Assembly (NCBI RefSeq): GCF_900102905.1
Contig: NZ_FNFV01000001.1
Coordinates: 441,501 to 505,500 of the forward strand
Direction of reading: 5' to 3'
Source of the DNA: Meinhardsimonia xiamenensis
Lineage (GTDB): Bacteria > Pseudomonadota > Alphaproteobacteria > Rhodobacterales > Rhodobacteraceae
Length of the DNA: 64,000 nt
Shown here: positions 1 through 64,000 of the stretch, one piece after another
How positions within the stretch are numbered: the first letter of the stretch is position 1
How the letters are laid out: every line of letters begins with the position of its first letter
Program-made: the position numbers and the translations under genes
The notes under the pieces: generated by a model
Seen by the model: only the letters and a program-made list of their open reading frames with translations
Database searches by the model: none
What the model was told of the DNA's origin: nothing

Positions 1-1460
1 AGGCCGAGCCCCAGCGACAGCACCACCGCGCCGGCCTCGCTGCCGGGCCCCCCGACCGAGCCGAGCGCAAGCCGCGCGACGGTGAGGCGCCGCACCCCGC
101 GTGCCAGGCGCCGGGCGAGGCGCTTCAGCCCCCAGCCGACGCCAACGAGCAGCGCGAAGGCGCCCGCCAGTCCCAGCGCCGACCAGAGAGTGAGGCGCAC
201 GAGACCCGAGAATGCTGCCGCCGCGCCGATGAGGGCGGCGAGGAGAGCGAGGGTGGCCAGCACATGGCGCGGGGCAGGCGGGCCGGGCCGATGGCCCGCC
301 GCCTCGCGCCAGAGTGCGGCGGGGCGCACGCGCTCGCTCTGGGCCAGCGGCCACAGGGTGAAGAGGGCGGCGGCGAGCGCGCCGTAGAGCGCGGCCTCGA
401 GCGCGGGGCGGGGATAAGGCGCGAAGGCCGCGGGCACCGGCAGGCGCGCTTCGATGATGGGGGCCAGCGCCAGCGGCGCACCGAGGCCGAGCGCGAGGCC
501 AATGGCAATGCCGAGCGCCGTGAGCGTGCCGATCTGCAGCGCATAGGCGGTGAAGATGACGCGCGAGGTGGCGCCGAGCGCCTTGAGCGTGGCGATCACC
601 GGGGTCTTGGCCTCGAGATAGGCGCGCACCGCCGAGGAGACGCCGACGCCGCCGACAGCGAGGCCGGCCAGACCGACAAGCACGAGGAAGGCGCCCAGAC
701 GGTCGACGAAGCGGGCGATGCCGGGCGCGCCATTGCGCGCATCGCGCCAGCGCATGCCGCCCTCGAACAGCTGTTCGGCCTCGGCCCTCAGTGCGGCAAG
801 GTCGGTGCCGGGCGCAAGGCGCAGGCGGTATTCGGTCTCGAAGAGGCTGCCGGGGGCGAGGAGCCCCGCGCCCTCGAGCGCGGCCGTGCGCACGATCGTG
901 CGCGGGCCGAGGCCAAAGCCGCCCGCTGCCGCGTCGGGCTCGCGCAGGAGCGCGGCGCGCAGGGTGAAGGCCTTGGCCCCGAGGCGGAAGCTGTCGCCGG
1001 GCGCAAGGCCGAGCCGGGCGATCAGCACCGTGTCCATCACCGCACCATCGCCGCTGAGCGCTTCGGCAAGCGGCATCGGCGGGTCGAGCCGGACAGTGCC
1101 GATGAGCGGGTAGGCGTCATCGACCGCCTTCACCTGCGTAAGCGCCCGCCGCGCCCGAGCCCCTTCGCCCGCCACGGCCATGGAGCGGAAATCGACGATT
1201 TCCGAGACGGCCTCGGCCCGCGACTCCAGAAACGCGCGCTCCTCGGGCGTGGCGAAGCGGTAGGTCAGCTCGATCGCGGCATCGCCACCCAGAAGCGCCG
1301 CGCCCTCGCGCCTCAGCCCCGCCTCGATGCTCTCGCGCACCGTGCCCACGGCGGCGATGGCGGCCACCCCGAGTGCGAGGCAGGCAAGAAAGACGCGAAA
1401 GCCCCTGATCCCGCCGCGCAGCTCGCGCAGCGCGATGCGTGCGGCAATGGGCAGCCTCAT
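1..1460 (-). CDS. ABC transporter permease, FtsX/MacB-like (YbbP type), 3' end cut by window edge
   Basis: The inner-membrane permease of an ABC exporter. Reading leftwards from ATG 1460, the frame stays open to base 1, giving about 486 residues without a stop. The protein starts MRLPIAARIALRELRGG, followed by a hydrophobic segment (FLACLALGVAAIAAVG), a long periplasmic-type domain, and a cluster of membrane segments from about residue 280 (FLVLVGLAGLAVGGVGVSSA). This is the FtsX-like layout of the YbbP family, which is around 800 residues long, so roughly 40% lies outside the window. Its ATG overlaps the stop of the ATPase gene (ATGA), so the two are translationally coupled. YbbAP-type exporters are linked to envelope lipid or ester metabolism; the substrate here is unknown. 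Confidence 0.85.
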   Translation of the reverse strand, partial: MRLPIAARIALRELRGGIRGFRVFLACLALGVAAIAAVGTVRESIEAGLRREGAALLGGDAAIELTYRFATPEERAFLESRAEAVSEIVDFRSMAVAGEGARARRALTQVKAVDDAYPLIGTVRLDPPMPLAEALSGDGAVMDTVLIARLGLAPGDSFRLGAKAFTLRAALLREPDAAAGGFGLGPRTIVRTAALEGAGLLAPGSLFETEYRLRLAPGTDLAALRAEAEQLFEGGMRWRDARNGAPGIARFVDRLGAFLVLVGLAGLAVGGVGVSSAVRAYLEAKTPVIATLKALGATSRVIFTAYALQIGTLTALGIAIGLALGLGAPLALAPIIEARLPVPAAFAPYPRPALEAALYGALAAALFTLWPLAQSERVRPAALWREAAGHRPGPPAPRHVLATLALLAALIGAAAAFSGLVRLTLWSALGLAGAFALLVGVGWGLKRLARRLARGVRRLTVARLALGSVGGPGSEAGAVVLSLGLG

Positions 1461-2161
1461 TCGGCCGCCCTCGCCGGCGCGGCGCCCTCGATGCGCCCGT
1501 CCCGCAGGCGCACCACCCGGTCGCAGCGCTCGGCCAGCTCGCGGGCATGGGTGACGAGCACCAGCGTCGCCCCGTGCCGCTCGCGCAGGCCGAAGAGAAG
1601 ATCCATGATCGCGCGGCCGTTCGCCTCGTCGAGATTGCCGGTCGGCTCGTCGGCCAGCAGGAGTTTGGGGCGCGGCGCGGCGGCGCGGGCGAGCGCCACG
1701 CGCTGCTGCTCGCCGCCCGAAAGCTCGGCCGGATAGTGATCGGCGCGCGCGGCAAGGCCCACGGCGGCAAGCTCCTCGGCGGCGCGGTCGAAGGCGTCCG
1801 CCACCCCCGCAAGCTCGAGCGGCGTGGCGACGTTTTCGAGCGCGGTCATCGTCGGTATGAGGTGGAAGGACTGGAACACCACCCCCATATTGCCCCGGCG
1901 AAAGCGCGCGAGCGCGTCCTCGTCCATCGCCGTCAGGTCGTGGCCCAGAACCCGCAACCTGCCGCCGGTGGCGCGGTCGAGCCCGCCGAGCAGCATGAGG
2001 AGCGACGACTTGCCCGAACCCGACGGCCCGATGAGCCCCACCGTCTCCCCGCGCGCGACGGCGAGCGTGATGCCGCGCAGGATCTCGACGCGCCCGGCGT
2101 TGCCCTCGAGAGTGAAGCGAACGTCCTCAAGCTCAATGGCGGGCTCGTGGGTCTGGGGCAT
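1457..2161 (-). CDS. ABC transporter ATP-binding protein (YbbA/LolD-like)
   Basis: The 234-residue ATPase partner of the permease that overlaps its stop codon. Visible motifs are Walker A GPSGSGKS (residues 45-52), the Q-loop Gln97 (VVFQS), the signature LSGGEQQR (147-154), Walker B LLLADEP with Asp171-Glu172, and the H-loop LVTHA. The start is placed at ATG 2161 (MPQTHEPAIELEDV), which is where homology to the family begins; an upstream in-frame extension to 2257 looks non-coding. The pair is divergent from a TesA-like esterase, the same neighbourhood as ybbAP-tesA in Escherichia coli. The MacB/LolD subclass is supported by the short length and the FtsX-like partner. Confidence 0.92.
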   Translation of the reverse strand: MPQTHEPAIELEDVRFTLEGNAGRVEILRGITLAVARGETVGLIGPSGSGKSSLLMLLGGLDRATGGRLRVLGHDLTAMDEDALARFRRGNMGVVFQSFHLIPTMTALENVATPLELAGVADAFDRAAEELAAVGLAARADHYPAELSGGEQQRVALARAAAPRPKLLLADEPTGNLDEANGRAIMDLLFGLRERHGATLVLVTHARELAERCDRVVRLRDGRIEGAAPARAAE

Positions 2162-2225
2162 GGTTCTGTGGCTCCTCTCGCGGCTGCGCCGGGCGCTGGC
2201 GCGCTCCCTGCCATATGGCGCCGGA

Positions 2226-2873
2226 GTGCGGGCGGGCAAGGCCGCCGCGGCTCTCATCGCGCTCTTCCTTGCCCTCGCTGGTCACGCGGCGGCGGAGCCC
2301 GTGCGGATCGTCGCGCTCGGCGACAGTCTCACCCAAGGGTACGGGCTCGCGCCCGAAGACGGCTTCGTGCCGCAGCTCCAGGCCTGGCTTGCGGCGCGCG
2401 GCGCGGAGGCGGAGGTGATCAATGCCGGCGTGTCGGGAGACACCACCGCGGGCGGCGCGGCGCGAGTGGAGTGGACGCTTGCCGGCGGAGCGGATGCGCT
2501 GATCGTGGCGCTGGGCGGCAACGACATGCTGCGCGGGCTCGACCCCGAGAACGCTCGGGAAAATCTGGAGAAGATCCTTGCAGCAGCCGAGCGCGCGGCT
2601 GTGCCGGTGTTGCTGATCGGCATTGCCGCGCCGGTCAATTACGGCCCCGACTACAAGGACGCCTTCGATGCCATCTGGCCGGAGCTTGCCGCGCGGCATG
2701 GAGCGCTGCTCGTCCCCGACTTCCTCGCGCCCCTGCGCGCGGCGATCGCGGCAGGGGCCGACAGGGCGCGGCTGATGCAGCCTGACGGCATTCACCCCTC
2801 GGCCGAAGGGGTGCGGCTGATGGTGGAAGCGGTGGGCCCCAGGGTGCTGGAGCTTCTCGCCCGCGTGGAGTGA
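2226..2873 (+). CDS. tesA: Arylesterase / lysophospholipase L1-like SGNH hydrolase (TesA family)
   Basis: A periplasmic GDSL-type serine esterase or thioesterase. Block I is VALGDSLTQGYG with nucleophile Ser34, block III is GGND, and the catalytic Asp-x-x-His is in DGIHPS near the C-terminus. From GTG 2226 the protein has 215 residues and begins with a classical signal peptide (RAGK, a hydrophobic stretch, then AGHAAA), so export is expected. An alternative ATG at 2160 would add 22 residues but would overlap the divergent ATPase start at 2161 and put a poor extension before the signal peptide, so I prefer 2226. The divergent YbbAP-like transporter supports the TesA assignment. The natural substrate cannot be read from the sequence. 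Confidence 0.88.
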   Translation: MRAGKAAAALIALFLALAGHAAAEPVRIVALGDSLTQGYGLAPEDGFVPQLQAWLAARGAEAEVINAGVSGDTTAGGAARVEWTLAGGADALIVALGGNDMLRGLDPENARENLEKILAAAERAAVPVLLIGIAAPVNYGPDYKDAFDAIWPELAARHGALLVPDFLAPLRAAIAAGADRARLMQPDGIHPSAEGVRLMVEAVGPRVLELLARVE

Positions 2874-2876
2874 GGA

Positions 2877-2928
2877 GCGAGGGGCGCTGCCCCTCGCGCT
2901 CCCCGGGGTATTTGACCCAGGATGATGG
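2877..2928 (+). repeat. Composite intergenic repeat, copy A (hairpin plus GGGGTATTT tail)
   Basis: A perfect 9-bp stem (GCGAGGGGC / GCCCCTCGC, 3-nt loop, 2877-2897) is followed by a tail containing CCCCGGGGTATTTGACCCA and then GGATGATGG. It lies between the convergent tesA and aldehyde dehydrogenase genes. Four related copies occur in the window, near 13.02, 42.38, 51.29 and 56.56 kb. The hairpin could act as a terminator, but it is followed by the tail rather than a T-tract. Confidence 0.7.
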
Positions 2929-2943
2929 GCAGGAGGGGCGCGC

Positions 2944-4389
2944 TCAGGGCGCGTTCGGATCCCAGCCGGAGACGGCCTTGACCTCGCAGAACTCCTCGAT
3001 GCCCCAGATGCCGCCCTCGCGCCCGTTGCCCGAGGCCTTGTAGCCGCCGAAGGGGCTGCCGGCGCCGCGCGGCTTGCCGTTCATCTCCACCATGCCCGAG
3101 CGCAGGCGGCGGGCAACGCGGTTGCGGCGGGCACCGTCCTGGCTCTGCACGTAGTTGGTGAGCCCGTAGATGGTGTCGTTGGCGATGCGGATCGCTTCTT
3201 CCTCGGTCTCGAAGGGGATGATCGACAGGACCGGGCCGAAGATTTCCTCCTGCGCGATGGTCATGGAGTTGTCGACATCGGCAAAGACCGTGGGGCGCAC
3301 GAAATAGCCGCGATTGAGGTGTTCGGGCCGGCCGGGGCCGCCGGCGACGAGGCGGGCGCCTTCCTCGATGCCCTTCTCGATCAGGCGCTGGATCTTGTCG
3401 AACTGCGCCTGGCTGACGACCGGGCCGATGTGACGGCCGGGCTCATGGGCCGAACCCACGGCCATCTTCTCGGCCGTCTCGCGGGCGATCTCCACCGCCT
3501 CGTCGTAGCGCGAGCGTTCCACCAGCATGCGGGTGGGGGCGTTGCAGCTCTGGCCGGAGTTGCTGAAGCAGTGCAGCGTGCCGCGCTTCACGGCCTTTTC
3601 GTCGGCATCCGCGAAGATGATGTTGGCGCCCTTGCCGCCAAGCTCGAGGCTCACGCGCTTGAAGGTGTCGGCGGCGTTCTTGGAGATCAGCGCCCCGGCG
3701 CGGGTGGAGCCGGTGAAGGAGATCATCTCGACATCGGGATGCACCGAGAGCTGCGTGCCGACGCCCGGGCCATCGCCATGGACCATGTTGAACACGCCTT
3801 TCGGGAATCCGGCCTCATCCATCATCTCGGCAAAGAGGTGGGCCGAGAGTGGCGCGATCTCGGAGGGCTTGAGCACGCAGGTCGCGCCCACCAGCATGGC
3901 CGGGATCACCTTCAGCGTGACCTGGTTCATCGGCCAGTTCCAGGGCGTGATCATGCCGACGACGCCGATGGGCTCGTAGAGGATGCGGTCCTCGGGGGCG
4001 TGCGGTCCCAGGGGGCGCTCATGTTCGAAGCCCTCGTAGGCCTTGAGGAAATTGCGGATATGCCAGCTCCCGGCGGTGACCTGCTGGCTGCGCGAGAAGT
4101 CGATGGGCGCGCCCATCTCCATCGAGATCGCCTGCGCCATCTCCTCGGCGCGCGCCTCGTAGATGTCGAGAAGCTTCCTGACCAGCGCCACGCGCTCTTC
4201 GCGCGGGGTGAACATCCAGCCCTCGAAGGCGGCGCGGGCGGCGGCGACGGCGGCGTCGGTGTCGGCCTGGCCGCCGAGTGCAATCACCGCGCAAGGCTCT
4301 TCGGTGGAGGGGTCGATGACCTCGAACTCATTGGGCGCGCTGGGGTCGACCCACTCGCCGTTGATGTAGAACTTGCGCCTGTCGAGCAT
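2944..4389 (-). CDS. Aldehyde dehydrogenase family protein
   Basis: A 481-residue NAD(P)-dependent aldehyde dehydrogenase that oxidises an aldehyde to its acid in the cytoplasm. Family landmarks are the FYINGEW N-terminus, PWNWP, VLKPSE, the nucleotide-binding FTGSTRAG, ELGGKGAN with the general-base Glu, SGQSC with catalytic Cys282, and EEIFGPV. The start at ATG 4389 is preceded by GGGAAGG on the coding strand; the longer frame reaching 4527 would run through the promoter of the neighbouring peroxiredoxin. The substrate is not evident; the sequence resembles the broad class that acts on aliphatic or aromatic aldehydes. It is divergent from the peroxiredoxin gene and convergent with tesA. Confidence 0.93.
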   Translation of the reverse strand: MLDRRKFYINGEWVDPSAPNEFEVIDPSTEEPCAVIALGGQADTDAAVAAARAAFEGWMFTPREERVALVRKLLDIYEARAEEMAQAISMEMGAPIDFSRSQQVTAGSWHIRNFLKAYEGFEHERPLGPHAPEDRILYEPIGVVGMITPWNWPMNQVTLKVIPAMLVGATCVLKPSEIAPLSAHLFAEMMDEAGFPKGVFNMVHGDGPGVGTQLSVHPDVEMISFTGSTRAGALISKNAADTFKRVSLELGGKGANIIFADADEKAVKRGTLHCFSNSGQSCNAPTRMLVERSRYDEAVEIARETAEKMAVGSAHEPGRHIGPVVSQAQFDKIQRLIEKGIEEGARLVAGGPGRPEHLNRGYFVRPTVFADVDNSMTIAQEEIFGPVLSIIPFETEEEAIRIANDTIYGLTNYVQSQDGARRNRVARRLRSGMVEMNGKPRGAGSPFGGYKASGNGREGGIWGIEEFCEVKAVSGWDPNAP

Positions 4390-4520
4390 GACCGCACCTT
4401 CCCTCTGTTGCATGGTCGTCCGCAGGCCTAGCGCGTGGGCGCGGAAAGGTCTAGGCAGCGCGGCGTGGCACGCACATATGGAAGGCGGAGCCTTTTCTGT
4501 CGCAAGCAAGGAGAAGCCCG

Positions 4521-5174
4521 ATGGCAATCCGTATCAACGAGACGATTCCCAATCTCACCGTCGAGACCGATCAGGGCACATTCGCGCTGCATGACTGGAT
4601 CGGTGACAGCTGGGCGATCCTGTTTTCCCACCCCAAGGACTTCACCCCGGTCTGCACCACCGAGTTCGGCGCGGTTGCGCAGCTGGCCGACGAGTGGGCC
4701 AAGCGCAACACCAAGGTGATCGGACTGTCGGTTGATGGCGTGGAAGAGCACAAGCTGTGGAAGCAGGACATCGAGAAGGTTGCCGGTGCGCCGGCGAGCT
4801 TCCCGATCATCGCCGATGTCGACCTGAAGGTGTCGAAGGCCTTCGACATGCTTCCGGCCGACGCCTATCTGCCCGACGGGCGCACCGCCAACGACACCGA
4901 GACGGTGCGCGCCGTGTTCATCATCGGCCCCGACAAGAAGATGAAGCTGTCGATGCTTTACCCGATGAACGTGGGGCGCAACTTCGCCGAGGTGCTGCGG
5001 GCGCTCGATGCGCTTCAGAAGGCGGCGGAGAAGAACGTTGCGATGCCCGCCAACTGGACCGAGGGGCAGGACGTGATCATTCCGCTCTCGGTCTCCGATG
5101 AGGAGGCGCGGGCGAAGTATGGCGAGTTCGAGGCCAAGCTGCCCTATCTGCGCATGACCAAGCTGCCGGCCTGA
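4521..5174 (+). CDS. 1-Cys peroxiredoxin (Prx6 class)
   Basis: A 217-residue thiol peroxidase that reduces hydrogen peroxide and organic hydroperoxides. The peroxidatic motif PVCTTEFG contains Cys45, the only cysteine in the protein, so this is the 1-Cys mechanism that needs an external reductant. The long C-terminal domain (about residues 160-217) and the HPKDFTPVCTTE signature are typical of the Prx6 class. ATG 4521 is preceded by AAGGAGAAG. The gene is divergent from the aldehyde dehydrogenase. The spacer carries a GCCTAG/CTAGGC inverted repeat (4426-4431 and 4451-4456) of unknown meaning. Confidence 0.95.
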   Translation: MAIRINETIPNLTVETDQGTFALHDWIGDSWAILFSHPKDFTPVCTTEFGAVAQLADEWAKRNTKVIGLSVDGVEEHKLWKQDIEKVAGAPASFPIIADVDLKVSKAFDMLPADAYLPDGRTANDTETVRAVFIIGPDKKMKLSMLYPMNVGRNFAEVLRALDALQKAAEKNVAMPANWTEGQDVIIPLSVSDEEARAKYGEFEAKLPYLRMTKLPA

Positions 5175-5184
5175 GGCGGGCGGA

Positions 5185-5526
5185 TCAGCCGCGGGCGTGG
5201 GGGGCGAGCAGCATCACCCCTGCGCCCGCGAGACACAGGGCAACGCCGAGCGCGTCCCACCGGTCGGGCGTCTGGCGTTCGACGAGCCAGAGCCAGCCCA
5301 GCGAGGCGGCGATGTAGACCCCGCCATATGCGGCATAGGCGCGCCCGGCGAAGGCCACGTCGACGCGGGTGAGGAGCGCGCCGAAGAAGACAAGCAGCAC
5401 CATTGCGGGCAGGAGCCACAGGGCGCTTCGCCCGAGCCTGAGCCACATCCACAGACAGTAGCAGCCGCCGATCTCGGCCAGCGCGGCCGCGAGGAAGACG
5501 GCGTATCCCTTCAGCACCGCACCCAT
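5185..5526 (-). CDS. YnfA family (UPF0060) small membrane protein
   Basis: A 113-residue integral membrane protein with four predicted helices (about residues 5-25, 33-52, 60-80 and 88-108). The N-terminal helix with EIGGCYCLW and the central [10 protein letters not shown] are hallmarks of the YnfA family, which resembles small multidrug resistance (SMR) transporters. The start at 5526 lies 9 bp downstream of the stop of the transglycosylase gene on the same strand, so the two are probably co-transcribed. The physiological substrate is unknown. Confidence 0.9.
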
Positions 5527-5535
5527 GGCCGGGTC

Positions 5536-6837
5536 TCAGCGCAGTGCCGCCAGAACCGCGAGCGAAGCGTAACCGTCTGGCACGAGCCCCTGCGCGGCCT
5601 GCCAGGCCTGGATGGCGGCGATGGTGTTGGGGCCGATGATCCCGTCAACGCCCCTGGTGTCGAAGCCCGCGGCGGTGAGCCGCTGTTGCAGCTCCACCCG
5701 CTCGGCGAAATTCAGCATCCGGTCGCCGCGTGGCCACGGGTGGCGGATGGGGGCGCCGCCGCGCAGGCGGTCGGCCAGATGCCCGACCGCGATGACATAG
5801 GCGTCTGCAGTGTTGTAGCGCTCAAGCACGTGGAAGTTGTCGAAGATCATGAAGGCCGGGCCGTGGTGCCCCGCCGGAAGCAGGATGGAAGCTGGCCCGT
5901 GCTCGGGGATGCGCCTGCCGCGCGCGTCGCGCACGCCCATCGCCATCCAGGCGGAAACCGGCTTTTTCACCCGCTCGCTTGTGGCCATGTAGTCAAAGCC
6001 TTCGGGCAGCCTGACCTCCAACCCCCAGGGCTGACCCTTGCGCCATCCGTTGCCGGCGAGATACGCAGCAGTCGAGGCCAGCGCATCGGTGGGATCGTCG
6101 CTCCAGATGTCGCGCCGGCCGTCGCCGTCGAAATCCACCGCGAATCGCAGCCATGCGGCGGGCATGAACTGGGTGTGGCCCATGGCGCCCGCCCAGCTTC
6201 CCCTCATCTGCGCAAGGCGCGCCTCGCCCGACTGGAGGATCTTAAGCGCATCGACAAGCTGGGATTCGAAGAAAGCTTGGCGGCGGCCGTCGCAGGCGAG
6301 CGTCGCCAGGGCGGTGAAGATGGGCGTGTCGCCGCGCACCGCGCCGTAGCTCGACTCGAGCCCCCATATCGCGGCGACGATTTCCTTTTCCACCCCGTAG
6401 CGGCGCTCGATTGCCGCAAGAATCCGGGCGTGGGCCTTGAGCGCGGCCTCTCCGGCGCGGACGCGGGCCGCCGACACGGCACTGTCGAGATAGTCCCAGA
6501 TCGCGCGGGTGAATTCGCTCTGGTTGCGGTCGCGCTCGACGATTCCGGGGTCATAGCGGGCCGAGGCCATCGCCCGGTCGAACACGGACGGTTGCACGCC
6601 CCTGGCGAGGGCGCGGGCGCGGAACGCGTCGCGCCACTTCAGGAAGCCGCCGGAGCAGGACGCCGGCGCGGGCATGCGATGCGGGCGGGTCTCGCGCGGT
6701 GCGGTCATGGCGGAGTCTCCGGGGCGGGCTGCGGGGCGGGGGGAAAGCTCCACCGGCGGCGATGTCTGCGCGAGAGCGGCACAGAGCGAGCCGGCCATCG
6801 CGACCGGAATGCCCAGAAACTGGAGAAACTGCCGCAT
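5536..6837 (-). CDS. Lytic murein transglycosylase (MltB/SLT_2 type) with peptidoglycan-binding domain
   Basis: A 433-residue periplasmic enzyme that cleaves the glycan strand of peptidoglycan to 1,6-anhydro products. A signal peptide occupies residues 1-23 (ending ALAQ). The SLT_2 catalytic domain (about 55-350) has WGLESSYG with catalytic Glu161, MGHTQFMP and DGDGRRDIW. A peptidoglycan_binding_1 domain follows (about 365-433; RLTAAGFDTRGVDGIIGPNT). The start at ATG 6837 is chosen because it gives a clean signal peptide; the open frame extends to 7065 without support. It reads into ynfA downstream and is divergent from the M17 aminopeptidase across a 209-bp spacer. Confidence 0.92.
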   Translation of the reverse strand: MRQFLQFLGIPVAMAGSLCAALAQTSPPVELSPRPAARPGDSAMTAPRETRPHRMPAPASCSGGFLKWRDAFRARALARGVQPSVFDRAMASARYDPGIVERDRNQSEFTRAIWDYLDSAVSAARVRAGEAALKAHARILAAIERRYGVEKEIVAAIWGLESSYGAVRGDTPIFTALATLACDGRRQAFFESQLVDALKILQSGEARLAQMRGSWAGAMGHTQFMPAAWLRFAVDFDGDGRRDIWSDDPTDALASTAAYLAGNGWRKGQPWGLEVRLPEGFDYMATSERVKKPVSAWMAMGVRDARGRRIPEHGPASILLPAGHHGPAFMIFDNFHVLERYNTADAYVIAVGHLADRLRGGAPIRHPWPRGDRMLNFAERVELQQRLTAAGFDTRGVDGIIGPNTIAAIQAWQAAQGLVPDGYASLAVLAALR

Positions 6838-7046
6838 GCTGCCTGCCCCGGTGGGTTTTCGACCTTTGTCTGCCGTTGTCCCAAGCCTAGCGCAGCCGTC
6901 CACCCGCTTGAAGGGTGTGCACGGCCGAGCCGCCTGCACCGGCGGGAGGCTGCCGCCCGCCTTGACGCGCGGCGACGCTGATGAGCACACTTCGCGCCGA
7001 GAGGCGGGCTGCTCCGTGCCCGTGCCCAGCTCGAGGATCGTGCCGC

Positions 7047-8440
<1,394 letters not shown>

Positions 8441-8444
<4 letters not shown>

Positions 8445-9271
8445 GGCGCGACCGCCGCAGCATTCCTGCCAATGAGCGGGTGGTGCATGTCTCCCTTGCC
8501 GCGCAGGCGGCGGGCCGGCGCGTGACCGAGGGTGAGCGGCGGCGCATTCGGCTGCCGGTGGTTGACCTGTGCGCGGCGCCCGGCGGGCCGCGCGACAAGC
8601 AGATGCTGTTCGGCCACGCCTTCCGCCTGCTTGAGGCGCGCGAGGGTTGGGGTTTCGGCTTCGATGAGGGCGACGGCTACGTTGGCTGGCTGCCGCTCGA
8701 CGCGCTTGCGCCCGATGTGACGCCCACCCACCGGGTGCGCGTGCGTGCAACCCATCTCTACACCGCCCCCGACATCAAGGCGCGCGAACGCGAGGCGCTG
8801 AGTTTCGCCAGCGAACTGGCGGTCGAGGGCGAGGAAGGCGCGTTTTGTGCCATCTCGGGGGGCGGTTTCGTGCCGCGCGCCCATATCGAGCCGCTCGCGG
8901 CGCGGGCGGAGGATCCGATTGCCATTGCCGAGATGTTTCTTGGCACGCCCTATCTCTGGGGCGGCAACAGCGCCTTCGGGATCGACTGCTCGGGCCTCGT
9001 CCAACTCGCGCTGCGCGCCGCCGGCCAGCCTTGCCCGCGCGACAGTGACCAGCAGGAGGAGACCGTCGGCCGCGCCATTGAGACGCGGGAGGACCTACGC
9101 GGCGGCGACCTGGTGTTCTGGAAAGGGCATGTGGGCATGATGGCCGATGAGGCGACGCTCATACACGCCAACGCCCACCACATGGCGGTGGTGCGCGAGC
9201 CGCTGGCCGAGGCGCGCGCACGCATCGTTGCGGCAGGCGGCGGGCCGGTCACCTCCTGTCGGCGGCCCTGA
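8441..9271 (+). CDS. NlpC/P60 family cysteine peptidase with N-terminal SH3-like domain
   Basis: A 276-residue predicted gamma-D-glutamyl-diamino acid endopeptidase acting on peptidoglycan stem peptides. An SH3b-like region covers about residues 15-150, and the NlpC/P60 catalytic domain about 160-270, with nucleophile Cys183 (GIDCSGL), His230 (KGHVGMM) and a third His at 242 or 246. There is no signal peptide and the first ORF residues are very basic, so a role in cytosolic recycling of imported muropeptides together with the coupled M17 aminopeptidase is plausible (inference). The GTG start at 8441 is set by the GTGA overlap with the upstream stop. Confidence 0.9.
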
Positions 9272-9274
9272 TCC

Positions 9275-9622
9275 CTATTCCACGGCGCGTATCAGCTTGC
9301 GCTCAAGCACGCTGAGCACCGCGGCAAGGTCGCCGCCGCGCTTGAGAATGCGCCCATCCATCCCGATCACCGCGTACATGCCCTGCCTCAGCCGCAGCTT
9401 GGGGCGCTTCTCGATGCGGTAAAGCGGGTGCTCGGCGGCCCGGCGAAAGATGGAGAACACCGCCACATCGCGCAGATGCGAGATGGCATAGTCGCGCCAC
9501 TCGCCGGCGGCGACCATGCGGCCATAGAGGGTAAGGATCCGGTTTAGCTCCGCCCTGTCGAACGCCACCTGCTCGGGGATACGGGTCGAACCCGAAAGCG
9601 GCGTGGGGGTCTGTATCGTCAT
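9275..9622 (-). CDS. DUF2794 domain-containing protein
   Basis: A 115-residue protein matching the alphaproteobacterial DUF2794 family from memory: LYGRMVAAGEWRDYAI, FSIFRRAAEHPLYRIEK and a C-terminal GMDGRILKRGGDL stretch. The function is unknown. The family is small, soluble and nearly always one copy per genome. The start is ATG 9622; the open frame to 9976 upstream runs into the putative small-RNA region and is not credible. It is convergent with the NlpC/P60 gene (3-bp gap) and divergent from the small-RNA genes. Confidence 0.85.
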   Translation of the reverse strand: MTIQTPTPLSGSTRIPEQVAFDRAELNRILTLYGRMVAAGEWRDYAISHLRDVAVFSIFRRAAEHPLYRIEKRPKLRLRQGMYAVIGMDGRILKRGGDLAAVLSVLERKLIRAVE

Positions 9623-9731
9623 GGGCGAAACGTGGCGCGATCCCCGAGCGAAATCAAGAATTCCTCGTCCCGCACCGGGCGTTGCCGCCAAGGTTTCACA
9701 TCGCTGTCGCCTTTTCGCCATTCTCTTCGGT

Positions 9732-9881
9732 GAGAAGTGAGCCGGTAGCGAGAGGCGGCCGCCGGCGCGCGGTTGTATCAGCCCCCACCGATGCCGGTGC
9801 CGGTGCGCCGCCTCTCGATACCCGATGGTCCGGCTTCCTTGCCTATGCCCGCACGGTCGCGCCGTGGCGGGCTTTCGTTTT
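9732..9881 (+). ncRNA. Candidate small RNA 1 (C-rich-loop hairpin plus intrinsic terminator)
   Basis: This stretch lies in a 476-bp gene-free gap (9623-10098) and is not protein-coding by codon pattern. It has three parts. A conserved block GAGAA-N8-GTAGCGAG spans 9732-9752. A long stem follows (GAGAGGCGGC 9749-9758 with GCCGCCTCTC 9808-9817, plus an inner CGCCGGC/GCCGGTG stem) whose apex exposes CAGCCCCCACC (9779-9789) closed by ATC/GAT. A rho-independent terminator ends it at 9847-9881. A near-paralogue with the same three parts follows at 9969-10095. The 5' end is unknown; a small TTCTC/GAGAA hairpin precedes the block at about 9721-9736. I could not match it to 6S, tmRNA, SRP or RNase P RNA. 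The upstream 9623-9720 holds nothing I recognise. Confidence 0.55.
9847..9881 (+). terminator. Rho-independent terminator of candidate small RNA 1
   Basis: GCCCGC-ACGG pairs with CCGT-G-GCGGGC across a TCGCG loop (10 bp with one bulge), immediately followed by TTTCGTTTT on the + strand. No protein gene on the + strand ends nearby (the NlpC/P60 gene stops 575 bp upstream), so it must end a non-coding transcript. Confidence 0.75.
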
Positions 9882-9968
9882 CCGGCCCGCGGGGCGCCGC
9901 CGCGAAATTGCCCCGAAGATTCCTGGCAACCGCCGCCGCCGTTCCGCGAATCCGCCACGCCCGTAGGC

Positions 9969-10095
9969 GAGAACATTCCCCGTAGCGAGTGAGTGCTTCT
10001 CCCCGGCGCGGCGGTTCAACAGCCCCCACCCAAGCCACCGCGTCGGGGACGTCACGCGCCAGAAGACCCGCCGCCCGCCGGCGGGTTTTTCTTTT
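9969..10095 (+). ncRNA. Candidate small RNA 2, paralogue of candidate small RNA 1
   Basis: It has the same architecture as the element at 9732-9881. GAGAA-N8-GTAGCGAG spans 9969-9989. An 11-bp stem follows (CCCCGGCGCGG with CCGCGTCGGGG, one G-U pair, about 10001-10047), extended by a GGTT/AGCC pairing, with the loop containing CAGCCCCCACC (10020-10030). A strong terminator sits at 10067-10095. The blocks and the loop are conserved while the stem sequences differ, which is a covariation-like pattern. It ends 3 bp before the stop of imuB on the opposite strand. The boundaries are approximate and expression is not shown by sequence alone. Confidence 0.55.
10067..10095 (+). terminator. Rho-independent terminator of candidate small RNA 2
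   Basis: CCCGCCG (10067-10073) pairs with CGGCGGG (10079-10085), followed by TTTTTCTTTT (10086-10095). The T-run is on the + strand, so it does not serve imuB on the - strand, whose stop is at 10099-10101. Confidence 0.8.
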
Positions 10096-10098
10096 GCC

Positions 10099-11757
10099 TC
10101 AGGCGAAGCTGCCCTGACAGAACCAGCCCGGACTCGTCGCCGCGCCATGGGCGTAGAAAAGCCACAGCCGCGCGCCTTCGGCCGTCGTTACCCGCCAGTA
10201 GTCGCGCACGCCCGAGCGCCACTGGGGATCGTCCAGCCACCATTCGGGCGCGATGCGCTCGGGGCCGATGGCCTCGGCGGTCACGAACTCCCGCCGCCGC
10301 CAACGAAAGCGCGCGGGTGGCGCGGGGCCTTCCCCCGCCGTCACCGGTTCGGGCCGCCAGAGGAGAAGCGGGCGCGGCGCCGGCCCCGGCGGCCAGGGAG
10401 CGGGCGCAGGCTCCGACCAGGCGGCGGCAAGGCGGGAGAAGCTCTTTTCGGGGATGTGGCTCTCGGCAGGATGCAGGCGGATGATCGCCTCGAGCCCGAT
10501 GCGCGCGCCGAGCCGGCCGATCAGGTCGTCAAGCGCGGCCTGTTGTCCTGCCCGGCCGATCGCCCGCGCCGCCGTCTCGGCGTGTCCCTGATGCTGGCGG
10601 GGGTGGACGGGCTCGGTCACCACCGCCTCGAGGCGCACGGCGTCGATGCCGAAGCCCGCCTCGATGTCGCCGAGCTTCAGCATCAGGAGCGGGCGGATGC
10701 GCTCGGGCGCGGCCGTGGGACGGGCGAGCCCCAGCTCGATCACCTGCCGGCCGCCCTCGCAGCCGAAGAGTTCGAGCCGCAGTCGCCGCGCCCCCCGGCC
10801 CTTGTCGCGGAGCCGCCGCTCGAGCGCGGGCAGAAGCCGGTCGATGGCGGCCATGATGTCGGCCTCAAGCCCGATCGGCTCGGGCAGCGTCAGCCGCACC
10901 GCAAAGCGCGCCTCGGGCCGGGCGGGAGAGACGGGTTCGGGCTCGACCCCCAGCGCCTGATCGAGCCGGCGGATGAGCGTGGGGCCGAACCGGCGGGCAA
11001 GCGCGGCCCGTGGCTGACCGGCGAGATCGCCGATGCGCCTGAGCCCGAGCCGGGTGAGCTCGGCCACCGTTTCGGGCTCAAGCCGCAGCGCGGCCACCGG
11101 CAGCCCGGCGATCGCCGCCCGCGTGTGGCCCGGCAGTGCGATGCGCGCCTCGCTCCCCCCGGCAGCGCTGGCAGCCGGCGCCGGCCCGCCCCGCTCCCAG
11201 TGGCGGCGGCGGGCGGCACGGGCGCGGGTGGCGCGCGCCTCCTGGTCGATGGCATCGCCCGAGCGCAACGCCCCCGCCCTGCGCCCGGCGAATCGGGCCA
11301 GCGCCCAGGCCGCGCCCACCGTGTCGGCAATGCCGGCGCGCACCGTCAGCCCGAAGGCGGCGCAATCGGCCTCCACCGCCGCCAGCACGCCCTCCTCGCC
11401 GCCGAAGAGATGCGCCGCGCCGGTGATGTCGATGACCAGCCCCGCCGGCGGCTCCTCCCCCACCCAGGGCGAAAACTTCTCCGCCCAGCGCCTGAGCGTT
11501 GCGAGAAATGCCGCATCCGCCGCCGGATTGGCGAGCCGCACGACAAGCGCCGGGCACATCGCCTGCGCATCGCGCAGGGGCTGGCCCACCCGCAACCCCG
11601 CCGCCTCCGCCTCGGCCGAGAGCGCGGCGACAAGCTGGGCGTTGCCCCGCGTCTCCACCACCGCCAGCGGCCCCGGCGGCAGGCCGCGCTCGCGCCGCAG
11701 GAGCCGCTCGGCGGCAAGACGCGGAAACCACAGCGAGAGGATGCGGCGGTGGGGCAT
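10099..11757 (-). CDS. imuB: ImuB-like Y-family DNA polymerase homologue (catalytically degenerate)
   Basis: A 552-residue member of the Y-family (UmuC/DinB) clade that works as the beta-clamp-binding hub of the ImuA-ImuB-DnaE2 mutasome. The N-terminus [19 protein letters not shown] replaces the catalytic DMDAFFA motif, and [14 protein letters not shown] stands where active polymerases carry the SIDE acidic pair. The polymerase carboxylates are therefore missing, as in other ImuB proteins. The C-terminal half ([22 protein letters not shown]) is typical of ImuB. The start is ATG 11757. A LexA-type GTTC-N7-GTTC box lies 13 bp upstream, so SOS induction is expected. Neither imuA nor dnaE2 is adjacent; the next gene upstream is adhC on the other strand. 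Confidence 0.9.
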
Positions 11758-11769
11758 GACGGCAGCAAT

Positions 11770-11784
11770 GTTCCATATTTGTTC
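11770..11784. promoter_or_regulatory. LexA (SOS) box upstream of imuB
   Basis: GTTCCATATTTGTTC is an exact match to GTTC-N7-GTTC, the direct-repeat LexA site described for Rhodobacter and other alphaproteobacteria. It is 13 bp from the imuB ATG (11757) and 112 bp from the adhC ATG on the other side, so imuB is the likely target. Confidence 0.8.
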
Positions 11785-11895
11785 TCAATCTATCTCGGCC
11801 GCGACCGCCGAGTCGAGTCGCGCCGCGCATCCGTGGTTGCAATGGCGCGCGCCTTGCCGGAGGCTCGCACCAAGGACGAACAGGGAGGAGAGACC

Positions 11896-13008
<1,113 letters not shown>

Positions 13009-13020
13009 AATTCCTCTCGC

Positions 13021-13079
13021 CCTTCGTGGGCTTTGAAAATACCCTGCGGGGGCCGGGGGCAAACCCCACGGTGCCCCCG
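13021..13079 (-). repeat. Composite intergenic repeat, copy E (diverged, minus orientation)
   Basis: On the minus strand a CGGGGGC/CGGGGGC-type stem (13054-13060 with 13073-13079, 12-nt loop) precedes GCAGGGTATTTTCAAAGCC and then CACGAAGG, a diverged version of the tail found in the other four copies. It fills most of the 95-bp gap between adhC and the NYN-domain gene. Confidence 0.55.
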
Positions 13080-13103
13080 ATTTCCGCGAACCGCAGGAGA
13101 CTC

Positions 13104-13826
13104 ATGCCCAGCCGCGACCGCCCACTTTACGCCGTCCTGATCGACGCCGACAACATTCCGGCCAAATACGCCGCCGCCATCCTGCGCGAGATCACGTCCT
13201 TCGGCGAGCCAGCGCTGAGGCGCGTCTATGGAGACTGGTCCTCGGGTCAGCTCAGGGGCTGGTCGGAGACGGTGCGCGCGCTGGGGCTGGTGGCGCATCA
13301 GGAAACCGCCAACACCAAGGGCAAGAACGCCTCCGACATCGGTCTTGTCATCGATGCGATGGACATCCTTCACACCGGGCGTTTCGACGGTTTCGTGCTG
13401 GTTTCCTCCGACAGCGACTTCACCGCGCTCGCCAACCGCATCCGCGAGCAGGGGCTCGATGTCATCGGCATCGGGGAGGCGAAGGCGCCGGAGTCACTGC
13501 GCAATGTCTGCAACCGCTTCATCCTGATCGAGAACATCGTTGACGACACCGATGCCACGGCCGAGCGTGGCGCGCGCGCCCGCCCGGCGACGGCGAAGAA
13601 ACCACCGACAGAGGCGATCCCGCTCATCCTCGCGGCGATGGGCAAGATCGAGCAGGATGACGAGTGGTATGCGCTGGGCCAGATCGGGCAGACGATCATG
13701 GCCGAGCACCCCGATTTCGACACCCGCACCTACGGCAAGCGCAAGCTCTCGGACCTCGTCCGCGAGCTGCCGCGCTTCGAGATGCGCAAGGAGGGCAACC
13801 AGACCCTGATCCGCCGCCGGGACTGA
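13104..13826 (+). CDS. NYN domain protein (LabA/DUF88-like, OST-HTH C-terminus)
   Basis: A 240-residue protein with an N-terminal NYN (PIN-like) nuclease domain. The conserved acidic residues are visible in AVLIDADNIPAKYA (residues 10-22), in SDIGLVIDAMDIL (about 76-89) and in LVSSDSDFTAL (about 97-108), the usual metal-binding constellation of NYN RNases. After a linker the C-terminal about 75 residues (IPLILAAMGKIEQDDEWYALGQ to the end) form an OST-HTH/LOTUS-type RNA-binding domain. The predicted role is RNA cleavage or turnover; no substrate can be named. ATG 13104 follows CGCAGGAGA. It is convergent with the DUF1489 gene. Confidence 0.88.
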   Translation: MPSRDRPLYAVLIDADNIPAKYAAAILREITSFGEPALRRVYGDWSSGQLRGWSETVRALGLVAHQETANTKGKNASDIGLVIDAMDILHTGRFDGFVLVSSDSDFTALANRIREQGLDVIGIGEAKAPESLRNVCNRFILIENIVDDTDATAERGARARPATAKKPPTEAIPLILAAMGKIEQDDEWYALGQIGQTIMAEHPDFDTRTYGKRKLSDLVRELPRFEMRKEGNQTLIRRRD

Positions 13827-13846
13827 GCCTGAAGCGCGTCGCGCCC

Positions 13847-14281
13847 TCAACGCACGCCGATCTCGGAGAGCGCCCGCTCGAGCTCGGCCGGCAGCGCGCT
13901 CTCGCCGGCCTGCGGCGCGGCCAGGTCGCGCGGCGCCTCCTCGGCCGGCAGGTAGCGCCAGCCTTGAAAGGCCCGGCGCGGCACCGGCTCGGTGCGCACA
14001 AGCTCGGGGTCGAGCACGATGCCGCAGCGGCGCACCCCGTCCTCGCCGATGACCTCCTCCAGCCGAAGGATGCGCTGGCGCGCGAGGATCAGCCCGCGGA
14101 ACACCCAGTAGAGCGAGCCGCCGTCGAGAAGTTCCGCCTGCCGCCGCGGCCACATGCGGGTGACGTGGCGTGGCAGGCCGCCGGGCAGCGCGCGCGCGCG
14201 GCGCGCCTGCCATGCGGCGAGCTCCTCCACCGTGTCGGTGCCGACGCAGAGCTTGACGAGGTTGAGGCTGCCCCTTCCCAC
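13847..14281 (-). CDS. DUF1489 family protein
   Basis: A 144-residue protein recognised by the DUF1489 signatures LNLVKLCVG, HVTRMWPRR and LLDGGSLYWVFRGLILARQR. The function is unknown; the family is confined largely to alphaproteobacteria. It has no membrane segment and no signal peptide. GTG 14281 is used because GGGGGG lies 6 bp upstream and no ATG precedes the conserved LNLVKLC. It is divergent from nrdJ, with only 111 bp between the start codons. Confidence 0.85.
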   Translation of the reverse strand: MGRGSLNLVKLCVGTDTVEELAAWQARRARALPGGLPRHVTRMWPRRQAELLDGGSLYWVFRGLILARQRILRLEEVIGEDGVRRCGIVLDPELVRTEPVPRRAFQGWRYLPAEEAPRDLAAPQAGESALPAELERALSEIGVR

Positions 14282-14329
14282 GCGATCCCCCCAGATCGTG
14301 GTGTTGCGGCGTCATCCTGACGCCATCAG

Positions 14330-14358
14330 TTGCGCGAGGCAAGCGGGAGGCGTATCTT
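14330..14358 (+). promoter_or_regulatory. Candidate sigma-70 promoter of nrdJ
   Basis: TTGCGC (14330-14335), a 17-bp spacer and TATCTT (14353-14358), 34 bp before the nrdJ ATG. No NrdR-type box or cobalamin riboswitch core is visible in the short spacer. Confidence 0.4.
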
Positions 14359-14392
14359 TTGCCTTCCTCTCCCATCGCATGAGGATCCCGCG

Positions 14393-16681
14393 ATGACCCG
14401 TTTTGCCGCGCCCATCGCCGAAGCCATCTGGGACATGAAGTACCGCTTCAAGGCGCCCGACGGCACGCCCATCGACAAGACCGTCGAGGACAGCTGGCGG
14501 CGCGTGGCGCGCGCCGTCGCGTCGGTCGAGGACGACCCCAGCTATTGGGAAGATCGCTTCTACGCGGCGCTCGAGGATTTCCGCTTCCTGCCGGCGGGGC
14601 GCATCCTCGCCGGGGCCGGCACCGGGCGGCAGGTGACGTTGTTCAACTGCTTCGTGATGGGGCTGATCCCCGACTCGATGGAGGGGATCTTCGAGAACCT
14701 CAAGGAAGCGGCGCTGACCATGCAGCAGGGCGGCGGCATCGGCTATGACTTCTCCACCATCCGCCCGAAGGGCGCGCCGGTGCGCCGGGTGGGGGCGGAT
14801 GCCTCCGGCCCGCTGAGCTTCATGGACGTGTGGGACGCGATGTGTCGCACGGTGATGTCGGCGGGCTCCCGGCGCGGCGCGATGATGGGCTGCATGCGCT
14901 GCGACCACCCCGACATCGAGGAGTTCATCGCCGCCAAGTCCGACCCGGCGCGGCTGCGAAACTTCAACCTCAGCGTGCTGGTGACCGACGCCTTCATGGA
15001 GGCCGTGAAGGCCGACGGACCGTGGGATCTGGTCTTTGACGGCAAGGTCTGGCGCACCGTCCGGGCGCGCGATCTGTGGAACAGGATCATGCGCGCCACC
15101 TACGACTATGCCGAGCCCGGCGTGATCTTCATCGACCGCATCAATGCCGAGAACAACCTCTATTACTGCGAGACGATCTCGGCCACGAACCCCTGCGGCG
15201 AGCAGCCGCTGCCACCCTACGGCGCCTGCCTTCTGGGCTCGGTCAATCTCGCCCGGCTGGTGCGCGACCCGTTCGAGCCTTCGGCCCGGCTCGATTTCGA
15301 CGAGCTGGAAGAGCTGGTGCGCACCGGCGTGCGGCTCATGGATAATGTCATTGACGTGTCGCTCTTTCCGCTGCCGCAGCAGTGGGAGGAGGCGCGCGCC
15401 AAGCGCCGCATCGGGCTCGGCGTCACCGGGCTTGCCGATGCGCTCTTGATGCTCGGCATCACCTACGGCTCGGCCGAGGCGGTGGCCGCGACCGAGGACT
15501 GGATGCACCGCATCGCCCGCACCGCCTATCTCACAAGCGCCGAGCTTGCCGCCGAGAAGGGCGCCTTTCCGCTCTTCGATCGTGAGAAATACCTCGCCGC
15601 GCCGATGCTGATGAAGATGGACGAGGAAGTGCGCGCGGCTGTGGCCAGGAACGGCATCCGCAACGCGCTTCTGACCTCGATCGCTCCTACCGGCACGATC
15701 AGCCTTTATGCCGGCAACGTCTCGAGCGGCATCGAGCCGGTCTTCGCCTACACCTACAAGCGCAAGGTGCTCCAGCCCGACGGCTCGCGCATCGAGGAGG
15801 AGGTGGTGGACTACGCCGTGCAGCTCTGGCGCGAGAAGCATGGCGACAAGGAGCTTCCCGAGCATTTCGTCGATGTCTCCACCCTGACCCCGCAGGCGCA
15901 CATCCGCATGCAGGCGGCGGCGCAGAAATGGGTCGATGCCTCGATCTCCAAGACCATCAACGTGCCCGAGGACATCCCCTTCGACGCCTTCAAGGACGTC
16001 TATCTCGAGGCCTATGCCGAGGGCTGCAAGGGCTGCACCACCTACCGGCCGAACCCGGTGACGGGCGCGGTGCTGAGCGTGGGCGAGAAGGAGAAGAAGC
16101 CCGAAGTCGTCGCGAAAGGAGAGGGCGAGCCCGCCCAGCCGCATGGCGATGTCGTCTACATCTCCGAGCCGCTCGACCGGCCGCAGGAGCTTCAGGGCAC
16201 GACCTACAAGCTCAAGTGGCCGGGCAGCGAGCACGCGCTCTACATCACCATCAACGACATCGTCGTGAACGGCCGCCGACGGCCCTTCGAGATCTTCATC
16301 AATTCCAAGAACATGGAGCATTTCGCCTGGACGGTGGCGCTCACCCGGATGATCTCGGCGGTGTTCCGCCGCGGCGGCGATGTCTCCTTCGTGGTGGAGG
16401 AACTCAAGGCCGTATTCGACCCGCGCGGCGGCGCGTGGATGGAGGGGCGCTACGTGCCCTCGATCCTGGCCGCGATCGGCGGGGTGATCGAGCGCCATCT
16501 GATCGAGATCGGCTTCATCGAGGGCGAGGGGCTGGGGCTCAAGATCGACCCGAGTGCTCGCGTGGTGCCGCTCGAGGAGCCGCCGCGCGGCCCGGTCTGC
16601 GCGGCCTGCGGCAGCTTCGATCAGCGCATGATCGAGGGCTGCCTGACCTGCATGGATTGCGGATATTCGAAATGCGGTTGA
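14393..16681 (+). CDS. nrdJ: Adenosylcobalamin-dependent (class II) ribonucleoside-diphosphate reductase
   Basis: A 762-residue enzyme that makes deoxyribonucleotides using vitamin B12 and is therefore oxygen-independent. The N-terminal RNR core contains the active-site Cys in LFNCFVMG, the loop MQQGGGIGYDFS, and NPCGEQPLPPYGACLLGSVNL with the radical Cys and the conserved Asn/Glu. The extended C-terminus carries a TSCPD-like region (about 600-720) and ends with paired cysteines (CAACGS, CLTCMDCGYSKCG) that may bind zinc or re-reduce the active site. ATG 14393 is the start with family homology; an ATG at 14379 is possible. No nrdAB or nrdD is present in the window. Confidence 0.95.
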   Translation: MTRFAAPIAEAIWDMKYRFKAPDGTPIDKTVEDSWRRVARAVASVEDDPSYWEDRFYAALEDFRFLPAGRILAGAGTGRQVTLFNCFVMGLIPDSMEGIFENLKEAALTMQQGGGIGYDFSTIRPKGAPVRRVGADASGPLSFMDVWDAMCRTVMSAGSRRGAMMGCMRCDHPDIEEFIAAKSDPARLRNFNLSVLVTDAFMEAVKADGPWDLVFDGKVWRTVRARDLWNRIMRATYDYAEPGVIFIDRINAENNLYYCETISATNPCGEQPLPPYGACLLGSVNLARLVRDPFEPSARLDFDELEELVRTGVRLMDNVIDVSLFPLPQQWEEARAKRRIGLGVTGLADALLMLGITYGSAEAVAATEDWMHRIARTAYLTSAELAAEKGAFPLFDREKYLAAPMLMKMDEEVRAAVARNGIRNALLTSIAPTGTISLYAGNVSSGIEPVFAYTYKRKVLQPDGSRIEEEVVDYAVQLWREKHGDKELPEHFVDVSTLTPQAHIRMQAAAQKWVDASISKTINVPEDIPFDAFKDVYLEAYAEGCKGCTTYRPNPVTGAVLSVGEKEKKPEVVAKGEGEPAQPHGDVVYISEPLDRPQELQGTTYKLKWPGSEHALYITINDIVVNGRRRPFEIFINSKNMEHFAWTVALTRMISAVFRRGGDVSFVVEELKAVFDPRGGAWMEGRYVPSILAAIGGVIERHLIEIGFIEGEGLGLKIDPSARVVPLEEPPRGPVCAACGSFDQRMIEGCLTCMDCGYSKCG

Positions 16682-16811
16682 CGCTGGCTGCGGGTGCTTG
16701 TGGCGGGCTTGCCACGGCACCTTCGCCCGCCATCCACTGACCCATGGTACAGACGGCGCCGCTCTGCTAGAAGACGCGCACCGGTGGGGGGCCGGCAGCG
16801 AAGAGGTTGAG

Positions 16812-17738
16812 ATGATCCGGTTTCTGCGTGCCCTCCCAGCCGTGGCCTGTCTTCTCTTGGCAGTTCCATCCATCGCGCCCGCCCAGGACGGGCGGCAGAC
16901 GCTTGGTTTCGGGCGTCTGTTCAACAATGACGGGCTGGGCGATGGCCGCGACCGGTGGCGCACGGGATCATACACCGTCAGCTGGCTGCGCGGGCGCGAG
17001 CCCTGGTCCGGCGCATTGCCGGAAAGCATGGGCGAGGTTCTCGAGTACCGTTTCCGTGGCGAAATCATCGCGCCGGCAAATCTTGCAAGCCCTGCGCCCG
17101 GCGACCGCCGCTATGTCGGCGCGCTGAGCGTCGGTCTTCACAGCCATTTCGAACGCGGGCGAACGCGGTTTTCCCTGGGCGGGGATCTCGTCGCAACGGG
17201 GCCGATGACCGGACTCGGCGGGTTTCAGGAATTCGTGCATGATCTGTTCGGCATGTCTTCGCCGGCGCCGGCGCTTGCCAATCAGATCCCGAACGCGTTT
17301 CACCCGACCGCCACCGCCTCCGTCACGCGCGAGATCGGCATGGCCGGCGGTGCCGTGCGCCTCATGCCCTTCGTCGAGGGGCAGGTTGGCGTGGAGACAC
17401 TGGTGCGTGCCGGCGCCGACCTGAAAATCGGCAGGGCCGGCTCTGGCGGGCTGTGGCTGCGCGACGTCGTGACCGGCCAGCAGTATCACGCGGCTCCCGG
17501 CGCGCAGGGGCTGAGCCTGACGCTTGGCGGCGACATCGCCCATGTCGCCTCCTCCGCCTATCTGCCGGCAGGCGAGCCGGCAGTGCCCGAACCCACGCGG
17601 ACCCGCCTGCGCGCAGGTCTCACCTGGCAAGGCGAGCGCAGCACCCTCTTTTATGGTGTCACCTGGCTCGGCAAGGAATTTCAGGGCCAGCCCGAGGGGC
17701 AGGTTGTGGGGTCATTGTCGCTGAAGTTCCGGTTCTGA
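16812..17738 (+). CDS. LpxR-like lipid A deacylase (DUF2219), outer-membrane beta-barrel
   Basis: A 308-residue protein with a signal peptide (residues 1-25, ending APAQ) and the DUF2219/LpxR features FNNDGLGDGRDRWRTGSY and GDRRYVGALSVGLHS. It ends in an aromatic residue (SLKFRF), as outer-membrane barrels do. LpxR removes the 3'-acyloxyacyl group of lipid A; the Asn-Asp and Ser/Thr of the active-site region appear to be present in the N-terminal motif, but the catalytic His is not certain. ATG 16812 follows AAGAGGTTGAG. Its leader contains GGTGGGGGG (about 16783-16791), complementary to the C-rich loops of the candidate small RNAs. Confidence 0.85.
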   Translation: MIRFLRALPAVACLLLAVPSIAPAQDGRQTLGFGRLFNNDGLGDGRDRWRTGSYTVSWLRGREPWSGALPESMGEVLEYRFRGEIIAPANLASPAPGDRRYVGALSVGLHSHFERGRTRFSLGGDLVATGPMTGLGGFQEFVHDLFGMSSPAPALANQIPNAFHPTATASVTREIGMAGGAVRLMPFVEGQVGVETLVRAGADLKIGRAGSGGLWLRDVVTGQQYHAAPGAQGLSLTLGGDIAHVASSAYLPAGEPAVPEPTRTRLRAGLTWQGERSTLFYGVTWLGKEFQGQPEGQVVGSLSLKFRF

Positions 17739-17836
17739 AAACTTTCCGAAAGGGAAGGATTCCCAGACTGTTTCCGATCTGCTAACCTGTCATCCACAAA
17801 ACAAGAACAGACACGAGCAGGCAGGAAAGAGCAGGC

Positions 17837-18964
17837 ATGACGACGGGCTATCGCGGCACGTTCGTCATCTCCTGGGCACAGACCGAGATCGACGGGTTGG
17901 CCGGCGCGCCAGCCAGTGCTCTCGTGACGGGCGCCAATTGGCGCTGGCGCGGGCGCGCGGTGCGGGTTGACGGGCCCGACAGGCCGCTGGTTCTCACGGG
18001 TGCCGAGGAGGTGGGTTAGCTTCGCCGTCACGCCGCGCGCGGCGTGGCAAGGCGCATGGGCGCGGTTCTGCCGATGGCGCGGCGCCGGGGGAAGGGCGAC
18101 GCCGCGGTGACCCAAGGGGCGCGCGACGAAACCGACGCCCCGCTTCTCGACCGGGGCTTCGCGGTGACCGACGGCAGGCGGCGCTGGATCGCGACGCTGA
18201 TCGAGCTGCCCGAGGCGTCGCCGCTTCTCATGTTTCTGGACGAGATGCCGCCTGAAGGGCGCGACCTGTGGGTGTGCCAGCTGATGCTGGCCGATGGCGT
18301 GCTCAGACGCGTTGCGCCCGAAGCCTCCGCGGTGATCTGTTTCACGCCCGACACGCTCATTGCCACGCCGGAAGGGGCGCTGCCGGCGGGCCTTCTGGAT
18401 GAGGGTGACCTGGTGCTGACGCGCGACAGCGGGCCGCAGCCGGTGCTCTGGGTGGGCCGACGGCGGATCAGCGGGGCGCGGCTGCAGGCACAGCCCGAGC
18501 TGCGGCCGGTGCGTCTGCGGGCCGGCGCGCTCAGCGACAGTAGCGGCGGCATCGGCCAGGAGGGGGAGGTGCCGGAGCGCGATCTTCTGGTCTCGCCCGA
18601 TCATCGCATCCTGCTGCGCGGCGCGCGGGCGCGCGCGCTTTTCAACGAAGATGAGGTTCTCGTGCGGGCACGTGACCTGATCGACGACCGGCGCGTCACC
18701 GTTGACCGGAGCAGCCGGGAGGTCATTTACGTCCATCTGCTTCTGGAGCGGCATCAGATCGTCTGGGCCAACGGTGTCGAGACGGAAAGCTTCCACCCCG
18801 CCGGCATGCCGCTTTCGGCGATCGACGAGGCCCAGCGCTCGGAGCTCTTCACGCGCGTGCCCGAGCTTGCGCGGGATCCTTTCGCCTATGGCGACTTCGC
18901 CCGCAGGCCGCTCGACGCCGCCGAGGCGGCGATCATGCTGCATGCCCCGCCGGCGCTGCACTGA
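17837..18964 (+). pseudogene. Hint-domain-containing protein gene interrupted by an in-frame amber codon
   Basis: ATG 17837 begins TGYRGTFVISWAQTEIDGL, the start of a Rhodobacterales Hint-domain protein, and the frame stops at TAG 18017-18019 after 60 codons. The same frame continues after the TAG with LRRHAARGVARRMG and runs 315 codons to 18964. There is no frameshift: one codon is the only break. The Hint domain (about codons 170-320) has ICFTPDT with the nucleophilic Cys, LVSPDHR, LFNEDEVLV and VYVHLLLERHQIVWANGVETESFHP. A restart could occur at GTG 18044 or ATG 18056 and would leave the Hint domain intact. TAG is used as a normal stop by other genes here (YqhA, the ExbB-like protein, bdh), so reassignment is unlikely. 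A nonsense mutation or a sequencing error are the simplest explanations. Confidence 0.75.
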
Positions 18965-18977
18965 ACGTCATGGGCTG

Positions 18978-19005
18978 TTGACAGCCTCGCTCCGACCTCT
19001 ATAAG
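18978..19005 (+). promoter_or_regulatory. Strong sigma-70 promoter of rpsD
   Basis: A full-consensus TTGACA (18978-18983) is separated by 16 bp from TATAAG (19000-19005). This is the best consensus promoter I noticed in the window. It predicts a leader of about 145 nt before rpsD with several GC-rich hairpins (for example TGCC...GGCA around 19070-19088) that could host S4 autoregulation (inference). Confidence 0.7.
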
Positions 19006-19158
19006 CGCGCTCTCTGGCGGGGCTTCGCGGCCCGGCCGGAACTCTGGTGTTGGTGGCCCCCGCAAGGGGATGCCTGTCGGCCGCAAGGCAGAGGACAACG
19101 CCCTTCATCGCCGGAAGGGGACACCCTGACGGCAGGAAACTAGTGAAGGAGATCAGCC

Positions 19159-19779
19159 GTGACCAAGCGCACGTCTGCCAAGTACAAGATCGACCGCCGG
19201 ATGGGCGAGAACATCTGGGGTCGCGCGAAATCCCCGGTCAACCGCCGCGAATACGGACCCGGCCAGCATGGCCAGCGCCGCAAGGGCAAGATGTCTGACT
19301 TCGGGCTTCAGCTGCGCGCCAAGCAGAAGCTGAAGGGCTACTACGGCGACATCACCGAAAAGCAGTTCCGCCGCATCTATGCCGAGGCCGAGCGGCGCCG
19401 CGGCGACACCGGCGAGCTTCTCATCGGCCTGCTCGAGCGTCGTCTTGACGCCGTGGTCTACCGCGCCAAGTTCGTGCCGACGATCTTTGCCGCCCGCCAG
19501 TTCGTCAACCACGGCCATGTCATGGTCAACGGCCGTCGCGTCAACATCCCCTCCTACCGCGTGAAGGAGGGCGACGTGATCGAGGTGCGCGACCGGGCCA
19601 AGCAGATGGCGCTGGTGCTCGAGGCGGTGCAGTCGCCCGAGCGTGACGTGCCCGAATATCTCGAGGTCGACCACTCCAAGATGCGCGCCACCTTCCTGCG
19701 GACGCCGGGGCTTGCGGATGTGCCCTATCCGGTGATGATGGAGCCGAACCTCGTCGTGGAATTCTACGCCAAGAACTGA
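19159..19779 (+). CDS. rpsD: 30S ribosomal protein S4
   Basis: The 206-residue primary rRNA-binding protein of the small subunit. It has the N-terminal [20 protein letters not shown], the S4 RNA-binding domain ([12 protein letters not shown]..., [22 protein letters not shown]) at about residues 94-155, and the family C-terminus. The start is GTG 19159, with GAAGGAG 8 bp upstream. It is transcribed alone, as in other Rhodobacterales, from its own strong promoter at 18978 and is closed by an intrinsic terminator at 19804. In other bacteria S4 represses its own operon by binding the leader. Confidence 0.98.
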
Positions 19780-19803
19780 CACCGGGTTCGCGACCGGCAC
19801 CAA

Positions 19804-19841
19804 GGGCCGCGCGCGGACATCCGGGCGCGGCCCTTCTTCTT
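19804..19841 (+). terminator. Rho-independent terminator after rpsD
   Basis: GGGCCGCGC (19804-19812) pairs perfectly with GCGCGGCCC (19825-19833), followed by TTCTTCTT. It lies 25 bp after the rpsD stop. Confidence 0.9.
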
Positions 19842-19858
19842 GCTCGAGATCGGAGGAT

Positions 19859-20398
19859 ATGGCGATGACAGGCAAGACCCGCACGGAAGAGAGGTTCGAG
19901 CGACTGCTTTTTGCCTCGCGCTGGATTCTGGCGCCGGTCTATCTGGGCCTTGCGCTCCTGCTCGTGCTGCTTCTCGTCGTCTTTCTGCGCGATCTTCTCC
20001 GCTATCTGCCGAAGGCGCTGTCGCTTCCGTATCAGGATGCGATCCTCGTCACGCTCACGCTCATCGACATCGCCCTTGTCGCGAACCTCGTGGTGATCGT
20101 CATATTCTCCGGCTACGAAAACTTTGTCTCGAAGTTCGACCTCGGCGGGCGGGAAGACAGACCGACGTGGATGGGCAAGATCGATTTCTCGGGGCTCAAG
20201 ATCAAGCTCATCGGTTCGATCGTGGCGATCTCCGGCATCGACCTGCTCAAGCGGTTCATGGAGATCGGGCGCACCGAGACGAGCATTTCCTGGGAAGGGC
20301 TCAGGTGGCTCATCACGCTGCATCTCGTGTTCGTCGTCTCCGGCGTCTTGCTTGCCGCCATGGACTGGCTGAAGGAAAGGGCAACGTCGAACCACTAG
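19859..20398 (+). CDS. YqhA family (UPF0114) inner-membrane protein
   Basis: A 179-residue integral membrane protein with about four helices (residues 22-44, 62-84, 112-132 and 147-168). The sequence [17 protein letters not shown] at the N-terminus, [12 protein letters not shown] and [11 protein letters not shown] are characteristic of the YqhA/UPF0114 family. The function is unknown. ATG 19859 follows GGAGGAT, with a second Met two codons later (MAM). It starts 18 bp beyond the rpsD terminator and may depend on read-through or its own weak promoter. Confidence 0.9.
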
Positions 20399-20465
20399 CC
20401 GGAGCCTGTCGTCACCACCTCCGCCGCGCCCGCGCGCATGCGGCGCACCAGCGAGTTTTCCGTCC

Positions 20466-21557
20466 ATGACCGACATACGACCCCAGCCGGGAATTCTCGA
20501 TATCGCGCTTTACGAAGGGGGGGAGTCGGCGCTTCCTGGTGTCCCCCCCGAGCGAGTGCTCAAGCTTTCCTCCAACGAAAACCCCTTCGGCCCGAGCCCC
20601 AAGGCGATCGAGGCCTATCAGGCCTGCGCGAGCAGCCTGCACCGCTACCCTTCCTCCGACCACCGCGCCTTGCGCGCGGCGATCGGCGAGGTGCATGGGC
20701 TGGACCCCGATCGGATCATCTGCGGCGCGGGGTCTGACGAGATCATCAGCCTTCTGTGTCAGGCCTATGCCGGCCCCGGCGACGAGGTGATCCACACCGA
20801 GCACGGCTTTGCCATGTATCGCATCTCGGCGCTGGCGGCGGGGGCGACGCCGGTTGAGGTGCGCGAGCGCGAGCGCGTCACGGATGTGGAGGCGATCCTC
20901 GCTGCCGCCAATGAACGCACGCGGCTTGTCTTCATCGCCAACCCCAACAACCCCACGGGCACCATGATCGGCGGCAATGCGCTGGCCCGCCTGGCCGACG
21001 GCCTTCCCGAACATGCGCTTCTGGTGCTCGATGGCGCCTATGCCGAATTCGTCGAGGATTATGACGGTGGCGCGGCGCTGGTGGAGGCGCGCGACAATGT
21101 GGTGATGACGCGCACCTTCTCCAAGATATACGGCCTTGGCGGGCTGCGCGTGGGCTGGGGATATGCGCCGCGCGCGGTGATCGACGTGCTCAACCGTGTT
21201 CGCGGGCCGTTCAATGTCTCCGGCCCGGCGCTCGCGGCGGCGGAGGCGGCAGTCCGCGACCGCGACTATACCGCCCGTTGCGCGGCCGAAAACCGCCGGC
21301 TTCGCGCCATGCTCGCCGAAGGGCTCGCGCGGCTCGGCGTGCCTTCAGATACCAGCCAGGCAAATTTCGTGCTCGCCCGCTTCCCGAGCGCCGCGGAGGC
21401 CGAGGCCTGCGACGCCTGGCTGCGGCGGGAGGGAATCATCGTGCGCCGCGTGGCGGGCTACGGCCTGCCGGAGGCGCTGCGCATCACCGTGGGCGATGAA
21501 GAGGCCGTGCGGCGGGTGATTGCCGCGGTCAGGGATTTCAGGGAAGCGACCGCATGA
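20466..21557 (+). CDS. hisC: Histidinol-phosphate aminotransferase
   Basis: A 363-residue class I/II PLP aminotransferase that transaminates imidazole-acetol phosphate in histidine synthesis; in alphaproteobacteria it often also serves aromatic amino acids. Visible elements are [13 protein letters not shown] at the N-terminus, [21 protein letters not shown] with the PLP-binding Asp and Tyr, and [19 protein letters not shown] with the Schiff-base Lys. Its stop overlaps the ATG of the dehydrogenase by 4 bp, and the pair points to a role in tyrosine/phenylalanine synthesis (context inference). Confidence 0.94.
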
Positions 21558-22471
21558 GAGAGGATTACAAGCGCGTCGCGCTGATCGGGCTCGGGCTCAT
21601 CGCCTCGTCGATGGCCCATGCCATGCGACGCGCGGGCATGAAGAGCGAGATCGTCGGCACCGCCCGCACCGAGAAGACGCGCGAGGAAGCGCGCCAGATC
21701 GGCTTTTGCCACCGGGTGGTGGAGACGGCGGCCGAGGCCGTCCAGGGCGCCGATCTGGTGGTGCTCGCCGTTCCGGTCGGCGCGATGGGGCAGGTGGCGC
21801 GCGAGATCGGGCCGGAGCTTGCGCCCGGCGCCACCGTCACCGACGTGGGATCGGTGAAGCGTCACGTGATCCGCGCGGTCAAGCCGCATCTGCCCGATAC
21901 GGTGCACTTCATTCCCGGCCACCCTCTGGCCGGCACCGAGCACTCCGGCCCCGCGGCCGGCTTCGCCGAACTCTTCGACAACCGCTGGTGCCTGCTCGTG
22001 CCCGACGAGGAAACCGACGCCGAGGCACTCGCCCGGCTCACGGCCTACTGGCAGGCGCTCGGCAGCAATGTCGAGACGATGGACGCCGACCATCACGATC
22101 TGGTGCTCGCCGTCACGAGCCACGCGCCGCATCTCATCGCCTACACGATGGTTGGCGTGGCCGACGACCTCGAGCGTGTCACCGACAGCGAGGTGATCAA
22201 GTTCTCGGCCGCCGGCTTTCGCGACTTCACCCGCATCGCGGCTTCCGACCCGACGATGTGGCGCGACGTGTTCCTGACCAACAAGGACGCCACGCTCGAG
22301 ATCCTCGGGCGCTTCACCGAAGAGCTGTTCGCGCTGCAACGGGCCATCCGCACGGGTGACGGCGAGATGCTTTTCGATTACTTTACCCGCACGCGGGCGA
22401 TCCGGCGCGGCATCATCGAAGCCGGGCAGGACACACCGGCACCGGATTTCGGGCGGATCAGGAAAACGTGA
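21554..22471 (+). CDS. tyrA: Prephenate/arogenate dehydrogenase family protein (cyclohexadienyl dehydrogenase)
   Basis: A 305-residue NAD(P)-dependent dehydrogenase that decarboxylates prephenate or arogenate on the way to tyrosine. It has the Rossmann motif [10 protein letters not shown] (residues 11-20), VTDVGSVK, the catalytic-His region [12 protein letters not shown] and the C-terminal helical domain. ATG 21554 overlaps the hisC stop, and its own stop overlaps the GTG of the extensin-like gene, so three genes are coupled. Specificity for prephenate versus arogenate cannot be read here. Confidence 0.92.
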
Positions 22472-23433
22472 GTCGGGCGGTACTTTCGGGTCTCTTGCTG
22501 GCCGCGCTGCTTGCGCCGGCCGTCCCCGCGACCGGGGATGCCAGCGCGCCCGAAAGCTCGCTCTTTCCGCATGTAAGGCCCTCTGCGCCAGCCGCGCTGC
22601 GCGAGGTGCGCGCGTCGGGCAGCCCGCTGGCAGCGCCCGTCGTGGCAGTCTCGCCGCGGCCGCCTTCGCGGCCCGAGGACGTGATCGCCCGCCGGGTTGC
22701 CGCGGCGGTGCGCCTTCTGCCGCTGCGCACGGGCAGCGCGCCGGTGCCCGACCCGGCGGAGCGGGCGCAGGTGGTGCTCGCGGCGTCGGGGGCTGCGGTG
22801 CGGCTTTCGCCGCGCCCCGAGCCGCGCCCCGACGGGATTGGAAGGGCGCGTGTCCTGCGGGCCAGCGCCGTCGCCCAGAGAACTCCGGCCCCGCTTGTCA
22901 CCGGGAAGAGCGGCCCGATCTGCGGCGATCGGGCAATTCGCGGCGAGACGCTGGCCCCGATCAAGGGCCGGCTTCAGGCCTGCGGCGTGGCCAGGCCCGT
23001 GCGCGTGACCGAGGTCGCGGGCGTGCCGCTGACGCAAGGCGCGATCATGGATTGCACCACCGCCAAGGCGCTCAAGAGCTGGGTTCAGGGCAGCGTCAAG
23101 CCAACCGTGGGGCGGCTGGGGGGCGGCGTCGCCTCGATCAGGGTGATCGCGAGCTACTCCTGCCGCACGCGCAACAGCAGGCCTGGCGCCAAGATCTCCG
23201 AGCATGGCAAGGGCAGGGCGGTGGACATTTCGGCCATCAATCTGAAGAACGGTGTCTCGCTGACCGTGCTGAAGGGGTGGCGCGACCAGTTTCAGGGGCC
23301 GCTTCTGCGCCGCATGCATGCCGGTGCCTGCGGCCCCTTCGGGACGGTTCTCGGTCCCGATGCCGACCGCTACCATCAGGATCACCTTCATCTCGACACC
23401 GCGCGCCATCGCAGCGGCCCCTATTGCCGCTGA
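22468..23433 (+). CDS. Extensin-like C-terminal domain protein, exported
   Basis: A 321-residue protein with an N-terminal signal peptide ([20 protein letters not shown]), a long Pro/Arg/Ala-rich low-complexity region (about 25-145) and an extensin-like_C domain (about 150-321). The domain carries ICGD, MDCTTAKALKSW, YSCRTRN, SEHGKGRAVDIS and DRYHQDHLHLD. The His/Asp arrangement resembles the zinc site of LAS-type peptidases (MepA, M15), so a cell-wall amidase or endopeptidase role is possible but unproven. GTG 22468 overlaps the tyrA stop. The domain ends with paired cysteines suggesting periplasmic disulfides. Confidence 0.85.
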   Translation: MSRAVLSGLLLAALLAPAVPATGDASAPESSLFPHVRPSAPAALREVRASGSPLAAPVVAVSPRPPSRPEDVIARRVAAAVRLLPLRTGSAPVPDPAERAQVVLAASGAAVRLSPRPEPRPDGIGRARVLRASAVAQRTPAPLVTGKSGPICGDRAIRGETLAPIKGRLQACGVARPVRVTEVAGVPLTQGAIMDCTTAKALKSWVQGSVKPTVGRLGGGVASIRVIASYSCRTRNSRPGAKISEHGKGRAVDISAINLKNGVSLTVLKGWRDQFQGPLLRRMHAGACGPFGTVLGPDADRYHQDHLHLDTARHRSGPYCR

Positions 23434-23454
23434 CCCGCGCCAAGCGGCCGCGCC

Positions 23455-24402
23455 TCATGGGAGCGTGGCCAGGCGCAGCGGGCCGAGCCAGAGCGCGCCG
23501 CCACGAATGTCGAACATGAGCGTCGGGTCGCTCTCGGTCAGGCTTTTCAGGAGTGCCAGGTCGCGCCCCGCCATGATCCCCGTTGCGCCAAGCAGCGCCA
23601 GAGCCGCGGGCCAATTGTCGGACGACAGCGCCACCTCGCCGACGAGCCCTCCGGTGGCGTCGCGCTCCACCTGTCCGCTGGCGTCAAGCCGCAGGGGCCC
23701 CCAGCGCAGATAGGCCGAGGTAATCTCGATGGCGCGCACACGCGGGGGCGCCCCGGCGAGCGCCGCTCCGTCAAGCGGGCGGTCGAGTGTCGCGGTCATC
23801 TCCACATGCAGCGTGCCGGACGGTGACGGCATGGGCATCGCCGGGGCGGAAACGGAGAGATCGGTCACCTCCAGCGCCAGATCGCGGGCAAGCGGCCGTG
23901 CCGCGCCGGGGCGCGTGGCGAGGCGCAGCGTGCCGGCCGCAGCACGCAGGCCGCGCGCGCTCTCGACCCGCGGGGACTTTGCCACCATCACGACCCGATC
24001 GAGCTCGGGGCTGGCCTTGGGAATGAAGGTGATGCTGGCCCGCATGTCGTCAGTGCTCACGGAAAGCTGCTCGCCGGCGACCGTGAGCAGCTGCTCTCCG
24101 GGCCAGACGATGATCTGGTGATGCGGCCTGTAGCTCAGGGCGAAGATCTGCAGGAACGGGGCCGACCAGCTCACGCCATGCCCGGGCCACTCGATGCGCG
24201 GCCGGCTGATCTGAAAGTCGATGCGGTTGGGAAAGCCGGCGAGGGCGATTCCCTCGTGATGGACGCGCCAGCCCGTTTCTCCGGCCTCGGAGCGTGCCTC
24301 GAGCCAGTTTGTGAGCGCCGCCTCCGCCGCCCGGCTGGCCACGAACCACCAGCCACCCCAGGCGATGGCCGCAGCCAGCACAAGCCCGAACAGAATCCGC
24401 AT
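23455..24402 (-). CDS. DUF2125 domain-containing exported protein
   Basis: A 315-residue protein with an N-terminal signal or anchor helix (RILFGLVLAAAIAWGGWWF). The DUF2125 pattern is LTNWLEARSEAGETGWRVHHE, GFPNRIDFQ and LQIFALSYRPHHQIIVWPGEQ. The body is beta-rich and resembles AsmA-like periplasmic repeats (impression only). The function is unknown. The start is ATG 24402; the gene is convergent with the extensin-like gene and divergent from the ChaC-like gene (45 bp between starts). Confidence 0.83.
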   Translation of the reverse strand: MRILFGLVLAAAIAWGGWWFVASRAAEAALTNWLEARSEAGETGWRVHHEGIALAGFPNRIDFQISRPRIEWPGHGVSWSAPFLQIFALSYRPHHQIIVWPGEQLLTVAGEQLSVSTDDMRASITFIPKASPELDRVVMVAKSPRVESARGLRAAAGTLRLATRPGAARPLARDLALEVTDLSVSAPAMPMPSPSGTLHVEMTATLDRPLDGAALAGAPPRVRAIEITSAYLRWGPLRLDASGQVERDATGGLVGEVALSSDNWPAALALLGATGIMAGRDLALLKSLTESDPTLMFDIRGGALWLGPLRLATLP

Positions 24403-24447
24403 TGCCGCCCCTTCTCATCGCCGCTGCAAGGTGCATATAGGCCGGTG

Positions 24448-25023
24448 ATGGACTGGGCCAGCGTCATTACACCCGAAGCCGAGCAGCTCGAGCCCCTGTG
24501 GGTCTTCGGCTATGGCTCGCTGATGTGGAATCCGGGGTTTTCCCCGGCCGAGCGCGCGGTCGCCGAGCTCTCGGGCTATGCGCGCGGCTTCTGCATGCGT
24601 TCGATTCACCACCGCGGAACGCCCGAGCGGCCGGGGCTGGTGCTTGCGCTCGACGAGAAGCCGGGCGCGCGTTGCCACGGCCTGGCCTTTCGCGTGCCGG
24701 AGGCGGAGCGCGCGCGGGTGCTCGAGGAGCTCAGGGCGCGCGAGCTCATCTCCTCGGCCTATCTCGAGCGGGTGATGCCCGTACGCCTTGCCGACGGGCG
24801 CGAGGTGAAAGCGGTGGTCTATGTGATCGACCGCAACCATGTGCAGTACTGCGGCGGCCTGCCGCTCGAGGAACAGGCGCGCATCATTGCCCGTGCGCGG
24901 GGCGGGCGCGGACCCAACACCGAATACCTTTTCAACACCGCCGCGCATCTGGAAGAACTGGGCATCGAGGACAAGGAGCTGACCTGGCTCGCGGCGCGCG
25001 TTCGGGCGATCGCGGCGGTGTGA
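24448..25023 (+). CDS. Gamma-glutamylcyclotransferase (ChaC-like)
   Basis: A 191-residue enzyme predicted to split glutathione into 5-oxoproline and Cys-Gly in the cytosol. The substrate-binding signature VFGYGSLMWNPGF is at residues 20-32, followed by RGFCMRSIHHRGTPERPGLVLALD as in ChaC proteins, and ELISSAYLERVMPV with a candidate catalytic Glu. The start is ATG 24448. Glutathione-linked genes also occur at adhC and gloB in this window, but they are not in one operon. Confidence 0.9.
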   Translation: MDWASVITPEAEQLEPLWVFGYGSLMWNPGFSPAERAVAELSGYARGFCMRSIHHRGTPERPGLVLALDEKPGARCHGLAFRVPEAERARVLEELRARELISSAYLERVMPVRLADGREVKAVVYVIDRNHVQYCGGLPLEEQARIIARARGGRGPNTEYLFNTAAHLEELGIEDKELTWLAARVRAIAAV

Positions 25024-25081
25024 TCTGCCGCGATATTGCGTGTTGGCAGTTTCCCGGTTCCACCCTATCTTGGTGGGCCAG

Positions 25082-26335
25082 ATGACCGGGCCAGGACACG
25101 TCCAGATGGACCAGCCGGATCGCGAGGCCGAGCCGTATTTCTCCCAGCCTGTTCGCCAGCTTCTCATGATGCTGGTGGCGCTCGGCCTTGTGCTTGCGGG
25201 CGCCTATGTCGCCTGGCCGCGGGTTTCATCCGTCTTTCTTGCCAACCCCTGGCTCAACGGAGCCATCGCAGTGGTGTTCGTGATCGGCGTGCTCGCCTGT
25301 TTCTGGCAGGTCTACCAGCAGGTGGCATCGGTCAGGTGGATCGTCGGTTTCGCCGCCAACCGCCCCGGTCACGACCAGATCAAGCCGCCCAGGCTTCTGG
25401 CCTCGATGGCGGCGCTCATGCGCACGCGCGGCCCGCATCGGCACATATCGCCGAGCTCGGCGCGCTCCATTCTCGACTCGGTGGCGAGCCGCATCGACGA
25501 GGTGCGCGACATCACGCGCTACATTGTCAACCTTCTGATCTTCCTCGGCCTTCTCGGCACCTTCTTCGGGCTTGCAACAACGGTGCCCGCGGTGGTGGAG
25601 ACGATCCGCTCGCTCGCGCCGCAGGGAGACGAGAGCGGGCTTGAAATCTTCAACCGCCTGATGGGCGGCCTCGAGAAACAGCTCGGCGGCATGGGCATCG
25701 CCTTTTCGTCCTCGCTTCTGGGCCTTGCGGGCTCGCTCGTGGTGGGATTGCTCGAGCTTATCGCCGGTCACGGTCAGAACCGTTTCTATCGCGAACTCGA
25801 GGAGTGGCTTTCGTCGATCACGCGACTGGGCTTTGCCAGTGACGGGGACGGCACGGGCAGCGATATCGGCATCGTCTCGGCGGTGCTCGACCACATGGCC
25901 GAGCAGATCGAGGCCATGCGCGGCATGTTCGCGCAGGCCGACGCATCGCGCGCGGCACTCGAGGAGCGTATCTCGGGGCTCGCCGGCGCCATCGAGGGGC
26001 TGACGGCGAAGCTCGATGCCGACCCCGCCGCCACGGGCGCGGCCCTCGGGCGCGTCGCCGCCGCGCAAGAGCGGCTGACCGAGGTGCTGGAGGCCACGGC
26101 CGCGGGCGCTCATGTCGATGCCGAAAGCCGCATGCGTCTGCGCTCGATCGACGTGCAGCTTCTGCGCATCCTCGAGGAGATGTCTGCCGGACGCCAGGAG
26201 ATTGCCGCGGAACTGCGCGCCGACCTTGCCGCACTCACACGGGCGGTGCGGGAGCTTGCCGAAGCCCAGAGCCGTGCGGCGGCCGGTGGCGACGGCGGAG
26301 CCGATCGCGCGTCGGTCGGCGCGAACAGGGGCTAG
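25082..26335 (+). CDS. MotA/TolQ/ExbB-like proton channel family protein
   Basis: A 417-residue inner-membrane protein with four predicted helices: two near the N-terminus (LLMMLVALGLVLAGAYVAW; GAIAVVFVIGVLACFW) and two in the channel core. The core motifs are LIFLGLLGTFFGLATTVPAVV and, after LMGGLEKQLGGMGIAF, SSSLLGLAGSLVVGLLELI, as in MotA/TolQ/ExbB. The about 150-residue C-terminal tail is predicted helical (repeated Ala/Glu/Leu heptads) and cytoplasmic. It lies 3 bp before the OmpA/MotB-like gene and almost surely forms a stator complex with it. ATG 25082 and ATG 25106 are both possible starts; neither has a strong ribosome-binding site. The force acceptor is unknown. Confidence 0.85.
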   Translation: MTGPGHVQMDQPDREAEPYFSQPVRQLLMMLVALGLVLAGAYVAWPRVSSVFLANPWLNGAIAVVFVIGVLACFWQVYQQVASVRWIVGFAANRPGHDQIKPPRLLASMAALMRTRGPHRHISPSSARSILDSVASRIDEVRDITRYIVNLLIFLGLLGTFFGLATTVPAVVETIRSLAPQGDESGLEIFNRLMGGLEKQLGGMGIAFSSSLLGLAGSLVVGLLELIAGHGQNRFYRELEEWLSSITRLGFASDGDGTGSDIGIVSAVLDHMAEQIEAMRGMFAQADASRAALEERISGLAGAIEGLTAKLDADPAATGAALGRVAAAQERLTEVLEATAAGAHVDAESRMRLRSIDVQLLRILEEMSAGRQEIAAELRADLAALTRAVRELAEAQSRAAAGGDGGADRASVGANRG

Positions 26336-26338
26336 GTC

Positions 26339-29300
26339 GTGGGGCTGAACCGGCGCGCCGTCAATCGCGTCTCCGGCAACATCTGGCCGGGTTTTGTCGA
26401 TGCGATGACGGGGCTTCTGCTGGTCCTGTTCTTTGTGCTGACGATCTTCATGGTTGTGCAGTTCGTCCTGCGCGAAGAAATCATCGGCCGCGACTCCGAG
26501 CTTGACCAGCTGCATGCCGAGCTTGCCGAACTTTCGCGCGCGCTCGGCCTCGAGCAGCAGCGCGCCTTCACGCTGGAACAGGATGTCGAGGCATTGCGCG
26601 CGGCGCTGTCCGACGCGCGGGCCGAAGGTGCCGCTCAGGCCGAATTGATCGGCCGTCTGCGCCAGACGATCGCTGCAGGCGAGGCGAGGATCGCGGATCA
26701 GGCCGCGCGCATCGCGAGCTTCGAGGAACAGGTCGCCTCGCTGCTGGCCGAGCGCGACAGCGCGCGTGCCGAGGGTGCGGCTCTTGCCGCCGACCTTGAA
26801 GCGCTGAAGGGAGAAAATGCCCGCCGTCTGGACGAACGCGAGGCGTTGCAGCTGGCGCTGGCCAAGGCCCGCGAGGAGATCGACGCCCAGGCGGAGGCGG
26901 CGCGTCTTGCTGCGGCCCGCCGCGAGGCGCTCGAGGCGCTGATTGCCGATCTGCGCAACCGGCTCGAGGCGCGTGAGGCGTCGCTGGCCGAGACGCTTGC
27001 GGCGCTGGACGCGGCCAAGGGCGCGAACGAGGAGGCCAACGCGCGCCTTGCCGCATTGCAGGCCGCCCTGACCGCCGAGCGCTCGGCGCGTCAGAACGTG
27101 GCCGGCGACAACGTCTCGCTGCGTGAGCAGATCCTTTCCCTGCAGGCGGCCCTCGCGGAGGAAACCGAGAGCCGGGAGGATCTCACCGCCCAGCTGATGG
27201 CGCTGAGCCAGAGGCTCGCGGCCACCGAGGCCGAGCTGAAGGAGACCGCCGCCGCGCGCGATGCCGGAGCCGCCGCCCGGGAGGAACTCAGCGCCCGTCT
27301 TGCGGAGCTCGAGGCGCGCCTCGCGCAGTCCGAGCTGCGGCGCGAGGAGCTGAGCGAGCGTCTGGCGCGCTTGCAGGAGCTGCTGACCGCGGCCGAGGCC
27401 GCGCGCCAAGGGCTTGAAGGCGATGCCGCCGCGATGCGGGCGGATATCGTCCGGCTGCAGGCGGAACTGTCGCGGGAGATCGCAGCCCGCGACGCCGCGC
27501 GCGCCGAGGCGTCGCGCCTTCAAGGCGCGCTTGCGACCGCCGAACAGAAGGCCGAAGCGCTTCGCCAGTCGCTCGGTGCGGCGACAGCGAGCGCCGAGGA
27601 AAGGCTGGCGATGCTCGAGTCGCTGCGCGCGGCGCTGGCCGAGAGCGAGGAGGCGCGCAACAGGGCCAATTCGCAGGCCGAAGCGCTGAGGGGCGAGCTT
27701 GAGCGTGCCCGCGCCGAGCTTCAGGCGGCGTCACGCGCGAGCGAAGCCGCTGAGGCCAAGGCGGCAGAACTGCAGGCGCAGGTGATGCGGCTTCGGGAAG
27801 CGCTTGATGCCGATGAGGCGGCGCGGCTTGCCGAACAGGCGGCGCTCGAGGCTCTGCGCCGCCAGCTCGAGGAAACCGAAACGCGCCTTTCCGAGCAGGA
27901 GGCGGCAAGGCTCGCCAGCGAGGCGGCGGCGGTGGCGTTGCGCCGCCAGCTCGAGGGGCTCGCCGACCGGCTCGCCGAGGAAGAGGCCGAAAGGCTCGTT
28001 CTCCAGGCCACCATCGAGTCGCTGCGCCGGGAGCTTGAGGATGCGCGGAGCACGCTCAGCGAGGAGGAACAGGCGCGCCTCGCCGAGGCGGCGACGGTCG
28101 AATCGCTGCGCCGCCAGCTGGAGGAGACGGGCGCCGCGCTGTCGCAGGCCGAAGCGGCCGAACTCGCCCAGCGTGCCGCCGTCGAGAACCTGCGCCGAAG
28201 GCTCGAGGAATTGCAGGCGCGGCTTGACGCCGGCGAGGCCGAGCGCGTGGCCGCCGAGGCCGCGCTTGAAGACTTGCGCCGCAAGCTGGAGGAAGCAGGC
28301 GCAAGGATCGACGAGGCCGAGGCGGCGCGCCTTGCCGAGGCCGCGGCGGCCGAGGAGCTTCGCAAGCGTCTCGAAAGTGCTCAGCAGGAGCTTTCGGAGC
28401 GCGAGCGCGACCTTCTGGCCGAACGCGCCGCAGCCGAGGCGTTGCGGCAAAGGCTGGCCGAGCGCGAGGCGCGGCTGTCGGAGGAGGAGAAGGCCCGTCT
28501 TGCCGAGGCTGCGGCGGCGGAGCGGCTGCGCAGGGAGCTGGCCAACGCGCAGGACGAGCTTGCCGCGATGACGCTGGTTCTGGAGGAGGAGCGCAGACGG
28601 GCGGAGGAGACGCTCACGCTGCTGGCGGCCGCCCGGGAGGCGCAGAAGGATCTGACCGAGCGCCTGCAGGCGGCGCTGGCGGCGAAGCAGGAGGCGGAAG
28701 CGGCGACCGATGCGCGCGACGATCAGATCGCCGCTCTGAAGGCCGAGCTCGAGGCGCTGCGCGCCGAGATCGACGACGAGCAGGAGTTGCGCAACCGGTT
28801 GGCGGCGGCGCTGGCCGCGCGCGAGCGTTTTGAGGAGGCCGCGAGCCGCGCCCGCGATCAGGCCAGCGAAAGGGCGCGGCTGCTGGAGCTCGCCGAGGAC
28901 GAGCTGTCGCGGAAGAATGCCGAACTTCTCGAGGGGCAGCGCAAGATGGAGGCGCTCCGCCAGGAGGTGGCGGCGCTGCGGGCGCAGCTTGGCAGCCTTC
29001 AGGCATTGCTCGACGAGGCCGCCGAGCGCGAGAAGGCGGCGCAGGTGCGGATCGAAACGCTCGGTCAGCAGCTCAACATGGCGCTGGCACGCGCAGCGGC
29101 CGAGGAGCGCCGGCGCGCCCAACTCGAGGCTGCCGAGGCCGAGCGACTCCGGCGCGAAAAGGAACAGCTCGAGCAGCAGCTTGAAACCTACCGCTCGGAG
29201 TTCTTCGGTGAGCTGCGCAAGGTGCTCGGTGGTGTCGAGGGCGTGGAGATCGTCGGCGACCGCTTCGTGTTCTCCTCGCAGGTGCTGTTCCCGTCCGGGT

Positions 29301-29641
29301 CGGCGGACCTCACCGAGGAGGGCAAGCGGCAGATCGCCAAGGTGGTGGAGATCCTTGACCGCGTGAAGGATCGCATTCCCGACTCCATCGACTGGGTTCT
29401 TCGGGTTGACGGCCACACGGACCGCCGGCCGCTGGCGCCGGGTGCGCGCTTCCGCGACAACTGGGAACTCAGCCAGGCCCGCGCAGCTTCGGTGGTGCGC
29501 TACATGGTCGACGAGCTTGGCTTTGATCCGCACCGCCTGGCCGCCGCCGGCTTCGGAGAATATCAGCCCATCGACCCGGCCGATACTGAAGAGGCATACG
29601 CCCGCAACCGCCGCATCGAGCTGAAGTTGACCGAGCGTTGA
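26339..29641 (+). CDS. MotB/OmpA-like peptidoglycan-binding protein with giant coiled coil
   Basis: A 1100-residue protein. Residues 16-45 hold a single membrane helix, WPGFVDAMTGLLLVLFFVLT, with Asp21 in the position of the proton-carrying Asp of MotB. Residues about 45-960 are an almost unbroken Ala/Glu/Arg/Leu coiled coil, including eight 28-residue tandem repeats. Residues about 973-1100 are an OmpA-like domain (VLFPSGSADLTEEG, VDGHTDRRPL, NWELSQARAASVV, NRRIELKLTE) for binding peptidoglycan. GTG 26339 lies 3 bp after the stop of the ExbB-like gene. By known MotAB/ZorAB logic, the pair should use the proton motive force to move or torque the coiled coil. The biological role is unknown. 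Confidence 0.85.
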   Translation: MGLNRRAVNRVSGNIWPGFVDAMTGLLLVLFFVLTIFMVVQFVLREEIIGRDSELDQLHAELAELSRALGLEQQRAFTLEQDVEALRAALSDARAEGAAQAELIGRLRQTIAAGEARIADQAARIASFEEQVASLLAERDSARAEGAALAADLEALKGENARRLDEREALQLALAKAREEIDAQAEAARLAAARREALEALIADLRNRLEAREASLAETLAALDAAKGANEEANARLAALQAALTAERSARQNVAGDNVSLREQILSLQAALAEETESREDLTAQLMALSQRLAATEAELKETAAARDAGAAAREELSARLAELEARLAQSELRREELSERLARLQELLTAAEAARQGLEGDAAAMRADIVRLQAELSREIAARDAARAEASRLQGALATAEQKAEALRQSLGAATASAEERLAMLESLRAALAESEEARNRANSQAEALRGELERARAELQAASRASEAAEAKAAELQAQVMRLREALDADEAARLAEQAALEALRRQLEETETRLSEQEAARLASEAAAVALRRQLEGLADRLAEEEAERLVLQATIESLRRELEDARSTLSEEEQARLAEAATVESLRRQLEETGAALSQAEAAELAQRAAVENLRRRLEELQARLDAGEAERVAAEAALEDLRRKLEEAGARIDEAEAARLAEAAAAEELRKRLESAQQELSERERDLLAERAAAEALRQRLAEREARLSEEEKARLAEAAAAERLRRELANAQDELAAMTLVLEEERRRAEETLTLLAAAREAQKDLTERLQAALAAKQEAEAATDARDDQIAALKAELEALRAEIDDEQELRNRLAAALAARERFEEAASRARDQASERARLLELAEDELSRKNAELLEGQRKMEALRQEVAALRAQLGSLQALLDEAAEREKAAQVRIETLGQQLNMALARAAAEERRRAQLEAAEAERLRREKEQLEQQLETYRSEFFGELRKVLGGVEGVEIVGDRFVFSSQVLFPSGSADLTEEGKRQIAKVVEILDRVKDRIPDSIDWVLRVDGHTDRRPLAPGARFRDNWELSQARAASVVRYMVDELGFDPHRLAAAGFGEYQPIDPADTEEAYARNRRIELKLTER
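27854..28525 (+). repeat. Eight tandem 84-bp coding repeats (28 residues each)
   Basis: Exactly eight in-frame units of 28 residues (four heptads) cover residues 506-729 of the OmpA-like protein. Each begins LRRxLE (LRRQLE, LRRELE, LRRRLE, LRRKLE, LRKRLE, LRQRLA) and carries a conserved E-A-x-R-L-A-E-A-A core. A partial unit precedes (LREALDADEAARLAE) and another follows (LRRELANAQ). DNA identity between units is moderate, so the array is old rather than a recent expansion. Confidence 0.85.
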
Positions 29642-29647
29642 CGCCGC

Positions 29648-30676
29648 TCAGCGCACGGCCACGGCGGCCTCCATGCGGTCGATGACCTGATTGCCGCGCC
29701 AGAGCGCGGCGGTGCCGCGGTAGCTGCCTGCGGCCCAGCCCTGCGGCGGGGCGCGTCGCCCGCTGGCGCGAAACAGGCGCGCCTGGGTGCGGTCGAGCGC
29801 GAAGGACTGCACCACGAGCGTCTGGCCCTCCGGTCCGGTCAGGGAGAGCTCCAGCCGGTCGCCCGCGCGCACCCCGAAGAGGTGAACCCAGAAGACCAGC
29901 GCGGGGGCTCTTGCGGCAAGCGAAGCGGCGGCGGCCGTACCTTCCTTGATCTCCATGAATTCCGGCACGCGGTCGGCAAAACCCGCGCTCACGAAGCCGC
30001 CCGGCCGATAGGGGAAGGGCTCCAGCCACAGGCTCGGCGTGGCCCCCTCGGGCGGCGCGCAACGATCGGGGCTGAAGGCGCCGGGGCGGAATGGATCGAC
30101 CGGCGCCCCGTCGTGGCGAAGCGATATGTGCAGGTGCGGAAACTCCGCCCGCCCGCTCATGCCCACGCGGCCGATCGTATCGCCGGCGGCGACGCGATCC
30201 CCCGCTCGCACGGCAACGCTGCCATTGGCGAGATGGCAATACTGCGTCTCCCACCCTTCGCCATGGTCGATCACCACGCCGTTGCCGCAGGCCCGGTCCG
30301 AAGGCACGTGCAACGCCTCTGCCGGGTCGTGACTGTCCGCCATTCCGTCGCGCGTCGCGCGCACCAGTCCGGCGGCGGCGGCGCGCACGGCGACGCCGCG
30401 GCGCATCGCCGCCAGGTCCGGCAGGGCGATGTCGGTGCCGCGGTGACCGTCATAGCCGAGCGGACCGCAGGCGAAATCGAGAAAGCCCGGCCCGGGATCG
30501 CGGTCGACGTAATTCTGAACGAAACAGTCCTTCCCGAGCGTGCAGTCGACGGGAAAGGCGAGCCGGGGCGGCGGCGCCTCGGGGGCGGCCGGTGTCTGGG
30601 CGGCAATGGGCGCTGCGAACAGAAAGGGCGCCGCCGCGAGCGCGGCGACGCCTGTGACAATGCCGGTCCGGGGCAC
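29648..30676 (-). CDS. M23 family metallopeptidase (LytM-like), exported
   Basis: A 342-residue periplasmic protein with a signal peptide (residues 1-26, ending IAAQ). The M23 zinc site is GHRGTDIA (His, Asp) and, later, the HLHIS motif; GNGVVIDHGEGW and YCHLANGSV complete the fold. The C-terminal about 130 residues have no domain I recognise. It should cleave peptidoglycan cross-links or act as an amidase activator. The start is GTG 30676, 18 bp after the clpA stop on the same strand, so it may be co-transcribed with clpA. It is convergent with the OmpA-like gene (6-bp gap). Confidence 0.9.
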   Translation of the reverse strand: MPRTGIVTGVAALAAAPFLFAAPIAAQTPAAPEAPPPRLAFPVDCTLGKDCFVQNYVDRDPGPGFLDFACGPLGYDGHRGTDIALPDLAAMRRGVAVRAAAAGLVRATRDGMADSHDPAEALHVPSDRACGNGVVIDHGEGWETQYCHLANGSVAVRAGDRVAAGDTIGRVGMSGRAEFPHLHISLRHDGAPVDPFRPGAFSPDRCAPPEGATPSLWLEPFPYRPGGFVSAGFADRVPEFMEIKEGTAAAASLAARAPALVFWVHLFGVRAGDRLELSLTGPEGQTLVVQSFALDRTQARLFRASGRRAPPQGWAAGSYRGTAALWRGNQVIDRMEAAVAVR

Positions 30677-30694
30677 GTCGCCCCCGCGCTCGGC

Positions 30695-33013
30695 TCAGTC
30701 CGCCGTCAGAAGCGGCGGCTTGCGGCTGCCGAGGCGTGGCGGCTGGGCCGAGACGATGTCGAGCGCGATCTCGCCATCCTTGACGCCCACGCGCACGACC
30801 CCGCCCTTCGCCAGCTTGCCGAAAAGGAGCTCTTCGGCCAGCGGCTTCTTGATGTGCTCCTGGATCACGCGGCCAAGCGGGCGCGCGCCCATCTTGTCAT
30901 CATAGCCCTTCTCGGCCAGCCAGTCGGCCGCCTCCGGGGTCAGGTCGATGCTCACGCCGCGGTCCATCAGCTGCGCTTCGAGCTGGAGGACGAACTTCTC
31001 GACCACCTGCAGGATCACCTCGCGTGAGAGCGGCGCGAAGCTGATGATCGCGTCAAGCCGGTTGCGGAACTCCGGCGTGAAGGTGCGCTCGATCGCCGCC
31101 GTGTCCTCGCCCTCGCGCCGGTCGCGCCCGAAGCCGATGGCGGCCTTCGCCTGTTCGGCAGCGCCCGCGTTCGAGGTCATGATCAGGATCACATTGCGGA
31201 AGTCCACCTGCCGGCCGTTGTGGTCGGTGAGTTTGCCGTGGTCCATCACCTGCAGAAGGATGTTGTAGACATCCGGGTGTGCCTTCTCGATCTCGTCGAG
31301 CAGCAGCACGCAGTGCGGGTGCTGGTCCACCCCGTCCGTCAGAAGGCCGCCCTGATCGAAGCCGACATAGCCCGGCGGTGCGCCGATCAGCCGGGAGACC
31401 GCGTGCTTCTCCATGTACTCGGACATGTCGAAGCGCAGGAGCTCCACGCCCAGAAGGTCGGCCAGCTGGCGGGCAACCTCCGTCTTGCCGACGCCGGTGG
31501 GCCCGGCGAACAGGTAGTTGCCGATCGGCTTCTCGGGCTCGCGCAGCCCGGCGCGGGCGAGCTTGATCGCGCTTGCCAGCGCCTCGATGGCGGCATCCTG
31601 ACCGAAGACCACGCGCTTGAGATTGGCCTCGAGGTCCTTCAGCACCTTGGCATCGTCCTTGGAGACGTTCTTGGGCGGGATGCGGGCGATCTTTGCCACC
31701 ACCGCCTCGATCTCCTTCGCGCCGATCGTCTTGCGGCGCTTGGATTCGGCCACCAGATGCTGCGCCGCGCCGGCCTCGTCGATCACGTCGATGGCCTTGT
31801 CAGGCAGCTTGCGGTCATTGATGTAGCGCGCCGACAGCTCCACCGCGGTGCGGATCGCGTCATTGGTGTACTTGATGTCGTGGTGCTTCTCGAAATACGG
31901 CTTCAGCCCCTTCAGAATCTTCACCGTGTCTTCCACCGACGGCTCGTTCACGTCGATCTTCTGGAAGCGCCTCGACAGCGCGCGATCCTTCTCGAAGTGC
32001 TGGCGGAACTCCTTGTAGGTGGTGCTCCCCATGCAGCGCAGCTTGCCGCCCTGCAACGCGGGCTTGAGCAGGTTGGAGGCGTCCATTGCCCCGCCCGAGG
32101 TCGCGCCCGCACCGATCACCGTATGGATCTCGTCGATGAACAGGATGGCATCCTCGTGGTTCTCGAGCTCGGCGACGACGGCCTTGAGCCGCTCCTCGAA
32201 ATCGCCCCGGTAGCGCGTTCCGGCAAGGAGCGCGCCCATGTCGAGGGAATAGATGGTGGCGTTCTTCAGCACGTCGGGCGTCTCGCCCTGCACGATCTTG
32301 CGCGCCAGCCCCTCGGCGATGGCGGTCTTGCCCACGCCGGGATCACCGACCAGAAGCGGGTTGTTCTTGCGCCGGCGGCACAGCACCTGAATGCAGCGTT
32401 CCACCTCGTGTTCGCGGCCGATCAGCGGGTCGACATCGCCCTTGCGCGCCTTGGCGTTGAGATCGACGCAATACTTCGCCAGGGCCGATTCCTTGCCGTC
32501 CTCGGCCTGGGACTGCTCCTCTTCATGGGTGTCGTCGGCGCCGGTCACCGGGCGGGACTCGCCGTATGACGGGTTCTTCGCCACGCCGTGGGCGATGAAG
32601 TTCACCGCGTCATAGCGGGTCATGTCGTGCTCCTGCAGGAAATAGGCGGCGTTCGACTCGCGCTCGGCGAAGATCGCCACCAGGACATTGGCTCCCGTCA
32701 CCTCGTTCCGGCCGGAAGACTGGACGTGGATCGCGGCCCGCTGGATGACCCGCTGGAACGCGGCGGTGGGCACCGCCTCCGACCCCTCGACATCGGTGAC
32801 GAGGGTGGAGAGGTCATCCTCGATGAATTCGATGAGCGTCTTGCGGAGCGCTTCGAGATCGACGTTGCACGCCTTCATCACCTTGGCGGCGTCCGGTTCG
32901 TCGATCAGCGCCAGCAAGAGATGCTCGAGCGTCGCCAGTTCGTGGCGCCGGGCGTTGGCGTGGGCCAGCGCGGCGTGAATGGCTTGCTCAAGGGTGTGGG
33001 AGAAAGACGGCAC
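30695..33013 (-). CDS. clpA: ATP-dependent Clp protease ATP-binding subunit ClpA
   Basis: A 772-residue AAA+ unfoldase that feeds substrates to ClpP. It has an N-domain (residues 1-145) that binds ClpS, a first ATPase module ([23 protein letters not shown]) at about 175-410, and a second ([25 protein letters not shown]) at about 475-700, without the long ClpB middle domain. An IGF-type ClpP loop is suggested by IGFGRD at about 625. GTG 33013 is preceded by GAGGAG at 9-bp spacing; an ATG 9 bp upstream runs straight into TAA. The usual neighbour clpS is not found next to it. Confidence 0.96.
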
Positions 33014-33338
33014 GCTTACATGCTCCTCGTTGATCTGGGCGGGCCCGGAGCCTTGGCCCCGCGCCCCACCGTGGCCTCTGGATATTAAAGTTCGGTTTTA
33101 TTCGCCGCGCTTCAAGAAAATTCTTCGCCCCCGTGGCGACAAACTTTCCGTGAGCCCCTGCGGGCAGGGAGACGCCGCGCATCTTGCGGCGGGCACCCGT
33201 CGTTGCGGCTTTGCCCATTCTGTCGGGAAGGGCCGCCCCTCTGCGGCGACCATGCGGCTCGACACCCGTGAATGTGGGGTCCGGACCCCGCGCATTCAAT
33301 GGCTGGCCCCTTGACACGCGCGGCTGTCACGAGGCTGC
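33014..33338. other. 325-bp gene-free region upstream of clpA
   Basis: No ORF here has a convincing start or codon pattern, and I do not see clpS. A locally AT-rich stretch (33084-33146) on the minus strand contains CTTGAAGCGCGGCG followed by AATAAAACC, a weak resemblance to an RpoH-type promoter that could serve clpA. The rest is GC-rich with small inverted repeats and no recognised RNA. Confidence 0.4.
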
Positions 33339-34106
33339 TCAGAAACGGTCCTTGCGCGCTCGGATCTCGGCGAATACGGCCACGTCGTCGGCGCCTTCCA
33401 TGCCGAGGGCGCGCTTCACCTGAGGCAGATGCGCCCGAAGGAACGGGTTTGTCGCCTTTTCCTCGCCGAGGCGGGAAGGCACGGTCGGCCGACCGGCGGC
33501 GCGTGCCGCGTGCACTTCGGCGGCGCGGCGGCGCAGTTCGGGATTGTCGGGCTCGATCGTGAGGGCGAAGCGGGCGTTGGCTTCCGTGTATTCGTGCCCC
33601 GAGCACACAAGCCGGTCGTCGGGCAGGGCGGCGAGCTTCATCAGGCTCGACCACATCTGCGCCGGCGTGCCCTCGAACAGCCGTCCGCAACCGAGGGCCA
33701 TCAGGCTGTCGGCAGTGAAAACCGCGCCGGCCGCGGGGGCGTCGAAGGCGACATGACCGAGGGTGTGACCGGGAACCTCGATCACCTCAAGCTGGATGCC
33801 GCCCACGTCGATACGGTCGCCCTCGGCCACGGCGCGGTCGAGCGGCGGCAGGCGATGAGCGTCAGCCGCAGCGCCGACAACGACGGCGCCCGTGGCCGCA
33901 GCGACGTCGCTCACGCCCTGCACGTGGTCGGCGTGGTGATGGGTGATGAGAATGTGGCTCGCCCGCCAACCCCGCGCATCGAGCGCCGCGATGACCGGTT
34001 CGGCCTCCGGCACATCGATCACGGCGCAGGCGCCGCTGCCGGCGTCATGCAGCAGAAAGGCGTAATTGTCGGTCAGGCAGGGGACGGTCACGATCTCTGC
34101 GGGCAT
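33339..34106 (-). CDS. gloB: Hydroxyacylglutathione hydrolase (glyoxalase II)
   Basis: A 255-residue metallo-beta-lactamase-fold thioesterase that hydrolyses S-lactoylglutathione to lactate and GSH in methylglyoxal detoxification. Metal ligands are in THHHADHVQG, PGHTLGHV and the later CSGHEYTEAN. The C-terminal glutathione-binding domain (about 170-255) includes EEKATNPFLR. ATG 34106 is chosen because GGAGGA sits 7 bp upstream; ATG 34112 is too close to it. The gene is divergent from the methyltransferase (62 bp between starts). Confidence 0.94.
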   Translation of the reverse strand: MPAEIVTVPCLTDNYAFLLHDAGSGACAVIDVPEAEPVIAALDARGWRASHILITHHHADHVQGVSDVAAATGAVVVGAAADAHRLPPLDRAVAEGDRIDVGGIQLEVIEVPGHTLGHVAFDAPAAGAVFTADSLMALGCGRLFEGTPAQMWSSLMKLAALPDDRLVCSGHEYTEANARFALTIEPDNPELRRRAAEVHAARAAGRPTVPSRLGEEKATNPFLRAHLPQVKRALGMEGADDVAVFAEIRARKDRF

Positions 34107-34168
34107 GGTCATTCCTCCGGCTTCGGCTATTGTGGCGCTGAGCTTTGCGCGGAAGGAGGCGCGCTGCA

Positions 34169-34912
34169 ATGCACCTCGACGTGCTGGATCTGCGCACATT
34201 CTATTACCGCACGGGTCTGGGCCGGGCGGCTCAGCGCGCGGTGCGCGATCAGCTCCTGCGCCTGTGGCCGAACGCGAGGGGGCAGACGGTCGTCGGCTTC
34301 GGTTTTGCGGTGCCGCTGCTGCGCCCCTACCTCGGCGAGGCGCGCCGGGTGATCGCGCTCATGCCCGGTCAGCAGGGCGTGATGGCCTGGCCGGCCGGTC
34401 GCCCGAATGTATCGGTGCTGTGCGAGGAAACGCTCTGGCCCCTGCAGACGGAGACGGCCGACCGGGTGCTGATGCTGCATGGACTCGAGACCTCGGAAAA
34501 TCCGGGGCGGCTGCTCGAGGAGTGCTGGCGCGTTCTGGCGCCGGGGGGGCGAGCCGTCTTCATCGTTCCGAACCGGGGCGGGTTGTGGTCGCGCAGCGAT
34601 GCGACGCCCTTCGGCTTCGGCCGACCCTACACCCTGGGCCAGCTCGAAGGGCAGCTGCGCAGCCATGGCTTCATGCCCGAGCGGCATCTGGCAGCGCTCT
34701 TCCAGCCACCGTCGCGCAGGGGCTTTTGGTTGCGGTCGGGCGGGCTTGTCGAACGGATCGGGCAGCGCTTCTCGCCCCGATTCGCCGGCGGTGCGCTGAT
34801 GGTGGAGGCCAGCAAGCAGGTGGTGGCCCGCCCGCCCGGCGAAAGGGTGACGCGCCGCCGCCCGCTTCAGGTGCTCGAAGGGATCGGCCAGCCGGAGGCG
34901 AAGCCGGTCTGA
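34169..34912 (+). CDS. Class I SAM-dependent methyltransferase family protein
   Basis: A 247-residue protein with a Rossmann-like N-terminal half ([16 protein letters not shown], a degenerate SAM-binding glycine motif; [21 protein letters not shown], a typical Methyltransf_11 motif). The C-terminal about 90 residues ([19 protein letters not shown]) are characteristic of an alphaproteobacterial family commonly found beside gloB. The methyl acceptor is unknown. ATG 34169 follows GGAAGGAGG. Confidence 0.85.
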
Positions 34913-34931
34913 GGGCGGCCCGTCGGCCGGC

Positions 34932-34959
34932 TTGACGCTGGTTGAGCGAAAGGTATGCA
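34932..34959 (+). promoter_or_regulatory. Candidate distal promoter of the atp operon
   Basis: TTGACG (34932-34937), a 16-bp spacer and TATGCA (34954-34959), about 255 bp before the atpH start. The -10 overlaps the symmetric sequence TATGCAATCGCATGCA, which could be an operator. Confidence 0.4.
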
Positions 34960-35084
34960 ATCGCATGCAGAAATCGTCGCCTGCGCGGGCTGATGGTGCG
35001 GCAAATCGCCCGGAACAGGGCCGATCGCGGGCGTGCGAACCTGTTTTCAGGGGCGCGCGGCTCACGATCACGTGTTCTTCGCTG

Positions 35085-35113
35085 TTGCGGCATCGGCGGC
35101 CCTCTGCTACAGC
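35085..35113 (+). promoter_or_regulatory. Candidate proximal promoter of the atp operon
   Basis: TTGCGG (35085-35090), a 17-bp spacer and TACAGC (35108-35113), about 100 bp before GTG 35216. The T/C-rich stretch CGTGTTCTTCGC just upstream fits an alphaproteobacterial promoter. Confidence 0.4.
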
Positions 35114-35215
35114 GGCGCCGATTTCGAGGGCGCGCCCTCCGGCGCGTCGCAGCCGTGGCTTGTGCCTGCGCCCGTCAGGGGGCTCGCGCGGGCCGATGTA
35201 GTCGAAGGGGTGGAC

Positions 35216-35776
35216 GTGTCCGAAACAGCTTCGCTTTCCATGGGCATCGCGCAACGCTATGCCACGGCCGTCTTCGAGCTGGCGAAGGAAGACAAGGCCC
35301 TGCCCGCGCTCGAGGCGGATATCGACCTGTTGGAGAGCATCCTCGCCGAGAGTGCGGAGTTCCGGCGGCTGATCAACTCGCCGATCTACTCGCGCGAGGA
35401 GCAGGCGCGCGCGGTGCAGGCGGTGGCCGAGAAGATCGGCCTCTCGAAGATCATGGTCAACACGCTGGGGCTGATGGCCTCCAAGCGCAGGCTCTTCGTG
35501 CTTCCGCAGCTCGTGCGGGCGCTCAGAAACATGATCGCCGAGGAAAAGGGCGAGGTTTCGGCGGAGGTGTTCTCGGCCAAGCCCCTGACCAAGGCGCAGT
35601 CTGAAAAGCTTGCCAAGGCGCTCAAGGCGGCCGTGGGCAAGGAGGTCAGGATCAATGCGGCCGTCGATGAGAGCCTCATCGGCGGTCTGGTGGTCAAGGT
35701 GGGCTCGCGGATGGTCGACACGTCGATCCGGTCCAAGCTCGCCCACATGCAGAACATGATGAAAGAGGTCGGATAA
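35216..35776 (+). CDS. atpH: F1F0 ATP synthase subunit delta
   Basis: A 186-residue peripheral-stalk subunit linking F1 to the b/b' subunits. The N-terminal [12 protein letters not shown] and the C-terminal region [14 protein letters not shown]...[19 protein letters not shown] are the OSCP/delta signatures. GTG 35216 is selected because GAAGGGG lies 5 bp upstream and it gives the family length; the open frame extends further without support. First gene of atpHAGDC; the F0 genes are elsewhere, as in other alphaproteobacteria. Confidence 0.95.
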
Positions 35777-37315
<1,539 letters not shown>

Positions 37316-37339
37316 TCCGGAAAGGTTGGAGGCTGATCC

Positions 37340-38221
37340 ATGCCAAGCCTGAAGGATCTGAAGATCAGGATCGAAAGCGTCAAGTCGACGCGGAAGATCA
37401 CCCGTGCCATGCAGATGGTGGCGGCGGCCAAGCTGCGGCGCGCCCAGGAGGCGGCCGAAAACGCCCGGCCCTATGCGGAGCGCTTCGGTGCGTTGATGGC
37501 CCGCCTGTCGGCAACCGCCCGGGCCACCGGCGAAGGGCCCAGGCTGCTGGTGGGAACCGGCAGCGACCAGACCCACCTTCTGGTGGTGATGACCGCCGAG
37601 CGGGGGCTGTGCGGCGGCTTCAACTCCTCGATCGTGCGCCTCGCGCGCAGCCGCATCCAGGAGTTGCTGGCCGCGGGCAAGACGGTGAAGATCCTGACGG
37701 TGGGCAAGAAGGGCCGCGAGCAGCTCAAGCGCGAATACGCCAAGCTGTTCGTGGGCCATGTCGACCTCGGCGGCGTGCGCAACGTGGGCTACGAGAACGC
37801 CCGCGAGATCGCGCATGACATTCTTTCCCGCTTCGAGGCGGGCGAGTTTGACGTCTGCACGATCTTCTTCAACACCTTCAAGTCGGTGATCTCCCAGATC
37901 CCGACCGAGCAGCAGGTGATCCCCGCGGCCTTCGAGGAGGGCGAGGAAGCCGGGGCGCAGGCCTCCGCCTTCTATGATTACGAACCCGATGAGGAGGAGA
38001 TCCTGAAGGAGCTGCTGCCGAAGGGCGTGGCCACGCGGATCTTCTCGGCGCTGCTCGAAAACGCCGCTTCCGAGCAGGGCGCGCGGATGAGCGCGATGGA
38101 CAGCGCCACCCGCAACGCCGGCGAGATGATCGACAAGCTGACGATCCAGTACAACCGCTCGCGGCAGGCGGCGATCACCAAGGAACTCATCGAAATCATC
38201 TCGGGCGCCGAGGCGCTCTAA
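37340..38221 (+). CDS. atpG: F1F0 ATP synthase subunit gamma
   Basis: The 293-residue central rotor shaft of F1. The N-terminal helix [20 protein letters not shown] with [14 protein letters not shown] and the C-terminal [17 protein letters not shown] helix form the coiled-coil axle; ERGLCGGFN marks the Rossmann-like domain. ATG 37340 lies 24 bp after atpA, with GGAAAGGTTGGAGG in the gap. A Gly/Ala/Glu-rich insertion ([22 protein letters not shown]) precedes the C-terminal helix, as in other Rhodobacterales. Confidence 0.97.
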
Positions 38222-39664
<1,443 letters not shown>

Positions 39665-39691
39665 CGGGCGGCGTGAGACAGGGGAGCCGAC

Positions 39692-40099
39692 ATGGCTGAC
39701 ACGATGCAGTTCGACCTTGTGGCGCCCGAGCGGAGACTGGCCTCGATGCAGGCCGGCTCCGTTCTGATCCCCGGCGCCGAGGGCGACATGACCGCCTATC
39801 CCGGCCACATGCCGGTCGTCACCACGCTGCGGCCGGGGGTGGTGGCCGCAAACGGGCCGGACGGCGCGGTTGACTTTGTCGTCTCGGGCGGGTTCGCCGA
39901 GATCGGCCCCGAAGGCGCGTCGGTGCTCGCCGAACGGGCGATGCCGCGCGACGAGGTGACGCGGGAGTTCATCGCCGAGCTCATGGCCGCTGCCGAGGCG
40001 TTCCGTGCGGAGGCAACGGGGACCCGCGTCGATATTGCCGAGAAGACTCTGGCCGATATCCGGGCGCTGGCCGAGTCATTGGGCGTTTCCTACGCCTGA
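39692..40099 (+). CDS. atpC: F1F0 ATP synthase subunit epsilon
   Basis: A 135-residue F1 subunit that couples rotation and can inhibit ATP hydrolysis. The N-terminal beta-barrel has LVAPERRLASMQAGSVLIPGAEGDMTAYPGHMP and VVSGGFAEIG; the C-terminal about 50 residues form the helical hairpin. ATG 39692 follows AGGGGAGCCGAC. It is the last gene of the operon and is followed by an intrinsic terminator 31 bp later. Confidence 0.97.
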   Translation: MADTMQFDLVAPERRLASMQAGSVLIPGAEGDMTAYPGHMPVVTTLRPGVVAANGPDGAVDFVVSGGFAEIGPEGASVLAERAMPRDEVTREFIAELMAAAEAFRAEATGTRVDIAEKTLADIRALAESLGVSYA

Positions 40100-40130
40100 C
40101 GTGGTATTGCGCCACCGGCAAGGAATTGAC

Positions 40131-40161
40131 GGGCCGCGGCACAGCACGCGGCCCGTTTCTT
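40131..40161 (+). terminator. Rho-independent terminator of atpHAGDC
   Basis: GGGCCGCG (40131-40138) pairs with CGCGGCCC (40147-40154), followed by GTTTCTT, 31 bp after the atpC stop. Confidence 0.85.
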
Positions 40162-40252
40162 GTGGGGCCGGCTTCCTTGTGGTCATTGTGCGGAGAAATG
40201 CCGCAATTGCGCCGTCTTTCCGGTGCAACTTGCCGTAAGGGCAGGTACGCAG

Positions 40253-40603
40253 ATGAAGAAGCTTCGAAACTATCTCATCGGGCTCGATCAGGGCTCGGAA
40301 CTGATGTTTTCAGACTTTCAGCATGAGGGCGAGATGTGGACGGGCGAAGGCCCGCGCGAGAGCCGCCGCCCGATCCGGTTTTCCGAGCCCTTCCGAGGGG
40401 CGCCGGTCGTGCATGTCTCGCTTTCGATGCTCGACCTTGACCACGCACGCAACCACCGCACCGACCTGCGGGCGGAGAACGTAACGGCGACGGGCTTCGA
40501 GCTCGTGTTCCGCACCTGGGGCGATACGCGCGTTGCCCGCGTCCGCGCCGACTGGCTCGCCATGGGCGAGGCGCGCCACCCGGACGACTGGGATATCGAC
40601 TGA
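40253..40603 (+). CDS. H-type lectin domain protein
   Basis: A 116-residue protein made almost wholly of an H-type lectin domain: EGEMWTGEGPRES, RFSEPFRGAPVVHVSLSMLD, and LRAENVTATGFELVFRTWGDTRVARV then DWLAMG. H-type lectins bind N-acetylgalactosamine in animals; bacterial members are little studied. There is no signal peptide, so it appears cytosolic. The start is ATG 40253, with GGGCAGGTACGCAG upstream. The 149-bp upstream spacer contains the perfect palindrome CGCAATTGCG (40202-40211), a possible operator. It is convergent with prs. Confidence 0.82.
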   Translation: MKKLRNYLIGLDQGSELMFSDFQHEGEMWTGEGPRESRRPIRFSEPFRGAPVVHVSLSMLDLDHARNHRTDLRAENVTATGFELVFRTWGDTRVARVRADWLAMGEARHPDDWDID

Positions 40604-40627
40604 CCGCGCGCGCCTTCGGCCGGCGCC

Positions 40628-41662
40628 TCAGGTCACCTCCTCGGGCAGGTGCGAGTAGAGACCTTCGTAGATCGGCTCCAGAGTGGTGCTGTCGAACAGC
40701 GAGGACACCGACGTTCCGTTCCAGATGTTTATGATCGCCTGCGCGAAGACCGGGGCAACCGGAACGATGCGGATGCGGGAGGCGCGGCGCACGGCCTCGG
40801 TCGGTTCGATGGTGTCGGTGATGACGAGGGTCTTCATCACCGAGTTCTCGATGCGCTCGACCGCCGGACCGGAGAGCACGCCGTGGGTGATGTAGGAGTG
40901 CACCTCGCTGGCGCCGTTCTCGATCAGCACTTCGGCCGCCTTGCACAGCGTGCCCGCGGTATCGACGATGTCATCGACGATGATGCAGATCTTGTCCTTC
41001 ACGTCGCCGATGACGGTCATCTCGGCGACTTCGCCGGGCTTCTCGCGGCGCTTGTCGACGATCGCCAGGGCGCAGCCAATGCGCTTGGCCAGCTCCCGGG
41101 CCCGTGCCACGCCGCCGACGTCAGGCGAGACCACGGTCACTTCGTTCAGCCGGCCGCGGAAGACATGCATGATGTCAAGCGCGAACACGGGCGAGGCGTA
41201 AAGGTTGTCGACGGGGATGTCGAAGAACCCCTGGATCTGGGCGGCGTGCAGATCCATCGTCAGCACCCGCTCGATCCCGGCCTCGACCATCATGTTGGCC
41301 ACGAGTTTGGCCGAGATCGGCGTGCGCGCCTTGGTGCGGCGGTCCTGCCGGGCGTAGCCGAAATAGGGAATCACGCCGGTGATCCGCGCCGCCGATGACC
41401 GGCGCAACGCGTCGGTCATGATCAGGAGTTCCATCAGGTTGTCATTCGCGGGCTTGGAGGTCGGCTGGATGATGTACATGTCCTCGCCGCGGACGTTCTC
41501 GAAAACCTCGACGAAGATTTCCTGATCGTTGAAGCGTTCGACGCGCGCATCGACAAGGTCAACCGACATGCCGCGATGCATGGACATGCGCCGGGCGATG
41601 GCACGGGCCAGGGTACGGTTGGCATTGCCCGCGATGAGCTTGGGTTCGGAGGTCAGTCGCAT
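40628..41662 (-). CDS. prs: Ribose-phosphate pyrophosphokinase
   Basis: A 344-residue enzyme making PRPP from ribose 5-phosphate and ATP for nucleotide, histidine and tryptophan synthesis. Signatures: the flexible-loop region, [21 protein letters not shown], the [19 protein letters not shown] class I motif, and the PRPP-binding [13 protein letters not shown]. The start ATG 41662 ([13 protein letters not shown]) is selected by homology; the frame runs further up to 41710. It is divergent from the isomerase gene, and overlapping promoter-like sequences lie between them. Confidence 0.96.
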
Positions 41663-41703
41663 GGGAAGTGTCCGTGGCAGCGGGATATGACGGATTCGTG
41701 ACG

Positions 41704-41731
41704 TTGACACCGCTTATCACCCCGATACGCT
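41704..41731 (+). promoter_or_regulatory. Candidate promoter of the isomerase gene, overlapping that of prs
   Basis: TTGACA (41704-41709), a 16-bp spacer and TACGCT (41726-41731), 35 bp before ATG 41767. On the other strand TTGGAA (41739-41734), a 16-bp spacer and ATAAGC (41717-41712) form a weaker pair pointing to prs. Confidence 0.45.
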
Positions 41732-41766
41732 CATTCCAACAAGCAGCGGGCAGCGGAGAGGCCGGA

Positions 41767-42360
41767 ATGGCGCATGTGGACTACTTCTTTTCGGTGATCT
41801 CGCCCTTTGCCTATCTGGCCGGAACGCGGCTTGAGGAGATCGCGGCCCGTCATGGCGCCACCATTCGCTACGTACCGGTGGACATCGTGGCGCTGTTTCA
41901 GCGCACCGGCGGGCTTCTGCCCGCCGAGCGCCATCCCGCGCGGCAGGCCTATCGGTTGCAGGAACTGCGCCGCCAGTCGGAAAAGCTCGGGCTTCCCATC
42001 AACCTTCAGCCTGCCTTCGTTCCGACAAATCAGGCGCCCGCCTCCTACGCCATCATCACCGCCCAGAAGGAGGGAGGCGGTGACCTGGGCGCGCTCGTGC
42101 ACGGGCTGTTGCGCGCGGCCTGGGCGGAGGATCGCAACATTGCCGAGGATGATGTGATTCGGGACTGTCTCGCCGCGGCGGGTTTCGACCCGGCGCTTGC
42201 CGACCGGGGCATGCTCGCCGGTGCCGAGGAATATGCCGCCAATCTCGAGGAGGCGGTGAACCGCGGGGTTTTCGGCTCTCCGTTCTATCTTCTGGGAGAG
42301 GAGGCCTTCTGGGGACAGGACCGGCTGGAGGATCTTGAACGCGCGCTGGCACGCAGCTGA
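41767..42360 (+). CDS. 2-hydroxychromene-2-carboxylate isomerase (DsbA/GST-kappa-like)
   Basis: A 197-residue thioredoxin-fold enzyme of the NahD/GST-kappa family, glutathione-dependent in characterised cases. Visible signatures are DYFFSVISPFAYLAG, with the Ser-Pro in the active-site position, the domain's helical insertion, and NRGVFGSPFYLLGEEAFWGQDRLEDLE at the C-terminus. No aromatic-degradation genes surround it, so the naphthalene-pathway name is only a family label. ATG 41767 has GGAGAGGCCGGA upstream. Confidence 0.87.
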   Translation: MAHVDYFFSVISPFAYLAGTRLEEIAARHGATIRYVPVDIVALFQRTGGLLPAERHPARQAYRLQELRRQSEKLGLPINLQPAFVPTNQAPASYAIITAQKEGGGDLGALVHGLLRAAWAEDRNIAEDDVIRDCLAAAGFDPALADRGMLAGAEEYAANLEEAVNRGVFGSPFYLLGEEAFWGQDRLEDLERALARS

Positions 42361-42376
42361 GGGCCCTGGTGTGTCG

Positions 42377-42425
42377 CGGGGGCTCCGCCCCCGAACCCCC
42401 GGGGTATTTGCACCCAGGATGATGG
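42377..42425 (+). repeat. Composite intergenic repeat, copy B
   Basis: A 7-bp stem CGGGGGC/GCCCCCG (3-nt loop, 42377-42393) is followed by AACCCCCGGGGTATTTG, CACCCAGGATG and ATGG. It lies between the isomerase gene and the P-loop kinase gene, oriented with transcription; the hairpin is 17 bp after the upstream stop. Confidence 0.7.
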
Positions 42426-42496
42426 AGGCAGGAGGCGGGGCCGGTGGCCCAAGGGGCGGGCGGGCACCGCCACGGGACGCCTTCGGGAGCACGGGG

Positions 42497-43174
42497 ATGG
42501 AGCAGGTTGTCATGGAGAGCGGGGTGGATGCGGCCGCGGCGCAGATCGCGGCGCGGCTCGAAGGACGCATGCCGCGCGGGCGGCGGCTGCGCCTTGCCGT
42601 TGCCGGGCCACCGGGTTCGGGCAAGTCGACGGTTGCCGAGGCTCTGGTGCGGCGCCTCAACGCCGGTCGCGCTGAAGGGCCGGCGGCGCTGGTGCCGATG
42701 GATGGATTTCATCTCGACAATCGGCTGCTCGAGGCGCGCGGGCTGCTGGCCCGCAAGGGGGCGCCGGAAACCTTCGATGGGGCAGGGTTTGCCCATATGG
42801 TGCGCCGCCTCGGTACCGAGGATGAGGTGGTGATACCGGTCTTCGACCGCTCCCGCGAGATCGCGATTGCCGGCGCGGCCGTGGTTGGCCCCGCAGCGGG
42901 CGTTGCCGTGATAGAGGGAAACTACCTTCTGCTCGACGAGGCGCCATGGCGGGACCTTGCCGGGGAATGGGATCTTTCGGTGTTTCTCGAGGTGGACGAG
43001 GCCGAGCTCGAGCGACGCCTGATGGCGCGCTGGCTCGGGCATGGCTACAGCGAAGAGGCCGCGCGCGCCAAGGTGGACGGCAATGACCTTCCGAATGCCC
43101 GGCGGGTGCTGGCCCGGCGGCTGCCCTGCGATCTGGTGCTTCAGACCCGGCTGAAGGAGAAGCGCGAGAGTTGA
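42497..43174 (+). CDS. Uridine kinase-like P-loop kinase (YggC/FrcK family)
   Basis: A 225-residue P-loop kinase. Walker A AVAGPPGSGKSTVAEAL spans about residues 36-52; PMDGFHLDN is the substrate-binding signature shared with uridine kinase and pantothenate kinase; VIEGNYLLLDE (about 138-148) and FLEVDEAELERRLMARW follow. Members include a kinase associated with fructose ABC transporters, but no transporter is next to it, so the substrate (nucleoside, sugar or vitamin) is open. The start is ATG 42497. Its 3' end overlaps the convergent aldose epimerase gene by 34 bp. Confidence 0.85.
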   Translation: MEQVVMESGVDAAAAQIAARLEGRMPRGRRLRLAVAGPPGSGKSTVAEALVRRLNAGRAEGPAALVPMDGFHLDNRLLEARGLLARKGAPETFDGAGFAHMVRRLGTEDEVVIPVFDRSREIAIAGAAVVGPAAGVAVIEGNYLLLDEAPWRDLAGEWDLSVFLEVDEAELERRLMARWLGHGYSEEAARAKVDGNDLPNARRVLARRLPCDLVLQTRLKEKRES

Positions 43175-44166
43175 CGGTAACGCTCGCCCGGGCCGAAGCA
43201 GATCGACGGAAAGCCGGGGTGGTTCGGCGCGTCGGGCCAGGCTTGCGGCTCGAGTGCCAGCCCGCAGAACCGGCCAAGCAGGCGCCCGTCATGCCCCGGC
43301 AGAGGCGGCTCGGGGCCACGGGCGGAGTCGTAGACCTGGAGGCCCGGCTCGGTGGTGTCGATGGCCATGCACAGGCCGGAGGCGCCGGTGAGTTCGCACG
43401 CCCGGGTGATGTCGCGCCGCTCCCCGGCGAGGCAGAAGTTGTGATCGAGGCGGACGTCATGCGCGGGGTCGAGCACGCGGCCTGCGCGAAAGTCGAAGGG
43501 CGTGTCCGCGACCGGTGCCGGCCCGTCGATGGGGATGAGGTGCTCGTCCACCGGCAGGTAGCGGTCGGCGGCGATCCTGAGGCGGTGGCCGGCGATGGTG
43601 GGAGTGCCGTCGAGGTTCCAGAACCCGTGATGGGCGAAGTTCAGAAGTGTCGGCGCGTCGCTTTCCGCCTCGATGGTCAGCTCCATCGCGCCGTCCTCGG
43701 TGAGGGCGTAGCGCGCGCTGACGTGCCGGTTGCCGGGAAAGCCGCCAAGCCCGTCCGGAAGGGCGAGCGTCAGGGTCACGGCCGACGGGTCGAGCGACTG
43801 CACACGCCAGATCTGCGCGTGAGTGCCTTCGGGGCCGCCGTGCAGCGTGGTGCGACCGCCTTCATTGGCGGGGAAATGGTGCTCTTCCCCGGCGATGCGC
43901 GCGCAGGCGCCGCCGATGCGGTTGGCCACCGGCCCCACAATGGCGCCGAAGTAGCGCAATGGGCCGGCATAGAGGCCGAGTTCCGGCGAGCCAAGGGCGG
44001 GAGAGTGCTCGACGCCCTCAAGGCGAAGCTCGTGGAGTATGGCGCCGAGGGTCAGCACCCGGGCCCACATTGGCCCGCGTGCGATGACGACGGCCTCTAC
44101 AGCCCGGCCATCGGGCAGGCTGCCGAAGGGCGCGACGCCGGGCGTGGGCGGAACGGATGTCATCAT
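43141..44166 (-). CDS. Aldose 1-epimerase family protein (galactose mutarotase-like)
   Basis: A 341-residue mutarotase interconverting alpha and beta anomers of a sugar. Catalytic elements are HHGFWNLDG (with the catalytic His), the upstream GGRTTLHGGPEG, and a Glu near ALEPQAWPDAPNHPGFP. GPVANRIGGACARI is typical for the family. The start is ATG 44166, overlapping the stop of the lactonase gene as ATGA, so the two are coupled. The pair suggests oxidation of a sugar to an aldonic acid: the epimerase presents the right anomer and the lactonase opens the lactone. Confidence 0.92.
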   Translation of the reverse strand: MMTSVPPTPGVAPFGSLPDGRAVEAVVIARGPMWARVLTLGAILHELRLEGVEHSPALGSPELGLYAGPLRYFGAIVGPVANRIGGACARIAGEEHHFPANEGGRTTLHGGPEGTHAQIWRVQSLDPSAVTLTLALPDGLGGFPGNRHVSARYALTEDGAMELTIEAESDAPTLLNFAHHGFWNLDGTPTIAGHRLRIAADRYLPVDEHLIPIDGPAPVADTPFDFRAGRVLDPAHDVRLDHNFCLAGERRDITRACELTGASGLCMAIDTTEPGLQVYDSARGPEPPLPGHDGRLLGRFCGLALEPQAWPDAPNHPGFPSICFGPGERYRQLSRFSFSRV

Positions 44167-45029
44167 GGCGTCACCTTGAATTCCGGAAGGCCACGCCCGG
44201 CGCCCTCGAGGGCGAAGGTCATGCCGTTCTGCGGCTCGGCGGCAAGGATGGCCGCGTCGAGATCCTGCCGGGCCGAGGTGCAGAAGAGGGTGGAGAGCCC
44301 CTCTCCCCCGAAGGCGGGGCAGGAGGAGTGCCGGGCGGGAATGGCCACCGCCCCTTCGAAGCGGCCGTCAGGCGCGTAGACGGCCACGCGCGCGGCGCCC
44401 CACTGGGCGGTCCAGACCCGCCCTTCGGCGTCCACCACCGCGCCGTCGGGGTTCAGCTTCTCCGCGCGCAGGTCGATGAACACCTCCGGCTCCCCCTTGG
44501 GCCAGCCGTCGCGCGGCGAGAGTTTCTGGCGCATGATCCGCCCCTTCAGCGTGTCGCAGAAATAGGCGCATTCGCGCGGGGCGTCGAAACAGATCGCATT
44601 CGGGATCGCGACCGGCGCGAATAGCTGGCGCAGTTCACCCCGGAAATAGCGGTAGATCGCGCCGCGCTCGCCCCGCGCCCCGGCCTTGGCCATGGTCCCG
44701 ATCCAGAAGCCGCCCCATGGATCGGCGCGTCCGTCGTTGCTGCGCGTGCCGGGCCGGTCGGCCTCGAGCGCGGCGACATCTTCACGGGCGCCGGTTTCAA
44801 GATCGAAGGTGAAAAGCGCGGTCTCGGAAGCGATCAGGAGCCGGTCACGGTCAATCCAGCCGGCGGCGGAGACAAGCTCGTCGAACTGCCATTCGAGCGG
44901 CTGGTCATCCGCCCGACTGAGGAGCTTTCCGGCAAGGATGTCGAACCAGAAAAGCTGCCCGCGTTCGGGATGCCAGAGCGGGCCCTCGCCCAGCTCGCAG
45001 GCACGGTCGTCAAAGATCGTGGCGTTCAT
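44163..45029 (-). CDS. SMP-30/gluconolactonase/LRE family protein
   Basis: A 288-residue six-bladed beta-propeller lactonase. Metal-binding residues are visible at LGEGPLWHPE (Glu), RSNDGRADPWGGFWIGTM (Asn and Asp) and KLNPDGAVVDAEGRVW (Asp). It should hydrolyse an aldonolactone. ATG 45029 follows GAGGGAAAAGCC. No sugar dehydrogenase lies beside it; an IlvD/Edd sugar-acid dehydratase is 4.5 kb away on the other strand. Confidence 0.9.
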   Translation of the reverse strand: MNATIFDDRACELGEGPLWHPERGQLFWFDILAGKLLSRADDQPLEWQFDELVSAAGWIDRDRLLIASETALFTFDLETGAREDVAALEADRPGTRSNDGRADPWGGFWIGTMAKAGARGERGAIYRYFRGELRQLFAPVAIPNAICFDAPRECAYFCDTLKGRIMRQKLSPRDGWPKGEPEVFIDLRAEKLNPDGAVVDAEGRVWTAQWGAARVAVYAPDGRFEGAVAIPARHSSCPAFGGEGLSTLFCTSARQDLDAAILAAEPQNGMTFALEGAGRGLPEFKVTP

Positions 45030-45094
45030 CGCCGGCTTTTCCTCCCTCACACCAGCACAGCCCGGGCCGGGAGCCGTACCCGGCCCGCCTGCGC

Positions 45095-46105
45095 CTAGCG
45101 CCGGGCGCATTGGGCGAGCGATTCGGCGAGCCCGAGGATCAGGCGCGCATATTCGCCCTGGGCGGCGCGAAGTTCCAGCCCCAGAAAATCGACCACAACC
45201 ATCGGCAGCCCGGTGTCGGCGGCAAGCCGTCGCATGGCCGGGGAGGGTGCGGGCGCTTCGGCCACGAGGCACAGCAGCTCGCCCGTGGCCAAGGTCTCGC
45301 GCAGCCACGCCATGCGGTGCGCGCCCGCCGCGGTGGCATCGCTGTCGGCAAGGCTGGCGCGGATGTGCAGGCCGAAACGGTCGGCGAAATGGGCCCAGGC
45401 GTCATGCTGAACGATCAAGCCGATCTCCCCGAGCGCGGCGAGCCGTTCGCGCACCGCGGCCTCGGCCTGCGCGATCCGGGCCTGTCCCGCCCGGGCGTTT
45501 TCGCGGTAGTGCATTGCCGCGCCGGGATCGATCTCGGCGAGCGCTTCGGCGATGGCTTCGACCCAGACGGCGGCGTTTGCCGGGTCGAGCCAGGCATGCG
45601 GATCGCGCGTGCCATGGGCGTGGTCGTGACTGTGATGCGCGTCCTCGGCATGCGTGTGGGCCTGGTCACCCCCATGCTCGTGATCGTGCCCCGACTCGTG
45701 TCCGTGCAGGCCGGCCGGCGCCTCTTCCGAGGCTCTGGGATCGGCGAACAACGGCGCGCGCGTGATCGTGCCGGGCACGTCGAGAAGCGTCAGGCGCCGT
45801 GCCCTGGGAGCAAGATTGTCAAGAGCATCGGCGAGCCAGGGCGTAAGCTCCGGCCCGACCCAGACAACGAGATCGGCCGAAGCGATGGCGCGCGCCTCGC
45901 CCGGCTTCAGCTGCATGTGATGCGGGTCGGCCGCGCCGCGAACGAGCAGCGCCGGTTCGAACCGGTCACCTGCCACCTCGGCGACGAGCGCCGCGACCGG
46001 GGCGATGTCGGCCACCACGCGCGGCGCCTCGGCGCGCAGGGCGGGCGCGGCGGCAATGGCCGTGGCGACGGCGGAAAGGCAGGCGAGGAAATTGCGGAAG
46101 AACAT
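45095..46105 (-). CDS. znuA: Zinc ABC transporter substrate-binding protein
   Basis: A 336-residue periplasmic zinc-binding lipoprotein-like receptor of the ZnuABC importer. A signal peptide spans about residues 1-24 (ending ALRA). Zinc ligands lie in DPHHMQLKP and RDPHAWLDP. Between them is the His/Asp/Glu-rich loop (about 130-165; HGHESGHDHEHGGDQ) that marks zinc rather than manganese receptors. A Cys pair is absent from the mature N-terminus, so it is soluble. It is divergent from zur-znuC-znuB, with the Zur box in the 84-bp spacer. Confidence 0.94.
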   Translation of the reverse strand: MFFRNFLACLSAVATAIAAAPALRAEAPRVVADIAPVAALVAEVAGDRFEPALLVRGAADPHHMQLKPGEARAIASADLVVWVGPELTPWLADALDNLAPRARRLTLLDVPGTITRAPLFADPRASEEAPAGLHGHESGHDHEHGGDQAHTHAEDAHHSHDHAHGTRDPHAWLDPANAAVWVEAIAEALAEIDPGAAMHYRENARAGQARIAQAEAAVRERLAALGEIGLIVQHDAWAHFADRFGLHIRASLADSDATAAGAHRMAWLRETLATGELLCLVAEAPAPSPAMRRLAADTGLPMVVVDFLGLELRAAQGEYARLILGLAESLAQCARR

Positions 46106-46161
46106 GTGACACCATCCCTTGTTGCTTGCGGTGCGTGCGGGCGCGGACTATAAACACAGAC

Positions 46162-46179
46162 GTAATGTTATAACAAGAC
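46162..46179. promoter_or_regulatory. Zur operator between znuA and zur
   Basis: GTAATGTTATAACAAGAC contains the perfect palindrome TGTTATAACA (46166-46175) and resembles the AT-rich Zur boxes of alphaproteobacteria. It lies 11 bp before the zur start and 57 bp before the znuA start, so one site could control both directions. Confidence 0.65.
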
Positions 46180-46189
46180 GGGAACAGCC

Positions 46190-46714
46190 ATGGGCAACCG
46201 GAATGAGCGGGGCGCGCCCGAGCGGCCGCAGGCTGTGCTGGCCTTCTCGCAGCATGACCATGCCGCCTGTCGGGGGGCGGCGCTGGCGGCGGCCGAGCGT
46301 GTTGCGGCGCAGCGGGGCGCGCGCCTCACGCCCGTGCGGCGCCGGGCGCTCGAGATACTGCTGGAGGAACACCGCGCGCTCGGGGCCTATGAGCTGCTTG
46401 AGCGGCTCGCCGCCGAGGGCTACGGCCATCAGCCGCCGGTGGCCTACCGCGCGCTGGACTTTCTCGTCGAGCACGGGCTTGCGCACCGCATCCGCCGCCT
46501 CAACGCCTTTGCCGCCTGCACCTGCCCTGATGCCGAGCACGCGCCGGCGTTTCTGATCTGCCGCCAGTGCAACGCCGTGGCGGAGGTGGCCGCGCCACGG
46601 GCGCGAGAGGGTCTTGAGGTGGATGCGGCGGCGCTCGGCTTCGCGCCGGAGCGGGTGATGATCGAGGCGCTCGGGCTCTGCCCGGCGTGCGACGGCGGCG
46701 AGGCGGACAGGTGA
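46190..46714 (+). CDS. zur: Fur family transcriptional regulator Zur
   Basis: A 174-residue Zn-sensing repressor. The winged helix (RGARLTPVRRRALEILLEEHRALGAYELLERLA) lies at about residues 43-80. The regulatory metal ligands are in the Cys/His dimerisation domain: CTCPDAEHAPAFLICRQC (structural-zinc cysteines) and the C-terminal CPACDGG. The N-terminal about 40 residues are longer than in classical Fur and include HDHAAC, which may contribute to metal binding. It is first in the operon with znuC and znuB, so it probably autoregulates. ATG 46190 follows CGGGAAC. Confidence 0.92.
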   Translation: MGNRNERGAPERPQAVLAFSQHDHAACRGAALAAAERVAAQRGARLTPVRRRALEILLEEHRALGAYELLERLAAEGYGHQPPVAYRALDFLVEHGLAHRIRRLNAFAACTCPDAEHAPAFLICRQCNAVAEVAAPRAREGLEVDAAALGFAPERVMIEALGLCPACDGGEADR

Positions 46715-47484
46715 GCGGCGAGGCCGGCGCGCTCATCGTGGCGGAGAATCTCCGCGCCGGCTATGGCGGCCGCGTGGTTCTCGACGACATAAACCTGGCG
46801 ATCCGGCCCGGAGAGATCGTCACCATCGTCGGGCCGAACGGCAGCGGCAAGTCCACCCTGCTGCGCGCGCTTCTGGGGGTGATCCGGCCGATCTCGGGGC
46901 GGGTCCGGCTCGCCCCGGGCCTGCGTATCGGCTACGTGCCGCAAAGGCTGGCCGTTGACGCGACACTGCCGATGACGGTGGCGCGCTTCCTGTCACTGCC
47001 CGTGCGCCGCAGCAGGGCAGAGACGGCGGCGGCGCTTGCGCGGGTGGGTGTTGCCGGGCTCGAGGGTCGTCAGCTGGCGTCCCTCTCCGGCGGGCAGCTG
47101 CAAAGGGTTCTGCTCGCACGCGCGCTGATGTCGCATCCCCAGATCCTCATTCTGGACGAGCCGACACAGGGCCTTGACCAGCCGGGCGAGGCGGCTTTCT
47201 ACCGGCTGATCGAGGAGATCAGGGCCGAGACCGGCGCGGCGGTGCTTCTCGTCAGCCACGACCTGCACGTGGTGATGAGCGCGTCGGACCGGGTGATCTG
47301 CCTCAACGGGCACATATGTTGCGAGGGCACGCCGCAGGTCGTCTCCGAAGCGCCGGAATATCGCGCGTTGTTCGGGCTCGGCACCGGCGGGGCGCTCGCG
47401 CTCTACCGCCACGAGCATGCGCATCACCACGGACCGGCACATCCGGCTGCCGCATGTGAAGCAGAGGAGCCCGACCATGCCTGA
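46711..47484 (+). CDS. znuC: Zinc ABC transporter ATP-binding protein
   Basis: A 257-residue ATPase of the zinc importer. It has Walker A GPNGSGKSTLL (about residues 41-51), the signature LSGGQLQRVLLARAL, Walker B LILDEPTQGLD and the H-loop LLVSHDLHVV. The C-terminal tail is His-rich (HEHAHHHGPAH), as is common for ZnuC in this group. GTG 46711 overlaps the zur stop by 4 bp, and its 3' end overlaps znuB by 8 bp. Confidence 0.95.
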   Translation: MSGEAGALIVAENLRAGYGGRVVLDDINLAIRPGEIVTIVGPNGSGKSTLLRALLGVIRPISGRVRLAPGLRIGYVPQRLAVDATLPMTVARFLSLPVRRSRAETAAALARVGVAGLEGRQLASLSGGQLQRVLLARALMSHPQILILDEPTQGLDQPGEAAFYRLIEEIRAETGAAVLLVSHDLHVVMSASDRVICLNGHICCEGTPQVVSEAPEYRALFGLGTGGALALYRHEHAHHHGPAHPAAACEAEEPDHA

Positions 47485-48262
47485 ACCATGGCTCCTGCGC
47501 GCGCTTCTGGCGGGCCTCGGTGTGGCGGTTGCGGCCGGGCCGCTCGGGGCATTCGTGGTCTGGCGGCGGATGGCCTATTTCGGCGATGCCACGGCGCATG
47601 CGGCGATTCTCGGGGTGGCGATCGCGCTTGGCTTCGGCATCTCGGTGACGGCGGGCACGCTTGCGGTGGCGCTTGCGATGGCCCTTGCCGTGAGCGGGCT
47701 GGCCGAGCGCGGGCACGGTATGGATGCGGCCCTTGGCGTCATCGCGCACAGCGCGCTGGCGCTCGGGCTTGTCGCGGTGAGTTTCGTGCAGGGCGTGCGC
47801 GTCGATCTCGCCGCCTTCCTGTTCGGCGACATCCTCGCGGTGGGCCCGCGCGATGTGGCGGTGATCTGGAGCGGGGCAGCCGGTGTCGCTCTGCTGCTTG
47901 CGTGGCGCTGGCAGGCGCTTCTGACCGCCACGCTCAATGACGAGCTGGCGGTTTCCGAGGGCATCGACCCGCGCCGCGAGCGGCTGGTGCTGACGGTGGC
48001 CCTGGCGCTGATGGTCGCTGTGGCGCTGCAGGTTGTCGGCGCGCTCCTGATTTCGGCAATGCTGATCGTGCCGGCCACGGCCGCGCGCGCGCTGTCGCGC
48101 TCGCCCGAGACAATGGCCGTTTGGGCGGTGGTGCTTGGCGCGCTCTCGGTGGTGGCGGGGCTGTGGGGCTCGCTCATGTGGGACACTCCGGCAGGCCCGA
48201 GCATCGTGACCGCCGCGGCGGTGATCTTCGTGGCGCTTCTGCCGCTCGGACGACGGAGATGA
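47477..48262 (+). CDS. znuB: Zinc ABC transporter permease
   Basis: A 261-residue inner-membrane permease of the ABC-3 family with about eight hydrophobic helices. It opens with LLRALLAGLGVAVAAGPLGAFVVWRRMAYFGDATAHAAILG, which includes the family motif with Asp and His, and later has GALLISAMLIVPATAARAL. The start is ATG 47477, within the end of znuC. It completes the znuCB half of the ZnuABC system, whose receptor is the divergent znuA. Confidence 0.94.
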   Translation: MPEPWLLRALLAGLGVAVAAGPLGAFVVWRRMAYFGDATAHAAILGVAIALGFGISVTAGTLAVALAMALAVSGLAERGHGMDAALGVIAHSALALGLVAVSFVQGVRVDLAAFLFGDILAVGPRDVAVIWSGAAGVALLLAWRWQALLTATLNDELAVSEGIDPRRERLVLTVALALMVAVALQVVGALLISAMLIVPATAARALSRSPETMAVWAVVLGALSVVAGLWGSLMWDTPAGPSIVTAAAVIFVALLPLGRRR

Positions 48263-48365
48263 CGGCGGGGTGCTTGCGGGCGGGCGGCCGATGCGCCACC
48301 TTCGAGATCGGCGGGGGCGGACACCTGCACGCTCCGGCCTGATGCGAGCCTGACGCGAGGATGTG

Positions 48366-49397
48366 ATGCCCGAGACCCATCTAGTCACCGGCGCGGCCGG
48401 CTTCATCGGCTTCCACCTTGCCAACCGGCTTTTGAAGGAAGGTCACCGCGTCATCGGCTTCGACTCGGTGACCGAATATTACGACCCGGTCCTGAAACGC
48501 CGGAGGCTGGAGATCCTCGGCAAGCAGGAAGGCTTCGATTTCGTGGAGGAGGCGCTGGAGACGCCGGGCGCCCTCGATGCGCTGTTCTCGCATGTGCGGC
48601 CGGCGATGGTCTGGCACCTCGCGGCGCAGGCGGGTGTGCGCTACTCGCTGGAGGCGCCCGAAAGCTACCTGCAATCGAACATCACCGGCACCTTCCGGCT
48701 GCTCGAGGCGGCCCGCGCCCATCCCCCGCGGCATCTCATGCTGGCCTCGACCTCCTCGGTCTATGGCGCCAACGGCAAGATGCCCTATGCCGAAACCGAC
48801 CGCGCCGACTGGCAGATGTCATTCTACGCGGCCACCAAGAAGGCGACCGAGGCGATGGCGCATTCCTACGCCCATCTTTACGGTCTGCCGACCACCATGT
48901 TCCGCTTCTTTACCGTCTATGGCACATGGGGCCGGCCCGACATGGCCTATTTCAAGTTCGCCGAACGCATCATGGCCGGCAGGCCGATCGACATCTACAA
49001 CCACGGCGACATGAGCCGCGATTTCACCTATGTCGACGATCTGGTGGAGGGGCTGATCCGTCTCGGCGGGGCAGTGCCACCGGCGCCGGGAGCGCGAGGC
49101 GCGCCCATCCCCGGCGACAGCCTTTCGCCGGTGGCGCCCTGGCGGGTGGTCAACATCGGCAACTCCGCGCCGGTCAAGCTCATGGATTTCGTCGCCGCGC
49201 TCGAGCGCGCGCTGGGGCGGAAGGCGAAGTACAACTTCGTCGGCATGCAGCCCGGCGACGTGCCGGCGACCTGGGCCGATGCCTCGCTTCTCGAGGCGCT
49301 GGTGGGCGCGCTGCCCAGGACGCCGCTCGAGGTGGGCCTGCGCCATTTCGCCGAGTGGTATCTTATGGAATACCACAAGCCCGAGCCCGTCGCGTGA
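48366..49397 (+). CDS. NAD-dependent epimerase/dehydratase, UDP-glucuronate 4-epimerase-like
   Basis: A 343-residue short-chain dehydrogenase of the extended class. The NAD-binding motif GAAGFIGFHLA is at residues 9-19; the active site Ser-Tyr-Lys is in ASTSSVYGAN (Ser) and SFYAATKKATE (Tyr-x-x-x-Lys). The surrounding AAQAGVRYSLEAPESYLQSN and VYGTWGRPDMAYFKF are typical of UDP-glucuronate or UDP-glucose epimerases for polysaccharides. ATG 48366 has GCGAGG 5 bp upstream; GTG 48363 is an alternative. No glycosyltransferases flank it. Confidence 0.9.
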   Translation: MPETHLVTGAAGFIGFHLANRLLKEGHRVIGFDSVTEYYDPVLKRRRLEILGKQEGFDFVEEALETPGALDALFSHVRPAMVWHLAAQAGVRYSLEAPESYLQSNITGTFRLLEAARAHPPRHLMLASTSSVYGANGKMPYAETDRADWQMSFYAATKKATEAMAHSYAHLYGLPTTMFRFFTVYGTWGRPDMAYFKFAERIMAGRPIDIYNHGDMSRDFTYVDDLVEGLIRLGGAVPPAPGARGAPIPGDSLSPVAPWRVVNIGNSAPVKLMDFVAALERALGRKAKYNFVGMQPGDVPATWADASLLEALVGALPRTPLEVGLRHFAEWYLMEYHKPEPVA

Positions 49398-49504
49398 TCG
49401 CGCCGCGTCAGCCGTCCGATGGGTGGACGGTGCGGGGTGGCGCTTGCGGCCCAACGCGCTTGGGTGCAGAGAGGGAGCGAGGCTGCTCAGCATGAGGCGA
49501 GGCG

Positions 49505-51286
49505 ATGAAACTCCGTTCCCAGAAATGGTTCGACAACCCTGAAAATCCGGGCATGACCGCGCTCTACATCGAGCGCTACCTGAACTACGGGATCACCCGC
49601 GAGGAACTGCAGTCGGGCAAGCCGATCATCGGCATCGCCCAGACCGGCAGTGATCTCAGCCCCTGCAACCGCCACCATGTGGAGCTCGCCAAGCGCGTGC
49701 GCGAGGGCATCCGTGACGCGGGCGGCATCGCCTTCGAATTTCCCGTCCATCCGATTCAGGAGACCGGCAAGCGCCCCACCGCCGCGCTCGACCGCAACCT
49801 TGCCTATCTGGGGCTTGTGGAGTCGCTCTATGGCTACCCCATCGACGGGGTGGTGCTGACCATCGGCTGCGACAAGACCACGCCCGCGCTTCTGATGGCG
49901 GCCGCAACGGTGAACATCCCCGCCATCGCCTTTTCCGTGGGTCCGATGCTCAACGGCTGGTTCAACGGCAAGCGCGCGGGTTCGGGCACGGCGATCTGGG
50001 AGGCGCGCAAGATGCTGGCCGCCGGCGAGATCGACTATGAGGGCTTCATGGAGATCGCCTGCGCCTCGGCGCCCTCGGTGGGCTACTGCAACACCATGGG
50101 CACCGCCTCGACGATGAATTCGCTGGCCGAGGCGCTGGGCATGCAGCTGCCCGGCTCGGCCTCGATCCCCGCCCCCTACCGAGAGCGCGGGCAGATGGCC
50201 TATGCGACGGGGCGGCGGATCGTGGAAATGGTGCATGAGGATCTCAAGCCCGCCGACATCATGACCGTGGAGGCCTTCCACAACGCCATCGCCGTGAACT
50301 CCGCCATCGGCGGCTCGACCAACGCGCCGATCCACCTCAACGCCATCGCCCGGCACCTTGGCATCGAGCTGACCAACGACGACTGGCAGCGGATCGGTTA
50401 TCACCTGCCGCTTCTGGCCAATGTGCAGCCCGCCGGCGAGTATCTGTCGGAGGACTTCCACCGCGCCGGCGGCGTGCCGGCGATCATCGCCGAGCTAATG
50501 GGGGCCGACGTTTTGCCGCACCCTGATGCGCTGACCGTGACGGGGCGCACGGTGGCCGAGAACTATGTGGATGCGCGGATTCTCGACGAGGATGTGATCC
50601 GCCCCTTCTCCCGGCCGCTGAAGGAGAATGCCGGTTTCATCAACCTCAAGGGCAATCTCTTCGACAGCGCGATCATGAAGACCTCGGTGATCTCGGAGGA
50701 GTTTCGCGCCCGCTACCTGTCGAACCCTGACGACCCCGATGCCTTCGAGGGCAAGGCGGTGGTGTTCGACGGGCCGGAGGACTATCACGCGCGCATCGAG
50801 GATCCCGCGCTCGGCATCGACGAGCATTCGATTCTCATCATCCGCGGCACGGGGCCGATCGGCTATCCGGGCGGGGCGGAGGTGGTGAACATGCAGCCCC
50901 CCGCCGCACTCATCAAGCGTGGCATCCGCGAGCTGCCCTGCATCGGCGACGGGCGGCAGTCCGGCACCTCGGGCTCGCCCTCGATCCTTAACGCATCCCC
51001 CGAAGCCGCGGCGATGGGGGGACTCGCTCTGGTGCAGACGGGCGACCGCATCCGCATCGACCTGAAGGAAGGCTCGGCCAACATCCTCATCTCCGATGAG
51101 GAGCTCGCGCGCCGGCGCGCCGATCTCGAGGCCCGCGGCGGCTACCCCTATCCCGCGAGCCAGACCCCGTGGCAGGAGATTCAGCGGTCGATGGTCAGTC
51201 AGTTCGACCGCGGCATGGTGCTGGAGCCGGCGGTGAAATACCGCGACATCGGGCGGATCGACAACGTGCCGCGCGACAACCACTGA
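49505..51286 (+). CDS. IlvD/Edd family dehydratase (probable aldonic-acid dehydratase)
   Basis: A 593-residue iron-sulfur dehydratase. Cluster and metal ligands are [11 protein letters not shown] (Cys), [17 protein letters not shown] (Cys) and [20 protein letters not shown] (Cys). It clusters by eye with arabonate/xylonate dehydratases rather than true IlvD, because of [26 protein letters not shown] at the N-terminus and the [25 protein letters not shown]-terminus. It would convert a sugar acid to 2-keto-3-deoxy sugar acid. The composite repeat follows its stop. The gene symbol is withheld because the substrate is uncertain. Confidence 0.9.
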
Positions 51287-51289
51287 GGG

Positions 51290-51343
51290 CGCGCGCGTCC
51301 CGCGCGCGTGCCTTCGGCGAGGGTATTTGGCCCAGGATGATGG
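51290..51343 (+). repeat. Composite intergenic repeat, copy C
   Basis: An 8-bp GC stem CGCGCGCG/CGCGCGCG (51290-51297 and 51301-51308) is followed by GAGGGTATTTGGCCCAGGAT and GATGG. It occupies nearly all of the 75-bp gap between the dehydratase and the acyl-CoA ligase genes; the G-rich end adjoins the ligase ribosome-binding site. Confidence 0.68.
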
Positions 51344-51361
51344 AAGCCGGGGAGGGGCGTG

Positions 51362-52891
51362 ATGAATCTGGCGCTCTGGCTTGAGCGTGTGGCGCAGGTG
51401 AGGGGGGAGGCGTCTGCGCTGATGCGTGGCGGCGAGGTGGTGGCCGATTACGCCGGATTTCACGCGCGCGCCGCGGCGCTCGGCCGTGCGCTCGAGGAGG
51501 CGGGCGTTGCGCCGGGCGACCGCGTTGCCATCTGGATGAGGAACGCGCCGGAATATCTGGTGGCGCTTTTCGGCATCTGGATCGCGGGGGCGGCGGCGGT
51601 GCCGGTGAATGCGAAGCTCCATGCGCGCGAGGCGGCCTGGATCCTCGGCAATGCCGGGGCGCGGCTCGCCTTCGTCTCGCCCGAGCTTGGCACCGCGCTC
51701 GCCGCCGAAAGCGATGTGGCGCAGGTTGTCGCGCCGGGGCCGGAGTTCGCGGCGATGTGCGAAGGCCGGGGCGGTGCGGTTGTCGAGCGGGCGCCGGGCG
51801 ATCTGGCATGGCTGTTCTACACATCCGGCACCACCGGCCGGCCCAAGGGGGTGTGCATCACCCACGGCATGCTGATGGCCACCTCGCTGGCCTATCCTGT
51901 GGATGTAGACATGGTTCAGCCGCAGGATGCCGCGCTTTATGCCGCCCCGATGAGCCACGGGGCGGGGCTTTACGAACTGATCCACGTGCTGAAGGGCGCG
52001 CGGCATCTGGTGCCCGCCTCAGGCGGGTTCGATCCGGCCGAGGTGCTGGAGCTTGCGCGCGACCATGGGCCGGTGTCGATGTTCCTCGCCCCCACCATGG
52101 TGCGGCGACTCACCGATGCGGCGAAGAAAGCGGGGAGCCCGGGGGAGGGCATCCGCACCATCGTCTATGGCGGTGGGCCGATGTATCGCGCCGACATCGA
52201 GGAGGCGCTTGACGTCTTCGGACCGGTCTTCGTGCAGATCTACGGGCAGGGCGAGTGCCCGATGGCGATCTCCGCGCTGTCGCGGGAGGATGTGGCGAAC
52301 CGCGCCCATCCGCGGCGGGCGGAGATCATCGGCTCGGTGGGGCGCGCGCAGTCGGTGGTGGAGGTGGCGGTGGGGGATGCCGAGGGCCGGGCCCTGCCCG
52401 TGGGCGAGACCGGCGAGATCATGGTGCGCGGGCTGCCGGTGATGCCCGGCTACTGGCAGAACGCCGAGGCGACGGCAAAGACGCTCAGGGGCGGCTGGCT
52501 GATGACGGGCGATGTGGGCCGGCTCGATGCGCAGGGGTATCTGACGCTCGTGGACCGGTCGAAGGATGTGATCATCTCCGGCGGGTCGAACATCTATCCG
52601 CGCGAGGTGGAGGAGGTGCTCCTGACTCACCCGGGCGTTCATGAGGTGTCGGTCGTCGGCCGGCCCTCGGCCGAATGGGGCGAGGAGGTGGTCGCCTTCG
52701 TGGTGCCCGAGGCCGACTGGGCACCCGACGCAGCCGCGCTCGATGCCCATTGCCTCGCGGCGATCGCGCGGTTCAAGCGGCCGAAGGCGTATCTGTTCGT
52801 GGACGAGCTGCCGAAGAACAATTACGGCAAGGTGCTGAAGACGGTGCTGCGCGAGCGGCTGGCGGCAATGGCAAGGGAGGCGGAGCAATGA
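51362..52891 (+). CDS. Class I adenylate-forming enzyme, acyl-CoA synthetase
   Basis: A 509-residue AMP-dependent acid-CoA ligase. The A3 motif FYTSGTTGRPKGV (about residues 155-167), QIYGQGECPM, the Asp-Arg hinge LVDRSKDVIISGGSNIYPREVEEVL and the catalytic Lys in ELPKNNYGKVLK identify the superfamily. The substrate is probably a fatty or aromatic acid. The bdh gene starts 4 bp before its end (ATGA), so an acid-CoA pathway with a 3-hydroxyacyl step is suggested. ATG 51362 (or GTG 51359) follows GGGGAGGGGC. Confidence 0.92.
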   Translation: MNLALWLERVAQVRGEASALMRGGEVVADYAGFHARAAALGRALEEAGVAPGDRVAIWMRNAPEYLVALFGIWIAGAAAVPVNAKLHAREAAWILGNAGARLAFVSPELGTALAAESDVAQVVAPGPEFAAMCEGRGGAVVERAPGDLAWLFYTSGTTGRPKGVCITHGMLMATSLAYPVDVDMVQPQDAALYAAPMSHGAGLYELIHVLKGARHLVPASGGFDPAEVLELARDHGPVSMFLAPTMVRRLTDAAKKAGSPGEGIRTIVYGGGPMYRADIEEALDVFGPVFVQIYGQGECPMAISALSREDVANRAHPRRAEIIGSVGRAQSVVEVAVGDAEGRALPVGETGEIMVRGLPVMPGYWQNAEATAKTLRGGWLMTGDVGRLDAQGYLTLVDRSKDVIISGGSNIYPREVEEVLLTHPGVHEVSVVGRPSAEWGEEVVAFVVPEADWAPDAAALDAHCLAAIARFKRPKAYLFVDELPKNNYGKVLKTVLRERLAAMAREAEQ

Positions 52892-53691
52892 TTGATCTGA
52901 AAGGCAAGACCGCGCTTGTGACCGGCTCGGTGCAGGGGATCGGCTTTGCGATCGCGCGGGCCTTGGCGAGCGCAGGCGCGCGTATCGCCGTCAACGGGCT
53001 TGCCGGCGATGCCGCCATTCACGAAGCCTGCGAGGCCTTCGAGGAGGCGGGCGCGCCGCAAGCGGAGTTCTTTCACGGTGACCTGCGCAACCCCGATGAC
53101 ATCGCGCGGATGATGGAGGCGGTGCGGGCCTGGGGCGGGGCGGACATTCTCGTCAACAACGCCGGCATCCAGCACACCGCACCGCTCGCCGAGATGCCCC
53201 GCCAGAAATGGGATGAGATCCTTTCCGTGAACCTCTCGGCGGCCTTTCACACCATGCAGGCGGCGATGCCGCTGATGGCCGAGCGCGGTTATGGGCGGGT
53301 GATCAACATCGCCTCGGTGCATGGGCTCGTGGCCTCGAAGGAGAAGGCGGCCTATGTCGCCGCCAAGCACGGGCTCGTGGGGCTGACGAAGGTTGCCGCA
53401 CTGGAATATGCCTCGCGCGGAAATGCGCGCACCGGCGGCGTGACGGCCAACTGCATCTGCCCGGGCTGGACACGCACGACGCTGATCGAGCCGCAGATCG
53501 AGGCGCGCGCGAAGGCCCATGGCGGCGATCTCGACGCGGCGGTGGCAGATCTCCTGGCCGAGAAGCAGCCGAGCCTTCGCATGTCCGAGCCCGAGGAGAT
53601 CGGCGCGCTGGTGCTGTGGCTCTGCTCGCCGCTTGCCCACAACGTCACCGGCGCGGCGATCCCGGTCGATGGCGGCTGGACGGCGCAGTAG
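52888..53691 (+). CDS. bdhA: 3-hydroxybutyrate dehydrogenase (SDR family)
   Basis: A 267-residue short-chain dehydrogenase oxidising D-3-hydroxybutyrate to acetoacetate. It has the NAD motif TGSVQGIGFAIA (residues 11-22), NNAGIQHTAPL, the catalytic Ser in ASVHGLVAS and YVAAK, and the specific C-terminus NVTGAAIPVDGGWTAQ. NNAGIQH and the long C-terminal loop with ICPGWTRTTLIE fit the 3-hydroxybutyrate subfamily. It overlaps the acyl-CoA ligase stop. The role would be in polyhydroxybutyrate or ketone-body use. Confidence 0.92.
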   Translation: MIDLKGKTALVTGSVQGIGFAIARALASAGARIAVNGLAGDAAIHEACEAFEEAGAPQAEFFHGDLRNPDDIARMMEAVRAWGGADILVNNAGIQHTAPLAEMPRQKWDEILSVNLSAAFHTMQAAMPLMAERGYGRVINIASVHGLVASKEKAAYVAAKHGLVGLTKVAALEYASRGNARTGGVTANCICPGWTRTTLIEPQIEARAKAHGGDLDAAVADLLAEKQPSLRMSEPEEIGALVLWLCSPLAHNVTGAAIPVDGGWTAQ

Positions 53692-53705
53692 CCTCCCGCG
53701 CGCCC

Positions 53706-54380
53706 TTACTCGGGCGGCGGCGCGAGCCGGTTGACGATCGGCGGCAGCTCGTCGAAGTGGTCGAAGCGCGCATCGTGATAGAGGGCTTCCACGGGCGCCT
53801 TGCGATAGCCTCCGGTGTAAAGCGCGAAGGCCACCTTGGCGCGCTCGGCGGTCTCTGCATCGACCTCGGAGTCGCCGACATAGGCCACCCGGCGCACCGA
53901 GAGCTCCTCGATCGCGTGCCGCAGCGGTGCGGGGTCCGGCTTGCGGGCGGGGAGGGTATCGCCGCAGACGAGCGCGTCGAAAAGGTCGATCACGCCGAAA
54001 TGCTCGAGCACCGCCGCCGTCGCCGCCTCGGGCTTGTTGGTGCACAGCCCGACTCGGTAGCCTTGGCCCTTGAGCGTACGGATGGCTTCCTCGGCGCCCG
54101 GATATAGCCGAGTCAGCCGCGGCTCGCCTTCGTAGATACGGAGGAACTCGCGGCTCAGATGGGCGTGAAGCTGCGGTGTCTCCTCCGCGCCCACCGCCTC
54201 GATGCAGCGCGAGATCAGCACCGCCACGCCATTGCCGATGAAGCTCCTCACCGTCGGCAGGTCGAGCTCACCCAAGCCTTCCGCGCGTAACACCTCGTTT
54301 GCCGCCAGATGAATGTCCGGCGCACTGTCGATCAGCGTGCCGTCGAGGTCGAAGACAACGCCGCTCACGCCGGCTTCCAC
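53706..54380 (-). CDS. gph: HAD family phosphatase, phosphoglycolate phosphatase-like
   Basis: A 224-residue HAD hydrolase. Motif I VFDLDGTLIDSAP (Asp nucleophile about residue 10), motif II LCTNKP, motif III Lys in GDTLPARKPDPAP and motif IV VGDSEVDAETA are all present. The C1-type cap (about 18-85) fits Gph, which clears 2-phosphoglycolate. The start ATG 54380 lies inside the 3' end of the upstream redoxin gene (16-bp overlap), so the two are coupled. Confidence 0.87.
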   Translation of the reverse strand: MEAGVSGVVFDLDGTLIDSAPDIHLAANEVLRAEGLGELDLPTVRSFIGNGVAVLISRCIEAVGAEETPQLHAHLSREFLRIYEGEPRLTRLYPGAEEAIRTLKGQGYRVGLCTNKPEAATAAVLEHFGVIDLFDALVCGDTLPARKPDPAPLRHAIEELSVRRVAYVGDSEVDAETAERAKVAFALYTGGYRKAPVEALYHDARFDHFDELPPIVNRLAPPPE

Positions 54381-54919
54381 TTGATCGAGCAGCCCATGGA
54401 GGGGGTCTGTTCCTTGGGCCCCTTGCCCGTCTCGGCGATCATCCTCATCGCCTCGACCAGTTCGCGCCTTGTGTCCGGCCCGGCCGGGGCGCGCCCGGCG
54501 CTGTCGAGCCGGCCGCGGTACTGCAGCTCGTCATTGGCGTTGAAGCCGAAGAAGTCGGGCGTGCAGGCCGCGCCATAGGCGCGCGCCACCTCCTGGCTCT
54601 CGTCATGGAGATAGGGGAAGGTGAAGCCGTGCTCTTCGGCCACGCGCTTCATGTTCTCGAAGCTGTCCTCGGGGTAGGCTTCGGCATCGTTCGCGTTGAT
54701 TGCCGCAACGCCGATCCCCATGGCCTGCAGCTCCTTCGCGTCGCGCACGATCCGGTCGATCACCGCCTTCACGTATGGGCAATGGTTGCAGATGAACATG
54801 ATCAGCGTGCCCTTCGGCCCGCGGATGTCGTCAAGGGTGTAGGTCTTCCCGTCGGTGGCCGGCAGCGAGAAATCCACCGCCTTCCAGCCGAAGTCGCACA
54901 CGGGCGTTGTTACCGCCAT
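54365..54919 (-). CDS. Thioredoxin-family protein (redoxin domain)
   Basis: A 184-residue redoxin with the active site FICNHCPYVKAV (CxxC-like, Cys-Asn-His-Cys) at about residues 42-53, and ACTPDFFGF and GRLDSAG as in the AhpC/TSA-like thioredoxin group commonly annotated as 'thioredoxin family protein'. It probably reduces disulfides or peroxides in the cytoplasm; there is no signal peptide. ATG 54919 is the start with homology (MAVTTPVCDFGWKA). The first gene of a two-gene unit with gph. Confidence 0.87.
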   Translation of the reverse strand: MAVTTPVCDFGWKAVDFSLPATDGKTYTLDDIRGPKGTLIMFICNHCPYVKAVIDRIVRDAKELQAMGIGVAAINANDAEAYPEDSFENMKRVAEEHGFTFPYLHDESQEVARAYGAACTPDFFGFNANDELQYRGRLDSAGRAPAGPDTRRELVEAMRMIAETGKGPKEQTPSMGCSIKWKPA

Positions 54920-55041
54920 TGCTGTTCTCCCGATCAAACCGCATCGTCCGGGCGGCGCGCCGCAGACTGCCTGCAGCGCAGGATCCTTCCGATCGGTTCC
55001 ATGTGCAAGCCGTCCGGGCTGCCTGCTGCGCCCTGCGGCCC

Positions 55042-55965
55042 TTACCCCATCCCGACGAAGCGATAGCCCCCGTCAGGCTTGCGCTCGGCGCGGCCGATGC
55101 CGCCGCCGGGCAGGTGGAAGCCGATGAAAGTCATCTGCTTATGCGCCAGCCGGTCAAGAAGCGCGACCCGTGTCCGCGCCCCGGTTCCGGGATCCTGATC
55201 AGAAGGTGCCGGCCAGTCGGGGCGCTCGAAGGCGAGGTGATGATTGATGATCGCATCACCCACCACCATCACGCTTTCGCCGCCCGTCGAAATCTCGAAA
55301 CTCATGTGGCCAGGCGTGTGCCCGTAGCTGGCGCGCGCCGCCACGCCGGGCAGGATTTCCTCGCCGTCGCTGAACGTCCGCGCGACATCCGCGATCACCT
55401 CGAGCCGGTTCTTCGCTCCCACGGCAAAGCTCTGACGGGCAGGGTCGATGGTGTTCACCGTGTCCGGATCCATCCAGTAGGCGAACTCGTCGGCCCCCAT
55501 GAGGAACTCGGCATTGTAGAACGCAGGGTCGCCGAAATCGTCCAGGAGACCCCAGAGGTGGTCGGGATGGCCATGGGTGAAGACAACATGGGTGACATCG
55601 TCGCGCGTGATCCCGAGCAGATCGAGCGCCTCATCGAGCTTGCCGGCCGTAGGCATGAAGTTGGGCCCCGAGCCCACGTCAAACATCACCACCCGCTCGC
55701 CGTCGCGCAGGAGCGTGACATTGCAGGGCGGCTCGAACGGCCCCTCGGGCGACAGCCCGTGGCGGGCAAGGATCGGCGCCACCGCCTCGGCGTCAAGCCC
55801 CGCCAGCGCAAAGCTCGCGGGCATCACGAGATACCCGTCGGAGAGCGTGTCGATGCGCAGTTCCCCGAATTCAAGCGTGGTGCCCGACCAAAGCCGCGCC
55901 GGAAGCCCCGCCGCCCCCAGAGCCGCGGCACCCCCGACGATGAACTGACGTTTGGAAATCTGCAT
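55042..55965 (-). CDS. Exported MBL-fold metallohydrolase (Tat-type leader)
   Basis: A 307-residue protein with a leader MQISKRQFIVGGAAALGAAGLPA resembling a Tat signal (S-K/R-R-x-F-I), though with Lys in place of the first Arg. The metallo-beta-lactamase metal motif is THGHPDHLWG (about residues 119-128), with later His/Asp ligands in YGHTPGHMSFE and MVVGDAIINHHLAF. The substrate is unknown; the fold includes lactonases, arylsulfatases and persulfide dioxygenases. ATG 55965 follows GAGGAGGG. A perfect palindrome (ATTC-N8-GAAT) sits 11 bp upstream and probably regulates it. Confidence 0.85.
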   Translation of the reverse strand: MQISKRQFIVGGAAALGAAGLPARLWSGTTLEFGELRIDTLSDGYLVMPASFALAGLDAEAVAPILARHGLSPEGPFEPPCNVTLLRDGERVVMFDVGSGPNFMPTAGKLDEALDLLGITRDDVTHVVFTHGHPDHLWGLLDDFGDPAFYNAEFLMGADEFAYWMDPDTVNTIDPARQSFAVGAKNRLEVIADVARTFSDGEEILPGVAARASYGHTPGHMSFEISTGGESVMVVGDAIINHHLAFERPDWPAPSDQDPGTGARTRVALLDRLAHKQMTFIGFHLPGGGIGRAERKPDGGYRFVGMG

Positions 55966-55975
55966 CGCGCCCTCC

Positions 55976-55999
55976 TCATATTCCCTGTAAGGAATATGA
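55976..55999. promoter_or_regulatory. Palindromic operator upstream of the MBL gene, ATTC-N8-GAAT type
   Basis: TCATATTCC (55976-55984) and GGAATATGA (55991-55999) are perfect 9-bp arms around CTGTAA. The core ATTC-N8-GAAT matches the site described for the ArsR-family persulfide sensors SqrR/BigR of alphaproteobacteria. It lies 11 bp from the MBL start (minus strand) and 103 bp from aroQ, so the MBL gene is the probable target. No arsR-type gene is present in the window. Confidence 0.6.
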
Positions 56000-56101
56000 A
56001 TGATCCCCCTGCCGGCGGCAAGCGGAAGCGCGCTTGCGCTTGTCACCGCCGCGGCTTTCTGTCTTCCATGCGGTCCGGGCGCAGACAGATTGGAGGCCGC
56101 A

Positions 56102-56548
56102 GTGGCGGGACGTGTCGACATTCTCAACGGGCCAAACCTCAACCTCCTCGGCAAGCGCGAGCCGCATCTCTACGGCAGCGAAACGCTCGCCGATGTGGAA
56201 AAGAGCTGCCAGGCACTCGCCGGCGAGCTTGGCCTCGCCATCCGCTTTCTGCAGTCCAACGCCGAACATCAGCTCGTGGACTGGATCCAGCGCGCCCGTG
56301 AGGAGGCGGACGCCATCATCATCAACCCGGCCGCCTACAGCCATACCTCTGTGGCGATCCTCGATGCCCTCAAGGCCTTCGACGGCCCGGTGATCGAGGT
56401 GCACATCTCCAACATCCACCAGCGCGAATCCTTTCGCCACCACTCCTATGTGTCGCTACGCGCCGATGGCGTGATCGCTGGCTGCGGCACGCAAGGCTAC
56501 CACCTCGCGCTCATGCGCGTTGCCAGGCTGCTGACGAGCGCCGGCTGA
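56102..56548 (+). CDS. aroQ: Type II 3-dehydroquinate dehydratase
   Basis: A 148-residue enzyme of the shikimate pathway that dehydrates 3-dehydroquinate. It has [19 protein letters not shown] with the catalytic Tyr24 and Arg19, [35 protein letters not shown] with catalytic His, and [20 protein letters not shown] 56102 is selected because GGAGG lies 7 bp upstream and family length fits (about 145-150). Downstream is repeat copy D. Confidence 0.95.
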
Positions 56549-56563
56549 AGAGCGCGCCCTTTT

Positions 56564-56619
56564 CCCATCATCCTGGTGGAAATACCCTCGGGGGGTCCGG
56601 GGGGCAGACAGCCCCCCGG
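56564..56619 (-). repeat. Composite intergenic repeat, copy D (minus orientation)
   Basis: On the minus strand a perfect 9-bp stem CCGGGGGGC/GCCCCCCGG (5-nt loop, 56597-56619) precedes CCCCGAGGGTATTTCCACCA and GGATGATGG (about 56564-56590). Between aroQ and the Na/Pi cotransporter gene, opposite in orientation to both. Confidence 0.68.
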
Positions 56620-56737
56620 TCCCGCCCTCGCGGCACGGCGGACGGGCTGGCATCTTTCATCTCCGCCCCCCATGATGAAGGCTGCCGGCAGGGCGAGATG
56701 CGGCGAGAGGTGACATGGGGCGGAAGGCGATGGGCGC

Positions 56738-58492
56738 ATGAGCACACCCGGCGCAGTCGAGCTTGACGCCCTCGCGCTCGGCTCGGGGCTTCTGGGCGGG
56801 CTGGCGCTGTTTCTCTTCGGCATGGATGTGCTGACCCGCGCCATGCGCCAGCTTGCCGGCGATGCGCTGCGGGCCTGGCTGGCACGGATGACGGCCAATC
56901 GCTTCGTCGGCCTCGTCGCGGGAGCGGTGCTGACAGCACTGGTGCAGTCCTCCTCGATCACCACCGTGCTGTTGGTCGGCTTTGTCTCGGCCGGGCTGAT
57001 GAGCACTGCCCAGACCGTGGCGATCATCCTAGGCGCCAATATCGGCACCACGATCACCGCCCAGATCCTTGCCTTCAAGCCCACGGCGCCGGCACTGCCC
57101 ATGCTGGCGGCGGGTTATTTCGCCGCCCTTGTCGCCCGGCGCGGACGCCCGGCGGAATGGGGGCGGGTGTTCCTCGGGCTCGGCATGCTGTTTCTCGGAA
57201 TGAACGTGATGAGCGAGGCGGTGGCGCCATTGCGCGACTACCCTTCCTTTCTCGAGGCGATGACGCGACTGGACTCGCCCCTGCCGGCGCTCCTGCTTGG
57301 GGCGGGGTTCACGGCGCTTGTGCAATCGTCCTCGGCGACAACGGGCATTCTCATCGTCATGGCCGGTGAAGGGCTGCTCGCGCTTGAGCCCGCCATTGCC
57401 ATGATCCTCGGCGCCAATGTCGGCACCTGCGTCACCGCCCTCCTCGCCGCCATCGGCAAGCCCCGCGCGGCGGTGCGCACGGCGCTGATCCATACGCTCT
57501 TCAACCTTGCCGGAGCGCTTCTGTGGCTGGGGTTCATTCCCGAGCTTGCCGCGGCGGCACGCTGGATGTCGCCGGTGCACCCGGAGCTGACGGGTGCCGC
57601 GCGTGCCGCCGCCGAAGTGCCGCGCCAGCTTGCCAATGTGCACACGCTCTTCAACCTCGCCAATGCGGCAATCTTCATCTGGTTCACACCGCAGCTCGCC
57701 CGGCTCGTCGAACGCCTCCTTCCCGACCGCCCCGAGCAGTCGGTGCCGGGGGCCGAGCCGCGCCATCTCGACCCGCAGCTTCTCGGCGTGCCGCCCATCG
57801 CGCTTGACGCGGTCCGCCGGGAAATCGCCCGACTTGCCGGCATGGTGCGCGCGCTCTTCGCCGAATGCCTGAACGTCGTCATCTCTGGCAGCCCGGATGA
57901 TCTGGAACGGCTGCATGTGATGGACCGGCCGGTGGATCTCCTCCACCGGGCGATCCTCGACTACCTCCGCCGGCTGGGGCAGCGCGACCTCACGCCCGAG
58001 CAGGGGGCGGCGCAGCTCTCGCTTGCGCGCATCGCCAACGATCTTGAGCACATCGGCGATCTGATCTCGGTGGGCATGGTGCGCACCGGTCAGAAGCGCA
58101 TCGAGGAGGAAGTCGTCATCAGTCAGGCCACTGCAGAGCTGATCGGCGGGCTCCACGGCCGCATCCTCGCCGCGTTTGACGAGGTGATCGCCGCGCTCGA
58201 GGGCCAGGATATCGACCGCGCCGAAGCGGCACGGCGGATGCGTTCCGATATTGGCGCTCTCGTTGACGAGATCGCGCGCCACGAGGAGTTGCGCCTGAGG
58301 GCCGATGCGCCGCGGCGCCTGACGACCTACGCCCGCGAGATCGAGATCACCGAGGCGCTCGATGACATCTTCCGCATTCTCCAGCGTATCGCCCTGACCG
58401 AACTTGCGCTGTTCCGCGGCCAGGCGCCCGCTCGGACGCGGCCGGAAGATGAGGAAGAGGAAGCACCAGCGACGGCGCCACCGGCTGGCTGA
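56738..58492 (+). CDS. Na/Pi cotransporter family protein with PhoU-like C-terminal domain
   Basis: A 584-residue membrane protein. The two inverted repeats of the Na+/phosphate cotransporter family each contain QSSS: LVQSSSITTVLL (about residues 68-79) and LVQSSSATTGIL (about 194-205), with ILGANIGTTITAQ and ILGANVGTCVTAL following. The C-terminal about 210 residues (from about 355) are a PhoU-like helical domain (DLERLHVMDRPVDLL...; ANDLEHIGDLI). It would take up phosphate with Na+. ATG 56738 is chosen; GGCGGAAGG lies 15 bp upstream, so the ribosome-binding site is weak. Confidence 0.92.
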   Translation: MSTPGAVELDALALGSGLLGGLALFLFGMDVLTRAMRQLAGDALRAWLARMTANRFVGLVAGAVLTALVQSSSITTVLLVGFVSAGLMSTAQTVAIILGANIGTTITAQILAFKPTAPALPMLAAGYFAALVARRGRPAEWGRVFLGLGMLFLGMNVMSEAVAPLRDYPSFLEAMTRLDSPLPALLLGAGFTALVQSSSATTGILIVMAGEGLLALEPAIAMILGANVGTCVTALLAAIGKPRAAVRTALIHTLFNLAGALLWLGFIPELAAAARWMSPVHPELTGAARAAAEVPRQLANVHTLFNLANAAIFIWFTPQLARLVERLLPDRPEQSVPGAEPRHLDPQLLGVPPIALDAVRREIARLAGMVRALFAECLNVVISGSPDDLERLHVMDRPVDLLHRAILDYLRRLGQRDLTPEQGAAQLSLARIANDLEHIGDLISVGMVRTGQKRIEEEVVISQATAELIGGLHGRILAAFDEVIAALEGQDIDRAEAARRMRSDIGALVDEIARHEELRLRADAPRRLTTYAREIEITEALDDIFRILQRIALTELALFRGQAPARTRPEDEEEEAPATAPPAG

Positions 58493-58505
58493 AGATCAGG
58501 GAGGG

Positions 58506-58967
58506 TCATCCCGCCTTGAGCAGCTCCCGCACCACCTTCGACTTGCCGCGCTTGCGGTCAAGCTTGAGGAGAAGCTCCTTGAGCTCGGGCTCGTCCACCG
58601 CTTCGGCTGCCTCGGCCAGCGAGAACCAGCGCCGCTGCCGCTCCCTGGCTTCCTTCCAGCGTTCGCGCTCGCGCTCCACCAGAAGCGGAAACACCTTCAC
58701 CCGGCAATCGATCACGCGCTCGCCGTCGAGCCGCTTGCCGTAGTGGTAGCGGCCCAGATCGTCGCGCGCCACGCGGCCCGTGACGCCGGCCTCCTCCTCG
58801 GCCTCGATCTCGGCGGCACGCCAGGGCGGCTTGCCGTTCATCGGCCAGCCCTTGGGCAGCACCCAGCGGCCGGTGTCGCGCGAGGTCACCAGAAGCACCT
58901 CGAGCGTCCCGTCCTCGCGCCGCCGCAACGGCAGCGCGGCCACTTGTCGTGCCTTTTTTCTGGACAC
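58506..58967 (-). CDS. NUDIX hydrolase
   Basis: A protein of about 153 residues with a Nudix box [23 protein letters not shown] (approximately GX5EX7REUXEEXGU with Ala replacing Arg), preceded by ALPLRR and [15 protein letters not shown]. The C-terminal region ([24 protein letters not shown]) is typical of diphosphoinositol or dinucleotide polyphosphate Nudix enzymes. The start is uncertain: GTG 58967 gives the family length, whereas ATG 59084 would run the coding region through the copA promoter region. The Nudix-box substitution may lower activity (inference). Confidence 0.82.
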
Positions 58968-59059
58968 TGCTCTTACGTTATTCGCGCGTGTTTGTCCGAA
59001 AACAATAGCTTCTCCGATTCGGCGAATCAACGGTTCCGCCAGAAAACGGGCAAGAGGCC

Positions 59060-59090
59060 TTGACCTTCCAGTAACTGGAACCATTAGTTC
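59060..59090 (+). promoter_or_regulatory. CueR-type promoter of copA (19-bp spacer, dyad operator)
   Basis: TTGACC (59060-59065), a 19-bp spacer and TAGTTC (59085-59090). The spacer contains the perfect dyad TTCCAGT-A-ACTGGAA (59066-59080). A long spacer with a central dyad is the hallmark of MerR-family activated promoters, and cueR is encoded next to copA. Confidence 0.75.
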
Positions 59091-59154
59091 GCCCTTGCTC
59101 ACGAAAAGGCCGGGCCGCGGGCAGGGAAGCCTGGGCAGAGAAATGGAGGCCGCC

Positions 59155-61680
59155 ATGGCGGGAAGCTGCGATCTGACGCTTCAGGTGGAAGGTATGAGCT
59201 GCGCCTCCTGCGTGCGGCGGGTGGAGGCGGCGCTGGAGTCGGTGCCCGGCGTTGCCGATGCCTCCGTGAACCTCGCCACCGAAACCGCCCGCGTCACCCT
59301 GAACGGGGCGGTGCCGCCCTCCGCGCTCGTCGAGGCGGTGGAAAAGGCGGGCTATGCGCCGGTGGTCACCGAGGCGGTTCTCGACATCGAGGGCATGAGC
59401 TGCGCCTCCTGCGTCCGGCGGGTGGAACAGGCGCTGAAATCGGTGCCGGGGGTGATCGAGGCCAGCGTCAATCTGGCCAACGAGTCCGCCCGTGTGCGCT
59501 ACCTCGCGGGCACGACGACCCCGGCGGAGATTGCCAAGGCTGCCGCCGCAATCGGATATCCTGCCCACCCGCGCAGAACGGAAGGGGGCGCGGAGTTGGC
59601 GCCCGCCGAGGCGCGCCGCGCCGCCGAGATCGAAAGGCTCGGCCGACTCACGCTGCTGGCCGCGGTGCTGGCGGCGCCGGTCTTCGTTCTGGAGATGGGC
59701 AGCCATTTCATTCCCGGCATGCACGCGCTCATCGGCGCGACGATCGGGCACCAGACGAGCCGGGTGATCCAGTTCGTTCTGACCACCATTGTGCTCTCAG
59801 GTCCGGGACTGCGCTTCTACACCAAGGGCTTTCCCGCCCTCTTCCGGGGTGCGCCCGACATGAACGCGCTCGTCGCGCTTGGCACTTCGGCGGCCTATCT
59901 CTTTTCGGTGGTGGCGACCTTCGCCCCGCAACTTCTGCCCGAGGGGACGGCGCAGGTCTACTACGAGGCGGCGGCGGTGATCGTGGTGCTGATCCTCTTC
60001 GGCCGCTGGCTCGAGGCGCGCGCCAAGGGGCGCACCGGCGAGGCGATCCGCCGGCTCGTCGGCCTGCAGCCGAAGACGGCGCGGGTGATCCGCGACGGGG
60101 CGGCGGTGGAGGTGCCGATCGAGGAGATCGTGCCTGGCGACATCGTCGAGATCCGCCCCGGCGAGCGGGTGCCGGTCGATGGCGAGGTGGTCGAGGGCGC
60201 GAGCTTCGTGGACGAGAGCATGATCACCGGCGAGCCCGTGCCGGTGGAAAAGCGCCCCGGCGCGCAGGTCGTTGGCGGCACCGTCAACGGCAGCGGCTCG
60301 CTCAGGGTGCGTGCCACGGCGGTGGGGGCCGACAGCGTGCTGGCCCAGATCATCGCCATGGTGGAGGCCGCGCAGGGGGCGAAGCTGCCGGTGCAGGGTC
60401 TCGTCGACCGGATCACCGCCTGGTTCGTGCCGGCGGTGATGGCGGTGGCGGCGGTGACGGTGCTCATCTGGCTTGCGGTCGGGCCGGAGCCGGCGCTGGG
60501 GCACGCGCTCGTCGCGGGCGTCTCGGTTCTCATAATCGCCTGCCCCTGCGCCATGGGGCTGGCGACGCCGACCTCGATCATGGTCGGGACGGGCCGCGCG
60601 GCCGAGCTGGGCGTGCTCTTCCGCAAGGGCGATGCGCTACAGCGGCTCGAGGAGGTGCGCGTGGTCGCCTTCGACAAGACCGGCACGCTCACCCGCGGTC
60701 AGCCGGAAATGACGGACTTCGCCGTGGTCGGAGACTTTTCCGAGGCGGAAGTGCTCGCCGCCGTGGCGGCAGTGGAGGCGCGCTCGGAGCATCCCATCGC
60801 AAAGGCGATCGTGGCGAAGGCGCGGGCGCGTGATCTGACGCTTGCCGAGCCCGAGGCCTTCGAGGCGATCACGGGCTATGGCGTGTGCGCGCGGGTGGGC
60901 GGGCGCGAGGTGCTGGTCGGGGCGGACCGGCTGATGAAGCGCGAGGGCGTCGCGCTGGGCGAGATGGAGGAGCGCCTCGCCGAGCTTGCGCGGCGCGGGC
61001 GCACGCCGCTCCTTGCCGCCATCGACGGGCGGATTGCGGCGGTGATCGGTGTTGCCGATCCGGTCAAGCCCGGAACCCCCGCGGCCATCGCTGCCCTGCA
61101 CGAACAGGGGCTGAAGGTGGCGATGATCACCGGCGACAATGCGGTGACAGCGCGGGCGATTGCCGAGGAGCTTGGCATCGACGCGGTGGTGGCCGAGGTG
61201 CTGCCGGCGGGCAAGGTGGAGGCGCTGCGCCGGCTGCGCGGCGAACACGGCCCGCTCGCCTTCGTCGGCGACGGGATCAACGATGCTCCCGCCCTTGCCG
61301 AGGCCGATGTGGGCATTGCCATCGGCACCGGCACCGATGTGGCCATCGAGGCGGCCGATGTGGTGCTGATGTCGGGCGATCTGCGCGGCGTGGTCAACGC
61401 CTTCGCCATCAGCCGCGCGGTGATGCGCAACATCCGCCAGAACCTGTTCTGGGCCTTCGGCTACAACACCGCACTCATCCCGGTGGCGGCCGGTGTGCTC
61501 TACCCGGCGACGGGGATCATGCTCTCGCCCGTTCTGGCGGCCGGGGCGATGGCCATGTCGAGCGTCTTCGTGCTCTCCAACGCGCTCAGGCTGCGCTATT
61601 TGAAGCCTGCGCTCTCCGAGGAGCCGGACGCCTCGGCGGGGAAGGCGGAGGCCGGGCTGCGTCCGGCGGCAGCGGAATGA
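59155..61680 (+). CDS. copA: Copper-exporting P1B-type ATPase
   Basis: An 841-residue Cu(I) efflux ATPase with two N-terminal HMA domains bearing GMSCASC (Cys16/Cys19 and Cys83/Cys86), eight predicted membrane helices, the channel motif CPC (Cys463-Pro-Cys465), TGEP, the phosphorylation site DKTGT (Asp507) and HP in [19 protein letters not shown] is present. ATG 59155 has GGAGG at 5-bp spacing; ATG 59143 is an alternative 12 bp upstream. Downstream cueR lies 13 bp away, so copA-cueR forms a copper-responsive operon. Confidence 0.96.
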
Positions 61681-61693
61681 CGGAGACACGGGA

Positions 61694-62095
61694 ATGAACA
61701 TCGGAGACGTGGCCGAACGTTCGGGCCTGCCGGCCAAGACCATCCGCTATTACGAGGACATCGGGCTGATCCGCCCGAAGCGCGATGCCAACGGCTACCG
61801 CGCCTTCGACGAGCGCGACCTGCACAAGCTCACCTTCCTCGCCCGTGCCCGCGCGCTCGGCTTCTCCATCGAGGACTGCCGCGCGCTTCTGGCCCTCTAC
61901 GAGGACGACAGCCGCGCAAGCGCGGACGTCAAGCGCATCGCCGAGCGCCACCTCGCCCAGATCGACGCCAAGATTGCCGACCTTCGGGCCATGCGCGCCA
62001 CGCTCGCCCATCTCGTCGAAGCCTGCCACGGCGATGACCGGCCCGACTGCCCGATTCTGGAGGATCTGGGGGCTGGGGTGAGGCGCGACGCCTGA
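61694..62095 (+). CDS. cueR: Cu(I)-responsive transcriptional regulator CueR
   Basis: A 133-residue MerR-family activator. The winged helix (NIGDVAERSGLPAKTIRYYEDIGLI) is at the N-terminus, a dimerisation helix follows, and the metal-binding loop CHGDDRPDC has Cys111 and Cys119, spaced as in CueR (two Cys for monovalent copper; no third Cys as in MerR). ATG 61694 follows GGAGACACGGG. Its target is the dyad promoter upstream of copA. Confidence 0.95.
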   Translation: MNIGDVAERSGLPAKTIRYYEDIGLIRPKRDANGYRAFDERDLHKLTFLARARALGFSIEDCRALLALYEDDSRASADVKRIAERHLAQIDAKIADLRAMRATLAHLVEACHGDDRPDCPILEDLGAGVRRDA

Positions 62096-62102
62096 GCGCG
62101 GC

Positions 62103-63032
62103 TCAAAGCCCGAGCTCGGACGCATAGGGCGGATTGGCCCCCGCGCGCGAGACGGTGACGGCGGCGGCTCGGATGCCGAGGCCGACTATGCGCTCAAGCG
62201 CCTCATCCGTCGCATCGGCCAGCGCTTGCCGCGAGAGCATGCCTTCGCGTTCAAGCCCCGCAAGCACCCCGGCGTTGAAGGTGTCGCCCGCGCCGACCGT
62301 ATCGACGACTTCCACAGCCTCGGCCGGCACATGCAGCGCGCCACGGCGCGTGAAGGCGCGCGCGCCGGAAGCCCCCTCCGTGATCAGCACGAGTTTCGGC
62401 CCGCGCGCCAGGATTGCTCCCGCGAGATCGCTCACCTCGCCCGCGCCTTCGAGCCAGCGCAGATCCTCGTCGGACAGCTTGACGATGTCGGCCACAGCGA
62501 GAAGGCGGGCAAGCCGTGCGCGATAGGCGGTTTCGTCAGTGATGAAGCCGGGGCGGATGTTGGGGTCGATCATCGTCAGCCGGCCGTCTTTCGCCGCGCG
62601 CAGCATCAGCACTTCATAGGCCGAGCCGCAGGGCTCGGCGACAAGGCTGATGCCGCCGAAGAAGAGCGCTGTGACGCTTGCGGGCAGCTCGGGCAGGTCG
62701 CCCTCGCCAAGCATCCGCCCGGCGGTGTTCTCGTCGTAGAAGGCGTAGCTTGCGTGACCGTCTTTGAGCGTGACGAAGGCGAGCGTGGTGGGACGGTCGG
62801 AGATGGCGGCGAGGGAGTGATCAACCCCGGCTTCCTCGAGCGCCGCCATCAGCCTCTGGCCAAAGAGATCGCGCGACAGCCCCGAGAAAAAGCCCACCCG
62901 CGCGCCAAGCCGGCCGAGCGCGATGGCGGTGTTGAAGACGGCGCCGCCGGGGTAGGGGGCGAAGGCATCCTCCCCCGCCGCCGTCTTGCGCGGCAGCATG
63001 TCGATAAGCGCCTCGCCGCAGCACAGGATCAT
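62103..63032 (-). CDS. PfkB family carbohydrate kinase (probable fructokinase)
   Basis: A 309-residue sugar kinase of the ribokinase/PfkB family. Signatures: CCGEALIDMLP at the N-terminus, GGAVFNTAIALGRLGARVGF (PfkB signature 1) and VDTVGAGDTFNAGVLAG (signature 2, with catalytic Asp). The IDPNIRPGFI motif and the FYDENTAGRML loop resemble fructokinases. The start is ATG 63032. A LacI-type palindrome lies 13 bp upstream, so the gene probably belongs to a sugar regulon whose repressor and transporter are outside the window. Confidence 0.9.
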   Translation of the reverse strand: MILCCGEALIDMLPRKTAAGEDAFAPYPGGAVFNTAIALGRLGARVGFFSGLSRDLFGQRLMAALEEAGVDHSLAAISDRPTTLAFVTLKDGHASYAFYDENTAGRMLGEGDLPELPASVTALFFGGISLVAEPCGSAYEVLMLRAAKDGRLTMIDPNIRPGFITDETAYRARLARLLAVADIVKLSDEDLRWLEGAGEVSDLAGAILARGPKLVLITEGASGARAFTRRGALHVPAEAVEVVDTVGAGDTFNAGVLAGLEREGMLSRQALADATDEALERIVGLGIRAAAVTVSRAGANPPYASELGL

Positions 63033-63045
63033 TGTCGCCCCTCCA

Positions 63046-63057
63046 GTTAGCGCTAAC
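63046..63057. promoter_or_regulatory. LacI/GalR-type operator upstream of the PfkB kinase
   Basis: The perfect palindrome GTTAGCGCTAAC, with the central CG step typical of LacI-family operators, lies 13 bp upstream of the kinase ATG. The regulator gene is not in the window. Confidence 0.6.
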
Positions 63058-63124
63058 GCCCTTTAACTCCCGGCGCCGACAGAGGCAATCGCCCCGGAAT
63101 TTGATGCGTGTCAAGGTGAGCTCT

Positions 63125-63152
63125 CTTCAAACGCGCGAAAGGCTTCCCACAT
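63125..63152 (+). promoter_or_regulatory. Candidate RpoH (heat-shock) promoter of the Hsp20 gene
   Basis: CTTCAA (63125-63130), a 14-bp spacer and TCCCACAT (63145-63152) resemble the sigma-32 pattern CTTGAA-N13-15-CCCCATNT. It lies 37 bp before ATG 63190. The match is imperfect, so confidence is low. Confidence 0.4.
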
Positions 63153-63189
63153 CACAACTGGTCAAGGATTGATGGAAGGAGGTCCAGCC

Positions 63190-63606
63190 ATGGTCGAGAA
63201 ATCCGAACTCTCAAGCTTCTGGCCCTCGCTCTACGAGCCCTTCCGCAGCTTTGGCGCGCGGCTGGCCGAGTGGCTCACTCCGGCCTCCGAAGCCGCCTCC
63301 ACCGAAGATGCCTATGTCATCAAGATCGAGCTTCCGGGCGTGGACGAGAAGGATATCGACATCACCGTGGAGAACGGTGTTGTCACGGTGAAGGGCGAGA
63401 AGAAGAGCGAGAAGGAGGAAAAGGGCGAGACCTGGTATTTCTCCGAGCGGCAGTACGGCGCCTTCGCTCGCAGCTTCCGCCTGCCTGCCGATGCGGATGA
63501 GGCCAAGGTTCAGGCCGAGCTCAAGGATGGCGTGCTGACCATCACCGTGCCGCGTGTTCAGCCCGAGCCGCCGGCCTCGAAGAAGGTCGAGATCAAGAAG
63601 GGCTGA
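63190..63606 (+). CDS. Hsp20/alpha-crystallin family small heat-shock protein
   Basis: A 138-residue ATP-independent chaperone. The alpha-crystallin domain (about residues 38-135) has AYVIKIELPGVDEKDIDITVENGVVTVKGEKK and the family motif FARSFRLPADADEAKVQAELKDGVLTITVP. The C-terminal extension is short and lacks the usual IxI/V motif. ATG 63190 is preceded by AAGGAGG at 8-bp spacing; an earlier in-frame ATG (63172) is possible. It is closed by a bidirectional terminator at 63629. Confidence 0.93.
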   Translation: MVEKSELSSFWPSLYEPFRSFGARLAEWLTPASEAASTEDAYVIKIELPGVDEKDIDITVENGVVTVKGEKKSEKEEKGETWYFSERQYGAFARSFRLPADADEAKVQAELKDGVLTITVPRVQPEPPASKKVEIKKG

Positions 63607-63628
63607 CGGGCGGCCTGCAAGGTTGAAA

Positions 63629-63660
63629 GGGGCTGCCGGAGAGATCCGGCGGCCCCTTTT
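63629..63660. terminator. Bidirectional intrinsic terminator
   Basis: GGGGCTGCCGGA (63629-63640) pairs with TCCGGCGGCCCC (63645-63656) around GAGA, with TTTT on the right and AAA on the left. It serves the Hsp20 gene and, on the other strand, the nitroreductase gene that ends at 63665. Confidence 0.85.
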
Positions 63661-63664
63661 CCCT

Positions 63665-64000
63665 TCATCCCTCGGGTGGCGTGCCGCGCCACTCCACCAC
63701 CTCCGAGAGCGGCGCGCGTTCGGTGCGGAAGGCGTTGGCGGGGTGGTCGCGGTCCTCCCGGCCGAAGGAGATGGCGCAGACCACCCAGCGGTCGTCGGGG
63801 ATGTCGAAATGGCGGTGCAGGAAGGGCGCATAGGGCGCCACCGCCGCCTGGGGGATCGTCGCCACGCCAAGCGCCTCGGCGGCCAGCGTGAAGGCGGTCA
63901 CATAGCCGCCGCAGTCAAGCACACCATAGGGCCCGAGGGCGGCAGGGGTGGTGATCAGCGCCACATGCGGGGCGCCGAAGAAGCGGAAGTTCTCCAGCAT
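63665..64000 (-). CDS. Nitroreductase family protein, C-terminal part (5' end outside window)
   Basis: The last 111 residues of an FMN-dependent NAD(P)H nitroreductase: ALITTPAALGPYGVLDCGGYVTAFTLAAEALGVATIPQ and CAISFGREDRDHPANAFRTERAPLSEVV, the family C-terminus. The window edge cuts the N-terminal half (family about 200-220 residues), so the ATG at 64000 is internal. The substrate is unknown. Confidence 0.85.
   Translation of the reverse strand: MLENFRFFGAPHVALITTPAALGPYGVLDCGGYVTAFTLAAEALGVATIPQAAVAPYAPFLHRHFDIPDDRWVVCAISFGREDRDHPANAFRTERAPLSEVVEWRGTPPEG

Follow-up and report, generated by a model that had tools for sequence, protein, structure and literature searches.

An adjacent pair of stator-like genes

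We analysed a 64,000-nucleotide stretch of the Meinhardsimonia xiamenensis genome (contig NZ_FNFV01000001.1), hereafter the window. It carries two genes, A and B, on the same strand and separated by three bases (gtc, 26336–26338), an arrangement given in a preliminary description of this DNA and borne out by an open reading frame check (Table 1). ATG 25106, where most aligned homologues begin, is likely to be the true start of A. A hydropathy scan of A gave four main hydrophobic segments (peaks at residues 27–45, 57–75, 148–166 and 206–224), with flanking sub-peaks at 20–38 and 157–175; the cytoplasmic C-terminal tail has ~165 residues. The GLLGT motif was found in 171 of the 175 A sequences of at least 230 residues, and a regular expression for the motif of the fourth transmembrane (TM) helix matched 77 of the 175, a pattern too strict to use. 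From its motif, we take Ser211 to be the counterpart of the threonine in TM3 of ExbB and TolQ. A regular expression for the core of the conserved C-terminal element matched 133 of the 134 A proteins from Rhodobacteraceae and none of 51 from elsewhere; by eye, a looser version can be made out in most A proteins from outside this family. In loci L194 and L195 (genomes G306 and G187, 0.9 Mb), A extends only a little past its final TM helix and has no such element, which is thus not needed everywhere.

Table 1. Features of the A–B locus, in window coordinates
Feature	Position	Strand	Remarks
Gene A, MotA/TolQ/ExbB-type membrane subunit (predicted), 417 aa	25082..26335	+	ORF
Thr160 of A, third TM helix	25559..25561	+	GLLGT motif
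Ser211 of A, fourth TM helix	25712..25714	+	invariant in 68 sequences
Conserved cytoplasmic C-terminal element of A, residues 346–381	26117..26224	+	DAESRMRLRSIDVQLLRILEEMSAGRQE...LRAD
Gene B, MotB-like, 1100 aa	26339..29641	+	GTG start; PRK09039/NF006542 family
Asp21 of B, just before TM helix	26399..26401	+	in IWPGFVDAMT
TM helix of B, residues 26–44	26414..26470	+	sole hydrophobic segment, KD mean 3.01
Coiled coil and linker of B, residues 45–940, 896 aa	26471..29158	+	
Unbroken single heptad phase, 714 residues	26471..28612	+	
OmpA/MotB-type peptidoglycan-binding domain of B, residues 983–1091	29285..29611	+	

B belongs to NCBIfam family NF006542, 'peptidoglycan -binding protein', which it matches with 721.4 bits against a curated cut-off of 388. 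The family (also PRK09039) has the same N-terminal TM helix, coil and OmpA domain, but its model spans 627 positions compared with 1100 residues in B, and its name mentions no motor partner. The N-terminus of B is basic, and the aspartate next to the TM helix is present in all 186 B N-terminal matches (172 distinct). Pfam PF00691 (OmpA) matched the C-terminal domain with an E value of 1.5e-17, and the best structure matches of the B OmpA profile were MotB structures. As read from its sequence, B has both marks of a MotB-type protein, a membrane aspartate and a C-terminal OmpA domain.

Fold and family of A

Unlike B with NF006542, A has no matching Pfam model: PF01618 (MotA_ExbB) gave no match to A at E values up to 10, and the gathering threshold was not reached. 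An AlphaFold model of A based on 68 sequences had a mean pLDDT of 79.6, with values of ~88–97 over most of the TM core. Among the best 50 of 986 chains realigned to this model, ranks 1–20 were TolQ, ExbB or ZorA (Z 11.6–10.0), rank 21 (Z 10.0) went to a designed three-helix bundle and the first MotA chain came at rank 24; a Z of ~11 is within reach of unrelated helical bundles, which limits the weight of these ranks. The top Foldseek rows for the model were likewise TolQ, ExbB and ZorA, with probabilities near 1 and a best E value of 3.9e-3, there being no match at E ≤ 0.001. Searched against PDB sequences, the A profile found unrelated coiled coils and no stator chain, and its hhalign comparisons with TolQ, MotA and ExbB of the same genome were not significant. 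The PADLOC ZorA1 profile matched A over residues 142–381 (E 1.1e-10), and the ZorB3 profile matched B (E 6.1e-21). The fold ranks, the GLLGT motif, the ZorA profile and the constant partner B are each weak evidence of membership alone; together they place A, as modelled, in the fold of the MotA/TolQ/ExbB structural superfamily.

In TolR and ExbD, their own domain stands where B has its OmpA domain. TolQR and ExbBD provide the closest solved folds of A among the chains listed and have the GLLGT motif in common with it, but A has four TM helices compared with three in TolQ and ExbB (according to the accessible text of PMC6570709). A PF01618 search of the genome hit four other places, A not among them, which we read from their sequences as TolQ (with a TolR-like frame), ExbB (with ExbD-like frames), MotA and a fourth protein; the window's pair appears to duplicate none of these. 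The fourth protein (L004; G000:C9:186176-186472, − strand) lies beside an acs-like gene, and it is the sole PF01618 protein of the genome matched by the A profile (hhalign E 6e-7, probability 92%).

Distribution and independence of flagella

We surveyed 385 alphaproteobacterial genomes with thresholds of E ≤ 1e-8 for A and E ≤ 1e-25 for B (by OmpA profile). A was detected in 248 and B in 247; 242 genomes had both and 132 neither, with just A in 6 and just B in 5, so that both genes occur in 242 of the 253 genomes with either one. Within the window's family, sampled as 120 genomes of one genus each, B scored above the NF006542 cut-off in 111. Five of the 120 (G008, G023, G068, G098 and G108) had no B better than E 1e-25; A was absent as well from three of them and present in two, once as a partial match. 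One of the three, G023, is 100% complete, and the pair is therefore dispensable. Across 299 genomes of the phylum, 64 had A at E ≤ 1e-25, 5 of them outside the class. The pair is mainly alphaproteobacterial.

A scripted adjacency test found B immediately after A, with both on one strand, in 178 of 179 loci, which come from overlapping collections (L006 and L083, for example) and amount to 169 distinct A C-termini. In the sole failure, L182, the B frame extends back over A and homology to B starts just after A. L215, fetched after this count, has a divergent, short B-like gene before A. Genomes G250, G351 and G434 have 3, 3 and 2 B-type OmpA matches, respectively, which indicates that duplicates of B exist; the stretch fetched around one duplicate (L177) contained no A. 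The preliminary description had read the pair as stator-like, and had staked that reading beforehand on orthologues keeping the aspartate and the channel residues and on the two genes occurring together. The aspartate and the GLLGT motif are retained, the phylogenetic profile above unites the genes and the fold of A agrees.

The four-TM A and the B with membrane aspartate and OmpA domain resemble MotAB and PomAB, and the genome has fliF with a MotA-like gene near it, as might be expected if the pair were an accessory stator of the flagellum. That gene, the probable flagellar MotA (C9:210668), is however separate from the pair and lies 2.4 kb from fliF. Eight genomes of 0.7–1.4 Mb all have A, B and mraY (8/8 each) and none has fliF (0/8), which argues against a flagellar stator; G055, a complete Rhodobacteraceae genome, also has the pair and no fliF, and G023 has fliF and no pair. 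In contrast to MotAB and PomAB, the pair is independent of flagella, and we regard a flagellar role as hardly probable at all.

A survey of MotAB relatives states, in its accessible text, that non-flagellar B subunits are without an OmpA-like domain (PMC12505986); to that statement the A–B family is an exception. The same text gives E. coli MotB a short plug and linker of ~50 residues, compared with coils of 102–2159 residues in B. The flagella-less Komagataeibacter hansenii has adjacent motA and motB genes, described in the accessible parts of PMC6570709 and PMC6315621 as encoding proteins of 348 and 321 aa with four TM helices and an OmpA-like domain. Overexpression of these genes lengthened the cells and sped up colony spreading, green fluorescent protein (GFP) fusions were polar, and over 98% of its length MotB shared 46% identity with an OmpA/MotB protein of Rhizobium gallicum (PMC6570709, PMC6315621, same parts). 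Because of its size, its topology and this identity to the Rhizobium protein, the K. hansenii pair as published is likely to be orthologous to A and B, in a short form unlike the window's long-coiled B. In the literature searched, outside most subscription journals and bioRxiv, the pair was found probably in these two Komagataeibacter papers only, and the long coil was not mentioned.

Gene neighbourhood

In 60 named Rhodobacteraceae loci of at least 15 kb, chaC, A and B were present in all 60, DUF2125 in 55 and clpA in 52; counts in the same set were 51 for hisC and tyrA, 50 for gloB, 48 for extensin and 34 for M23. The named loci were taken from the best 80 of 588 relatives and are for that reason nearly all from Rhodobacteraceae. 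The 20 loci from other families yielded, apart from A and B, none of these genes; suhB (14/20) and efp (12/20), both identified by sequence reading, recur there. The A–B pair is thus the stable unit of the locus. It follows that the adjoining M23 peptidase gene, from which envelope remodelling had been guessed in the preliminary description, is weak evidence on function: a relative of the window's M23 gene does lie near the pair in the 34 Rhodobacteraceae loci, but in 0 of the 20 others, as counted by blastp at E 1e-15, a search that may overlook M23 proteins of other kinds.

The same neighbourhoods bear on a Zorya-type anti-phage system, in which the pair would be a ZorAB-like sensor motor with its long lever on the periplasmic side. 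The accessible text of PMC11890865 describes ZorAB as a motor of 5:2 stoichiometry in which the cytoplasmic tail is bundled and ZorB binds the wall. An A/B pair, a membrane aspartate and wall-binding domain in B and a cytoplasmic tail of A are common to both systems, but the long helical element is periplasmic and part of B here, whereas in ZorAB it is the cytoplasmic tail of A (PMC11890865, same text). The likeness to ZorAB pointed out in the preliminary description is upheld by the two profile matches and by the presence of ZorA structures in the top fold matches listed for A. As that description also had it, the companion genes did not turn up nearby: the 10 neighbouring window proteins examined gave no ZorC/D/E-type match, and one of them, taken as ClpA, had AAA matches that point to other systems. 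Since no zorC/D/E was found nearby, the pair does not appear to be Zorya. It is syntenic with housekeeping genes in the 60 named loci and, unlike a mobile defence system, is both widespread (242 of 385 genomes) and retained in the eight genomes of 0.7–1.4 Mb; it looks like a core gene pair rather than part of a defence island. A Zorya function is very improbable.

In eight of the 20 other-family loci (L202, L203, L204, L206, L216, L217, L219 and L220), a probably secreted, proline-rich protein that ends in an OmpA domain is encoded just upstream of A. This protein is a candidate third component; in the window's genome it has no clear counterpart, the best match being a 649-aa OmpA-domain frame (E 6.8e-7). 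Either it or B could be the equivalent of Pal or TolA at division, and the pair would then be a Tol–Pal-like energiser of the outer membrane. TolQ gives the best fold matches of A, and the cell elongation on overexpression in Komagataeibacter (PMC6570709, PMC6315621, parts cited above) would suit such a role. By sequence reading, however, the genome has its own TolQ–TolR and a probable Pal. TolQ–TolR lies elsewhere in the genome, the neighbours of the pair in Rhodobacteraceae being chaC, clpA and others, and B itself bears an OmpA/MotB domain. Given also the lack of a clear upstream counterpart in the window's genome, we judge this explanation unlikely.

Register of the coil in the window

The coil and linker of B contain no proline and 22 glycines. 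When the region was cut into 21 non-overlapping segments of 42 residues each, the best heptad phase was identical in 17 consecutive segments; in 500 residue shuffles, the longest single-phase run averaged 2.5 and reached at most 7. A 28-residue repeat stood out against a heptad-preserving shuffle, with z values of 8.8 at lag 28 and 10.2 at lag 56, and the DNA of the window's B had no tandem repeats of note. The rise per residue of a coiled coil is 0.1485 nm. At this rise, the single-register stretch corresponds to ~106 nm and the coil and linker, as a straight two-stranded coil, to ~133 nm. A coil of that length far exceeds the periplasm, as the preliminary description had said, and would have to run along the envelope. 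The long coil it reported, of ~915 residues, is present but measures 896 with the linker, and folding back, one of the three arrangements it named beside lateral packing and lying along the wall, is not necessary: hairpins would be expected to interrupt the heptad register, and the single register over 714 residues without proline favours, as far as the sequence can tell, a straight rod along the envelope over folded hairpins.

Coil length across homologues

For coil lengths we used 168 full B frames (159 non-identical), after removing frames truncated at a contig end and frames short of OmpA model position 157. In the 159 proteins, the coil ranged from 102 residues (L186) to 2159 residues (L153), and in 157 it had no proline. 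Total length was 435–2363 residues (median 683) in Rhodobacteraceae (n = 121) and 304–631 residues (median 419) in other families (n = 38). The window's B had the longest single-phase run of 121 coils, the median being 210 residues.

The length from the aspartate to the end of B was strongly non-uniform modulo 7, with class counts of [8,9,37,10,5,38,14] for the 121 Rhodobacteraceae proteins (p 7.6e-13; 4e-8 for the 97 distinct lengths only) and [23,1,2,2,8,1,1] for other families (p 8.7e-14; 1.4e-5 for the 27 distinct lengths only), in statistics that ignore kinship and are not tree-corrected. Moduli 3–6 and 8–11 were not significant in Rhodobacteraceae; in other families moduli 4 and 8 were nominally significant too (p 0.005 and 0.007). 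In Rhodobacteraceae, the two peaks lie 3 apart, as they might if one stutter separated them. Among 44 best-neighbour pairs differing in length, 12 differed by a multiple of 7 where 6.3 were expected (p 0.027), in a test less powerful than the length counts. As controls, the spacer of A from TM4 to the C-terminal motif was also non-uniform modulo 7 (p 0.005), and the whole A tail length gave p 0.19. A tail length and B coil length were not correlated (Spearman 0.13, p 0.17, n 108). We conclude that coil length is quantised in heptads.

The longest B, of 2363 aa counted from its aligned start (L153:1505-8596), has a 339-base tandem repeat in its coil, in 5.9 copies with 96% match. Heptad-classed lengths, the 28-residue repeat and this tandem repeat point to in-register repeat duplication as the way in which the coil is lengthened.

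The coil may instead be no straight rod, forming a folded helical bundle or drifting neutrally in length as a tolerant spacer. AlphaFold breaks the helix of B at low-confidence points, in a model that is poor overall (pLDDT 63, pTM 0.29). Coil length differs by 98 residues between L111 and L122, whose A partners are 90.1% identical, and domain II of TolA provides a deletion-tolerant precedent (accessible text of PMC12204202). Against this reading stand the one phase held over 714 residues, the absence of proline and the heptad-quantised lengths, found in two separate samples. Length drift under a rod constraint would be compatible with a rod. We consider a folded or freely drifting coil possible, if rather unlikely.

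Discussion

The family to which B belongs is known; what is new is the extreme coil length and its quantisation in heptads. We think it probable that the pair is an ion-driven, non-flagellar motor whose coil has been lengthened by heptads into a rod and which serves envelope growth or division. As presumed members of the superfamily of TolQR, ExbBD, MotAB and ZorAB, A and B would be ion-driven. By analogy, five A subunits would surround two B helices, and proton flow past the aspartate of B and the threonine and serine of A would turn or strain A against B, which would grip peptidoglycan with its OmpA domains. From motor to wall anchor, the two B chains would form one parallel two-stranded coiled coil. 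Short coils (102–140 residues, ~15–21 nm) may serve as upright tethers; in the window's family, whole heptads would have been inserted to give a stiff rod of 60–320 nm lying along the envelope. Forced into this position, the rod would place the wall anchor perhaps at least 100 nm from the motor. The conserved C-terminal element of A may be the docking site of a putative cytoplasmic partner. The pair would most likely act in envelope growth or division, as a link that carries force between the wall and the energised inner membrane. The sole experimental hint on function is the overexpression of the probable orthologue in K. hansenii, as far as the published parts cited above describe it.

A more far-reaching proposal is that a rigid rod of up to ~320 nm, lengthened heptad by heptad, acts as a long-range coupler or strain gauge between the proton motive force and distant peptidoglycan. 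We put this forward tentatively and hold it to be doubtful; if true, it would be a mode of coupling absent from the descriptions of TolQR, ExbBD, MotAB and ZorAB in the literature surveyed. The standard Pfam model misses the A subunit of this pair, which is widespread in Alphaproteobacteria and retained in genomes of less than 1 Mb. With natural coils of 15–320 nm between nearly constant ends, the family would offer a length series for studying force transfer through the periplasm and the importance, if any, of reach.
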